Assembly: GCF_947623445.1 (NCBI RefSeq)
Contig: NC_135246.1
Location: 436,501-500,500 of the forward strand
Length of the DNA: 64,000 nucleotides
Origin: Clavelina lepadiformis
Taxonomy: Eukaryota; Chordata; Ascidiacea; Aplousobranchia; Clavelinidae
Direction: 5' to 3'
The notes under the pieces: generated by a model
Databases searched by the model: none
What the model saw: the letters and a program-made list of their open reading frames with translations, nothing else
What the model was told of the DNA's origin: nothing
Translations under genes and position numbers: made by a program
Part shown: piece by piece, positions 1 to 64,000 of the stretch
Position numbering within the stretch: position 1 is the stretch's first letter
Layout: every line of letters begins with the position of its first letter

Positions 1-1781
1 GACCAAGCTTCCACAGCTGGCTTGTTCCCTGTTTCACACATTTCAACAGAGTTACGCTCAACTTCTTTATGTTGGCTGTCAGGCAGAGGTTAGTCTGGGG
101 ATGGTAGATGTGTCCGTCCTTAAAAGATTTATCAGTGTCATTAGAAAGCTTCAAATTTTATACAATAAACAAATCATCAACAACAGGTGATAACAAGTGA
201 GATTTTTACTAGGAAACTATGTCAAGTACGTCCTTTAGCGTGTTATTAAAAGTAGGTTAGCTATTAATAATGTTCTGTGTTAGAATTCCAAAGAATTTAC
301 GGAGGCAAATGCCTCATTGGCCTCAGCCTGGCTACAGCCTAGTGATTTCATTACTGGCAATAAAATCCACTTTTGAGATTCTGGAACGTCGTGCCAGGGA
401 TGTCGACACTTCTCAGTCCAGACTTCGCAACCATGAGCAGTCAGACAGAGTTCTGATATTGTATTCTGACGTATCTCCCCTTCGTCTGTGAGCTCATAAT
501 ACTGAGATACAAAAAGAACTTGGTAAAATATTTTAGGTCCAATGTTTCGTAAAAAATGTTTATCCACCCACTTGGCCTTTTCCTGTTCCTCTGCACTTGG
601 TTATATCGACGACTGAACCCGGGTTGCCGTGAATATTGTTCGACTCAAGACAATAGACCTCGTTGCTCGAGCATCGGATCTGTTTGAAAGTCAAGGGTTG
701 AAAAGATTTTGAGTGACGTTTCTTTTTATGACATCATACAACTAAGCTACAAACGACGATTCAAAAGATTATCGCTATTTTTTTGCCACGCAGCGGAACC
801 CAAGAGCTTTCTTCAAAAAGCAAGGTCACGTGACATCAAAACGAACCTCTCCGTGCAAGATTATCTCCTTATAAGGTACGATGTAGAGGTCAGGATAAAC
901 TTCAGTCATGAACCACTCAAAATTCCCGCATCCCATCCCTTCCAGGAACGCTTTTCTTTCGCTGACGTCAGGAATTTCCAATTGTCTTGCCTGAAACGTC
1001 ACAATCACTATCACAAAATAATTAAAACCAAACAGAAGCACATTATTCATTAGCATAGATAGATTGTATCATAGTTTTATTGAAATTATTTTCTTCGGAT
1101 CAAAACTTTCTTCTTCATTGTAAAGTCGCTTGATCTCTTAAAAGGAAGTCGGACACTGAAGATGTAGATCCAAGAGCTCCTCACCCGTGGAGACCTCCTG
1201 TAGAACATCCACTTGTATTGATCCATCCAGGTCTCTGCAATCGTCATCTTGTTTCGGATCACAGCATCTTCCTCTCCTCCTCTCTGATGCGGCTTTCGCT
1301 TCCTCCCGATGTGTCCCACTCTGGAGCACGGATTAATCTCGACGCTTCCACCACAAATCCAAACCTAGGTCACAAATATCGAATTGTTTCTATCATTGTT
1401 ACATCATAGTACAACTTTCATCGTAATAAGATTGTACAGTGCTGTAATAAAAACAATCACAAGTGGCCTCAGTACTGTAGCTCCCACCCTGAAAGACAAC
1501 TCGATGTTTTCTGACCCGATTCCATCCATGGCAAGGTCGTAGAGTCCAATGTCATTGAAGTAATCTTTCTTGATTGTAAAAGCTGCTCCTGCCATCACCG
1601 GCGTTCTATGAGAAAGCTCAAAGTTTCACTCCTGGAACGAGTATCAGGTTCTGTACTTTCCAGCCCTACTCACGTGAACGTCTCATCTCTTTTTCTCTTC
1701 TGGATTTCCATTCCTTTATTTCCGGGTTGGGTCGCCCACCGAAACTCTAGCCCCCAACCAAACGCCCCGATGGGTACATGC
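1..1781 (-). CDS. GALNT second 3' module: half catalytic domain plus ricin-type lectin domain (partial at window edge)
   Basis: Exons read on the minus strand: 1781..1674, 1605..1488, 1364..1185, 990..847, 679..572, 501..355 and 94..1 (runs off the window). The product matches the C-terminal half of polypeptide GalNAc-transferases: [16 protein letters not shown], the metal-ligand region PCSRVGH, then lectin segments with YCLES, GEIRQN and LCLTA. The first exon begins after TTTACAG with one base of a split codon, the same phase as exon 6 of the upstream gene (3847). No signal anchor and no DSH motif lies between 1781 and 2341, so this is either an alternative 3' module spliced to the upstream gene's first five exons, or a truncated tandem duplicate. 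The family tryptophan motif WGGEN reads as GSEN here, keeping the E and N. Catalytic competence is therefore uncertain. The two exons 1781 and 1605 correspond to one exon in the other module. Confidence 0.85.
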
Positions 1782-2030
1782 CTGTAAACTACTGGGGTTA
1801 GATCATAATAATAATTTGCTGATGTCAATTTGAAACTTGTAGGATGACGTTCAGTTATGGTCATGGAGGTTTCTCGGAATTTGATTGGGTACGAAACATT
1901 GTTTGCGATTCATGGAGCATTGTTAAATTTATGTCATAAAAATAACCGAAAACTCGTAGAAAAGTTGACCTTGAATGCCGTGGATATGATGCGGCTTAAA
2001 ATCCCATTTTACTGGAAATATCGAAATATC

Positions 2031-2036
2031 TTTATT
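2031..2036 (-). promoter_or_regulatory. Candidate poly(A) signal for the upstream GALNT gene
   Basis: AATAAA on the minus strand about 305 bases past the stop codon at 2341 and before the first exon of the second 3' module. If used, it would end the transcript before the second module. Position is the only support. Confidence 0.35.
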
Positions 2037-2340
2037 TGACAATAATGGGTCGTTGTTAACGCGCATCAGAACGCAACAACAGTGCAATAAAAGCAATTGG
2101 AAATAAATAAAAACAGATGGAAGGCGTCGTAACAGAATCCACAGTGCAAACAGCCACAGATGGTGATGAATTTATAAGTCACAGTGCCTACGGTAATGAA
2201 GCTAATGGAGGAGTGGCAGACAACTTTCTTGAAGTCCCCATCCTAAATGAACCGGTATATGACGCTTGGCCAATATACCACTGCCATGTGCACTACGTTC
2301 AACCGCACTACTAGATACTAGGCTGGCTGGCTGGGTCAGG

Positions 2341-5300
2341 TCAACGGCCCTGTAGACTCTTTATCGTCCATCGTTGGGAAGGACGGTCGTTGCAAGGCTG
2401 TAGAAGAACATTGGTGTCGACGGCTTCCACACATTTATTTGACATCACGTGTTTAACTTGTCCGTCCTAGTTGTTGGAGAATTACAGTTGGAGAGTTACA
2501 AAATTAGACACAAAACTTTGCTTAATAGATATAATTTTCAATCAAGCTGCCAATCCAGCTGCGTTGACAACTTACCGGGGTGATGACCCACTTCTGTTCT
2601 ACAGGGACCGCTGATTTCGGGTAAGGACAATTTTTGGTCACCACAGAGGAACCTTCCGGTTGAAGACAAAGTTCTTTGACGTAATTGTGACGAATTTCAC
2701 CTTGCCTTGTATATTCGAAGTCCTTCGTTGTAAGAATAGTAACTGAATAACTTCTGATGACAATGGTAGGTAATAATGGTAGTTATAATGGTAATAATGG
2801 TAGCAGAAGTGGTAATGGTAGTTAGCAAGGACAACAATCTCTCACATATGACCCACAGAACTGTATCGAGGGGAGGTTACCTGGTTCACACCCATTCCAT
2901 GGCACACGTACATATTGGTTTTGATGCCGATCTTGCCCTCCGCGTTGCCCGAATCCAGACAAAACTTTCCGCCCTTTTCCATATTATGCCACTGCAACAA
3001 GGTGAGGTGTTATGATAGAGAACCTTCTTGCATTGTGTAATGCAGGAACAACACAGCGCTAGGTTGGTGGCAAAGCTATAGAGAAAGTGCAGCGGGCCGG
3101 TACCTCGCCGCTTTTCAAGATGTCTTCCTTAGGCGGGGCGTACAAATCGGGATAAACGTTCTTTAAGTACCACTGGAACTTGTGGCATTTCAAATCTTCT
3201 CGAAGCTTCTGTCGATGCGAAAGATCGCCGGCGTCGACCTTTGAAATATTAACATCATTATACTATGACGACAAGTTCTACTTTTGACATTCGATGACGT
3301 ATAAATTACGTCAGATTAACGTCATAGGAATCATGCACCTTCCTTGCCCGAGCTACTCTCTTGTAATATTGCTCCTTGTACTCGTCCAACCAAACCTCCG
3401 CTACCCTCTTGCTATTTCGCGTTATGATGTCACTTCCGCCCGGGTGGGAGTAGGGCGCCCTTTTACGAAACACGTGACCGACATGAGAGCAGGGATGTAT
3501 TTCCAAGGTTCCACCGCACGTCCACACCTGGAGTTAGAAGAGATCGTGAAGAGTTTAGTGGCGGACATGTCAGGTTTCAACATGTCAGGTTTCAACATGT
3601 CAGGTTTCAACATGTCAGGTTTCAAACCCGACCCACCCTGATTGACATTTCAATGTTCTCTCCTCCCCACACCAGCATATCGCGGTCGTACGTCCCGAGG
3701 AACTCAAAATATTTCTTGCTCATTGCGAACAATCCGCCCGCCATCGTCGGAGATTGAATGGCGGCGTCACTCTCCAGGCCAGATGGCCGTTCCTGTGGCG
3801 CCCAGTTGAAGTTGAGACTCCAACTTAATATTCCGCGTTGAACAGATCTAGGCCGGATGAGGACAACCAAAGTAAAGTTTTCATTATGAAAAAATTGTTA
3901 AAATCACATATTTTTGCTATACTATAGCCTACGAAAGTAAAGCAATATATGTCGGTACATAAATACATTTATGATGACATAATCGCTTTCTATTAAGAAG
4001 TTCAATGGAGCGTGAATGCTTTTAACCAAGCGCAAATGAAATAAAGCCACCACTAATGTGCTAAGCTAGGTCTTGAAAACCTTTCTGGCAAATTTGTTGA
4101 AAGCATCACTTAAATTGCACTGCTATTCAATTCTGGCGCATAGCAGGTGTCCTTAGGGTTTGAAAACTGGACACAGCTCACGTTTAGACAAACTTAACTC
4201 AACACCACACAACTATTTATTCTTGATAACGACTAAAGTTATTTCATTCATTCTTAGAACGTTAACTCAAGGTTTCAAACCTGGCAGGTGTCAAACTCAT
4301 TGCAAATGTGTCGGCGTCAATCACTTCTATGACGGGACAAACGACTCTCGTTGGATCTTCCGCGATCCTTTCTAAAAGTGGCTCCAGCCAGTTGGGGGCG
4401 CACTCACCTAAAATATTCCGGATTTACAAGCAAAATAAAAGCTCTCCTATGTCACTCAACTCTACTTAAATATATTTTAAAGAGGATCCTGTGAAAACTA
4501 GGAACAGGACCTGGTGTTAAAACAATTTATCATCCCCTTTTGCGCGGTTTACAAAGTCACTTTGGATTATTTAAAGTCGTTTCCTAAGAACATGGTCGGC
4601 TGGTTAAGTGAGATGCAAGCAATTTGCATTTGAACTTCTCGGTGCTTAAGGAACAACAATCAGCAGAATAAATGGAGCAAGTTGCATCCAAGAAGCACAA
4701 AAGTTGCGATAAATGCAAGTCCGAGATGAACCGGATGCTGCCTTTATGACTCACAATGGGAATCGAGGAAGGTCAATACGTCACCCTCGGCCGCTCCTGC
4801 TCCTGCCAGTCTTGCTCGTATTAATCCCGCTCTCTCTGGGAGTCGGATGATATTCACTATCTGGAGATCTTTCACGTAATCGTCAAGTTGCTTCTTTAGG
4901 TCATCTGTGAGGTCATGATTACGTCATAACAATAATTTGGTAATAAAGTCTGACGGTTTGTATGCGGTTCATACCGAACGTGCTTGCGTCATCGACCAAT
5001 ATTATTTCCTTCAGCGCGACCTTTGGTGACGTTTCGAGCACGCTGTGAACTGTCCGCAAGAGGGCGCACCATGCTTCGTTATGAAATATGATGATGACTG
5101 ACGTAGTAGGAATCGGCTTCCTCCATCTACGTTCTCTGCATCTAAATAGGGTTTGTGACGAAAAAAAAACAACTTATCATGGCGGTCCGGTATAGTAAGT
5201 GCTCGCCATTGTTACAATCGCTTTAAACGTGGCATTTCACGATAGAAATAAGTGACATCAACACGACAGTTAAAAACAAAACTTCTTTCGAGCAAAGAGC

Positions 5301-6178
5301 AAGGCTTATACAGAGCATAAATATCTTCAAACTTGAATGCTTTTAGTCAGACTTGGAAGCATGCTGTGTCTATAAGATAATAAGTTGAAGCCCTAATAGA
5401 CAGGTTGACCAACATCGACTTACTCTTTGTCTCTGTTATCCTGTATATGGCGGTGTAGTGAGATCTGGTCGCACGCGTAATGGTTGAAGGCGTGCTTCTC
5501 CCAGCCCTGCTTCACCTTCCGGGATATCTCGTCGTTACTGGCAGCGACGCGGAAAGCTTTTCCGTATTCTCCGGCTCCGGCGGGATTTGGTGCTGGTTTT
5601 TCAAACCAAGGTCGCAGCTCTTCGTCATTGAAATATTCATAAACCTGATGGGGTTAGAATGTCGGTTAAACAAGTTCTTATCGTTAGATGCCGCGCACAA
5701 CCTGATGATCATTAAAGCTATGTGCTAGCTTTATGGCGTCACAATATGATTTGAGGCTCATTTTGGGCAAAAGATGCAAAGTTACGTTTTATGCAAAGAC
5801 ATGGTTGAAGTATCTCATATATCCACAGCTTAAAATTAACCATACTTTGGGATCTAGAAGTGGTTCCAGCGTGAAGTTGGACCCAGCTTCTTTGCCGGCT
5901 AACTTCTCGGCGTTTTCCGCTCTGTGCTGTGCCGGCGCCACCGCCTGTTGCGAATCGTCGTCGCCTCCGTAGAGAAACTTTGTCTCATCCAAACCCAGGT
6001 CGCCATTTTCTTCATAATCAAATCGAAACAAGGATTCGTCTTCTCGGCCTGTGCCTGTCAGTGACTGGTCGCCAGACATCAACAAACACAATCCTATAAA
6101 CGCCGTGGTGGCAAGCGCCACACGTAAAACCGTCGTTCGATATTTACGTGGCACATACCTTGTCAGAGCACGCATCAT
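2341..6178 (-). CDS. galnt: Polypeptide N-acetylgalactosaminyltransferase (GT27, ricin-B lectin)
   Basis: Golgi type II enzyme that transfers GalNAc from UDP-GalNAc to Ser/Thr and so initiates mucin-type O-glycans. Eleven exons: 6178..5846, 5644..5424, 5141..4975, 4904..4755, 4407..4281, 3847..3637, 3527..3339, 3238..3104, 2991..2881, 2722..2576, 2466..2341; phases agree throughout and give 638 residues. Residues about 17-38 form the signal anchor, followed by a stem. Seen in the catalytic domain: FHNEAW, the metal-binding DSH at about 288-290, WGGEN at 393-397, and the PCSHVGH histidine at about 421. The lectin domain fills about 512-638 with CLDS, EIRHN, ELCL and QRW repeats. All motifs expected of an active family member are present. 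Start chosen at 6178 because it opens the signal anchor. The paralogue subtype cannot be fixed by eye. Confidence 0.93.
3565..3624. repeat. 15-bp tandem repeat, four units, in a GALNT intron
   Basis: Four head-to-tail copies of ACATGTCAGGTTTCA fill more than half of the 109-bp intron between exons 3847..3637 and 3527..3339, ending 12 bases from the donor site. Confidence 0.95.
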
Positions 6179-9100
6179 GACTTATACGAGATGATTCTGT
6201 AAAAATTAGAGGAACGGTTTAATAACAAAGTGGTGTGACAATTGAGAAAGGAGACACCATTGTGATGTCTTTATCTCACATTATGACGTCATACAGATAA
6301 GCCAGGGTGCGTGACAACAACCTTTACTACAATGCATGAACTAGAGTGTGTTGCTGAATTTTGTGTGGAATGAGGGCTTGTACATAGAGATTGGCAAGAA
6401 GTTTGCGATTCACAGTCTAGTATGTTACAGTAAGGATACTATATGCTAAGCGGCTTAGATATATAACACTAGGCTAAAAGTCTTTGTTATAAGAACGGCT
6501 TCAATTTACTGTCCAGTATAGGCTTACTGTGCAGTAGTGAAGGGAGTAGGCTACATTAATGGATCGTTACAAATAGCCTAACACATTGCGTCAACGCGGT
6601 TAGGCTACGTGAATTGCAGGTTCTGTTCTTTTGCTGTTTATGATGTAGGCCTAGGCTAGATTTTGTTTGCACATGTATAAATCATCCAATACACTCCTGA
6701 ATACTATGCCTATTATAACATTAATATTATTAACACGCCTACTGTTTGTTATCCTTTCGTACAACTTAAAAACTTGGTCAGCACCTTTGCGAACAAACAT
6801 CCTGTTGTCACGTCCACCGTTTTTCCTCTATAACGTCACAATATTTGCTTTACATAATATAATAAGCGTAAACTTTGGCGATAACCACCAAACAAATTCG
6901 ACTTCTTCAAACTTATTTTACCAGGTTAGGTGAATAGTGCTCATTGAAATAAGAAGAACTTGTTTTTGCGCTGAGCAATCTCATATTAAAGCAGTGATTA
7001 CCGAATAAATTTTAAAGCTGCCCTTTTTTTATAATTTTAAAACCTTTAATCGGCCTTATCAAATGAATACGTAGAGAGCACCTTTAAAATTAAAATGCAG
7101 CGGCGTTCTAAAATGAAACTGATCGTAGTTTCAACTTAACAAAAAATTGTCACGCAATAATGATGCATTGTTATACAAAACAATGGTGGGAAAGGATTTC
7201 TCAAAAGCTTGCTACAAACTTGCTTTTAATCGTTGGAAAAAACAAAGTTTAAGTTCTGAGACCAGATTATCCTTTGGCGACTAACACGACGGCCACGCAG
7301 GGCGATTGATTAAGACTCTTGCAAGAACATAATAGTCATATAAGGACATTATGTGTTATTCTTGGTCAAAAAGCAGCCTTAGGTACCCTAATGCTAAGGA
7401 CGTGGTAATGCATATAGCGTCCACAATTCTTGTTAAACCGATTTTGAGACTCGCGCTATCCGAGGCCGAGCAGTTATATATTTAGTGCAAGCACAAGCCA
7501 TCAATTACAAGCTTTCTTATTTGACCATAACAGCACTTGCTAGCACTACGTGTAAACAGATTATATTTGCTGCCGAACGTCAGTAACCAACCAGCCGAAG
7601 TATAAATCTTGCTCTCATTATGTCGGTATATCTGCTGATTGAAGTGCTTTCTTTCCCATCAGATCCGGTTAATCCGATCAAATGAAGCCACGATCGCTAC
7701 AAATTCAATAAAATCCTGATTTGTGTATATTTTGCTGGTTCTACTAAATTGCGTGGTTGGTAAGTTAAAATTTCTGATATTTAAACCCTTTCTTGACTAA
7801 AAACAATTGATAACTGCTCTATATGGCTTTCATTGCTCTCAGTGCTACTGCTAGGTAATTTGTGAAGAAAGAACCGCCAATATAACCCACCGGGGAATAA
7901 TCGTATATCGCTTACAAGGGAATTATGTGCAGATATTGAACAACTGAAGTACTTTCGAAAGTCTCCACATATTCCCATAATAACACTTTCATACGCGCAC
8001 CACTTATTCCTATGACGTCATAAAGTTCTTACGCCGAAGTCGTTCAGAATGAAGCGAGTGTAACAATAAAAATTGATTTGTAGAAATCGCCTAAATACTC
8101 ACAGAAGAATATAGTAGCATAGCGCTAGTGTGCAATCACGTTACCGTAAATGCAATAAGATTGTGGACCTACATGGCATCAGGATTCGTCACAAATCGAT
8201 TTAGCCGCAGTTAAATAGCCTTATCTCAAACCCTATCGCTATTCTAAAATCAATAATACAGAGCCATGGAAAACGCATTTTAAATCGTTAGTCGAAGCGC
8301 TAATTCAATTTGTAGTTATACACAATACGTCATTATGTATTGTTCTTAACAGTGCCAGATTCGAGTGCAAAGCAATCAAGTCACCAAAATTCTATCCATG
8401 CATGATACGGCGTTGGTTCAATTGTAGCTTACTACCAGCAATAGCTAAAGCTCACTTTGACTTGACGTCTGACCTTCAATTCAGCAGAAACTTTAAAAAT
8501 CTCGTTCAACCGTAGCTTAATGCTGAACAGTTGGATTAAAAAGACGGATTACTCGTCGTTTGTTTATACACAGCCCCGCTTAAGGTGATTTATCACAAGA
8601 CTCGCTGCAACTCTCCAACAACAACGTTCGTTTTTTCTGAACAATACGTGGCCACATGAACCCGGATCTCACTCTCACCGATCTCCATAAACGTCATCAA
8701 AACTTTTCCCAACAACGACCGGGTGGCGGAAGTCGTTCGCATTGTTCTCACAGCGCCGCTACTCTGTATGGCGAGGCCATGTTTGGTCGCCAAATCCAAC
8801 CTTTGCCGCTTTGGTTTATTCTGAGTTTAAGTGACGTTAGATCCCGCCTGATACGAACGTAATTTCTCGCCATGTTCCACAAACATGGTGAATCGTTGAA
8901 TCCTACAAAGCTTTGTTGCGTTTAAAGACGATATTTCCTCTGAACACGCTGCTGACGTTTCAAATATAATTCTACGCGGTCTTAAATGCGTGAAAGACGA
9001 AAGGTGTTTTCTGATTCATTTCTGCTCACAGAAAGCTTATTAAAACCTACGTAATCGTCTTAACTGCACGAGCCAGGTATTCACTTATGACGTCGAAACC

Positions 9101-10224
9101 GCACATCACCACAAATCCATCTCACTCGTCGTAATTCCGTAGTGTTTTCTTCATAGCCATGTATGTTATTTACTCTGCGGCAATCGCAATACAAGTAAAC
9201 TCTCTGAACCTAAGAAAATTTAAACTATCATGTTCCATATCGTTTTCTCGCTTTTGCCCTTACGTTCCAACGGAGTTGTTTATGGTCTTGCTACTAACTG
9301 AGAGCTACGTCGGTATGCCAAGCCGACTGGTACGTCATGATACAGCACGTAGTCTATTAATGATTAATCACTATTTGCTGGCGTAATATATCCAACCAAT
9401 GGCTGTGCCAAGGTTCTATGCTTTATTGTGGCTTGCAATCATGTGTAGGATTTAAGCGACTCGCCGAGGGTTGACCAGTTTGTTAAAATGGATTTATTTG
9501 ATGTCTATCCCCACAAATGTGCCAGCGGTTAGCGCCACCACGCGCTGAACCTATTTGTTGGACTTTTCACTTTCCGTCTTTAAATAATTTGATAGCTGGC
9601 TTAGACTTGTATAACGCAAAAGGTTTCTATTATACACTTAAGTATGCTTTAATTATACCTATTACTATGAAAAAATCTACCTAAATTTTGTACATTGCTG
9701 TTATATTATGACGTAATAAGAGTCGCGATTTCCTTTATGAGTAACGAAGAACTTGCGTTTTTGCCGCTTATTTGTGTCAATAACCGCTTATCCACTACGT
9801 ATCAGTACAAATCCTTTCACTAGTATGTTTACCGACAACTACACTTTGATTTAAGACCAACTTGTTTTTGGAGTCGCCTCTCACTTTAACTTTGATTGTG
9901 TCACCTATTAGGCGATAAATTCAGCAACTTTTTGCCTCTCAATCTGTCTTTCAACCGGCGCCAACGAAATTTTAGGCTGTTACATTTTAACTAACGGTAT
10001 CATACCAAGCTTCAGTTGATCGTGACAAAACACAATTTCGCAAATGCTGCCACATGCCGCTGTTAATATTTTCAAGCATACACAGTTATCTCACCGGCAA
10101 AATAACGCTGCATGTAAATGAATGTTATCTTTAATAATTACTACATTTCCTATAAATATTTAAATAAAGCTATTTGGAATTTTTTACATTTTTTCCTTTA
10201 TTGTTATTCTTTTAAATAATAAAA

Positions 10225-10257
<33 letters not shown>

Positions 10258-11189
10258 TGTGATGTTTTTATAATGTAAACAGTTCCAGTTGATGTTTTTT
10301 TAGTAAATTGAAAAACTCGTCAGATGCCACAGAAAATAAATATTTAACAAAATCTCTTTTAAACACTTGGGAATGAAGATTTTATCAACCATGGATTATT
10401 ATATTTGTACCGCGATCTAGTAAAAAATGTATTACCACGTCATAGAAGATTTAATAAACTAAGTCTTATATGACGTATAGAACTGCATATGATTAATTAA
10501 GCGATAAGATGTCATAGCATTGAGTTTAAAGTTACGGTCATGACCAATTTTACGGTCAAAAACCAACTAAACTTAAACGAATAATTATAAATCAGCTATA
10601 GTATTTTATTCAAAAAGGTCAAGCAAAAGATTTTGTTTAAAAGAAATTATTTATCAAAAAAACGAATGGTTTTGAATCTATGGTTGACGATTCTGCTCAT
10701 CATCATCAGCGCATTGGCCACGCACCGAAGCTTTTACAAATGCAAATACTTCACAGAAATGTTTTAAAAGACGAATAATTTTTTACCAGTTCTGTTTTGA
10801 AGTTTTTTCGTGACAGGCGCCACATGAAAGTAAACAGTTTTACTGAAAATATTTGCTACGAGAAAACCCAAAAACACGGATTTACTTTGCAATAGTTTTA
10901 TTCCTGCGATGATTAGATTAATGACGGGATTTTTTGAATGCGGTGAATCACGATAACGAATTAGTGGAAAGTGCATACAATCTTCTCTTGCCCAAGGGCT
11001 GGGCACGTCTGCTTACGTGCTTTCCCTCTTCTAAGCTTATACTTGCTTACGTAAACCGGGGACCAAGTCTGTATGAATCGATCGTTCGTACAAAGCCATG
11101 AGAACTTGATTACAATTTGGTATGAACCATTGCCAACTTTGTTTTCTACATGGTGCGGATCTATTATATAATAAAGCTATGTATGCATC
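6179..11189. other. Gene-poor interval between GALNT and the CCP/EGF gene pair
   Basis: About 5 kb with only short, unrecognised open frames. It should hold the GALNT 5' flank, including a TGACGTCA at 6284, and possibly distal regulatory DNA for the plus-strand genes. I see no exon that fits a known family. Confidence 0.6.
10223..10258. repeat. (TA)n microsatellite
   Basis: An almost pure TA dinucleotide run with one interruption. Confidence 0.9.
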
Positions 11190-11959
11190 ATAACAACGTG
11201 TTATTACATCGACAGTACAGCGGGTGATCTCGCTAAGCTCGATGAAGTATTAGTTAATTTCTTTGCCCAGGGCAACAGCAGCCTTCAAGTGTGTCAACTT
11301 TGCCATGAGTTATTGTTGCAGCAAAGATTGTCGGCTTGTTAGTTCACCTCAAAATAAGTTCGAAACAATCCATCACCACAGCGAACAAGTGAAAACACAA
11401 CAAATTAAATAAAACTGAATCCAACGCAGTTATTTTAATGTAGTTTTATCTTTGTTAAGTAATTTTATGTTTTGCAACTTTGATTATGATGATTATTTAC
11501 AACTCTCCGCATTTAGACAACAACTGTATATTTTCAGACAGAAGCAAGAGCGTATCTACGCGGCAATGACTCATTAAAGTCAAACAACGGTCAATTATAC
11601 CTCAGGGGAATATGAAGAAACAATGTATATCACTTCAGGCAGTTTATTGAATTAGAAAAATTACTCCAAAGTTATTCGATCAAATTTTCCTGGTCACGAT
11701 ATTTGATAAAAACTTTCTTTAGCGAAGCAGATTCCGGTCGAATCGTTCCGTAAAAAACAACTTGAAGTTTCATCAAACTTTAACAAATTGCAAAGTCATT
11801 CAAGTGGGGATTTTATAATGACGACATGAATCAAGCTTCGTGATGAGGAGACAAGTACTTACAGTCTCTAATTGCCTGTGGGCACGCCATAAACAGCACA
11901 AAAAATAGCCTTTATTTCTCCAAAAAAAAAATCGAACAGCTCAAAAAAAACATTGTCGA

Positions 11960-11966
11960 TATATAA
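11960..11966 (+). promoter_or_regulatory. TATA box of CCP/EGF gene A
   Basis: TATATAA about 55 bases before the start codon. The block from TTGTCGATATATAA to the ATG is nearly identical in copy B, which supports a shared core promoter. Confidence 0.6.
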
Positions 11967-12020
11967 CATGCTTCGAAGCCAGCTTTCAACTCATTCATTC
12001 TACGACTCAACCTACGAAAG

Positions 12021-15000
12021 ATGAAGATTATTTCATTGTGCGGAGTTCTTGTCTTAATGTGCTGCGGCGTTGATGCCCAGTTCGGATTTCCTGGGATTTT
12101 TAAATTTAGTAAGTACAACTATAGCAGCTTTTTCATGTGCAATAAGTTTAAAGTGATGTTAACTGTTATGAAAAACTTTTATGTTACAATAGTGCTTTAG
12201 GTTTTTAAAACATTTCAGTAATAAAAATATAAAAAAAAAACTCTTTTACATCAATTTTTTAGCTTGTAAAAGGCCATCTAACCCCGCCAATGGGAAATTT
12301 ACCCCCTCCAAGTCGAAATATAATATTGGACGAAGTATAACTTATTCGTGTAACACCGGCTTTAAACTTTCATCGCCGAAAAGCAAAAGAACTTGCGTTA
12401 TTAATACGTTTGTCCCTGGACCACCTAGCTGTGTTGGTAACTGGATTTTTTCCTAATTAGTTTTAATTTGATTTGTGTTCGCTTGAATGTTATTCTTGCT
12501 TTAGTGTAATTGCTTTTAGCTCACCTCAAAATCTAAGTTAATTTACTTGTGCTGACGTTGATTTTCGATCCCTTACAATCAGACATCAACGAATGTGAGA
12601 ATAATCCTTGTCACAGTGATGCGACTTGCACCAACACCAAAGGAAGTTTTAGATGTCGATGTAAAACCGGTTATTCTGGAAATGGAAAATTTTGCGCTGG
12701 TGAGCAATCAATCATGAAAAATTGCGATGGCACTAGTTGTGCTAGAGTCAAGACATTTTCTTAATCACTGCTTGACCGCACCTTTGAAGCTTAATCCCAT
12801 AATTTTATAAATCTCATTTCTTCACAGACAGAGACGAATGCAGGAGCAGACCTTGCCACCCTGATGCAAATTGTCGAAACACCAGAGGGAGTTTCACCTG
12901 CAGATGCAAGTCCGGATATAGTGGGGATGGATTTCGGTGCCGAGGTAAAACTTAGAAAATTGCTGAAATCATTTAAACAATTCACAAAATGCATGTCATG
13001 CTACAGATGTCAACGAATGTACAAGAAGTCCCTGTGATGAGAACGCTGACTGCACCAACATCAAAGGAAGTTTTAGATGTAGGTGTAAAGATGGTTTTAT
13101 TGGGAACGGGCGTGAATGCGGTGAGTTTCATTACAATAATTTACCAAGTAAGTAAGATAAATAAGTAAGTAAGCAAATAAGGAACTAAGTAAGTAGGTAA
13201 GTAAGTAAGTTAAGTAAGTAAGTAAGTTAAGTAAGTAAGTTAAGTAAGTAAGTGAGTGAGTGAGTGAGTGAGTGAGTGAGTGAGTGAGTGAGTGAGTGAG
13301 TGAGTAATGTTCGTGTATGTGCGTACGAGTTCGTTCGTGTGAAAGTTTATGTGCGTGTACGTGCTAGCGCGTATAAGCTAAGCGAAGAAGTTATCAAAAA
13401 TAAAAAATGACCATTTCAAAGAGCTTTAAATTGATTTAAAGTGTTATTATTATTATTGTGTTATAAAGTGTTAAAATGTTATTATTCTTTTATATAACTG
13501 CAACATGTGCTTGTAGTAAGAAACTCTTGTGCGTCCAATCCCTGCCACTCTGACGCCGACTGTACTAACACCGATGCTGGCTTCCAGTGTGAATGTAAAG
13601 CAGGTTATACTGGGGATGGAACAACATGCACAGGTAATAAAAATGTGACTTATTAAACAAAAAGTTAATTTTTTCAGCTCGCAAGCTGCCAAAGCAAACT
13701 CGAAGCAGCACAATATCAAAAAACAAATTATTATTATTCATTAGATGTCAATGAATGCTCGAGCAGGCCTTGTCATAATCGCGGCGCCACTTGTACAAAC
13801 TCCCCCGGAAGTTACTCTTGCAAATGCAGGAACGGATACACAGGAGATGGGAAGCAATGCTCAGGTTATTTTAATTTCGCGTAACATTTGGTCGGTTATA
13901 AGACGCACACACTGTACTCTATACAGCATGGACAGTGCACTGTACACAATGTACTGTGCATACTGTACTGTACATACTGTACTGTACATAGGCTACTGTA
14001 CTGTACATACTGTACTGTACATACTGTATTGCAGAGGTCGGGAACTTATTGCTCGCGAGCCAGATGTGGCTCTTTTGCTGACGATCATCTGGTTGGCAGA
14101 TAAATCTAAGCTGGCATTTTTTTGCACGATTGTCACGAATAAAACTTTTTCTGTATTTGTAAATCGTATTAACAGTAATAAGCATGTTACATACGTGCTT
14201 TAAGACTTAAGTAAAAGTATAAGTTGCAATGTCCTGTTACTGCGCATAGACATCAACGAATGCCAAACTCAACCCTGTGATGCCAATGCGAGATGCATTA
14301 ACACACCTGGAAGATATTTTTGTAGCTGCAATCTTGGCTACGGAGGGAACGGACGAACCTGCACGAAACGTAAGTGTGGAACGTGAGATAATTTACTCAA
14401 AAAGTGGACTAATTAAATGCAATAAAACATAACACTTCAACCATAGACTTACTACGATATTTCTTATCATCTTGTTTATTCTGTATAGTCGCTGAATGCC
14501 CTACCCCTGATTTGGACATCGCAAATGGACGCGTATCTGACAACCGGTTCGGAACCTACTATGAAGGAAACGTACTGCGAGTCATTTGTGACGTAAACTA
14601 CAAACTCAATGAATTCGTGGTGTTAGGGTCAATCGGTAGATTTGATCGAAATAGTTATCAATGTGGTAGCGATGGAGAATGGGCCGGGGAAATTCCAGAA
14701 TGCATCGGTGAGTGCATGAACGTGCTAGCTTTGTTATTTGTTTGTTCATAGCAACCAAACATACCAGAGCAAAAGTAACTTGTTCGGAATTCTTGTAAAC
14801 TTAATCTCGAGGTCGGAAGATTGAAAATGTTGTAATAAGGATCTTACTTCGATTTCTTTTGTTCAGTAATGTTGCCCAAACTCTTAAAGTTATTCCAGAA
14901 CTTTCAAAACGCCAATAAGCTCCTTCGTTTAACCTGCTATATGCTGCGTAGTGGGATAACACCTGTGTAGGAGTGTTGCTGGTTCCGTGACTACTTACTA

Positions 15001-15281
15001 CTTGTCTTGATCTCCAGGCTCCTGTCTTCATGCTTGCCGGAGGGTTCCCGTTTTCCCACCCTTTCCTGGTGCGCCCCCACCGAGGCCAACACCCACACCT
15101 ACGCCACCTTGCGGATGCCTAGAGTCGTGTAAAGACGACGAGAGCTGCTGCGAAGATTATGATCGATATTGCAACAGTAAGTATGTTCGGTTTATTGCTC
15201 TCGCTTGTTTATGTTAAAGCATTAACAAAATTTTTTAAAGAACTCCCGTTTCCGGGACCACAACCGCCCCCAGGACCATGA
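12021..15281 (+). CDS. Secreted CCP-EGF(x6)-CCP-somatomedin-B-like protein, copy A
   Basis: Eleven exons: 12021..12108, 12263..12436, 12583..12699, 12828..12944, 13007..13120, 13517..13633, 13745..13864, 14250..14369, 14489..14707, 15018..15176, 15241..15281; 461 residues. Residues 1-20 are a signal peptide ([15 protein letters not shown]). Then CCP/sushi 1 (30-87), six EGF domains (about 88-322), mostly calcium-binding type with D(I/V)NEC starts, CCP 2 (323-395), a proline-rich linker, and a cysteine cluster [15 protein letters not shown] typical of somatomedin-B domains. All internal exons are phase 1-1, one domain per exon, so domains can be lost or gained without a frame change. Likely an extracellular adhesion, matrix or immune recognition protein. 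No named orthologue recognised. Confidence 0.9.
13143..13312. repeat. (GTAA)n/(GTGA)n microsatellite
   Basis: Imperfect GTAA units grade into a pure GTGA run, inside the intron after EGF exon 3 of copy A. Absent from copy B, where this part of the locus is deleted. Confidence 0.93.
13909..14030. repeat. TACTGTAC-rich tandem repeat
   Basis: Degenerate head-to-tail array of CTGTACATA-type units in the intron after EGF exon 5 of copy A. It is self-complementary (GTAC cores), creating open frames on both strands that are not genes. Confidence 0.85.
14032..14205 (+). mobile_element. hAT-like left-end fragment
   Basis: Begins CAGAGGTCGGGAAC followed by GCTCGCGAGCCAGATGTGGC, the style of hAT left termini. 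No matching right terminus is visible. Copy B lacks this segment (its intron is 95 bp against 385 bp), so it was inserted into A after, or lost from B since, the duplication. Confidence 0.5.
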
Positions 15282-16383
15282 GAACCAACTTCTGGGTGCT
15301 TCGACCAATCAAGCCACGTGTTTTCTTGTATAGAGAGAAATTTTATCTGGTATATATGGACCAAACATAAATAAACTTTACACTCTAAAAACTAAAGAAT
15401 CTGACAAATCACTTCTTTAAAGAGTCAAGTTTTGTATAGAAAAGAGCGCTGTTTTACTTTGTATGAATTGACCAGACATAAATAAATGCTACATTTGAAC
15501 CGGGGTGATATTACTCTATATCGTATTTGTTTGAGTTTCGCATTAACAAGCAAATTCAAATGATTCTAATTGGCCTGACGTTTAAACAACGACGCTTAAT
15601 GGATAAAATCGAGCAATTTTAATGGTCTGTGTATTTATGTTTTAAATATTATCACTTTTAAGTAAACTTCATTCTTATCTGATAAATATTTCGCGAAACA
15701 CGACTCAAAATTTCCGCAAGAAATTGTCGGAATGTGGATTGCTGTATGTCAGATCAACAATGTAGGAATGTCAGACCTACCTCAATCTTGTTATGTCATA
15801 ATGGTAACAATCATTTTTCAATAACTTCAACAATTATAATTTATATGATGAAGCAGTTTGCCAAGTCATTGAGAGCAGATTTAGATTTAATCAGCACCAA
15901 GTGGCCTTTAATGTAGGAATATGACGTCATATCGTGTTACCTAGATACTGTCATATTCTGTACGATTTCTCGTTGAACGCCATGAAGTATCGACAGTAGA
16001 TAAAAAAATTTCCGTCATCTCAGCGCTTGTAAATATTCTTGGTTTTCTGAGCTTCAGCCAGATAAAAATTTGTTTCATTTCTGGTTTGTTATGTATCAGA
16101 TTACTGTTCATGATTATGACACAATAACTTGTATTGTTTTGTAAGAAAAATATACAAGTTTTTGAAAAAAAAAACAGAACGAAGGCGTTCACATACGCTA
16201 CATAATATGCAAACCTCCTTAATCATGAAGACAATAATTCAGTGACATATGCGCCGATGTAAATGACGGGTATACAAAAAAAACAGCCAACCAACGTTGG
16301 GGCGGTGTTGTAATTTTCGGCGTCATGTTATTGAGGCAAACCTTCAATTAGCAAGAACATGTCTATCTTTTGAATGAGTCTGA
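15282..16383. other. 3' flank of copy A
   Basis: Holds AATAAA at about 15370 and a second similar TTGTATAGA...AATAAATGCTAC block about 110 bp further on, suggesting an internal duplication of the poly(A) region. A TGACGTCA lies at 15922. No gene seen. Confidence 0.6.
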
Positions 16384-17178
16384 TTACAACGTGTAATTAC
16401 ATCGGTATTACATCAGGTGATTCGTTGATCGCGTCTGAATATTAATTAATTTATTTGCCTAGAGCTACACCAGTCTTCACATTTGTCAACATAGCTATGA
16501 CGTCTTGTTAAATCAATGATTGTTGGCCAATTTATTAAGATTTAAGATGTGCTTGAAAATCGCGTCATCACTGAAGCACCGTCTTCATTTTGTAACGCCA
16601 TCCTATATTTTAGTTAGTACATATGTTGTGTTACGATTTGAAGGCGAAACACAATAAATAGAAATAAAACTGAATTTAACACAGTTATATTAGCTTAGTT
16701 TTTGTTTGTTTAATAACTGTGATTGTTAGGACTTTGGTTGTGATGTGGGCTTAATTCCAGCTCCAATAAGTTAAAGAGCAGTTTTGTACAAAAGCAAAAC
16801 GCGATGTACACGGCAGTGTTTCATTAAAGTCACATAACTGTCAATTAGAGCTCAGGGAAATATGAAGAAGAAAACCGCGGTGCAATTTGTTAAATCGAAC
16901 AAATTGCGCCAAATTTATTCGAGCAAATTCTCGGGATACGTCATGGTCGCGACATATCCGAAAACTTTCTTTAGGGTTTCAACTGCAGGTGAAACTGTTC
17001 TTTGAAAAACAACTTAAAGTTTTGTTCAAGTCTCATCCGACTTTAGCAAATTGCAAAGTCATTCAATGGGGGATTTTTTAATGACGATATGAATCACGCT
17101 TGATGAAAAGGAGACAGGTGCGCTCATTTTATTTTTTCCCTGCGGGAACGCCATAATTAACTCAAAAAACATTGTCGA

Positions 17179-17185
17179 TATATAA
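17179..17185 (+). promoter_or_regulatory. TATA box of CCP/EGF gene B
   Basis: TATATAA in the same context and at the same distance from the start codon as in copy A. Confidence 0.6.
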
Positions 17186-17239
17186 GATGCTCCGACGCCA
17201 GCTTTCAACTCATTCATTCTACGACTCAACCTACGGAAG

Positions 17240-20200
17240 ATGAAGATTATTTCATTGTGCGGAGTTTTTGTCTTGTTGTGTTGCGTTGTTGATGCTTGGG
17301 TTCCTCTTCCTGGATTTCTTGGATTTCGTGGATTTCGTGGATTCCCTCGTGGATTTACGGGATTTAGTAAGTAGGCTTACAACTATAATAACTTTTTTCA
17401 GTTCACATGTAATGAGATTAAAGTGATACAAATACAAGAGAGTTATGCAAATAGTAGGCCTACTTATAGGTTTTTAGAAGATTTTAGTTGAATGCTAATT
17501 ATTAAAGCTATGTTTACATCAACTTTGAAGCTTGTAAAAGACCATCTGACCCCGCCAATGGGAAATTTACACCCTTAAAAAGCAAGTATTCGGTAGGACA
17601 GAACATAACTTATTCGTGCGACACTGGCTTTAAACTTTCATCATCAAATAACAAAAGAAGATGTTTCGTGACAAAGTTTGTCCCTGGACCACCTAGCTGT
17701 GTTGGTAAATGGATTTTTTCCTAATTAGTTTTAATTTGATTTGTGTTCGCTTGAATGTTACTCTTGCTTTAGTGTAATTGCTTTTAGCTCACCTCGAAAT
17801 CTTAGTTAATTTACTTGTGCTGATGTTGATTTTCGATCCCTTACCATCAGACATCAACAAATGTGAGAATAATCCTTGTCACAGTGATGCAACTTGCATC
17901 AACACCAAAGGAAGTTTTAGATGTCGATGTAAAACCGTGTGACGGTTACGTCAAGAGTCATGGGTTGTTTTGTAAATGCTGGAATTTTCTTTTGGGATCT
18001 TGTGATTCTGTTGTTGACCGGGCTTGAATTCTCCTTCATGACGTTCAGATAAATTACCTCGCTTGAACTGGTGTGCCATATATATACTGTTGTAATGTTT
18101 ACAATCTTCCCTTTTCACCGTTCTCACATGTTACTACAGCGCAATGTAACATTCAGTAAGCTTTGCCCAACGGCAAAAGCCTTTGTGTCTGATAATAAAT
18201 AAAAATGGGAACTTTATCATTTAGTAATATGCATAGACAGAATTTAAGCAACTAACAGTATAGTCACGCCGTTTGAGGAATGAGAACTCATACCATCCAA
18301 GCAGAAACAAAAATAAGTTATCAACCATCACTCGTCCTCGCTCATATTGTAACAATAGCCGCCAGTGTACGCGGTCTTTATGGCGAATATGTTTGTTGTG
18401 TAATACTTCACACAAGTAATACAGCAGCGAAAATACTTATTTGTCATAACCGGTTATTCTGGAAATGGAAGAGTTTGCGCTGGTGAGCAATCAATCATGA
18501 AATATTGCGATGGCACTAGTTGTGCTAGAGTCAAGACATTTTCTTAATCACAGCTTGACCGCACCTTTGAAGCTTAATCCCATAATTTTATAAATCTCAT
18601 TTCTTCACAGACAGAGACGAATGCAGGAGCAGGCCTTGCCACCCTGATGCAAATTGTCGAAACACCAGAGGAAGTTTCACCTGCAGATGCAAGTCCGGAT
18701 ATAGTGGGAATGGATTTCAATGCCGAGGTAAAATGGGTACAATTAAGATTTATTTCTTTACATTAGCGGAATCAGATGTACTATGGAAACATCTTGCTTT
18801 TACTGATCGTATTTCATGCAACAGATATCGACGAATGTTGATATCCCTGTCATCACCACAAAATAAGACAGGCCTCTTCAAAGAGCTTTAAATTGATTTA
18901 AAGTGTTATTATTATTATTGTGTTATAAAGTGTTAAAATGTTATTATTCTTTTATACAACTGCAACATGTGCTTGTAGTAAGAAACTCTTGTGCGTCCAA
19001 TCCCTGCCATCCTGACGCCGACTGTACTAACACCGATGCTGGCTTCGAGTGTGAATGTAAAGCAGGTTATACTGGGGATGGAACAACATGCACAGGTATG
19101 CAAATGTGACTTATTAATCAAAAACGTAATTTTGCAGCTCGCAAGACTTCAAAGCAAACTCGAAGCAACACAATAACAAAAAACAAACTATTATTATTCA
19201 TCAGATGTCAATGAATGCTCGAGCAAGCCTTGTCATAATCGCGCCACTTGTACAAACTCCCCCGGAAGTTACTCTTGCAAATGCAGGAACGGATACACAG
19301 GAGACGGGGCTCAATGCTCAGGTAATTCTACTTTCGCGAAAACTTCGTCTGGTAATAACACTTGTATACTGTATGAAGTAAAACTATAAATTGCAATGTC
19401 TTGTAAATATGCATAGACATCAACGAGTGCCAAGCTCAACCCTGTGATGCCAATGCGGGATGCATTAACACACCCGGAAGATATGTTTGTAGCTGCAATC
19501 GTGGTTACAGAGGGAACGGACGAACCTGCACGAAACGTAAGTGTGGAACGTGAGATGATTTACTCAAAAAGTGGACAAATTAAATGCAATAAAAAATAAC
19601 ACTTCAACCATAGGCTAACTACGATATTTTTTATCATCTTGTTTATTCTGTATAGTCGCTGAATGCCCTACCCCTGATGTGGACATACCAGATGGACGCG
19701 TAGAGAACAATCGTTTCGGTGGAAGTTACTATGAAGGAGAGTTGGTACGAGTCGTTTGCGACGTAAACTATAAGCTCAGTGAATTCGGGTCCCTCGCTAA
19801 ATTTGATCGATATATTTACCGATGTGGGAGCGATGGAAAATGGACAGGGCGACTTCCAGAATGCACTGGTAAGGCTTCTGCATGACAGTGCTAGCTTTGC
19901 TGTTTGTTTGTTAATAGCAACCAAACATATCAAGACAAAATTAACTTGTTTGGAATTACTAAAGCATTTTTATGAGCTTAATTTCAAGCTCGGAAAAATA
20001 CAAATTTTATATTAGATCCTAAATTATTATATAAAATTATCGTTCAGTTTCGTCCATTTTATTGATTATTTTCGTCCAAACTTTCAAAGTTTCAAAACTT
20101 TAAAAATATCGAAAATCTCCTGTCTTTAACTCGCTTTATCTTGCGTAGCGGGATAATCCTGTGGAGAGGTAGACAGTAGGGATGTGCCGCGAGGAAGATT

Positions 20201-21340
20201 ATTCGGGTTCGTGCGAACCCGAATATCATGAAGGTCGACACGAACGAATCCCGAATATATTCGTATTAGAACCAAACAATAAAATTTCCTCCAAAAGTTG
20301 TCAAGTCTTGCTTCTAAAATGACGTAATCGATAAACAAATCGCTTTCTTTCGAAAAATAGTGTTTAAAAAACGATCGAAAAAGCAAAATCGTTAGGAAAA
20401 CGATCTTCATTGTAAGTACTGCTGACTCTAGTTTAGCATTGTCGGGAAACTAGATCATCATTTTTTACGAAAGTCAGTAAATTTATAAGTAATATTGTAT
20501 TCGGGTTCGCCATTGTTGGTATTCGTGTTCGCCCGAATCTTCCATAAAGGCGATATTCGGCGAATCTATTCGGGTTTGGGTTCGTATCGGCCCATCCCTA
20601 GTAGGCAGTCGGTACTTTGAAAGGGTCGTCGGTAACGGTACCGGTACTTGGCAAAAAAATTACCGAAGGTTCCGGTATTCGGTTTTATTTTATTATACTA
20701 ATTTTAAAGAGTACCGGTACTTTTTGTGTAAAAGATGCTGCTGCAAATGCAATGTTTGCCGCTGTTATGCCCTCGGTGAAGGTTACTCCAGGTCAAAACA
20801 TATGTGACGTTAATCGCTTGCAACTTTACTTGACATTTCTCGATGAAAAAAGATCAACAAATTCTAAGATTAGTGTTAAAGATTAATTAACATGTATTTT
20901 TGAAAACACACTTGTTAAAATTTTGAAATTATCGCGTGAAAAGCACCGAGTACCGGGACCGACAGATATTTATGGAAAAAAGTAGTTCGGTACAGAGATT
21001 CGGTACTTTTAAAAAAAGTACCGACGGTACCAGTACCGGTACCGGTATCGGTACTGCCCACCTATGCTCATGTGTAGGTGTGTCACTGAGTTCCATAACT
21101 ACTTTCAACTTGTCTTGATCTCAAGGCACCTGCCTTCATGCTTGCCGGGGATTTCCCTCTTTCGCAAACAATGCTGGTTTAACCATGTCTACGCCATCTT
21201 GCGGTTGCGAAGTGTCGTGTAAAGACGACGAGAGCTGTTGCGAGGATTATGATCGATATTGCAACAGTAAGTATATTCGGTTTATTCCTCTCAGTTGTTT
21301 ATGTTCGAAAAATTTTAACAAAAAATTTAAAGGGCCCTGA
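17240..21340 (+). CDS. Secreted CCP-EGF-CCP-somatomedin-B-like protein, copy B (domain-depleted)
   Basis: Usable exons: 17240..17366, 17531..17704, 18611..18727, 18979..19095, 19205..19321, 19417..19536, 19656..19868, 21126..21266, 21333..21340. Joined in this order they give 377 residues: signal peptide, a Gly-Phe/Arg-rich insertion absent from copy A, CCP 1, four EGF domains (equivalent to A's EGF 2, 4, 5, 6), CCP 2 and the somatomedin-B-like cluster. EGF exon 1 (from 17851) is interrupted by an inserted element, and EGF exon 3 survives only as a remnant near 18825. Because every internal exon is phase 1-1, skipping both leaves the frame open. The last exon stops earlier than in A. Expression and actual exon skipping are inferred. 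Confidence 0.75.
17938..18447 (+). mobile_element. Solo-LTR-like element, copy 1 (LTR retrotransposon relic, family unassigned)
   Basis: A 510-bp insertion, absent from copy A, that begins TGTGACG and ends TTTGTCAT, flanked by a 5-bp target-site duplication AACCG. It contains a TATATATA-type promoter motif and an AATAAA-type signal, as LTRs do, and no coding part. A second copy with its own 5-bp duplication is at 54379..54884. The 5-bp duplication fits Gypsy-type elements; the terminal T after TCA is unusual. It must be younger than the gene duplication. Confidence 0.65.
18825..18875 (+). pseudogene. Remnant of EGF exon 3 in copy B
   Basis: After a good acceptor (ATGCAACAG) the first codons match A's EGF exon 3 (D-I-D-E-C), then a stop follows and the sequence jumps to what in A is the intron before EGF exon 4. 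Most of the exon and the following microsatellite are gone. Confidence 0.7.
20167..21063 (+). mobile_element. hAT-like element, outer, split by a second element
   Basis: Ends read AGGTAGACAG...(T)CGGTAC on the left and, as reverse complement, AGGTGGGCAGTACCGATACC on the right. The interior is rich in inverted GGTACCGG motifs. A related sequence in opposite orientation is at 58379..58806. Lies in the intron between the CCP 2 and somatomedin-B exons of copy B. No transposase reading frame and no clear outer target-site duplication seen. Confidence 0.55.
20177..20600 (+). mobile_element. hAT-like miniature element, inner
   Basis: 424 bp with terminal inverted repeats TAGGGATGTGCC / GGCCCATCCCTA, flanked by the near-perfect 8-bp duplication GTAGACAG / GTAGGCAG that hAT insertion makes. 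The duplicated bases belong to the left end of the outer element, so this copy inserted into that element. Inside are inverted ATTCGGGTTCG blocks. Confidence 0.75.
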
Positions 21341-21850
21341 CTTGTTGGACCACGACCACCCCCAGGACCATGAGAACCAACTCCGACCAAGTATTGTCTT
21401 GTACGGAATGTATCAGACCTTGTATATATGGACCAGTTACAAAATAAATGCTACATTTGCAACCGAATGCTTTCAGTTGATAAATAATTGTTTTTTTTTT
21501 TATTAACGCTAGCCTCAAATGTTTCCAATCAACTTAAAACTGAAACGAGAGTGAAAAAAGTTGAACAATTTCTAGGTTCTGTGGATTTTCGATTTTGATA
21601 AAATTTCTTATTTTCATGTCACAATTATTAAAAAAATTATTATTCAAAATATTTGGAAATAAACTTTACCTTACCTGCACCAATCTTGTAATAATTTGAC
21701 GAAACCCGACTAAAAATGTTTAATAAAAAAGTTATATAATGTGAATGATTTAATGTCAGATAAAATCCCGCCTAAACCTAGCTTACGTAACCATGGTAAC
21801 AATTACGTTTCAATAACTTCAGCAATTAGACCTTGTGAACAAGCAGCGAT

Positions 21851-22830
21851 GATGATTGCGATGAAAATTGAAATCCCAGATGCTTCGACCACACACAGTT
21901 CACGTAGTATCTTGAACAGAACAAAAATTAACCGAACTGAAGTCAATGTTAATAAAAAATAATGGTTTCATTCCACACTTACAATAGTTATAATTAATCG
22001 ACTTAAAATTTGGCCAATAAATTCATGAAATTGAGCTGATCTTCGTCGTGTTTCTGTTTCTATGGTTACCAGTATAATTATTCCAGATTTACTTAAAAAT
22101 GTATTTGGAAAAGAAAATTTTCCGTTTGTGCCTATAACCTTAGACTACTGTATAGTGCCTATAACCTTAGATTACTGTATAGTAGCAGAATTGTTTTGTT
22201 CAAAATGCTATTTCATATAGCTTATATCAGTTATGCTAAATAACTTAGAAATAAAATATGTAAAACAGGTAAAGTCAGAGTGCTATTGGAATAGCTAAGG
22301 TAATGCAATAATAGTTTAAGTTGTTTTATTAACAAGCAACTTAAAAAGGTTTTGAAAGATTTAAATGTAGATGGCACATTTAGTTGCAGAATTGAGAAAT
22401 TTATATATTTTTATTTTTGCCAATTTTGTGTCTGTTTGTTTCTTTGTTTTCTAGTTTAACTATTGGGCCTATTATTTATAGAAAAACGTTAACAGGCAAA
22501 TGTAACTTAAAAATAATTTAACAAAACAGACTTAAACTTTTTACAAAAGTATCATTTTGTGATCAACAGCTTTGTAGGGTTCACCGTACAGCCGCTCCGC
22601 GGCAGGACGCCACGTTTATTTGCATAAAGAATTATATTTTTTTTCTTTATTGCCTGTTCACATTTCGCACTCGTCTTTTAGACAAGGAGGCATACAGCGG
22701 CTATTTTGAGAATAAAATAATAGGACCAAGTTAGCAGCAATCATGGATCAGGGACAGCTCAACACATATATATGGCGTAATGTCCTTTCGTTGCGCTATG
22801 ATTTCTGTCTCGGCTGACTGGTGGTTAAAG
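21851..22830. other. Intergenic, no gene recognised
   Basis: AT-rich. Only a two-unit 27-bp tandem repeat (22128..22181) stands out. Confidence 0.6.
22128..22181. repeat. 27-bp tandem repeat, two units
   Basis: GTGCCTATAACCTTAGA(C/T)TACTGTATA occurs twice head to tail, with one substitution. Confidence 0.9.
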
Positions 22831-23000
22831 CAGTGGTTCTCAACGGGGGTGCCATTTACGTTTCGCCATTTACGTCCAGGAAAACGGTTGCGAAAATTAA
22901 TTTTGTTGAATGCAGAAACTTTTTGGTTTGACTGTGGGTGCCGCCAAATCTTTTGGTTATTTGCAGGGTGCCGTAAGCCAAAAAAGATTGAGAACCACTC
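22831..23000 (+). mobile_element. hAT miniature element
   Basis: 170 bp with termini CAGTGGTTCTCAA and TTGAGAACCACT, flanked by an exact 8-bp duplication GGTTAAAG (22823..22830 and 23001..23008). Internal GGTGCC blocks. The open frame crossing it is not a gene. Confidence 0.88.
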
Positions 23001-23145
23001 GGTTAAAGTAACTGGTTGGTACCGGTATTATAATGGAATCGGTGTTCGATACCCAATTCCGCTATCTTTGTACTGGTATTTAGATAGGCAATAACACAAC
23101 ACTTTTTCCTATTCAGTAGATCTGGCGGACTACACTACAAAAAAC

Positions 23146-23320
23146 AATGATTCTCAAAACTGCGTGTATCGATGAGAACTTTCTTAAAAACAAGCTTGGT
23201 AACGTTCTTGTCGGATTTATAGAAAATTTCCTAGAAGATAAAAAATACGATGAGGATTCATCACCAAGTTTAAGTCGTGCAAAGAAGTTACGACAAACTC
23301 GGTCCCAATATACAGGTTAA
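23146..23320 (+). CDS. Small open frame, unknown, possibly an exon
   Basis: 57 codons with a biased, charged composition (FLKNKLGNVLVGFIENFLED near the N-terminus). An acceptor-like TTCCTATTCAG lies about 30 bases upstream and a donor-like ACAG|GTTAAT at the end, so it could equally be an internal exon whose partners I could not find. No homology recognised. Confidence 0.25.
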
Positions 23321-25286
23321 TCACCATGTTATAGGAAATTGAAATAAAAAGCGTTTCTATGCAAATATATAGAAAAATAATGTCTTTTTATCGTGAAGTT
23401 AAAGTCAGAAATTCATGCATTTAGCATTGGAGTAGGCTATCCTTCAGATTTGTTAGTCCGTAAAGGTCCGTACGGTTTATATTTTGGTCTAACCATGCTG
23501 GAGTAGTTTAGTGGAGTGATGCGAAATTTGGCGTTTGTTAACTTGGCGGGCATTTGTTCGGCGCTGAAAGCGAACTTTCCATCTCAGACGAAGGTGTAGC
23601 ATTATCTGCGAGTGACTTTTTCACTCAAACAAATAACCTGCAAATACTCGATTTTAATTAATATTTAGGGTTTAACTAGAATTAAATTTAGACTGGAAGG
23701 TGGTGTTAGGGTAGGTTTACGTTAATACGTCATAACATTAATTCAAGTTAAAGGACAACAAAAAGCTGTAAAACAGAAAAAAGAACTTAGAACGTACGCT
23801 TTTTTTCACATGAGTTAGGCCTAGGCCTATTAGTGGTGGCAGCTTTATTTTAATCTGACTAAGCCTACATGACGTGACGACCATGTTGTACAGTTGTAAG
23901 CAAGGGTTAAATAGGCCTAGCTTACCGTCCGGTATGTTGTGAGCAGGTAGCCTATGTCAGATCTTTCAGAACGCCGGCACGCCAGAATTGGGTGGAGCCA
24001 GGAATTTTGTAATTTGTTGTGAGTAGAAGTTTAGAAATACCGGAAATCTTGATCTAACTTGCAATAGTTAGGTTAGAATCTTTAGACACACCAATAACTC
24101 TATAAGGCTTACATTGAAAACAGTGTTGTGTTCTCAACTATAGGCCTATTTTCTTCAGGCTTTTAGTGAGATCCAAAATGTTGCGTTGTGATGTTTATCT
24201 GTAATCTGATTGAGCTGATCTCAGATCAGATCAGATCAGATCTCAGATCAGATCAGATCTGTAATCTGATCTGATCTTTTTAAATAGGATAGACTCAGAG
24301 TTTAGAGTTTGACACCAGGCACCAGCGAGCCTCAGGCTTCATGTTTGTTTGTGTGTTTTCGTACTTCTTGATAACCCTAGCAATACATAAATAAATGAAT
24401 TATGTATGTTAATTTTTGTAGTATGCTGACAAGCAATTAGCATTCTGCAATTTTATTAGTGCTCAGTAATAATTAATAATAACATCTATACATTGCCCTT
24501 ATCTGATAAACAAAACCGCTTTGACACGCTTTACACTCACAACTTGGAACATGAAGCAATAACAACCTTCAATAGGTCATACCAAATTGGAAAGTTTACT
24601 AAGTGCGATGGGAATAAAATTTAATTGCACATAAAATGGCTGTTTGTTTCATTTTGGTTGGGTGGCGAATTTCTCATCCAAAAACAGCAAACTTTTCAAT
24701 CTGGAGTCAACTTTACTTGAAAGTACGGCAATTTTCGACAAGGAACCATGTTTGCAAACATGCAAATATTGGCCTGATGGCGTACACTGAAATCTTAATT
24801 CTTTTTTAATTTGTTATTGATTAGCGTTCAAACAACCAGTTTTTGTTGGATTTTTTTTATTGTAAATCACTGCGATTGGTAAACTATTCAGTGTGCAGTA
24901 TGGGTGTTGGTGCCCCGTCTTCAACTGTTAAAGAGATTATGAATAGTTGTTACTGCATTCCGCGAAAAGAAGATTAATGCCCATTAATATGGGGTTGTGC
25001 TACAAATAGATTGTGGTACTTTCAGTCTGTAACAACAAACCTAGTTTTGTCCTTGAATTAGCATCGCCATCATCAATGGCTACATGAGAGAGTTGCACCC
25101 AGCAGTTTAGATGAATCGCCCAAATCTTTTTCTTGTCATTTAGTACAAAAGATTTTTGGGTTTAGTGGCAGTGCTGACCATTATTCATTAAATAATCATT
25201 CAGTTACATCATACTTGCACGATTTAGGCCTTTGGGTTTTGCTGCTTTTTCCTGATAATTGTTTGCTGATAGAGTACCGTATTTTA
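23321..25286. other. Intergenic, no gene recognised
   Basis: Contains a TAGGCCTAGGCCTA-type palindromic motif near 23817 and the GATCA repeat at 24208..24280. No exon-like sequence seen. Confidence 0.55.
24208..24280. repeat. Palindromic GATCA/GATCT repeat
   Basis: AGATC and TGATC units repeat in both orientations, with ATCTGTAATCTGAT on each side, so the strand can fold on itself. Confidence 0.85.
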
Positions 25287-27148
25287 TGGGCCATAAGGCG
25301 CAATTTAAATTCTTTTTTTTCCTCATAAATTGATCGTGCACCTTATAAGCCGGTGCGCCTAATGTATGGATCAAGTAGTGCTTTATTGCCTACACTCAAA
25401 ACCAGTACCGATACTATTATTATATATATATAAACCACCGTCTTACACAATAAACTATGGGAAAAGCAACTAGCAACTGTGATATTCACTAGGCTCATTT
25501 TTTCTTTTGCTCATTGTACTATTGTGACTTGCTTACATTTATTACGTAACAAGTAAACTTTTATTTCTCTTGCTCCTCATAATTGTATAATGCGAATACT
25601 GCTGATATCACCATTTTTTTACAGTACCTGCTGTCCTTAAAATGGCGCCAAGGAGAAATGCTTACGAAGCGAGCTTAAAGCTTAAAGCAATCGAGTATGC
25701 AGTAACCCATGGAAATAGAGCAGCTGCAAGAGAATTTAATGTTAACGAATCGATGGTACGAAAGTGGACGAAGCAAGAAGATGCGCTGCGCCAGGTAAAA
25801 AGGAACAAACTGAGCTTTCGAGGGCATAAGGCAAGGTGGCCACATTTGGAGGAAAGAATTGAGCAGTGGATTATTGAGCAGAGAAGTGCAAGTAGAAGTG
25901 TCTCTACATTCTCTATTCGGCTGAAGGCAAAATCGTTAGCATGCGAGTTGGACATTAAAGACTTTCAAGGTACCCCTTCTTGGTGCTTTCGTTTTATGAA
26001 GCGGCACAATCTTTCCATTCGCACCAGAACTACCGTTTCGCAACAACTACCAGATGATTACCGAGAAAAACTGATGTTGTTTCGCACCTACTGCACAAAC
26101 AAGATCAATGAACAAAACATCCAGCTAAAACACATCACAAACATGGATGAGGTTCCCCTGACCTTTGACATCCCCGTAAACCGTACCGTCGAAAGAACAG
26201 GAGCCAGTGCTGTAAGTATACGGACCACAGGAAATGAGAAGTCATCCTTGACAGTAGTTCTTGGTTGCCAGGCAAATGGCCAGAAGCTACCGCCCATGGT
26301 CATTTTTAAAAGAAAGACTTTACCAAAAGAAAATTTTCCGGCTGGTGTCATCATCAAGGCCAACCCAGAGGGCTGGATGGACGAAGAGATGATGAGTGAT
26401 TGGTTACGAGAGGTTTACGTGAGGAGGCCAGGAGGATTTTTTAATAAATCGCCATCTCTGTTGATTTATGACTCCTTGCGCGCTCATTTGACCGATGCAG
26501 TTAAAGCTAAAGTTAAGAAAACAAACTCAGAGCTTGCCGTTATTCCGGGTGCGTTAACCAAAGAACTTCAGCCGCTAGATATTGGTATCAACAGACCATT
26601 TAAGGCTAAATTGCGAGTTGCAAGGGAGCATTGGATGACAGACGGCGAACACACGTTTACTAAGACAGGGAGACAACGACGGGCAAATTACGCAATTTTA
26701 TGCCAATGGATCGTAGATGCGTGGGCAAAAATATCAGTATCCACTATCATGCGATCATTTAGGAAAGCTGGGATAATCACTGGACAATTAAATACTGATA
26801 ATAGCGATGAGGCAGACTCTGACAGTGACGAGACAGATCCAGGAATGCTTGATGTCGAAATCGCACAACTGCTGAATTCCGACACAGAAGATGAAGAATT
26901 TGATGGATTTCCGGAGGAGGAATAAACTCCACTTGTTTTAAGTTTTTAATTTTTGATCGTTTCTTTGAATAAAACGCAATAACCATAAAAAATATTGAGC
27001 ATTTTTGTTTAATGAGCTTTATACGGTAAACCATACTCCTTAAAATACGTTGCGTTCTATAGCCCGGTGCGCCTTATGTTTGAACAAAAAACTAATCAAA
27101 GCAATTTATTGACAGTGCGCCTTATAATCGGGTGCGCTTTATGGTCCG
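25287..27148 (+). mobile_element. Tc1/mariner-pogo DNA transposon, apparently full length
   Basis: 1862 bp between TA dinucleotides. Terminal inverted repeats TGGGCCATAAGGCGCA (left) and CGGACCATAAAGCGCA (right, reverse complement). Further GTGCGCCTTATA-type repeats lie inside both ends (near 25340 and 27070-27135). Encodes one uninterrupted transposase. The match between the two ends is imperfect, so exact termini are provisional. Confidence 0.8.
25642..26925 (+). CDS. pogo/Tigger-type DDE transposase
   Basis: 427 residues, one exon, no stop or frameshift. An N-terminal helix-turn-helix of the psq/CENP-B kind (residues about 10-45, AAAREFNVNESMVRKW), a second DNA-binding CENP-B-like part (about 65-125), then a DDE_1 catalytic domain. 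The likely catalytic aspartates are D169 in NMDEV, D277 in LLIYDS and D313 in LQPLDIGINRPFK; the last gap of 36 residues suits pogo-type DDD enzymes. The C-terminus is acidic. Sits about 355 bp inside the left terminus and 223 bp from the right. It could be an active transposon gene or, less likely, a domesticated one; the flanking inverted repeats favour the former. Confidence 0.92.
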   Translation: MAPRRNAYEASLKLKAIEYAVTHGNRAAAREFNVNESMVRKWTKQEDALRQVKRNKLSFRGHKARWPHLEERIEQWIIEQRSASRSVSTFSIRLKAKSLACELDIKDFQGTPSWCFRFMKRHNLSIRTRTTVSQQLPDDYREKLMLFRTYCTNKINEQNIQLKHITNMDEVPLTFDIPVNRTVERTGASAVSIRTTGNEKSSLTVVLGCQANGQKLPPMVIFKRKTLPKENFPAGVIIKANPEGWMDEEMMSDWLREVYVRRPGGFFNKSPSLLIYDSLRAHLTDAVKAKVKKTNSELAVIPGALTKELQPLDIGINRPFKAKLRVAREHWMTDGEHTFTKTGRQRRANYAILCQWIVDAWAKISVSTIMRSFRKAGIITGQLNTDNSDEADSDSDETDPGMLDVEIAQLLNSDTEDEEFDGFPEEE

Positions 27149-27150
27149 TA

Positions 27151-27377
27151 TTTGTTTTGTCCTATTTTTAGAACAGAAGTTCCTATTTTGGGCTTTTCGA
27201 CCCCTTTACTATACCATTTTGTACCAAAGAAATACCAAAATTTAGAACAAGCAAATACTGTCTCGTCTTTTGATAGGAACATTGATTGCCTTCTCCTGTT
27301 GTACACTGTTTAAAGTAGAATTCTTCTTTCGTTTCCTAGTCGTCCTAATTGTTGAGTCCAGACCGATGGCAACCCTG
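27151..27377 (-). mobile_element. Truncated hAT-like relic next to the pogo element
   Basis: Aligns with the element at 47030..47353 in reverse orientation: shared TTGATTGCCTTCTCCT, GAGTCCAGACCGATGGCAAC and the terminal ACCCTG. Only one end is present. The pogo element abuts its broken side. Confidence 0.65.
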
Positions 27378-27969
27378 CCCACAGAAAATGATGAACAACA
27401 CAAAGAAGTTTTGGAAGACGATATGAAAATTATCAAATTTGATTTTAATTTTGGGGAAAGCTCATTTTATCAAACACTGTCTCCCCCTTTCAGTTTTATC
27501 GCCTTTAATGAGTTATTCTGCGTCAATACCTATATCCCCAGAATGTTCAGAAACTTCAATAGTTTAGTTTAATAATGTACATGATACTACTTTCATTGGA
27601 CATTATAAACCTAGTAAAGTCTTAAGAACGATATCAATGAACAACACAACACATTTTTGTGCTGGGTTGACATGACTGTGAGTGGCATGACATGACTGTG
27701 TGCAACCGCGCAACGAAAGTAACCTTTTTAATAACAACCTCACAGAAATTTTTGGCACCAATTTCTGAATCTACCCCTGGCAGGATATCGCCTTGGCCGA
27801 TGTTTGCTGCAAAAATTATAACCAATGATTTTCATATTTATTTAATAATTACTGATTTATTAGTGTTTATTTTGAATATTTTTAGAAGCAATAGAAATAC
27901 TGAAATAGGCCAAACCGTCTAAACGCAGTCAACTGCCATTTTGCTGTGTCATTGCGTCAACTCACAAAC
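27378..27969. other. 5' flank of TAF12
   Basis: AT-rich with no exon seen. Contains a two-unit TGACATGACTGTG repeat at about 27668-27700. Confidence 0.55.
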
Positions 27970-29800
27970 ATGGACATCTCTGCTCATACTCTGTCTCTCC
28001 AGCAGACTTTGAAGGGAGTTGAAACTAAACTCCAATTCCTTGGGCCTGGCCCTCACGCACAGAAGCAACTTGAAGAACTTCAAACGTTAACAAAAGTTAA
28101 ACAAACACTTGTTGAGCAAATACAAGGTAGGCTACTTACAATAGGTTCTTGTATTGTGTAGTTGGCATAGTGTCATTTATGATTCGTTGCAATCCACGGG
28201 GCTGGCAGTATTAGACAAACATAGACTCTATATAATTTATCTCACAATCCACAAGAGGTTTTACTTAAAAATCTTGTAACTTTAAAGTGATCCAAAAAAT
28301 GTAAAAGTATAGAAATGAAGGAAGATAACAACCATTTCATTGGCAGGTGTAATAACTTGTGTAAAATAAATTCACTTGGTTGGTGACGTTTCTGTATTGT
28401 GCTATGATTCACCCATTTTGGTTTTGCTTTATGGAGTAACTCACTTCACTTTCCACTATTTGGATACTATTTTACTCCAGGTGCCCGATAAGTTGATCGC
28501 GCATCATTTACAACTTATTCAGATGTTTTCGTTTTGCCTAATTTTACTTTTCAAATCAAAATGATTAACTATTTACGTACAAATTAATTGGGTAAAAGTA
28601 ATAAAGTAAAAACTTTATGGATGATCATTTTAATGTTTCTTTGCAAAGGTTTCGCAAGCTTAAAATACTTGAGCACCTCTGTTTTACTCATTTCAATTTT
28701 ACTTCATGGGAAAACTCACTTGTTTTCCAGCATTCGACTAAATTAAGCTCCGGCACTCGACAAGTAAATTATTTTCAAATTGTTCCAGCGTCCATTCAGA
28801 GCAAGTCGTCAAGTCCAGCATCTGTCCTACCTCAAGGCACTCCACTTGTCATTGCCAAAACAACCCTTGCAATGCCACAAGCCACTCCACCGTCAGTAAA
28901 GGCCCAGCCACAGGTCGTTCTGAACAAATCACGACCAGGCATGCCTTTCATGATGACAGCTCAGAGAGAGACCAATAACAAGGTGACTTAGTTTTTAATT
29001 TTGTCGCGAATCAGGTCACGTAACAATGTGTGCTACACGAAGTGTGTCATATGTTGGTTGTTGCTGGGGACAACTTTCACAGATCTATAACTGGATTTCT
29101 TAATTATCTGCAATTATATACAATAGTTATGGCTTAAATTACCCAGAGCTAATCATAGACTCCCCCTATAGAGATAAAATTTTAATTGAATATTCTGGGT
29201 AACATTACTATTGCAACTGTGTTTAGTTTAAATCAGATAATTAATTACTCTTTGCTTTATGACATCATTCCCTTTAATAAGATTTCTATGTTCCAGATAT
29301 TGAACAAGCAGAGGCTGCAGGAGCTAGTCAAAGAAATTGATCCATCCGAGCAACTGGATGAGGACGTCGAGGAGGTGAAGATTTTATTGTTCGGACAATA
29401 ATACACACATTATGACGTCACAATACACATAACGCAGTTAACATAGCAACAAATATATGTAAGTTTATATAAGCACAGTATATTACATTTGACAGATGCT
29501 CATGCATATCACTGATGACTTCATAGAGAGCGTTGTGGCGGCGTCCTGCAACCTTGCCAAGCACAGAAAATCCAACACTTTAGAAGTGAAGGATTTGAAA
29601 CTACATTTGGGTAATTCATTGCGGTGCTGGTTTTATTCTTAGTGATGCCTCCAACTAACAAGTGATTATTTCCAGATAAACACTGGAACATATCAGTGCC
29701 AGGCTATGGCACGGACGATATACGACCGCTTAAGAAAACCACATCAACAGACGCACACAAACAACGACTGGCAATTATAAGAAGAGCGGTCAAAAAATAA
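27970..29800 (+). CDS. taf12: Transcription initiation factor TFIID subunit 12
   Basis: Five exons: 27970..28126, 28789..28982, 29297..29374, 29496..29610, 29676..29800; 222 residues. TAF12 is a histone-fold subunit of TFIID and SAGA that pairs with TAF4 or ADA1 in the nucleus. The C-terminal histone fold carries the conserved LDEDVEE, DDFIESVV, CNLAKHRKSNTLEVKD and IRPLKK stretches at the expected spacing. The N-terminal half is low-complexity Ser/Pro/Gln-rich, as in other animals. The start codon opens a helical segment not well conserved outside the group. The gene converges on TMEM50. Confidence 0.95.
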
Positions 29801-29801
29801 A
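29796..29801 (+). promoter_or_regulatory. Poly(A) signal overlapping the TAF12 stop codon
   Basis: AATAAA whose TAA is the stop codon itself, implying a 3' untranslated region of only a few tens of bases. Confidence 0.55.
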
Positions 29802-29836
29802 GGTCACGGTAGAAAATATAAGATTTCTATGACTGC

Positions 29837-31711
<1,875 letters not shown>

Positions 31712-34700
31712 ATTTATAAGCTGTGACTGTATGCAGTATGAGAGATGACCAATATCATAGGACTATAAGTTAACAATTTAAAAATAACAGATTAGGACGG
31801 TATAAAAATAACTCGCGGACTCTATGCTTTGCTTTACTATGCTCACCGCTACCATAACCTACATCAAACACAACTCCTGTAAACAAAGACTGGGCTTGCA
31901 CAAGAAATGGCATCATTCAGTCAGGTGATTTCCCTATTAATGACGTCATGTTTTATAACCAGACGCCACTTGGAAAGACCTTTCAATATTACGCCAACTT
32001 AAAAAACAACTGGGTTTCGTAAATTAAAATATTCACAAGACTTGTGGAAAGCAGTACTCCAATAAACAATAGCTAGGGTTTCGAAATAAGTGTTAAAATT
32101 TGGTTTAGTGAGTTTTGGTTAGTGAGTGAGTTACATAAGCTATGTAAACATGGTCGTATAGAACTGTGGATGTGAGTTGCTCTATTACCATAACCAAGAG
32201 TACAATTTTATAAACAATATTCTTTCATTTCGTTTTTGCAAATTAATCGAAGTATTTTAAATATTATATTTATACTACCACTTCCTCCAATCCCTTCTTG
32301 GATTCAAGTGAATTACATTGCGACGTTTCTAATCTTTTCAAAACCATTTACTTTCAAGTTTTATCATCATATCGTCATGTTTATTCTTCGCCATTGACGG
32401 TGGGGAGCGAAAACGTATGGTGCTAATCTTTAATGTGGTTGTACTGATCAAAAATAAATATGCTTACTAACAATCAATGACCAGGTAAAGCGACTTACCC
32501 CCTAGAGCTAAAACGTGCAAGAAGTAGCCTAAAGCATAGCAGGTGCTAATGCTACCACGGTGGAAGGTTTTGCTCAGCCGCTAAACCCAAACACCTAAAA
32601 AAATGCATAAATCATCTCATATTTGCCAATCGTTTACTGTATTTTCAAGATAAGGATGAAATATTACTTATTGACAACTTCATTACAGTAGAATTGATTT
32701 TTTCATGAATTTTAGTTTACTTAGCTCGTAATTTACAAAAAAATGCTTGAAAACTATCTCTCTATCTTACAATAATTTGTTTTTTAATTTGGTGGTTACA
32801 TTTTAATATAATATTTTGTTGCGTCATTAGAAACAAGAACCTTCCTACAGGTGTTTTGGGTAAAAATGGAATAAAACTAAAATTAACTGTACATCCCCGT
32901 TAGAATTGTTGACTCGATTTAGCTTTTGACAAATCGATTATTTATATTTGTTGCATTGTGAATTACTAAGCTCTGCAGAAGTACATAATAGTACAATTTC
33001 GTATATTTTTTGACGTTTGAGTATGCGATACTCAATATACAGATTTTTAGATTATGGATGTTTTGTCATAAATTTAAAAACACTAGAAGAATAAAATTCT
33101 TTAAGCTTTGCTCGGGCGTTTATTTATTTCATCTTACAACAAATGTTCATAATATAGGTCTATTGGTTTGACTAACATTATGAAAGTAAAGCTTGAAAGT
33201 ATTAAATAACTTATACATTAGCCTAGTATAGGCTATCTTATCGTTTATTTTGGACATTTACTGATTCGCTTTAAGAAACAAAACTTGTGATGCTAAAGTC
33301 GTGATAGCTTAATGAAAAACTCTTACTCATAAATAGTAATTACTAATAGCAGAATGTCAGTTAGCATGGTTACCTGCCCCAAAATTTGTATATGTTTTGC
33401 GGATTTAAGCTCTGAAAATCTGTGAATTGAAGTTGGTGGTCTTATGATGCAGCCATTTAACTGCTTTTAAGTTTTCCATAACTTTTTCTTAAAATTGTGC
33501 AACTTTTTGCAAAATGGGATGCAATGTGTTATATTTCTATGAATCAATCACAATCAGTCAAGCGGAACAAGATCGTTCCCGGGGTTACGGTTAGAAAATT
33601 TATTTCATTTTGAGTTCGCTGAAGTTGGTAGGTTGGCCTGTCATCGACTTACAGGCGCATTGTAAAGAGTTTTTGATAAATTAATTACTTTTCATGCATC
33701 GCAACTGTGGTGTTTAACACAGTATCTTAATTAGCCAGATTGGGGCGGAACATGTAGGATTCTTTGGTCTTAACCAAATGATGAGTTCTCCCACTTATAC
33801 TGCTTATGAAGTGTGCCATGATATGCGCAGTTAATGTTAACCCCCCGCTTACTTAGCAAACTTACCAATTTCGTCGCTTATAACTTGATCCTGAACTTAG
33901 ACATGCCGCATTACCGGAGAGTGACCTATGGCGGTATTTAGCAACATCTTTCATTGGGTGAAGTGACAATGTCCAGTTTACCTGCGTCCATTTACCAAGA
34001 TTTCCAAATCATAATATGGTGACCGAAAGATTCACTCACGGGTTTATGACTCTCGTTTTTGACGGGAAAAAGGAAGCAATGCGCTGGCATAGGCCTAGTT
34101 GTTAACGATGGGGTTCGTATGCTGGAGGTGTCAGGTCTGAATCTCTTTATTTGTCCAAATTTACTTTTGATTTAATTTAATCGTGCAGGTGGAAAGGATC
34201 ATCGTCACGACACTTGCACATCGTCTCAATTTTTTCTCAGTGCGAAAGTAAATAAGCACAAGGAGGTAAACGTGCTTGTTAAATAGTTTGTTTTAATCTC
34301 TATGATTTAATGTGATTACTTTTGATTTGATATGATTTAAATTGGTAAATATCTTAACGTGTATGATATCGCAGCGTACTTTTCCATAGACTTCGAGTAA
34401 CGTTAATTTGCCATCGATAACAATACATTTTGCCGTGTAACCTGCCTTTCTTGGATGCGTCAAACAACCAAAAATGACAAGTGTGTTGTGCAAAAATACT
34501 TGGGTGGACGTAATTTAGGTGCGACCTTAGACATAAAGTATGGCACCTGAACGCACGAGATTAAGCAGCATATACACTGAAATTTTATCTTTTCGCTGAT
34601 TTATAATAAACAAACGTATAAAAAAGGTTGTTTGAATACCAATTTATACTGGTAATAAATAAAAAGGAATTGAGGTTTCAGTGCACGCCATCACAACGAA

Positions 34701-37323
34701 ATTAGTGTCTTTTCACACTAATTTCTTTTCGATTTCTTTTCGAAAGCTGCTACTTTCTAGTCGTGGCCTTAGGTTAAATTACAAAGTTTGACATATGTAA
34801 ACTTTAAATAAATTAAAGATTGAGTGCACAGAAGTTCTTTCCCTAAAGACTCTAAGCACCCTTTTTTTTTTAAAAGGACCAAATTTTAACATCAACATCG
34901 GGAAAAGCAAACTTGACGACAAACAGGTCGAAAAATTTAACTAAAGATGTCAGGGTTTGTTTTTTAACATGATTGATAGCAGATGATAGCTCAGGCTAAA
35001 GCAGAATTTTAAATTATGGATAAGTGTTGGAATGTTAGTAAGTTCTAGTTTCACTAGGAAATACGTTGTTATGTATCTAAGCCATATGTACCATAGCCAA
35101 CATAGGGCTATGTGTAATAGGTACCTTACGACTACGGCCCACCAAGTGTTTAAGCTTGATAGGTTACATGTTAGAGCACTTGGTTTGCAGTAATGTGGGC
35201 CATGTTTGATACGTGTTGGCTCTGCCGTTTGTATGACCTCATTAATGACACTTGCTACTGTTCAGTGGAGAATAGTGGTGGACACTGGACAGTCTAAATT
35301 TAGACAATTCGATATAAAAATTTCGAAAAGAAAAACAAATAATAAATTTGTGTTTATCGGAACTTGTACCAAGGTTAGCTCGATAAGCGATGATCAGTAT
35401 CAAGCGATCAAAAATCATCGTCGGGGTTTAAGTTGTGCTGAGACTTTCTTCAGGTGGAGGATAAAGATCACTGTGACAAGGTGATTCAGTGTGGCCCTCC
35501 GCTGAGCAGACATGGAAGTCAAACAATATTGCACACCAGCTGCCTAAAACCACTTTTACTTTCCATTACAGCAAGTAGAAAGTGATTCCTTTTGACTTTG
35601 CTTTTCTTCATAAAAAGAAACAGGATGAAACATTTTTTTAAAGCAAACTAGGAAAGGTAACTTGCCATTATTGTGGTTCGAGTGTTTGAAGGTGATTCAC
35701 CAATGAAATCTTGCACATTCCTGTTTTAAGCTAATTAGATTTTCAGTGTAAGAAACTTTACACATCCCCGTTTAAAAATGGTGGCATGTTCTCTAACAAG
35801 TATGCTGCTTTCTTATACTGCATCAGGCTACAGCAATCAGCAAGAAAAATTATAGGGCATGCCGGAAAGCATGGCGCTTTTAGACAAGATTTTGAGGGCG
35901 CAAAATGGCTAAAATCTAAAGTTTGGACCAAACTGAGACATGTCGGCTTGGTGGCAAAGTGGTTAGAACACCTAGCTAGTAGAAATCCATACCGAGTTCG
36001 ATTCCCAGTGGTGCTATTGTAGCGGCCGTTGGGTGTTTTGTTTGTTTTGTCGCTGGATGGTGCTCTCACAATGCTCCCAGCACATGTTTATTTAAGCACT
36101 GTTAGTTCGTTTACCGACCTCTTTTCGTTTCGCACTGTCTGAGCGCAGGACATCAGTTCGATTAAAGACTTGAAGTAAGAAGGTCGTGCTTGTTTTCCTT
36201 TAATATATGAGCGAAGGTAACAGACAACTGAGTAGCAGCCTTCTGAAACAGGAGTCAGCAACAGATCAACAACGCAGCATCGTGACAGCAACGCAACAAC
36301 GTACTAGCGCTACCTTCGCCATACTATTATTACTACTATTGTTGTAGTAGCACCTTTGAGCTAGATTTGAACAACGTTTGTTTTTGTTTAGTGGATCTGT
36401 CGGACAGTTCGATGCTAAGAGCAAAGCCTGAAAAAATCAATATTTTTGTTGGTGAATTTGCGACCTTTGAACCATTTTCGTCGTTGCTTCCAAAAAAAAC
36501 ATGGAGTTCTTGTCTTTATTTTGTTTCATTTTAAGGGAAAGATGAAAATGAGCAAATTTTTAAGGGCAAGGTCACATTTTTCTCATCCTGAGGCTTGACT
36601 TAGGTCAGTTGAGATTGTGATGCAGCAAACACCACTCTTAGAATACATCAGGGCTGCAGTGGTCATGCTTTCCACTATGGTTTGTTTGGAAAAAATGCAG
36701 AGTAAAACTTCAATTTTTGGTCTATTGTGAATTGGTTTATAACCAACCGATTTTTTCCTCGTTATGTTTTCAATGGACACAAATATGTGAAAGTTTGGTC
36801 AATTTCTTTTGGGAGAAAGTGGAGATAAGCTTTTGATACTTTGCTTGTCCATGTATGGTTCATGTTTGCCCGAATCTCGAACTAGGTTGCCGACCCGCAA
36901 ATATATTTGCATTAGAGTTTATTTCGTGCCATCGTTCAACTGATATTTCCTGGATGCGTAACAATCCAACTCGAATGTACTTGTTTATTTTATGTGATTA
37001 AACATAGAAGATTTCTCCGGATATTTTTCAATTTTGTTTTCTGATTATTGAATAAATTGTTGGAGTGCATCAGTAAACACTGGTGTTTGCTTAAATAAAG
37101 ATTAATAATTAACAAATTGAAGACTCGATTTAAAATTTTTAGAAAACACGACTGTAATCTAAATAGGCTATCACTGTTTTCTGCTTGGATAAGGTTTAAA
37201 TTTTTCTCGTTCAGGTTTTATTCAAGTTTTTGTTTTAATCCGTAATAAGTTAAAAGTTGTCTAGAATCAACATTGAAATTTTTGTGTCAGCTCGACTGAA
37301 TTCATTCATCGCATTTAACAACA
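31712..37323. other. Gene-poor interval TMEM50 to MYCBP
   Basis: About 5.6 kb holding a TGACGTCA at 31941, a tRNA-like repeat at 35941..36018 and many short, unconvincing open frames. Likely a bidirectional regulatory interval since the flanking genes diverge. Confidence 0.6.
35941..36018 (+). repeat. tRNA-like sequence, probably SINE head or tRNA pseudogene
   Basis: An A-box-like TGGCAAAGTGG and a B-box-like AGTTCGATTCCC lie 40-45 bases apart, the spacing of tRNA internal promoters. The arms do not fold into a complete cloverleaf and the sequence continues without a terminator, so it is not a functional tRNA. Confidence 0.5.
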
Positions 37324-38085
37324 ATGACATCATACAGGGTACGTGACGTACAGCATTTCTAACCTTGTGTATTTATAGCCTAACCTTATGCCTTACTTCA
37401 TGTGCAAATCTAGTTATTTCACTTCCGTAGTATTTAATTTTCTGTTTAAAGTTTGTGTGTTGTTGGCTTCTAGGCTGCAGACTCGAAGCGTGAAGAGTTC
37501 AGAAAATATTTGGAGAAGGCAGGAGTGCTAGATGCACTCACAAAAGGTGGATGGCGTTATATGTAACATAGCCAGGCATTGCATGTTGTTACGAAACAAA
37601 CACTGGGGTGTCTTTGTTTTTAACTTTGGTCCACTTTTATGAGATGTAACAGTTTTTTGATTTCTCCACAGTGTTGGTGAATTTGTATGAAGAACCAGAG
37701 AAGCCGAACAATGCATTAGAGTATCCTTTCTTAGCCCAATTTTTATGATTTATTTTTGTCGTCCTGTTGTTTGGTTTCATAATTCTGCTGTTCAGTATTC
37801 CTTAACCATTCCTCACAGGTTCTTGTACCAGCATTTAAATGGTTCCGGGCCGGACAGCGCCGATGTTGAAGCGTTGAAAGTTGATGTTGTTGAATTGAAA
37901 GCAAAAGTTGCGCAATTAACAGACGAAAACGAAGATTTGAAGAGTAGAGTGAGTGCAGCCATCTAGGGTTAATGGCGCTTCAATTTGAAAGCGGGAATTT
38001 TATTTATTAAAAAACTTTTAAACTGAAATTTTCTTTTTAGCTTGAAAAATACGAACCTTCGTCTGTCGAAGAACCAAACAATTAG
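37324..38085 (+). CDS. mycbp: c-Myc-binding protein (AMY-1)
   Basis: Five exons: 37324..37338, 37474..37546, 37672..37720, 37819..37948, 38041..38085; 103 residues, the same length as human MYCBP. Conserved: AADSKREEFRKYLEKAGVLD, the start of VLVNLYEEPEKPNNALEF, and the C-terminal coiled-coil (VVELKAKVAQLTDENEDLK) ending in EKYEP. Family members bind the Myc N-terminus and AKAP proteins and link to ciliary and cytoplasmic complexes. The first coding exon is only five codons long (MTSYR), which matches the human gene start MAHYK. Confidence 0.95.
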
Positions 38086-38777
38086 ACGAAATTTGATACC
38101 GCGTTTACGACGTCATAATGATTGTAATTGTTATTTTTCTGTCACTGTTCACTCAAAAACAAGTTCAAATTGATGAATTGTGACAAAACAAAGTAGTAAT
38201 ATAATACACATGGTGGGGCAATCCCCTTGTTATACTTTTATTGCATTTTATGCCACCTGTTGTCACGACTAGTCTAAACTATAAAATTAGCCAATTCTTT
38301 TAAATATTTCGTGGAAGTTGTTACACTTTTAAACTACTTTTCAAGAAGAACAGATTTTATACAAATTGTTTTGGAACTTTTAGATATTTTCTAGTCATTT
38401 AACCTAGTTCTGATCAAAAATGAGAATGTCTCCGATCCACCCAGTCTTAGTCTTGTTATTAGCCCGTGTTTGCTCCTTGTACATATCGTTGGTGCGTGGG
38501 TCGTTTATGGTGAATGTGTGTGCTTTGTCTTTCAATTGTTTTTAAATAAAATCCATCAAAAATATTTTTCTCGTTTTTTTGACCCGTTTTTGGTCACAAC
38601 AAAGAACCACAATTGCTTCAATAGCTCTGCGTATAATTCCACAAATGTTTGGTTCAAAGCGCAGCGATTTAAGAGAACACAACATCTGCATCAACGCAAT
38701 ATTGTGCAAATGCTGCATTTTTGGGATGACTTTTTTAAACAAACCTCATTGAACTTGTACCATCACATGTGATATAA
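38086..38777. other. MYCBP 3' flank
   Basis: Contains an AATAAA near 38544. No gene seen. Confidence 0.55.
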
Positions 38778-39249
38778 CAGGAGTGGCCAAACTGCGGCTC
38801 TTTAATGAATTAGCATTGTTGAATTAGACATGCATTTTCCCGGTCTAGACGAGTTGTTTGATCAGATTATGAAACAATGCGTTCTATCACATGTAGTAAC
38901 AATGGACTCATTGTTAGTAATAATGAAATTACACTCTAAAAAGTACATCATTGTACAAAAGTGTGCTAACTTGTAGACTGTAGTTTAGTAAACTGTCAGA
39001 TTGAAGCTGTACGTCAGGGCTGACCTAGTTTTAAGTCTTGGTTACGGTTATAAAAATAATTGCAAAAAGAGTTGGTGAAGCCCAGGTGGAGACTCATAGT
39101 ATCACCACGCAGCACTAATGTTTATCAAATAGCTACACTTCGTTGTGAGTGAATAAATTCGTGTGTTTTATTGTGTTTGTGTTGTGGCTCTTTTAAAACT
39201 GGAATTTGTTATATGCGGCTCGAGCATGAAGCAGGTCTGGCCACCCCTG
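38778..39249 (+). mobile_element. hAT non-autonomous element
   Basis: 472 bp with termini CAGGAGTGGCC and GGCCACCCCTG, flanked by an exact 8-bp duplication TGATATAA (38770..38777 and 39250..39257). Subterminal GCGGCTC blocks in inverted orientation. No transposase frame. Confidence 0.88.
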
Positions 39250-39257
39250 TGATATAA

Positions 39258-40477
39258 GATGTCGATAGTTGAGGTAGATCATTGAGATTGTGACCCAGTG
39301 AATGAGTTTAAATCGATCACTTCTAATAGTGCCACCGGGTATAGAACACGGGTCTGAATCTTGCTTTCAACTGCGGTTGAATAAAAAATTTCATTTATAT
39401 TATTCTTATGTTATCGGGATTTCTATAGCCATTGGCTTGAACCACTACCAAGCCGATAAAACCAGAATAAGTTGTCACCCAAAGTGATAATCTCCAATTG
39501 TGACGACTTGTTGTCTGAATAGAACGACATTAATGTAATTGGTGGTCGTGAAAGCTGGTCTATGTCCAAACAAAGCCGCTAATCCTCTAACTTTGTTATT
39601 TTAATGCTCCCTTCTAATCTATTCGTCTTTTTAACACGTCGCGTCAGTCAATTGTAATTAATAGCGCCAAGAGATTAGAAAGACAGACACGAGTCCTTTT
39701 GTTTGCTTCTGGTGAAGTGTTTTCTGCGCCAACATGGTGTGTTATGTCATTGTTGCGTCATCACCTATCCACCTTGTTGATCGCCGTGACACCGAGCAAA
39801 CCACTAGCACATTATGTGTCGATGTGCTGAGTTTATTAACAAGCTGTCCTCGGCATTCAGTTTAAAGACACTTCTAAGGGTTAAATGATATTTGGCCGGT
39901 CCTAGATCGATTGTTATTTATGCAGTCCTCGAGCCTGTCCAGCTTTATCGCCGATAAAATGAACCTAAAAGTCCGCTAGAATTTTCTCTCCTTCTCGATG
40001 TCCGTGTTAAAACCGACATCGCAAACACTTTAAGAGATTCTTGCATCTAAGTGTAGTCCTATAAGGCTTCGACTTTTTCCTTCTTATACTTATCGTGAAA
40101 ACTTTGCAACTAATCGCTTTAAAAAAAAACAACAAATACTAAGCATTGGAAAAATGTTGTTCTGGTCAAAAAATCTAAGAAACATCGCGACACTTTGAGT
40201 TTTATTAAAAAGACACCAATGAAAAAAATTGCAGGTCTATTTCCCGTAAGGTTAAGTCAGTTTGCTGACAATTTGTGTCTCAGTTAACATCTGGGCCACG
40301 GACATAATGCGACAACAACATAGGCAAAAAAATCATCTCGTGCCAAACAATAAAATAATGTGTCACAGATAGGTAAACTGCCTTAACAAGCAAAAGCAAG
40401 AAATGCAAAAGTTCGACATCAAAGCAACCAGGGCAAACACCCAAAGTTATAGTTGAATCGTGACGTAACAGAATTTC
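39258..40477. other. Intergenic, no gene recognised
   Basis: Only short unconvincing frames; no repeats of note. Confidence 0.55.
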
Positions 40478-40702
40478 TTATTGCGTCACACTTAAGTCAT
40501 AATTGCCCCTCAGATACTCAGGGTTTAAGGCTAAGACCGTGAAGTAGAGAGCCAAAAGCGTCAGACCAATGATGGAAACCAAGCCGAATACCACCTTGCA
40601 TGACAGTTCTGAACACATCGCGTTTTCATCGGCGTCTCTGTCTTCCCTGCCGGGCTGGTCGTGGTCCACCACCACAACATATCCTCCTCGAATAGGCATC
40701 AT
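40478..40702 (-). CDS. Small single-pass membrane protein, unknown
   Basis: 74 residues from ATG at 40702. Acidic segment (DHDQPGREDRDADENA), then a hydrophobic helix (VVFGLVSIIGLTLLALYFTV, residues about 42-61) and a short polar tail. The frame stays open upstream to about 40774, so it could be the last exon of a longer gene. No family recognised. Confidence 0.45.
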   Translation of the reverse strand: MMPIRGGYVVVVDHDQPGREDRDADENAMCSELSCKVVFGLVSIIGLTLLALYFTVLALNPEYLRGNYDLSVTQ

Positions 40703-41906
40703 TGTGCTTGTTTGATGACGTCGAAATAAGCCGTACGTGCTGGTTTTGAGAATTCTGTCGGCGAGATTTTCCACTTCACTTAGTTAAGAAAGTTTCACTC
40801 AGGCCTAAACAGGTTTAAACGATACTCGGACACTTTCTGCAAAATAAAGCTTTAGTGCAATCCAAATCTGCAAAATTCGTCAGCAAATAAAATATACAGA
40901 CTGTGACTGGATCCACTAAGTCTATAGCTTCTGTTCTCTGAGTTTCTAATCTAACTCGCTTTTCCCAAACTTCAATGCAGAGCAATAGACTATAAAAGGG
41001 CAGAAAATAACCACCCGCAGAGCGAGACAAATAAATTTAATATTTAAGATATCGATGATGTATGAGCACATTCGTCATGCTGCTGATGACGGAGTTTAAG
41101 ATTCTCTTTTCCGCTACGCCAAGTTGTTGATTTTTATTTTCATTTCTGCTGTATCGGTCGCCTGCAGCCTGATAACGATTACCGATGTAATCTAAAAAGT
41201 GACGTCATATCCTAAGAAACAGGGCCACTCTTTTGTTTGTTCGTTTTTTAACCAGAGTTCTTTCCCCACGAAAATGCAACTTTCTAGGTCGACGAGGCCG
41301 ATACAAAACATCTGCAGATGTTCTTTCGTTTTCGACGAACAGCCGTTCTCGAACGCAAAGGGCGTTGTCAAAGTTTTTCGTGCAAATGACTTCATGTTTC
41401 AAGATCTTTATCAAAGCTAACCTCTTGGCTGTAAGCGGCAGAGCTCCTATTGATACGCGATAGGTTTTAATAAACAGCGATGTTAATTGTGACGTAAAAA
41501 GTAATTAATTATGACGGCTCTTAGGTATGTAATCTTAAAATATGTAATCAGGCAGGCGAAGTCTTGCTTTTAATGATACATTTGAATCATTCAAACCCGC
41601 CATCTCCAGTGACAATTATTCCTCAACATATCAATGACATATTATTTTTCCACTACGCAAATTGCCCTTTCTCGGTCTTGTAATTTGCAAACTTTCTAAC
41701 TGCTTTCGCTTCAGAAGTTGTAGACAGGAAGTCGGTTTTATGAAATTTTGAGTACTTCTGGTAAAACATTATTAAAACAAATTTCGAAACATTCACGTAT
41801 CGATAGACCGAGCACATAAAATACGCATACCTCGAATAAACCGAACGAAACACAATTTTGCTCGGGCGTCTTTTAAATAGATGTTTTGAGCTGTTACTTA
41901 AACGGC

Positions 41907-41988
41907 GCTGCGATGGCCGAGTGGTTAAGGCGTTGGACTCGAAATCCAATGGGATATTCCCGCGCAGGTTCGAATCCTGCTCGCAGCG
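41907..41988 (+). tRNA. tRNA-Ser (anticodon CGA)
   Basis: 82 bases with a 7-bp acceptor stem (GCTGCGA / TCGCAGC), discriminator G, D-arm with TGGCCGAGTGGTTAAGG (A box), anticodon stem around loop CTCGAAA giving CGA, a long variable arm as class II serine tRNAs have, and B box GGTTCGAATCC. A T-run at about 41997 serves as the RNA polymerase III terminator. No intron. Confidence 0.96.
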
Positions 41989-42275
41989 GTTTCGCCTTTT
42001 TGGCGCTGGCTTTATAAAACTGCCATCCATGTCAAATTACCACATTAAAAGGAAGTGGTCTGATACAAGATTTCTCTTCGACATGAAAAGCTGGTTATGA
42101 TATCAGATTCGCCTTTTGTCCTTTGTGAACAATAAAACAAAGCCTACCACGCTTCGCTTTTATATGCTACGCTGGTGTAGAAAAAATTCTTTTATGTAGA
42201 TTGGGCAGTGGTGGCTGAACTTTGTCAACTCAACATATAGCAAAATGATGTAAGATGACACTCTGAGGTGAAATT

Positions 42276-42673
42276 TATTTTTGATTCTTTTATGCGAGCT
42301 TTCACAAGCATAAGCTTGCTTCTTCAGGTGTATTTAATGTATTTTATTTCAACACTTTGCCTTGCCCACCAAATTTTATAAACACCAGCGCCTTTTACTT
42401 TTTGTAATTATGACGTAACATTTCGACCTTACTTTGTGATTCCATACATGCTGCTCCTTATAACAAATCACTTTTTTGACTCCGCCGTAAACCGAACCAC
42501 CACGGTGACGTCATACCCACTTCCCGCACAGATTTTATTTTATATTATACTTTCAAATCTGGTTAACACGGTTCAGACAACATTAACAGCACATGTAACA
42601 GTACAACATGTACATTTTTCGCAGTACACCTGAAGGAGCAAGCTTATGCTTGCGAAACCTCGTATCAAAAATA
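42276..42673. mobile_element. Long-TIR foldback-like miniature element
   Basis: About 398 bp with imperfect inverted repeats of more than 50 bp (42276..42333 against 42622..42673). Each arm itself has the palindrome AAGCATAAGCTTGCTT. Outer bases are TA-rich, hinting at a TA target. The interior holds no gene. Confidence 0.75.
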
Positions 42674-43735
42674 TATAAAGTTAACCTTAAGAATGCCAAA
42701 CTATATCCTCTTTCTAATTTTGCTTTAAAATTTGGTTAACACGGTTTTGATAATATCAACAGTTTTATAAAAACAGTTTTTCCAATAATTTGTAAAAGAA
42801 GATATAAAAATTTCGCCTACATTTTCGGAACCATCGTGTTGTTATATTTAATCGAGAAATAACTTCAAAATTATTTTAGTTTCACTCTAACTTCAACCTT
42901 AAAGTGCTTTGCCTTGTTCTATTGCTGTGATTTGCAGCCCGTTTTAAACTTCTCCTGACGACATATATCAAGTCTGATGGTCATAATAGGCAGAATGCTT
43001 TACTATGAGTCCATCTTCTTTATGTAACTTGGTTATTACCATTGAAAATGCGTGGTATTTGAACCCACTTTAACTCTTTTCAAATCATGAGAAAAGTTAT
43101 TCGAAATAAAACGCGTAAATATCAGCTTGGATAATGTAAGTTGTGTTGAAGGGGCGGAATTAATCCCCAAGCGTGTTAAGAACTTATACCTGTGTAGGTA
43201 GTCTACTGTAGCGGTTGTTAAAACATTATTTACTCGACGCTGGACGGTGATATAGAGCAACTTTACCTTTTACTCTGCATTCATTTGTCGATTATATTTC
43301 ATTTTAAGTTTGCAAGCAAGTTTCATTCGCTTGATTTGAAGTGATCAACTGATCATATGTAATATCAAAATTAACCAAATATATTCGTCATATCCTCAAA
43401 AAATATAATTATTTCCTCGATGAATTATTACACCACGATAATTTACAACTGCAGCTACAACCAGCCAACTGTCGCTGAATCAGATAAATGAAAAGAAGTT
43501 GATCGAACTATCTTTAAAAAATAATAAGCTGATAGTTGACATAGAAATTGGAGGCAACGTGATGAAATATCTGCAAATTTTATTTCGTTCAGAAAATGAA
43601 CAAGTTTTACAGAAGCTTATCCGACAAACTTGCATCGAATTTTACTCGAAGAGAAATGTGTGCGGTGAGAAATACGAGACCAAAATGCAAAGCGACAGAT
43701 GAGCAGAAGACACCAGGAACCTTCCAGCAATCTTC
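42674..43735. other. 3' flank of the heat-shock-factor-like gene
   Basis: No gene recognised. Several minus-strand AATAAA-type signals could serve the gene that ends at 43736. Confidence 0.5.
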
Positions 43736-46721
43736 TCACATCGCGACCGGGTTGTTGCAAACTAAAAACTGGTCGGCGAGCATGTTCGCGCCCGGGGAAT
43801 CCCCTTCGTCTTGCCACAACGTCATGTTGTTGACGTCATTGATGATGCAATACTGCTGCGGGCTGCCGGCGAGAGTCACCGCGTCTCCAAGTAACTCGGC
43901 GTTCAAGACAATGTCGAAGTTTTGTGCAACGTTTGTTGCGTAAGAATCTGCCGAACTATTCACAAACAATGGGATAATGATTGCGAGCATCGATCTCACA
44001 AATGCTCGTGTCAACAGCTTGAAACGTTCAACAAGCTCCAATATTAAGCACGGATGTTAACAGGAGCCAGGAATGTCAACAGCCACAAATTAATTTAGCA
44101 AGTTTGCATTACAATATCGCAAGTTGAATTAACAAGTCAACTAGCTAGTGGATATGTAATACACTAGAGGTCGCTTTATGAAGCATAAAATATATCTCAC
44201 CACTTGTTCTCCTCTTGGCTGGCAAGCAAGGACACGTCGTCTGTCACAAGGGTACTTGGCTCCACAAGGTAGCTTGGGTTTTGCGGAAACGCCTCAGTGC
44301 ACATTGACGTCATATCCGCCTCGTTCAGGCATTGTGGGGACAAAGTGACGGCATAGTTCTGACCGCAATATTCATAATTATGTTTAAATGGACAATCAGC
44401 CAGTAAAAAGCGATCGGAATTAGATTACAGCCATGACATTCGCGATAAGACGAAGGGCAATAATAATATTTAAAACAGGGCGAATGCTACCTGCCACATA
44501 TCCGGACTCATAGTGCTGGCGACGTTAGGGGGCGCCACAGGTGCAATTTTCTTGGAGCAACCTTCCCCACTTTGGCCTGCATCTAAAGAAAAATAAAAAA
44601 ATTGAAATTACAAAACCAAAACATGCTTCACCTGACCGTCATTCTATCTCGAGTGTATCGCGTTCACCAATGGTGTTGGTCGATGGAAGTTGTCCTTCGA
44701 ACTGAACATTGTTCCAAACGTTTCCCACGAATTGAGTGATTGGGATTGTCTGCACTTCAACAGGGGCCACGTAGCTTTGCATAGATGCATAGGTGTACGC
44801 TGGGACAAACTGGCCTGAAAATACAAAGCGGATGAAACCGTCCGAATTTTTTTCAATATTGGTTCTGTAGCTCTAAAGTAGCAGTGTTTTAAACATTTGT
44901 TGAAGCATAATTAATGGCCTATGTAAAAGAGAACCAAAAAAAGCAACATTTACCTGGTTGCACGTGCGACTGCAAAGCGCTTGCTTGAAGCAACTGATTG
45001 CGTCTGCTTTTGTAGTGACGTAATGCTCGCAGCGGACGATATTTCGGTTTCGGTCCTTTTCGGGACGGTCTCATTCCTCTACAACGAAAATGTTGGGATA
45101 CGGCTCTGGAAAAACATGTGACGTCATTTGAAAATAACGTAACAACAGCGCCTCAAAAATATCTTGATAGACCTACGTGTTATAACCCCTCATCGCTTCA
45201 GCCATTAAGGAGTTTCCTCTGTCGCATCGGCTAGCTGTCTGTGATGACGCAACTTGCCGCTTTATCCTGTCCAAGTAGTCCATTCTACCCCGAATAAAAA
45301 ACGCATGCGCATAGCGTTGCCAATCACGTGGGTCGACATGCTTGTCGCTATCCAAGGTGACCTTAATACAGAAATAACTGAGTTTTGTTTGTAGATGAGG
45401 ACTTCATTTGAACTATTATGTAGAAGTATGCTTTCTTAGAGTTGTCCTTTGCAGCCACAAATACAACGCGGTTACATGCATGTCCAAATATAACATTCGC
45501 GATGCATTGTAGGCTATTATGAAATATTTATCACAATCATTACGATTACAGTTTCGTCAACTATATTAGGCTACAAATTTATTCACTGCTGTGAAGTCAT
45601 TTTAGACAAGTAGTACCAGAAAATTTTGAAAAGCTTAGAGGCACATACAAAGATAAAAAATCACTTCCCTGAAAGCTAAATGCAAATTGCTTTGAACCAA
45701 GCGAGCTTTCTGATACAGTATATGCCAGAAACCTTGGCAACTACTGTTTGTGGACACTGGTCGGTCAATTCAACCCACGGACGTTATTTAAGTCATTTTG
45801 AGCTTAATCATCTGTCGTTTGAGTTGACATGAAACCACCTAGGTAGAGTAGCCTAACAAGCGAAAGCTGAGCATGTGATGCTATCGGTCACTGGTCAGCT
45901 CTTACTTAAACCGGTATAAATTCTGACTGAAAAGTAGCGTACGGTACTACCGCACTTGTTTTCTAAAAAAACGGTAAGAAGTTGATTTTGTTAGCCTCCG
46001 TGAGTGGCTTAATTTGACCTATTGCCAACGCGCCGCTTCTCAACGTGAAAGTTAGCCTTGGAAAATCAGCCGCCCAAGCCTACTTCTACGAATACAGTTT
46101 AATTTCAACTCTTTGTGTTGTTAGTTTGCCCGCATGGTAGTCGCTGGTAAACATTTATGTTTCATACTGTACTTGTCTGTAGGCTACAGAGTAACTATTT
46201 CACAGGAAGTATATCACGTAGCCTATATTGTTAAAGATAGGCGATTAGGTTACGAGAAAGGATGTATGCAAAAAGTTTATTTTAACTGTTTACGCTTATT
46301 TGCACCTAGGTTTAGACTGAAAAGAAGATTTAGGCCAGTAGCCTATAGTCTAATAGCCTATTTACGCAAGGTTTACAGGAGACTGGGAAAAATAGCTTCA
46401 AACGCACGTTTTTTTCCCAATAAAATAGTCTAGTAAACGTCTATCAACAATTACCTTTCGAAATCCATATAAGTTCAGCTGTCGAATGAAACTGGTGAAT
46501 GTGATTGTTTTGAAACCGTCAGCTTCAGGAACGCTGTCATTTCGCAGTATTTCTTGCTCAAACCGAGGCACGTCCACAACAAAGTGGTTACCAGTTTCTG
46601 ACCACCAAAGTGAACTGTATTTCTCATCACTGACAAGTCTAAATAGCTTTACAGGAAAACACGTGTAGCTTAGCTCTTTTGTTGTTTCACCGCTCCTTAT
46701 GGTGACGGTAGACGGATGCAT
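43736..46721 (-). CDS. Heat-shock-factor-type DNA-binding protein lacking the HR-A/B coiled coil
   Basis: Exons 46721..46455, 45361..45177, 45078..44954, 44814..44668, 44582..44491 are phase-consistent. Then either 44358..44197 (stop in place, 325 residues) or 44358..44201 spliced to 43955..43736 (397 residues). Exon 1 holds the HSF winged-helix domain: FPVKLFRLVSDEKYSSLWW, FEQEIL and the recognition helix FTSFIRQLNLYGFRK. The domain ends in exon 2 with HAFFIRGR and LDRIKRQV. What follows is basic, then Pro/Val/Thr-rich, with no heptad repeat, so it resembles the HSF5/HSFY/HSFX branch rather than the trimeric stress factors HSF1/2/4. The second C-terminus adds an acidic, hydrophobic tail (MTLWQDEGDSPG) that could be an activation region. 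Which end is used is undecided. Confidence 0.82.
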
Positions 46722-47029
46722 ATCAACCAGCAAAAATACCTTTGAAGACCAATTCCAGAATTAACATGACATTCCCGAACATGACCAAATTTAAAATGCG
46801 GTTTCAATTTTTCCTTAGACAATAGTCCATTATTGGACTCTCTATTGCGTCATTGCGACAAACTGCTGTGTGTGTAGCCTAATGTTAAAACAAAAAAGGC
46901 AAAATAGATGATTGCATTTTAAAGGTAAGCTTTTAATTGATAAACACGAGCTTTCCATTTCATAGTACTGTATTACCAATGAAGCAATGTCAAGCTCGTG
47001 TTGGTTAATTGGAAGTCGACCATTATAGT

Positions 47030-47353
47030 CAGGGTTGCCATCGGTCTGGACTCAAAAATAAGGACGAACAGGAAGCAAAATAAAAATACTAGCTTAAGCA
47101 GTGCACAATAGGAGAAGGCAATCAACGTTCCAAAAATGAAAAAACGAAATACTATTTGCATGTTCTCAATTTTTGTATCTCTTTAGTACAAAATGCGCAA
47201 AATACGAACCCTCTGCCCTAAAAATAAGACGAAAACAAGGACGCAAGTTAAAATAAAGACATTTCTGAGAAAAAAAGGACAAGCATATTTTCTAAGATAC
47301 GGACCTTCAAAATAAGGACAAATCTTAGAAATAAGGACGGTATGGCAACCCTG
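47030..47353 (+). mobile_element. hAT-like miniature element
   Basis: 324 bp with termini CAGGGTTGCCAT and ATGGCAACCCTG. Interior made of repeated AAGGAC / AATAAGGAC blocks. Flanks (ATTATAGT / GTAATGTG) do not form a clean 8-bp duplication. A truncated relative lies at 27151..27377. Confidence 0.72.
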
Positions 47354-48391
47354 GTAATGTGAGTAGGCTATATACTTGGCCAAGTTAAAGTTGGTCAAAG
47401 AAATGACATTTGCCTACCTTAGAAAACATACGCACCCCAAATTTTCTTGTTTGTTGTAATGAGACCTAACCCATTGCGCAAGTTGCCAGCTTCGACAACC
47501 ATAACACTCGATCAGTATGTTTGGGTAGCTTCAGCTTGCCGTGCTCAGTATTGAGGTCCATTTTGCAAAATAAGCAATAAATCACCAAAATATTGCAAAA
47601 GCTGTGGACCATTAACGGTTTCAGGAAAACATCTTTGTCATGACAAGAAACTTACCTTTACATAGTAATCATAATTAATGTGAAATTTGGTGACACAAGT
47701 ATATATTGTTTCACTTTTTGCTTGTTACATTTATATTACCAAACGTATAGTATCACAGTGAGACGTGTTCTCTTTCTTTAAGCTCATTTCTCATTCGTGT
47801 TCTCATCAAATTTTCCCTTGTGTTGGTAGAAACGCAAAACGTGACTTTCGTAAACGTTAAACTTTTACAGCAAAGCAGTAAGAGTTCTGTTGTGGCCTTC
47901 ACAGATTCCAAAATTGATTTACGTTGTTAATGTATGGGTTTGAGTTTGTGGTAAAATAGCTTTTCGCTTATTCGACAAAGGTGTTAAAAGTTGCCATGGC
48001 GATGGTAATTGACGGCCAGTGTAGAGCCACCTTGTTTGATAGTGTGGCGTCTAGCTGTGACGCCGTGATGCAGGATAGATTTTTTTTATTATTTTTACCT
48101 CACTTATGTGTTATGGCCGGCTTGTAAGTTAAAGTTTGGAAAAAATTGCTTTACGATTTAAGAACTAAACGATGGCATCTATCAACGATTTATTTATTAC
48201 ACCTTAGCAATGATGACATGTAACGGAAAGAATGTTGCAAGAATGATTGCTTTGCAAACCCTGATGTGAGAATAGTGTTCGCGTAGTTAGATGACAGCCG
48301 GCATGATTGACATTGATTGATTGACAGGCGGCATGATTGACAACCGAGTCTCAAGGTTTTCTCACAGTCACGTTAACATGCGTGTCATGAC

Positions 48392-48613
48392 CAATGTTCC
48401 CTCTAAGCTGCGCACTGCTGAAACGGTCTCCGCGCACAGAAAATCTGTGCTGCGCACAAGAAAAAAATCCAACCTGAATTGAAAATAAAATAAACGCATA
48501 ATAATGGGCACAGTGCGCACGTGGCACGTCTGATGTTGCTCACAGTGGTCCAAGGGACCGCTCAGGGAGTTAGTGTGTTTGCTCAGACTCGTGAAAAATT
48601 AGAGGGAACATTG
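48392..48613 (+). mobile_element. hAT miniature element
   Basis: 222 bp with 15-bp inverted termini CAATGTTCCCTCTAA / TTAGAGGGAACATTG, flanked by an exact 8-bp duplication GTCATGAC (48384..48391 and 48614..48621), itself a palindrome. Repeated GCGCAC motifs inside. Confidence 0.9.
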
Positions 48614-49729
48614 GTCATGACCAATATAGGACATTGATAAAGCGGCAAGATATAGTCGTTAAGACAAGTTTGCGGTTCGGTACAACCCTAATTTTTATAA
48701 ATCATTTTACATATGAACACATTCGTACAGTTTCCTTTAATTTTTTGATTTTATATGCAATTTTTTCGTTTTTTTTATAATTGTACTTGAATTTTTATAA
48801 ACAATATTTGCTTTTTTATAAATTAACTGGAATTTATTTGAGTTTAGGTTAATTTTAAAATTTGTTTAAAAATATTGAATGCTTTATTTATATTTTAAAT
48901 TTAACTGCTGGTAAGCCACTGGAACAGCAAATAAGCAATTTTACATTCAGTTTATAACAATTATTTCATACATTTTCATACTCTTGTGTTCAAAGCATTT
49001 CTTTCACTTTTAATGAACCACAGACTTAAAAAGATTGAATACAACTGTAGACAAATAAATAAAACTCGTTTCCCTTACACAGTCTAACGTATCTTGTTGT
49101 GATTAACTTGTCTCTGTTGTCTGGTAAAACATAAGCCAACGCTGTAACAGGAGTTATTCAAAAGAAGCGCTGTAATTTGAGATTTATAATTTAAGCATAA
49201 ATCAACTGGTGCCTTTTTAAAACTGAAGAAACAGCATCGAATTACGTCAATAAAAGGTTCCAGTCTAAAGAACAACTAGGAAACAAAAGTAAAATGCGTA
49301 ATTGCTGTAGAATAGGCTAAACGTTTTTGATTTAATTAATACACCAACGGATGTCAAGGAGGCAACACTGCCTAAGTTGTTGTAAAACAGCCTTGAGCTT
49401 GTTGAAAGTCGGCTTAAGCAAACATAGACATCAATCTTTTATTTTAGTTCAGTTCTGGCAAGAATTTGACCATTGAAATATTGATGCGTCACGTACATGT
49501 TTTGTTTTAAGTGAGTGAGTTAATCCACGTGAGTGGATTTCCTGCAGGCAAAAATACTGACCCTTATCTATTGCTTCAGTACAGAGTTTTTACGGCAGAT
49601 AAGACAAAATGTTCTCTAATTATTCTTCATTCAAACTATTTTTGACATTGTAATTTTAACTTACCGACGTGAGTAAGTACAGTATTTTCAAACATGCTGT
49701 ACCGAAAGAATATGTCATATGCATAGAAT

Positions 49730-52274
49730 ATGAATTTCAAACGTATAAAAATTGCAACTTCGAGAAGACGATTGTGGGCCCTTCTGGCTGGTGCAGTAAT
49801 CGGGATTATTTTGAACGCGTAAGTCATGTTTCGGTAATATTAAAGCAAGAATCTGGAATCTTAAATGGTAATATCATATGTGGAATTTTTCAGGAATTTG
49901 AAATGAAATATATTTTAACAGCATCGTTAACTGGTTATTTGTGAGTCCGCTTTGCTTCAAACGTATACGGGACCTGACACTCGTCAGATGCGGAGAACAA
50001 CGTTTTGATGGAAATGTGATTGCTAAGTTGTCAGCCACGAAGGGAATCTACATGCAAGAAATGCCAGAAGAGAGATCACCAATCAGTTTCTTGCTGCGCC
50101 CTACAGCGGTAGAAGAAATAGTTGAAAATTGTGAGTTTTGTGACAGTTTTCTCAGAAATGTTGAAGCTGTTTTCCGAAAACTACAAGATCCTGGTTTTCA
50201 TTAGTTTTGGTTTCAGACAACATTGTATACAATCCATTACTCAGCAGTTGAATCGTCATGTTATGAATTAGTAATTGTTTCTCAACCTTCAACCTTCAAA
50301 CAAACGTTACACAGTATTGGACATACAATAGTAGAAAACCAAACAGTACACTAATTATCAACCCTTATGCAACGTTAATAGGCGTTAACCAATAGTCCAA
50401 CACCATCGATTATTTTGTGTAAACGGACTTTTTTCACAGTGCATCTCGCACGGTGGAACATGGTCTACCTGGTCAAGTCCGCGGTCTATAACTGGGACAG
50501 GAGAGACGCTATTCGTCGAACATGGGGGTCGGAGAAAGTAGTTAACAGCGCCATATTTCAGGTGGTGTTTGTTCTCGGTAAAAGTGTGAACGGGACTTTC
50601 ACGGAGCAAATACAACTGGAATCTGAAGAATACGGAGATATCTTGCTGTGCAATGAGACAGACTCTGCTCAGTAGGTGTCTGTTGTTTGATATAGAATAT
50701 ATTTGTAATTTGTGTTAGTTTTTTGCTTCCCTAGCTAATCTGCGTTTACAACTCAGCTCGACTCAACGTAGCACAAGACTTGACAAATGACTAAAACTAT
50801 TTTATTTAAAATCAACTCGTCGTGTTCCAGACCTGGGCATGAAAGATTTCGTTTCGTTTTCAATGCCAGGTTCTTTGTTAATTTGAGTCAGTTACACACA
50901 CATTGATTTACTGTACATGTTTGAAGGTTTGTGTCCGAAAAAGTGGTAGCTGGCATGCAGTGGGCTTCCGAGGTCCTGCCGGAGAACTGGTTGTACGCTT
51001 CTATCGATGACGATTTTGTCGTAAATCCGTCCACTTTGACCGGGTACCTTGATTCTCTTATAAGTACCCACACGACAGTAAGCGGTGAAATTTGCTTCGG
51101 TGATCTTCCCATGGCTTGCGTCTATAACTACCAGTCCGCGGATCCTCCGGCCCGGGATGAAAACTCAAAGTGGTACATGCCGTTTGAAAATTACCCGGGA
51201 AATTATTGGCCGGTTTATTGCCGCGGTGGAATGTACACTACAAGTAGCAAAATGGTCAAAAACTTGTTCGAAAAATCGAAAAGGACTGCTCATCTTTATC
51301 TCGATGACGTATGGATCACTGGATTTATGCGTCGAAAGCTGAACAAGGGGGACTACAATATCGTGGTATGTATGTTCTGGTACAGCGTACATTTAAAGTT
51401 AGCAGCAGTATAAACTGCATGTATTTGCGCTGCTTGCACGACAAAAACCAAGACCGCCGAGATGAAACTTTTGCAAGGTTTAGTTCCTCTTAAGGTTCAG
51501 GCCTGTAACTAGCATGGGGTTAGGCAAGACTGGACCCCTCCTAATTAGAGACTGGACCCCTCCTAATTAGAGACTGAACCCCTCCTAATTAGAGACTGAA
51601 CCCCTCCTAATTGGAGACTGAACCCCTCCTAATTGGAGACTGAACCCCTCCTAATTAGAGACTGGATCCCTCCTAATTAGAGACCGGAGCCAATAAAGTA
51701 TCAACATTTTTGTCTATAAAAAAGTATTTCTAAGTTGTGAACGCCTCCTTAAATTTGTTGAGTACTGCTTGGACAAGAAAGCTACTGGTATGTTAAGGCT
51801 TTACAAGTCTTCACTTTTGCGACGAACCGATAAAGCTCCGGCTTAAAACAACATGGTGTTGTTTTTAATTCCGAAAGTTCGGTCAAATACTCCTTTGATT
51901 TGTGGTCGATAAAATTAGTTTTCAGTGAAGGACGTATTCATTTATTACACGTCGGATTGGTGATTGTGATATGAATAGCGTAAGACGAGCTTTTCCTAGT
52001 AGGCTGTACGGTTTTAGATATTCGACACTTCTTTGTTCTTGCTGTGTAGCTATTTGCAAAGACGTTTAAATAAATAGTGTTTATTTACTCTTTTTAGCCC
52101 GCTCCTTTGTCAGTTATGAGTGATCGTTCTTCCCACGGAGACCACGCGCTTGCAACGCAGTTGGTTAAACATTTGTGGGGAAATATCAACGACATAAAAG
52201 TCAATGTGACGAAAAGAATCCTGGAGGTTTGGAAGACTTATTCATTGAACAGAAGAGCACCGATGTGCGGTTAA
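49730..52274 (+). CDS. Family-31 beta-1,3-galactosyl/N-acetylglucosaminyltransferase-like
   Basis: Five exons: 49730..49818, 49922..50130, 50440..50671, 50927..51365, 52098..52274; 381 residues. A short basic cytoplasmic tail (FKRIKIATSRRR) precedes a signal anchor at about 15-36 (LWALLAGAVIGIILNA, split by intron 1), placing it in the Golgi. GT31 motifs: RRDAIRRTWG, VVFVLG, the metal-binding triad DDD at about 204-206, KWYMPFENYP and YCRGGMYTTS. The usual EDV motif reads DDV at about 303-305, a conservative change in a catalytic region. Several N-glycosylation sequons are present. Donor and acceptor sugars cannot be assigned. The start is fixed by the signal anchor. Confidence 0.88.
51526..51690. 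repeat. 22-bp minisatellite in the glycosyltransferase intron
   Basis: Seven or more near-perfect units of AGACTGGACCCCTCCTAATT plus two bases, varying at a G/A and an A/G position, in the last intron. Confidence 0.95.
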
Positions 52275-54235
52275 ACGGGAGCACAATATCGGTTCAGATC
52301 GTTTAGAAACGCAGTAGAATATGAACGTTTACATTTTGATTACACAAACTGTTTGGTACACCTCTCATTATTGCAGTATAAACTATGCACAAATTTCATA
52401 ACCTACAGTACTGTATGTCTGTGTTTGTTGTTACACGAAAACATTCCGTTCTTGCGTGTTGTTCCAAGTGAACGTCCTGCGTGTTATGGTGTTTTTACTT
52501 AAAAAGCTGTGACCCAAAGCCCCATCTGGATTATTAGCCCGGTTTCTCTTGTAATAAAAACACTTTGTTTAGGGTTGCAACGCAATAAGTACATATGAAT
52601 ATAAAACCCTTAATACATTCGACTTTTTGTGACGTTCACATTATTTATTCGTAAGTTACAAATAGAAAGTTGGTAAGAACTAAAGAAAAATGTGGTTATC
52701 AAAGTTTGCGATATGGACCAAGGTGGATAAAATGATTCTCGTCCAAGCTTCCACCTGAAAACAGTCGACAGGGAACTTCGAACATAAAGTCTGACATTTT
52801 TCTACAACAGCCTGCTCACTTTTTTGCACGATACCTGTAAACTATATATATTATTTGTATGACGGTTACTACTAAGATATATGTAGGAAACATCGATATG
52901 GAATTTTTTCAATATGATTTCTTGTTGCGCTTTTCTTGCTGAAGTTGCACCGTTAACTTTATTCATGTTGTTTGAAGCAACGCTCTGGTTTGACCCACAT
53001 TCCTTTATCGATTTTTCCCGCGAGTCGGCTAAAGATAGAAACCTGCAGTATTTGATCTTTTAACTGTTTTAATTCGCCCAAACCGCATAGTATTTCAGCT
53101 TTTTGGTACCATTGCTTCCTAATGCAGTTAGTTTTTATTCGATGAGCGTTGAACGATGCCCCCAATTGCTGCACTTCCTCTACACGGTTTTGACAATAGC
53201 TTGACGACAACACTACAAGGCAGGCTTTGGAAGTCACTGTTACTACAGTTCGACCTACGTACTGGTTACAAGCAAAACTTCTATGCATTTTGTCCGCTTG
53301 TATTTATAACTTGCCACGAAAGAACTTTTTCAAAATAACGGACATAATGACCGACGTGATGACGGACATGTAGACATCTTTTCTCAAAAGAAAATTGAAT
53401 TGACTTGTAATTTGAAAACTTCTTCGATTTCGGGCCGATGGTGGTGACATCACGAATTAACAACTTAAAACTCCTTCTCATGCATCATACAGCAGCATAA
53501 CTATGGGACATTCCGTGGTGCATCGGCTCACATTCCGAAAGAACATCCACTGGGAGTATTTGTGCATTGAGCGTCTCATCGTTTGAACTTAATTTTAATG
53601 CACTCCTGCAACGTTAGAGATGTGCGGCAAGCCTTGAAAGCCTGATGGAATTACTTTTTTCGGATCGTCGGAAAAACGTCAGGCTGGTTTCACGTCTGCC
53701 ATATCGTCCCAATTTCAAAACAAAATGGCCTCGACAAAATTATGTTAGACCCGTTGTGTTGAGAGACGCCGTGTACCAAGTTTCTGAAAGTTTTCCCTTG
53801 TGCTCTTCAAGCGCCAATGCAAATTGAAGAATTTCTTAATAGCACAATATGATGTTTGTTGTAATAATAATACAGTACATTGGCCCAAATAACTAAAACT
53901 TGTCTCCCTCTAGACATGTGACAAGCTTGGCCTAAGGATAGGTTACAATAACGTAACAATACAACAAGGTAACATGTAAAATATGGTTACGGTATTAACT
54001 TGCCATTGAATTCCCGTTTGGGGAAATATTGCAGTTGTTATTACCTTTCAGTATGGCCTGATAATCTCTATATTCGGAATGTCTTTGTTCCAAGTAAAAC
54101 CGTACGAGCCACGGTTATCGAGATGGCTTTTATTCCAGTTCCGATTGTCGCACATTTTTTATTTGTTCTATTAGTTTTTCTATCTACCTAAATTTAGAAC
54201 TATTCACCACTAAAACAGAAGCACGGGTCTTTAAG

Positions 54236-55013
54236 GCCTTGCCTAAGGGCATTGCACAATAAGTGCAACTGAGTATGGAACATTATAGCAAGCACTACGT
54301 AGAATTTTATTTCGGTCTCAAAAAGGTTATTTCATCTGTTCCCAGTAGGCTAAACGGCTTAAGGGCTTGCCTAAGGGCTGTGACGATTACGTCACGACTC
54401 ACGAGTTGTTTTGAGATGTTTGGAATTTAATTTGGGATCTTGTAATTCAGTGTTTACCAGACTTGAGTTTTCCTTAATGACGTCAGATAATTTCCTCGCT
54501 TGAACTGGTGTGTCACATATAAATACTGATGTAATGTTTTCAATCTTTCCTTTTCGTGTGACCGATTTCACTGGTTACTACAGCGCTATGTAACATTCAG
54601 TAAGCTTTGCCCGAAGGTGAAAACCTTTGTGTTATAATAAATAAAATGGGAACTTTATAATTTAGTAATTTGTATAGACAGAATTAAGCAACTAACAGCA
54701 TAGTCACGCAAATTTGAGAAATGAAAACTCATACCATCGAAGCAGAAGTAAAACAAGTTATCAACCATCAATCGTCCTCGCTCATATTCAAACAATTACC
54801 GCCAACATATGCGGTCGTTATGACAGATATGTTCCTTGTGTAATACTTCACACGAGTAGTGCACAAATGAATTCTTTTTGTCATAGGGCATTGCACAATA
54901 AGTGCAACTGAGTATGGAACACGGGCCACATTATAGCAAGCACTACGTTGAATTTTATTTCGGTCTCAAAAAGGTTATTTCATCTGTTCCCCGCAGGCTA
55001 AACGGCTTAAGTT
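54236..55013. repeat. 128-bp direct tandem repeat, second unit split by an insertion
   Basis: Unit 1 (54236..54363) and unit 2 (54364..54378 plus 54885..55013) share GGCATTGCACAATAAGTGCA, TATAGCAAGCACTACGT and GGCTAAACGGCTTAAG in order. Unit 2 is interrupted by the solo-LTR-like element after its first 15 bases. Confidence 0.85.
54379..54884 (+). mobile_element. Solo-LTR-like element, copy 2 (LTR retrotransposon relic, family unassigned)
   Basis: 506 bp alignable from end to end with 17938..18447: same TGTGACG start, same TTTGTCAT end, same internal promoter-like and AATAAA-type motifs. Flanked by a 5-bp duplication AGGGC. No internal coding region or second LTR nearby. Scattered differences from copy 1 suggest two independent, not very recent insertions. 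Confidence 0.65.
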
Positions 55014-56982
55014 ACTTTCGTTCTAGGGAATCTAGGCTATGATACCGGTTTTGTGCCGTAACCTCATGCCTCAAGAAAGTTTCCTGTTTATTGATATACT
55101 GTAGTTTAAAAAACCTCTCTTAGTTGTAAATGTAGTGAGAGGGCATTGAGAGAGCTATTTAACACCAATGCTGATAGGCTTACGGTACCATAAAAGATAA
55201 CAATAGATAACTTTTCGATTTCAGACCGAGACCAACAGCTACACAAATTATACTTTCGAAGCTCAGCTCCCAAAACGACCTCGTAGATCGAAATATAGAT
55301 AGACCCGATCCCACGAAAAACGTTTTCTATCGATTGACGACCGGAAAACAACATTTTTAATTATCAAAAGTAGAAAGCAGTAGACCTATAGATCTATCTG
55401 ATCAAGCTTGGGAGAAATATATGTTGCTGTTCGTCTTTTAACTTAAGCGGCGACAAAAGTAAATTTGCTCCAAGTTTTCGAGTCTCTCGAGATAACATTA
55501 CAACGACCAGTCTTGTTCCAGCTTGTGTTTAGCAAGCAAGCAAATGTTTCATGTTATCAGTCATTGGGTGGAAGTCACAGGCGAGTTGCAAAACGAAGCC
55601 TTTACCCAAGCAAATCAATACTGTTGGTATGATACCCATAGTGCTATCACATGGGATTCTACACGTGGGTTTCTTCTAGCCCTTATTCCCACGGAGTTCT
55701 CGTGCAGACTTGATGATATTTGTGTTCCATTTCGTGTGTTTAACAACAAGCGCTGCACTTCATTTTGACCGTGTTTATTATACACGACCCAGTTTTGACT
55801 ACTTCCGAATTACAACATTCGTACTACAGCACTCAGCGCGTTAGTTGTCAGTCGTTAGTTAGTACTTAGTAGTAGTAGTTGATGTTGCAGTCTGTCATTT
55901 ACAGTCTGTGGAATGCAGCTTTATTCCGTGTCCTGGAAACAGTAACTGTTTCGTTGAGAGTCAAAACAGATCAATATTCAAGACATTTGGTTCTGGTACT
56001 GTGATGCTCAACTAGGCTATCAGGAGTTAATGAACGCGCTATCAATGGAGTCAGATTAGCGAACAATCGTTCAACATTAGCGAACAATTAATAATTAACA
56101 ACAACTTGCAAACCCTAAGAACAGCAGCAGCACAGCACCATGACTCTGTAGCTAGCAGCTTAATTACTCACGCGCACCAAGTTTAAAGTTGGACGATATA
56201 AAAATCTCTGAACCCTAGCTACAGGAAACCGCCGATAAATTCGAGCTTTATTTATTCTATTGTATCATATTCTGCAACATAAACATGAAGCTAGACCCAC
56301 TCATATTGCAATTATGCATATACGCGTACTTACTGTAGCATGCATACTTGCACATGCTGTAAATAATTGGCGCCTATAACTTTGCAAAAGTTTGGCGTAC
56401 ATACTTTACGAATTTCAGCTAAGGAACAAAATCAAGACAAAAATTTATTCAAAAATATTGGAAAAGGATCAACAACATATTTACGCTTCGAACGATTCAT
56501 TCAGACTATTTTGAGCTTATTCTAATGATGGCATTTTTCTGTGGATCAATTCAAAAACAATTTTCCAAAATATTCAGAATATATGGCGACCAAGTTCAAT
56601 TATATTAAGTGTTAATTATTGATCAAGTCGCGAGATCATTTAAAACCGGAAGCGGTTGCAGCTATTTGCAACCAACTTTGTATATGTTCGTGTTTCACGC
56701 AGGCAGTTGTCAGACACTGGCGGAAGTCACTTTTTACTAATTTATTTAAGTTTTAAAATAGCTGAAAGATTATTTAACAAATTTAGGCTGGAGCAAGATT
56801 CAGTAAAAGGAAGAAATATTGCATCTATTTGAAAAAGAAGTAAAATTTCAACTTATTGTGTAAGTTGAGTTGTGAAATGATTTTGAAATCTTTCATCGAA
56901 TCATAATGAGATTCATTTTGCTTTCCAGCAGCTCAGTACAAGACGGAACCACCGACATATTTTGCGGACTCACCTTCACATT

Positions 56983-59564
56983 ATGACGTCATACGGCGAT
57001 CTGATGAAACTAAACAAGTGGGGTGTTATGGGGGTGTTGTTGATGTTGGTGACTCTTCTTGTATTTGCCGTCAACGAAAGAGTCAATGACAAGTTCGTTT
57101 ATGACACCATCATAACGGCGACAACGAATGATGAGACCGACATAATTTTGACGGTATGAGGAAGCTAATTTCAATATTTCCGAGTCAGTGTTTCACCTTT
57201 AACCTTTTCTACAGACCAATCAGAATGAGCCGTCGACGACACAGGCAGTGACGTGCGAAAAATGGCGTCACGTGGTTTATATCAAGACCCACAAAACAGG
57301 AAGTACAACAGCACAGAAAGCGATTAGTCGCTTCGGGGACAAAGGGTTTAAAAAGGTGACGTCACGGAAAACATCAGGGCTATGACGACGTCGTCATATT
57401 AAGTACATTAAAATATTTTTCATCTCATCTTTCATCTTTCTTAGATGCCTCGTCCTCGATGCACTCCTTTCGGAGGGGGATACCCGGGCCGCTTCAACTT
57501 CGATTTTACGCCATCAGGAAAGTTTGACGTCATAGATGGACACTTCCGGTACGATCCGGTAGAGTTTCAACGTCATATGCCCGAGGATACCAAGTATGAT
57601 GTCATAGTGGTGATCAGTCGTCATATACATGTATGACGTACGTAGGCTCTAAAATACTTAGAGATCTTGTTAATTTATGCATAAATGAAGGAGTCGCAAA
57701 TCTTAGGAAATCAATCCAAAGATTATCTAATTTTTTGAAAACAAATACCAATTTTTATAGATTTAACCCCATTATAGAGCATGTGAAAGCAAGATTTTTC
57801 AAAAAATTTGCATATTTATGTGGGTGGCAAAATTGGTTACCTTCTCAAATCATAGATCATAGAAATCATAGATGCTTTGATACGAATCGTTGAATCCTGC
57901 TACGACTTAACTTTTGTCCGCAGATACGTCACAATAATCCGGGAGCCGTGGAGTCATTTTCAGTCTTCGTTTAACTTCTATAAACCACAAGGGAAAAACG
58001 GCCCACAATGCCACGACAGCCCTATCAATTACGTCACAAAGGGTCGCGACGTGGACGTGCGGACGTTTGTGACGATGGCGGAGAAGGAACTCGGACCACA
58101 TGTGGCGTGGCACTTCAGGTAAACATTTGTGTGTGGTTTGGGATTGTTCATTGACAGTTCACTTTATAAGGAAAACTTTGCAGTCGCAAGAGGGAGAGAG
58201 AGAGAAAAACGAGATAACAAAGAGAGAAGAAAGAGAGAAAAACGAGATAACAAAGAGACAAGAAAGAGAGAGCAAAAGTGAAGAAAGAAAGAAATAGTTG
58301 ATGTCTAAAATTCAAAACGTCCAAGCAGGTAATACAGTGGAATTTTTGTAAAGGATCGTTTCTTGTGACAAGTCAGTCGAAGTGGGCAGTACCCCACTGC
58401 CAAATCGCGGTAAACCGCTGTGGTTTTCCAGCACCAGCGCCGGTGCTGTCGGTACTTTGAAAGAAAAGTACTAAATCCATGAACAAAATTATTTTTCAAG
58501 GATTTTTCGTCCAGATACTCGGTCATTTTCACGCGATTACTACAAGGTTTCGAGAAGTGCAATTATAAAAGTTTATGTTAATTAAAAATTACAGCAAATT
58601 ATTAACAGTTTTTCCTACAAATGTCTCATAAAGTCGCAAAGAGTGAAGGCAAATATGTTTTGACTTGGAAAATTGAAAAAGCAAAATTTTCACCGAGCAC
58701 CGAGAAAATACCGAAATACTTTTTTGAAACGGTACGGAATATCGGAACCAACGGTACAGTTTTTTCCAAGTACCGGTAACGTTACCAACGGTGCTTCCAA
58801 AGCAACCTCTGTAAGTAAATAACAGATAAATTCACAAAATCAAATTTCTTGACAAGCTTAAACTTACTTTTCAAGATTCAAAAATTATCAAGGTCATGAC
58901 CTTGGCCTTGACCCCATGATGCAAGATGACGTCATAATCGATCGCGAGATTCGCAAATTAGATGACAGCCTGGACCTTGTGATGATCATGGAATACATGG
59001 ACGAGTCCTTTATTCTCCTCAAGGTTAGAAATCGCTCCTTCGAATCTATTTTCCCACGCCTGGGAAGAAGATGACTTTGGATGTTTTCGTCACAGAAGGA
59101 GTTCTGTATGGATTGGAAAGATATAAATTTATCGGGGAGGAATGGGAGGAGGTACGAGAAGACGGCGCTCGATGCCAACCAGCAAGAAGCTTTCGACCGT
59201 CTTGAGAAAGTTGTAAGCCTAAAATACCATCCGCTGAACACAATGAACAACTTCATTCTTCTTAACACTCTTACTCTTGTTTAAGGACATCGCTCTCTAC
59301 AAACACTTCAATGCCACCTTTTGGAAGAAAGTTGATGCGTATGGCCGCCAGCAGATGGCGCAAGACGTCGCCACACTTCGATCTCTAAGAAAATCCCAAA
59401 AAATCAAGACCAGCCTCCAAAAAGAGCCGGGATATGGTCCACGCCAGTACAAACCTACCACCAAGCTAGAACTGACTGCGCGACTCAAATGTTTCGGCGC
59501 AAAAGCTTCTAAAGTGGCCGACTACATGCTGAAAAACGCAGGCGGTTGTTACGAGGAAGCATGA
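56983..59564 (+). CDS. Galactose-3-O-sulfotransferase (GAL3ST family)
   Basis: Seven exons: 56983..57153, 57215..57355, 57445..57593, 57924..58118, 58876..59023, 59096..59212, 59286..59564; 399 residues. Golgi type II enzyme moving sulfate from PAPS to the 3-OH of galactose on glycolipids or glycoproteins. Signal anchor at about 12-29 (WGVMGVLLMLVTLLVFAV). The 5'-phosphosulfate-binding motif is KTHKTGSTT (81-89) and the 3'-phosphate-binding motif is VTIIREPWSHFQSSF (156-170). The C-terminal part has the family pattern ALYKHFNATFWKKV. Length fits GAL3ST1-4 (about 420-490) at the short end. Start chosen at the first ATG before the anchor; it lies inside a TGACGTCA palindrome. Paralogue subtype not assigned. 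Confidence 0.92.
58188..58297. repeat. GA-rich tandem repeat in a sulfotransferase intron
   Basis: Two units of about 35 bp sharing GAGAAAAACGAGATAACAAA, set in a purine-rich run. Confidence 0.85.
58379..58806 (-). mobile_element. hAT-like relic related to the outer element at 20167
   Basis: Begins AGTGGGCAGTACC and, read in reverse complement, follows the same order of blocks as 20167..21063 (GGTAAC, GGTACTTGG, GGTTCCG, CGCGTGAAAA, AGTACCGAC). The other end is not clean. Lies in the intron between sulfotransferase exons 4 and 5. Confidence 0.5.
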
Positions 59565-60195
59565 TCGCCCACCTCAAAATACTCAAAGATACTGCTGCGT
59601 GTGACGTCATAATCGAAATAATGTCCTTCAAACTTTGGGCTCAGACCATAAATATCTTGTATATAACAACTAGATATCCAACTACCTTGCGCTTGTGCTT
59701 TAAGAAGTGAAGCCAGTATGTTATATATAAGATATCTATCGCTGAGACCCTTTTCCAGTTGTGGTCGCATAGACATCATAGTACAGGTTGATTTTACCAC
59801 CAGACATCGGTAAATTCGCACCAGGACGCAAAAATAAAGTTTTTTAACAAATGGGAGAAAGTTTTCTGTGCTAAGTTTTTATGTACGACTAAGATGTCTA
59901 TGGTTTGGGAAATCCATGTACGTCCGTGGTGAGCTTTTTAAAAATGTTACAACGGTTACAACTTTTTCGCAACTTTCTTCGATCTGTGACGTCGCTTTTT
60001 TCTGTGGGTTTTGAAAAGTTGTAACGAAATCTTATGGTTCAGTCTGGGTTAAACTAGAACTAAGTCGTCCGTTAACTTTAAAGTGAGGGCAAGTCCAAAA
60101 ACAAGTTGGCCTTAAATCAAAGAGGAGTTATCGGTAAACATATGGTGAAAGGATTTTTAATAATACATGGTGGTTAATCAGTTGTCGCCTTAAAG
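59565..60195. other. Sulfotransferase 3' region
   Basis: AATAAA near 59834 probably ends the gene. Contains near-inverted ATATCTTGTATATAA / TTATATATAAGATATC sequences at about 59650 and 59722 that could form a hairpin in the 3' untranslated region. Confidence 0.5.
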
Positions 60196-60536
60196 CAGGG
60201 GCGGGCAACTTCTTCGGTCGGCGGGCCTGATATGAGAAAATGAAGTACTTGGCGGGCCGGATTCCTGAATAGATTGGAACGCAGCTTTGTCTTATTAATG
60301 TTCATGGTCGAAAATGTTTGCTCACAAATGTATGTAGACCCGAACAGAACAAGTAGATTCATGGCCATCTTTCTCAGGTTGGCAAACTTGGACTTATTCA
60401 GTGACGCAATACAGGGATTGCGGCAGAATGTGGCCGCAGGCCACATTATCATGTAAGACCGGAAACTGTCTGCGGGCCGCTCAAAATCCCGTCGCGGGCC
60501 GGATCCGGCCCGCGGGCCGTATGTTGCCCACCCCTG
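60196..60536 (-). mobile_element. hAT deletion derivative with transposase C-terminal fragment
   Basis: 341 bp with termini CAGGGGCGGGCAAC and GTTGCCCACCCCTG-like, flanked by an exact 8-bp duplication CCTTAAAG (60188..60195 and 60537..60544). The minus strand encodes a piece that looks like the hAT dimerisation domain (STYICEQTFSTMNINKTKLR), so a larger autonomous element was internally deleted. Subterminal GCGGGCC blocks. Confidence 0.87.
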
Positions 60537-60544
60537 CCTTAAAG

Positions 60545-61881
60545 GCTTAAATAAGCGGCAGAATCGTAAATTCATCGCTTAATTGTGATGGCTCTTATTA
60601 CGTCACAATCATATAAACAAAAGCATATAAAACTAATGGGTTTGTTTTTTTATTCGTTTTTTTATGGTTTTACGTTTTATTTTAGTAGATATGGTTTTTT
60701 CGTACGTTTTTAGGTGATTGCGCTTTAAAAGTGAGTTTAAACCAAGCGATTGCTGGTTAGTGGAGTACACAATGCTCTATGTCGGGTTTCCTTTATTGAG
60801 CCACGACACATGTTTTACATTAGAAATGTCACGCCGTACACCACCGAGCAAACATATCACAAAACAGTATAAATGACAACATGAAATAAAAATGTAGTCT
60901 CAATTTACCAGCTCAGTGTGAAAATCTATAACATTTGTCAACGAATAATTCCCAAACTATTTCCACAATAACTTTTCCTGATGTATATCAAAGCCAGGGA
61001 ACCGGGTGTAGGATGACGAGCACGTTTTCGTGATTAATGAGTTGTAATGACTTCCCGGAGTTCCGGCACAAGGACACAAGGCAAGATTCGTATGTTGCAG
61101 CACGAGATGTCCTTCTATGAAGGCTGGAGATGCATTTACGGTTAGATGTGAACCCTCGAACATTCTTAGGGAAATAGCTAAGAAACATAACGCCACTTGT
61201 ATAAAAACAGTAAAGTGAACAGCACTTTATAATGTGGTGAAAGTGAATGTAAAAGATTGGTGGCCAATGGGCCTAGCTACCATTTTGTAAGCTTAGGCTG
61301 TAGCCTACATTCCTACAGAGATTTCACGAAGAGGGTATTATTAGAAGAAACAAATATTAGCCAGGGAAAAGGAAGCATTCGCTCGAAAGATAACATATGC
61401 GGCGGCTCACAGACTGTTGCAGACGTAATAGGAAAGTTGAGCTTCATAAAACTTTCATATGACTAGAACTGTACCTCTAATGAGATACTGGACAGGTTCA
61501 ACAGTTTCGTGAAAAAAATGATCATTTTGCCAATCCTTGAGGTTGATCGGATGATGAGGTTGACGGCGCTGCCGTCTCCTGTTTAGTTGAAAAGTTGCCT
61601 CGTTTTGGCATATTGGGCTTATTCAGCAAGGGGTAGCGTTTCAACGCAAAAGTTAGACAGTTTTTTCGCTTCTTTTTTGTAAATGCTTAGTCGGTTCAAT
61701 ATTGAAGCATGCAAACCGTGACGTATAACTTGGTTACAATTTATGATTAGCCTATCGACTATGATAATATTAACCAGATTTTCTTATTAGGCTACTTACA
61801 AATGCGTAAAGGCCTAAGCTAAAACTATCAGATACAACCAATTAAGAAATTAAGTTGAATTTGACTCATTTTAACAAAAAA
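60545..61881. other. 5' flank of the transporter gene
   Basis: Open frames in two minus frames around 60957..61196 have no recognisable family. Nothing else seen. Confidence 0.5.
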
Positions 61882-63327
61882 ATGACAGAAGGAAGAAATG
61901 AAGATGATATGCAAGAGAAAGAAGTAGACAAGATGAAAGAGGAAGTCACAGATGACATAAACAGCGTGGAGCTTGCTGTTTACACGAGGCGATGGGTTAT
62001 CCTGCTCATCGCTTGTCTAGCCATCTTTCTCAGGGGATTCAACCAATCCTGTTATGGACCGATCAACAACGTCTTCGTCAAGTTTTTCCACATACAGCCG
62101 TGGCAGGTGGACTGGTTTATTCTCACGCAATCTGTCGTTTTCCTCAGCATGGCGTTCCCGCTATCATTGATAACTGCGCGCATCGGCTTCAAGAACTCTT
62201 ACGTCATGATGTGCGCCGGATTGTTCCTCGGCTTCGCGCTCACTACGGTCGGGGTTTCAATGAGAACCGGATACGTGTCGGTGATCGTCGGGCAGTGCAT
62301 TATGGGTTTCAGTAACATCATCTCGTGGTCGATACCGCCCCCAACTGCTGCCATATGGTTCGCGTCCAACGAGGTTGCCACCGCCGTGGCACTGCAGGTC
62401 GTTGGCAGAGGCATCGGCGAGTCAATTGGATCAATTTTGACGCCACAGATAGTAAATCCTACGCAGACAGACGAAACAATTGCATTTCGACTGATGTGGA
62501 CATTCGTTGCAGTAACTTCCATAGCTGCTGTCATCACCTTGGCCTCGGTGTTTTTCGTGAAGGACGCTCCTGCCCTGCCACCTAGTGAGGCGCGCGCCCA
62601 AGCGATCTCCGCGAAGGAAAATCAGGGCAATATGCAAACCGATGATTTGAAGACCACCCTGAAGCAGTATGCCGCCGTGGTCAAGCAACTGTATAAAGAC
62701 CCTTACTTTGTGGCCGTGTGGTTCGTATTTGGGGCTGTTAACCCGGTTTTGCGAAACGACAGCGTCCTACTATCGTCCGTTCTACACAGCACCTTTAAAA
62801 ATATCCCTGATCTCGATAAAAAGTCCGGCTATGTCTTAATGGGCGGTTGGATCGCTTACACAGTAGGTGGCTTTATCGCGGGACCGATTATAACCAAAAC
62901 TAAAAAGTACAGACCGGTTGTGCTGATCAGTGTTGGCCTCGAATGTGCTGCGACGTTGGTAGTCATGCTCGGTATAAAATATCGGGTCTTGGATTGTGTT
63001 TACGCTGGAGTTGTAACCACTGGGCTCTTCCTAGGGATGGCCAACACGTCCCTATTCGAGCTCTTGGTCGAAGTTACCTATCCAAAGCCTACAATGCTGG
63101 TCACCATGGTCAATATCGTCGGAATGGGATTTTTTCGTCTTATTTATCCCATCATCGGTCGAGTCATGTTGGCCAGAGTCGGACCCACCGCCTCTTGTGC
63201 ATTTCCCTTCGCTCTCACACTTCTGTCAACTATAATATTAGTCATTATAAGACCGCAGTACAAACGCCAGATGGCGCAAGAGTCCGAACTACGACACTTA
63301 TTAGAGCCAGAGGAATCTGAGTCATAA
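61882..63327 (+). CDS. SLC49/FLVCR-like major facilitator transporter, intronless
   Basis: 481 residues from the first ATG at 61882, one exon. A charged cytoplasmic N-terminus (about 40 residues) precedes RRWVILLIACLAIFL, the first of about 12 hydrophobic helices, with a long hydrophilic loop near residues 230-265 between the two six-helix halves. The WQVDWF in helix 2, the WFASNEVATA stretch after helix 4 and GESIGSILTPQIV resemble FLVCR-family members, which move heme, choline or related organic cations across the plasma or organelle membranes. Substrate not assignable. Acidic C-tail (EPEESES). The lack of introns among intron-rich neighbours suggests a retrocopy or an intron-less family branch. 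Confidence 0.82.
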   Translation: MTEGRNEDDMQEKEVDKMKEEVTDDINSVELAVYTRRWVILLIACLAIFLRGFNQSCYGPINNVFVKFFHIQPWQVDWFILTQSVVFLSMAFPLSLITARIGFKNSYVMMCAGLFLGFALTTVGVSMRTGYVSVIVGQCIMGFSNIISWSIPPPTAAIWFASNEVATAVALQVVGRGIGESIGSILTPQIVNPTQTDETIAFRLMWTFVAVTSIAAVITLASVFFVKDAPALPPSEARAQAISAKENQGNMQTDDLKTTLKQYAAVVKQLYKDPYFVAVWFVFGAVNPVLRNDSVLLSSVLHSTFKNIPDLDKKSGYVLMGGWIAYTVGGFIAGPIITKTKKYRPVVLISVGLECAATLVVMLGIKYRVLDCVYAGVVTTGLFLGMANTSLFELLVEVTYPKPTMLVTMVNIVGMGFFRLIYPIIGRVMLARVGPTASCAFPFALTLLSTIILVIIRPQYKRQMAQESELRHLLEPEESES

Positions 63328-64000
63328 TCAATTTCTGAATCTGATTAATATTATTAAAGATACCTCCAGACAAAAATATATTGTCTTCTAAAATAAGCGA
63401 CCTGATTTACGTGTTGATATTTCAAAATGGTCATTTTAGCTGAACCTGGTAGTAAACCAGTCCAGCGTGACCAAGGTCATCTTACTTATTATTCAAATAG
63501 TTTAGGTAAAGATTTGTTAAAACTAAATCTTTGTTCGTTCTTGCCGTACTTTGCGTTCTTTTGTTTGAATGTTGTGTGAAGAAAAGTTGCTTTGTGTGAT
63601 TGGTTTTTGCACTAAATTTACTCGGTGATAATTTTGTTTCGTCTTTTGCTTGCTGGCTGCAAAGTTGGGGAAATAAAAAGAATGAGATTATTTTTCTATA
63701 CTCGCTAAACACAAATACGTTGTGAGCGTAGAATGTGAAAAACGCAGACGGTTTTGCACAGATAGACTATGCCAGCCAGTCAGCAATTAGCTGTTCAATT
63801 CCTTGGACTTGGACGTATCGTTTTCCGGCACAAACTGCACTTCTTTCGGGACTTCTTGTCGACGTCATAACACTTGAAATATAAAGTCTAACACTACAAT
63901 TGTCGATATGTGATCTGATATGCATATCACATGTGAGCGAGTGATATGTGTTGTCTATGTGGCCTCAGTGAATATTCCAAGCGGAGGTTAGAGCTCCAAG
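63328..64000. other. 3' flank of the transporter gene
   Basis: AATAAA near 63674 is a candidate poly(A) signal. No further gene seen before the window ends. Confidence 0.5.

Follow-up and report, generated by a model that had tools for sequence, protein, structure and literature searches.

Alternative versions of a single GalNAc-transferase have been described in Drosophila. In pgant9, which produces PGANT9A and PGANT9B, exon 8 is swapped (8A or 8B) within the lectin alpha repeat and the choice of substrate is changed (PMC6115407), and in pgant5, which produces PGANT5A and PGANT5B, splicing swaps catalytic residues 398-457, including the flexible loop, with an altered substrate preference (preprint PMC12776162). 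A further arrangement is that of the human UGT1 (UGT1A) locus, in which 13 first exons with promoters of their own, four of them labelled pseudogenes, precede the shared exons 2-5 (PMC5356909).

Here, we describe a GALNT gene on the minus strand of a 64,000-nucleotide stretch of the Clavelina lepadiformis genome (the whole stretch analyzed, hereafter the window), in which five shared exons are followed by two complete 3' modules, A and B. As in pgant9, coding segments of a GalNAc-transferase gene are duplicated, and the copies follow shared exons and agree in phase; unlike the exon 8 swap of pgant9, the duplication extends from the middle of the catalytic domain through the stop codon, each copy has poly(A) signals of its own, and alternative splicing is predicted. 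As in pgant5, part of the catalytic domain including the flexible loop exists in alternative versions, but whereas pgant5 varies residues 398-457 only, the present locus doubles the regions varied in pgant5 and pgant9, together with everything between and after them, as one block. The original prediction had called the swapping of half a catalytic domain unusual, a statement that must be tempered given that pgant5 already swaps catalytic residues 398-457 (PMC12776162). The likeness to UGT1 is that of one glycosyltransferase locus in which half of the enzyme is common and the other half comes from diverged alternatives; UGT1, however, varies its 5' end through first exons that carry their own promoters, whereas in the present gene the common half is the 5' one and splicing would make the choice. 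In the literature, which we covered in part, we found no report of a tunicate GALNT locus with two 3' halves, nor of the locus in the window.

The exons and signals of the gene, all on the minus strand, are as follows.

5846..6178, minus strand: shared exon 1, with the ATG, cytoplasmic tail, signal anchor and stem (open frame, donor gtatgg)
5424..5644, minus strand: shared exon 2, stem and start of the catalytic domain (spliced translation)
4975..5141, minus strand: shared exon 3 (spliced translation)
4755..4904, minus strand: shared exon 4, ending in the DSH metal motif (spliced translation)
4281..4407, minus strand: shared exon 5, ending in phase 2, the proposed branch point of the two isoforms (donor gtttga)
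3637..3847, minus strand: module A exon 6, WGGEN motif, equivalents of Gly309 and Trp331 kept (translation, GALNT2 alignment)
3339..3527, minus strand: module A exon 7, equivalent of His359 and flexible loop (translation, GALNT2 alignment)
3104..3238, minus strand: module A exon 8 (spliced translation)
2881..2991, minus strand: module A exon 9, lectin alpha repeat, CLD...YVCHG...NQ kept (translation, alignment)
2576..2722, minus strand: module A exon 10, lectin, 147 bp (spliced translation)
2341..2466, minus strand: module A exon 11, end of the lectin domain and stop codon (spliced translation)
2031..2036, minus strand: AATAAA, likely poly(A) signal of module A, in its UTR
1674..1781, minus strand: module B exon 6a, starting in the phase left by exon 5 (acceptor gtttacag, phase 2)
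1488..1605, minus strand: module B exon 6b, Gly309 to Ala and Trp331 to Ile (translation, GALNT2 alignment)
1185..1364, minus strand: module B exon 7, equivalent of His359 kept, loop changed (translation, GALNT2 alignment)
847..990, minus strand: module B exon 8 (spliced translation)
572..679, minus strand: module B exon 9, lectin alpha repeat, all four GalNAc-contact positions changed (alignment)
355..501, minus strand: module B exon 10, lectin, 147 bp (spliced translation)
1..118, minus strand: module B exon 11, end of the lectin domain, with 31 further bases past the window edge to TAA (flank of the same genome)

Taken together, the shared exons run from the ATG through the signal anchor and stem into the catalytic domain, of which they cover the part that ends shortly after the DSH metal motif. 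Module A consists of six exons (3847..2341, stop TGA) and module B of seven, from 1781 to 31 bases beyond base 1 of the window (stop TAA), with two AATAAA signals downstream, outside the window. Under the predicted splicing, the shared exons encode 638 amino acids with A and 650 with B; both forms are open throughout, each of their introns is GT-AG, and all seven B exons are bordered by AG and GT. The first exon of either module is in phase with the end of exon 5, and the details given in the original prediction held: exon 5 (4407..4281) ends two bases into an Arg codon (phase 2, last bases AG), which is completed by an A from the exon at 3847 and by a G from the exon at 1781; the 15 residues that follow align without gaps between A and B, 6 of the 15 being identical when counted by eye; and the lectin exons at 2722..2576 and 501..355 both measure 147 bp. 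An extra 68-base intron (1673..1606) separates B6a from B6b, the matching A exon (3847..3637) being unsplit, and a branch-point-like ctaac was spotted by eye about 20 bases upstream of B6a.

Other features of the region were recorded along the way. The intron between A exons 6 and 7 carries, near its donor, four perfect copies of a 15-base unit (3565..3625), a fresh repeat whose length is possibly variable. Upstream of exon 1, a good acceptor-like site, tctaatttttacag (6212..6179, minus strand), ends 18 bases before the ATG and would suit a spliced-leader trans-splice site. On the plus strand lie a Sushi-repeat exon (14413..14751), an uninterrupted frame of 439 amino acids with Tc5-type DNA-binding and DDE_1 domains, namely a transposase (25606..26925), an exon of a Galactosyl_T gene (50925..51413), which places another glycosyltransferase family some 45 kb away from the GALNT gene, and a single frame of 493 amino acids for a major facilitator superfamily transporter (61846..63327). 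The minus strand has an exon with an HSF-type DNA-binding domain (46398..46760). Beyond module B, on the opposite strand (L009, about 7380-7480), a gene appears tyrosinase-like by eye, with a HHPLFLSWHR-type motif.

The simplest reading of this layout is that exon 5 can be spliced to either A6 or B6a. We assign a probability of roughly 0.7 to the proposal that the locus is one GALNT gene whose 3' half exists in two diverged tandem versions, reached by these two joins. In one case, exon 5 would be joined to A6 and the transcript would end at the poly(A) site of module A; in the other, it would be spliced across 2,499 bases to B6a and the transcript would end at the poly(A) site of module B. Up to the end of the DSH half, including the Golgi anchor and the stem, the two products would be the same, and the doubled block would comprise the catalytic domain's C-terminal half plus the entire ricin-type lectin domain. 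A direct splice from exon 5 to B6a is in frame, and the 2,499-base intron that it would need is not out of range, because in the paralogues at C4 (8.57 Mb) and C8 (12.80 Mb) pieces that are nearly adjacent in the protein lie about 2.3 kb and 2.1 kb apart, respectively. Both the occurrence of this join in RNA and the role of B are inferred. A weak point of the proposal is that any duplication of these exons would leave the two copies in equal phase, so that the match does not prove that B is used. An acceptor score gave 6.03 for B6a and 5.92 for A6, compared with 6.57 to 12.1 for the nine other training acceptors, and B6a was the only one of the seven B acceptors to rank within the best nine of 152 AG sites; this score is weak evidence because it was trained on ten sites only, A6 included, because B6a and A6 both score low, and because a single B acceptor is well ranked.

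The phases would also allow a more piecemeal use of the two modules, in which exon k of A joins exon k+1 of B in frame, so that the lectin part or smaller pieces only would be swapped. The acceptor phases are 2, 0, 0, 0, 0, 0 in A and 2, 2, 0, 0, 0, 0, 0 in B, and since all acceptors after exon 6 are in phase 0 in both modules, such joins are possible. Yet matching phases are non-specific, being expected of any duplicate, and the conserved exons B6 to B8 would be left with no role, for which reasons we rate mixed splicing as very improbable.

One question for the main proposal is whether B has a 5' half of its own. The original prediction stated that no anchor or DSH exon lies between 2341 and 1781, and this was borne out: a tblastn search with the shared half at E<=100 returned three antisense hits there, the best with an E value of 0.48. 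A separate first exon for B, looked for in the 559 bases before B, did not emerge beyond chance either, the longest in-frame stretch from ATG to GT being 37 amino acids, a length equalled or exceeded in 91 of 300 shuffles. Over the 84 kb around the gene, tblastn returned, besides the five known exons, 2 chance-level hits only (E 3.7 and 5.4). Genome-wide, at least 10 loci match the shared half (221 residues searched, E<=0.01), and the 3' halves match the same loci, at least 10 in number, with the GALNT locus of the window matched twice, plus one scrap of 28 residues; these counts are lower bounds. At the same threshold, we saw no orphan 5' half in the genome, each listed locus having its own 3' half. 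That each of the nine other GALNT loci has a single 3' half is taken from the genome-wide searches, because the stretches around these loci miss some 3' ends. With at least 10 5' halves for at least 11 3' halves, no spare 5' half was seen for B, and the only one found in cis to it is the shared one.

The scrap, at C4:23515601-23515684, is an isolated piece of a GALNT catalytic exon that is 68% identical to module A over its 28 residues; within the surrounding 9.9 kb, an overlapping piece was the only other GALNT match by tblastn, and neither the tree nor the tally of eleven 3' halves includes the scrap. Two places with a PF00535 match (C5:4.39 Mb and C2:1.56 Mb) were dropped as GALNT candidates after yielding zero tblastn hits at E<=1.

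These searches bear on two other explanations of the locus. Module B may be a separate short unit, with a promoter of its own or with spliced-leader trans-splicing at 1781 as a second cistron, which would yield an anchorless protein made of the C-terminal half. A 16-mer that we take to be the Ciona-type spliced leader was found, with four additional bases and at most two mismatches, at 20 sites versus 3 for the reversed control, which makes trans-splicing plausible in this genome, and the 559 bases from the A stop to B are short enough for an operon. However, a transcript with a leader at 1781 would have its first ATG at 1779, out of frame and closed by a TAG after ten codons; the search for a first exon ahead of B gave nothing better than chance; and the C-terminal half by itself would lack the anchor and two of the three metal ligands. 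We therefore think a separate unit quite unlikely. As an aside, six alike sites of the spliced-leader 16-mer, each followed by TTAA, lie on C9 at about 8.98-9.34 Mb, possibly a cluster of spliced-leader RNA genes. The other explanation is an assembly error, by which the 5' half of a complete second gene was lost or collapsed. Tandem copies are where assembly errors occur, but nothing in the data points to one here: the window lies inside a 20.4-Mb contig and contains no N, a collapse that removed the 5' half of a neighbor alone and left no mark is implausible, and no spare 5' half exists elsewhere among our hits. We regard an assembly error as exceedingly unlikely.

The proposal of two alternative modules gains from the state of B, which is intact in spite of its high divergence. 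At the protein level, A and B share 40% identity (123 of 304 aligned codons), and the DNA differs at 46, 36 and 67% of codon positions 1, 2 and 3, respectively. On the sequences compared, this contrast between codon positions indicates that, after the two copies separated, at least one of them evolved under protein constraint, and it cannot tell which. Module B has retained its introns, and its seven exons are free of stops, frameshifts and broken splice borders, whereas copies of A that had accumulated the same amount of change in a neutral simulation, under a simple model of random base change uniform over bases and sites, contained 13.3 stops on average and were never stop-free in 5000 runs. 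The GC3 of B (0.535) is level with that of the shared exons (0.536) and of A (0.578), the GC content of introns being 0.372; synonymous codon usage was uninformative throughout the gene. The open frame at such divergence, the kept borders and a GC3 like that of the shared exons led us to reject a decayed duplicate as the main reading, an alternative raised in the original prediction that fits badly with a seven-exon module open at 40% identity. On this view, B would be a relic left by a partial tandem duplication, rarely or never transcribed and decaying slowly. The long branch of B, its lack of Trp331 and Gly309 and its failure to match Glyco_transf_7C at E 0.001 are in keeping with a relic, and the loss of the two residues could equally mean relaxed constraint; set against the absence of stops, frameshifts and broken borders where the neutral expectation is 13.3 stops, and against a GC3 level with that of A and of the shared exons, they leave this explanation unlikely in our estimation.

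As to the origin of B, a tandem duplication of the 3' half and a duplication of the whole gene with later loss of the 5' part both fit. Among the sequences compared, A is the best scorer of the whole module B (phmmer, 256.7 bits versus 209.4 for GALNT4, the best PDB chain). The catalytic part of B scores 172.5 bits with A versus 153.4 with the best PDB chain and, by blastp, 165 bits with A, 156 with GALNT3 and at most 145 with nine paralogues whose sequences are incomplete; its lectin part scores 81.0 bits with A, no other lectin having been scored alone. Trees of the catalytic part, built on 16 rows of which nine are gappy paralogues assembled from tblastn hits, placed B on a long branch of 1.5 to 1.6 changes per column (median end branch, 0.4). 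Its sister in the best tree is the paralogue C2c, a placement without support (73/28.8), and the grouping of A with B is neither supported nor rejected (p-AU 0.188).

Isoform A has the GT27 architecture, a GT-A catalytic domain followed by a C-terminal ricin-type lectin domain, with Pfam matches to Glycos_transf_2 (119.2 bits, residues 199-379), Glyco_transf_7C (36.2 bits) and Ricin_B_lectin (71.7 bits) and scores of up to 515.6 bits against solved GALNT structures in the PDB. GALNT4, GALNT3 and GALNT12 (PDB 5nqa, 6s22 and 6pxu) are the best PDB matches of both modules, with 269.6, 266.6 and 255.7 bits for A and 209.4, 200 and 193.2 bits for B; for the catalytic part of B alone, the order is GALNT3, GALNT4, GALNT1. 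Module B retains the lectin fold (Ricin_B_lectin, 67.3 bits) and, unlike A, has no match to Glyco_transf_7C at E 0.001. It departs from GALNT4, GALNT3 and GALNT12 at Gly309, at Trp331 and at the lectin alpha site.

The numbers of catalytic residues used here are those of GALNT2, fixed by alignment, and their functions are taken from PMC4432651 and PMC6994419. In GALNT2, Asp224, His226 and His359 are the manganese ligands, Trp331 is a mobile gate and Gly309 contacts the N-acetyl group of the donor (PMC4432651/PMC6994419), while GalNAc is bound at the lectin alpha site by Asp458, Tyr471, His474 and Asn479 (PMC4432651). By alignment, isoform A keeps the equivalents of DSH (exon 4), His359, Trp331 and Gly309 (A6/A7). 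Module B keeps the third metal ligand, His359, in a VGH context, and has Ala for Gly309 and Ile for Trp331 in the donor site; both residues are kept in 10 of the 11 3' halves found in the genome, B being the sole exception. The flexible loop of B is changed as well, with Gly for Phe361 and His for Tyr367. At the lectin alpha site, as read by eye from PDB alignments that did not include GALNT2's own lectin sequence, A keeps all four contacts (Asp, Tyr, His, Asn) and B none (Glu, Thr, Arg, Gly). The original view that the two products differ in their acceptor-side and lectin halves thus applies to the acceptor side and the lectin; the swap is not confined to the acceptor side, because the 3' half carries His359, Gly309, Trp331 and the flexible loop, so that residues of the donor pocket are exchanged too.

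Under the proposed choice between A6 and B6a, product A would be a standard transferase, closest to the GALNT3/4/12 group, and product B would keep the metal ligands, with an altered donor pocket and without a recognizable lectin alpha site. Based on the last two features, product B is probably specialized, slow or regulatory, and it may be either a re-specialized enzyme, a weak enzyme or a non-catalytic partner. Our tentative suggestion, to which we lean less than to its opposite, is that one gene gives rise to a lectin-guided transferase, A, and to a protein B with a rebuilt donor pocket and lectin site, which would have another choice of donor or acceptor or would act as an inactive partner that competes or dimerizes with A, the choice between the two products falling to the splicing of an entire half-enzyme.

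To our knowledge, the swap would be the largest in the GALNT family if B is used, since the exchange would extend over half the catalytic domain, donor pocket included, and all of the lectin domain, rather than over a loop or a single lectin repeat. The locus would then be the mirror image of the UGT1A locus, with a fixed 5' half and a variable 3' half. The predicted products A and B are identical over their first 333 residues, and a functional B would therefore make this gene a natural experiment on which part of a GALNT sets donor use, gating and lectin guidance.
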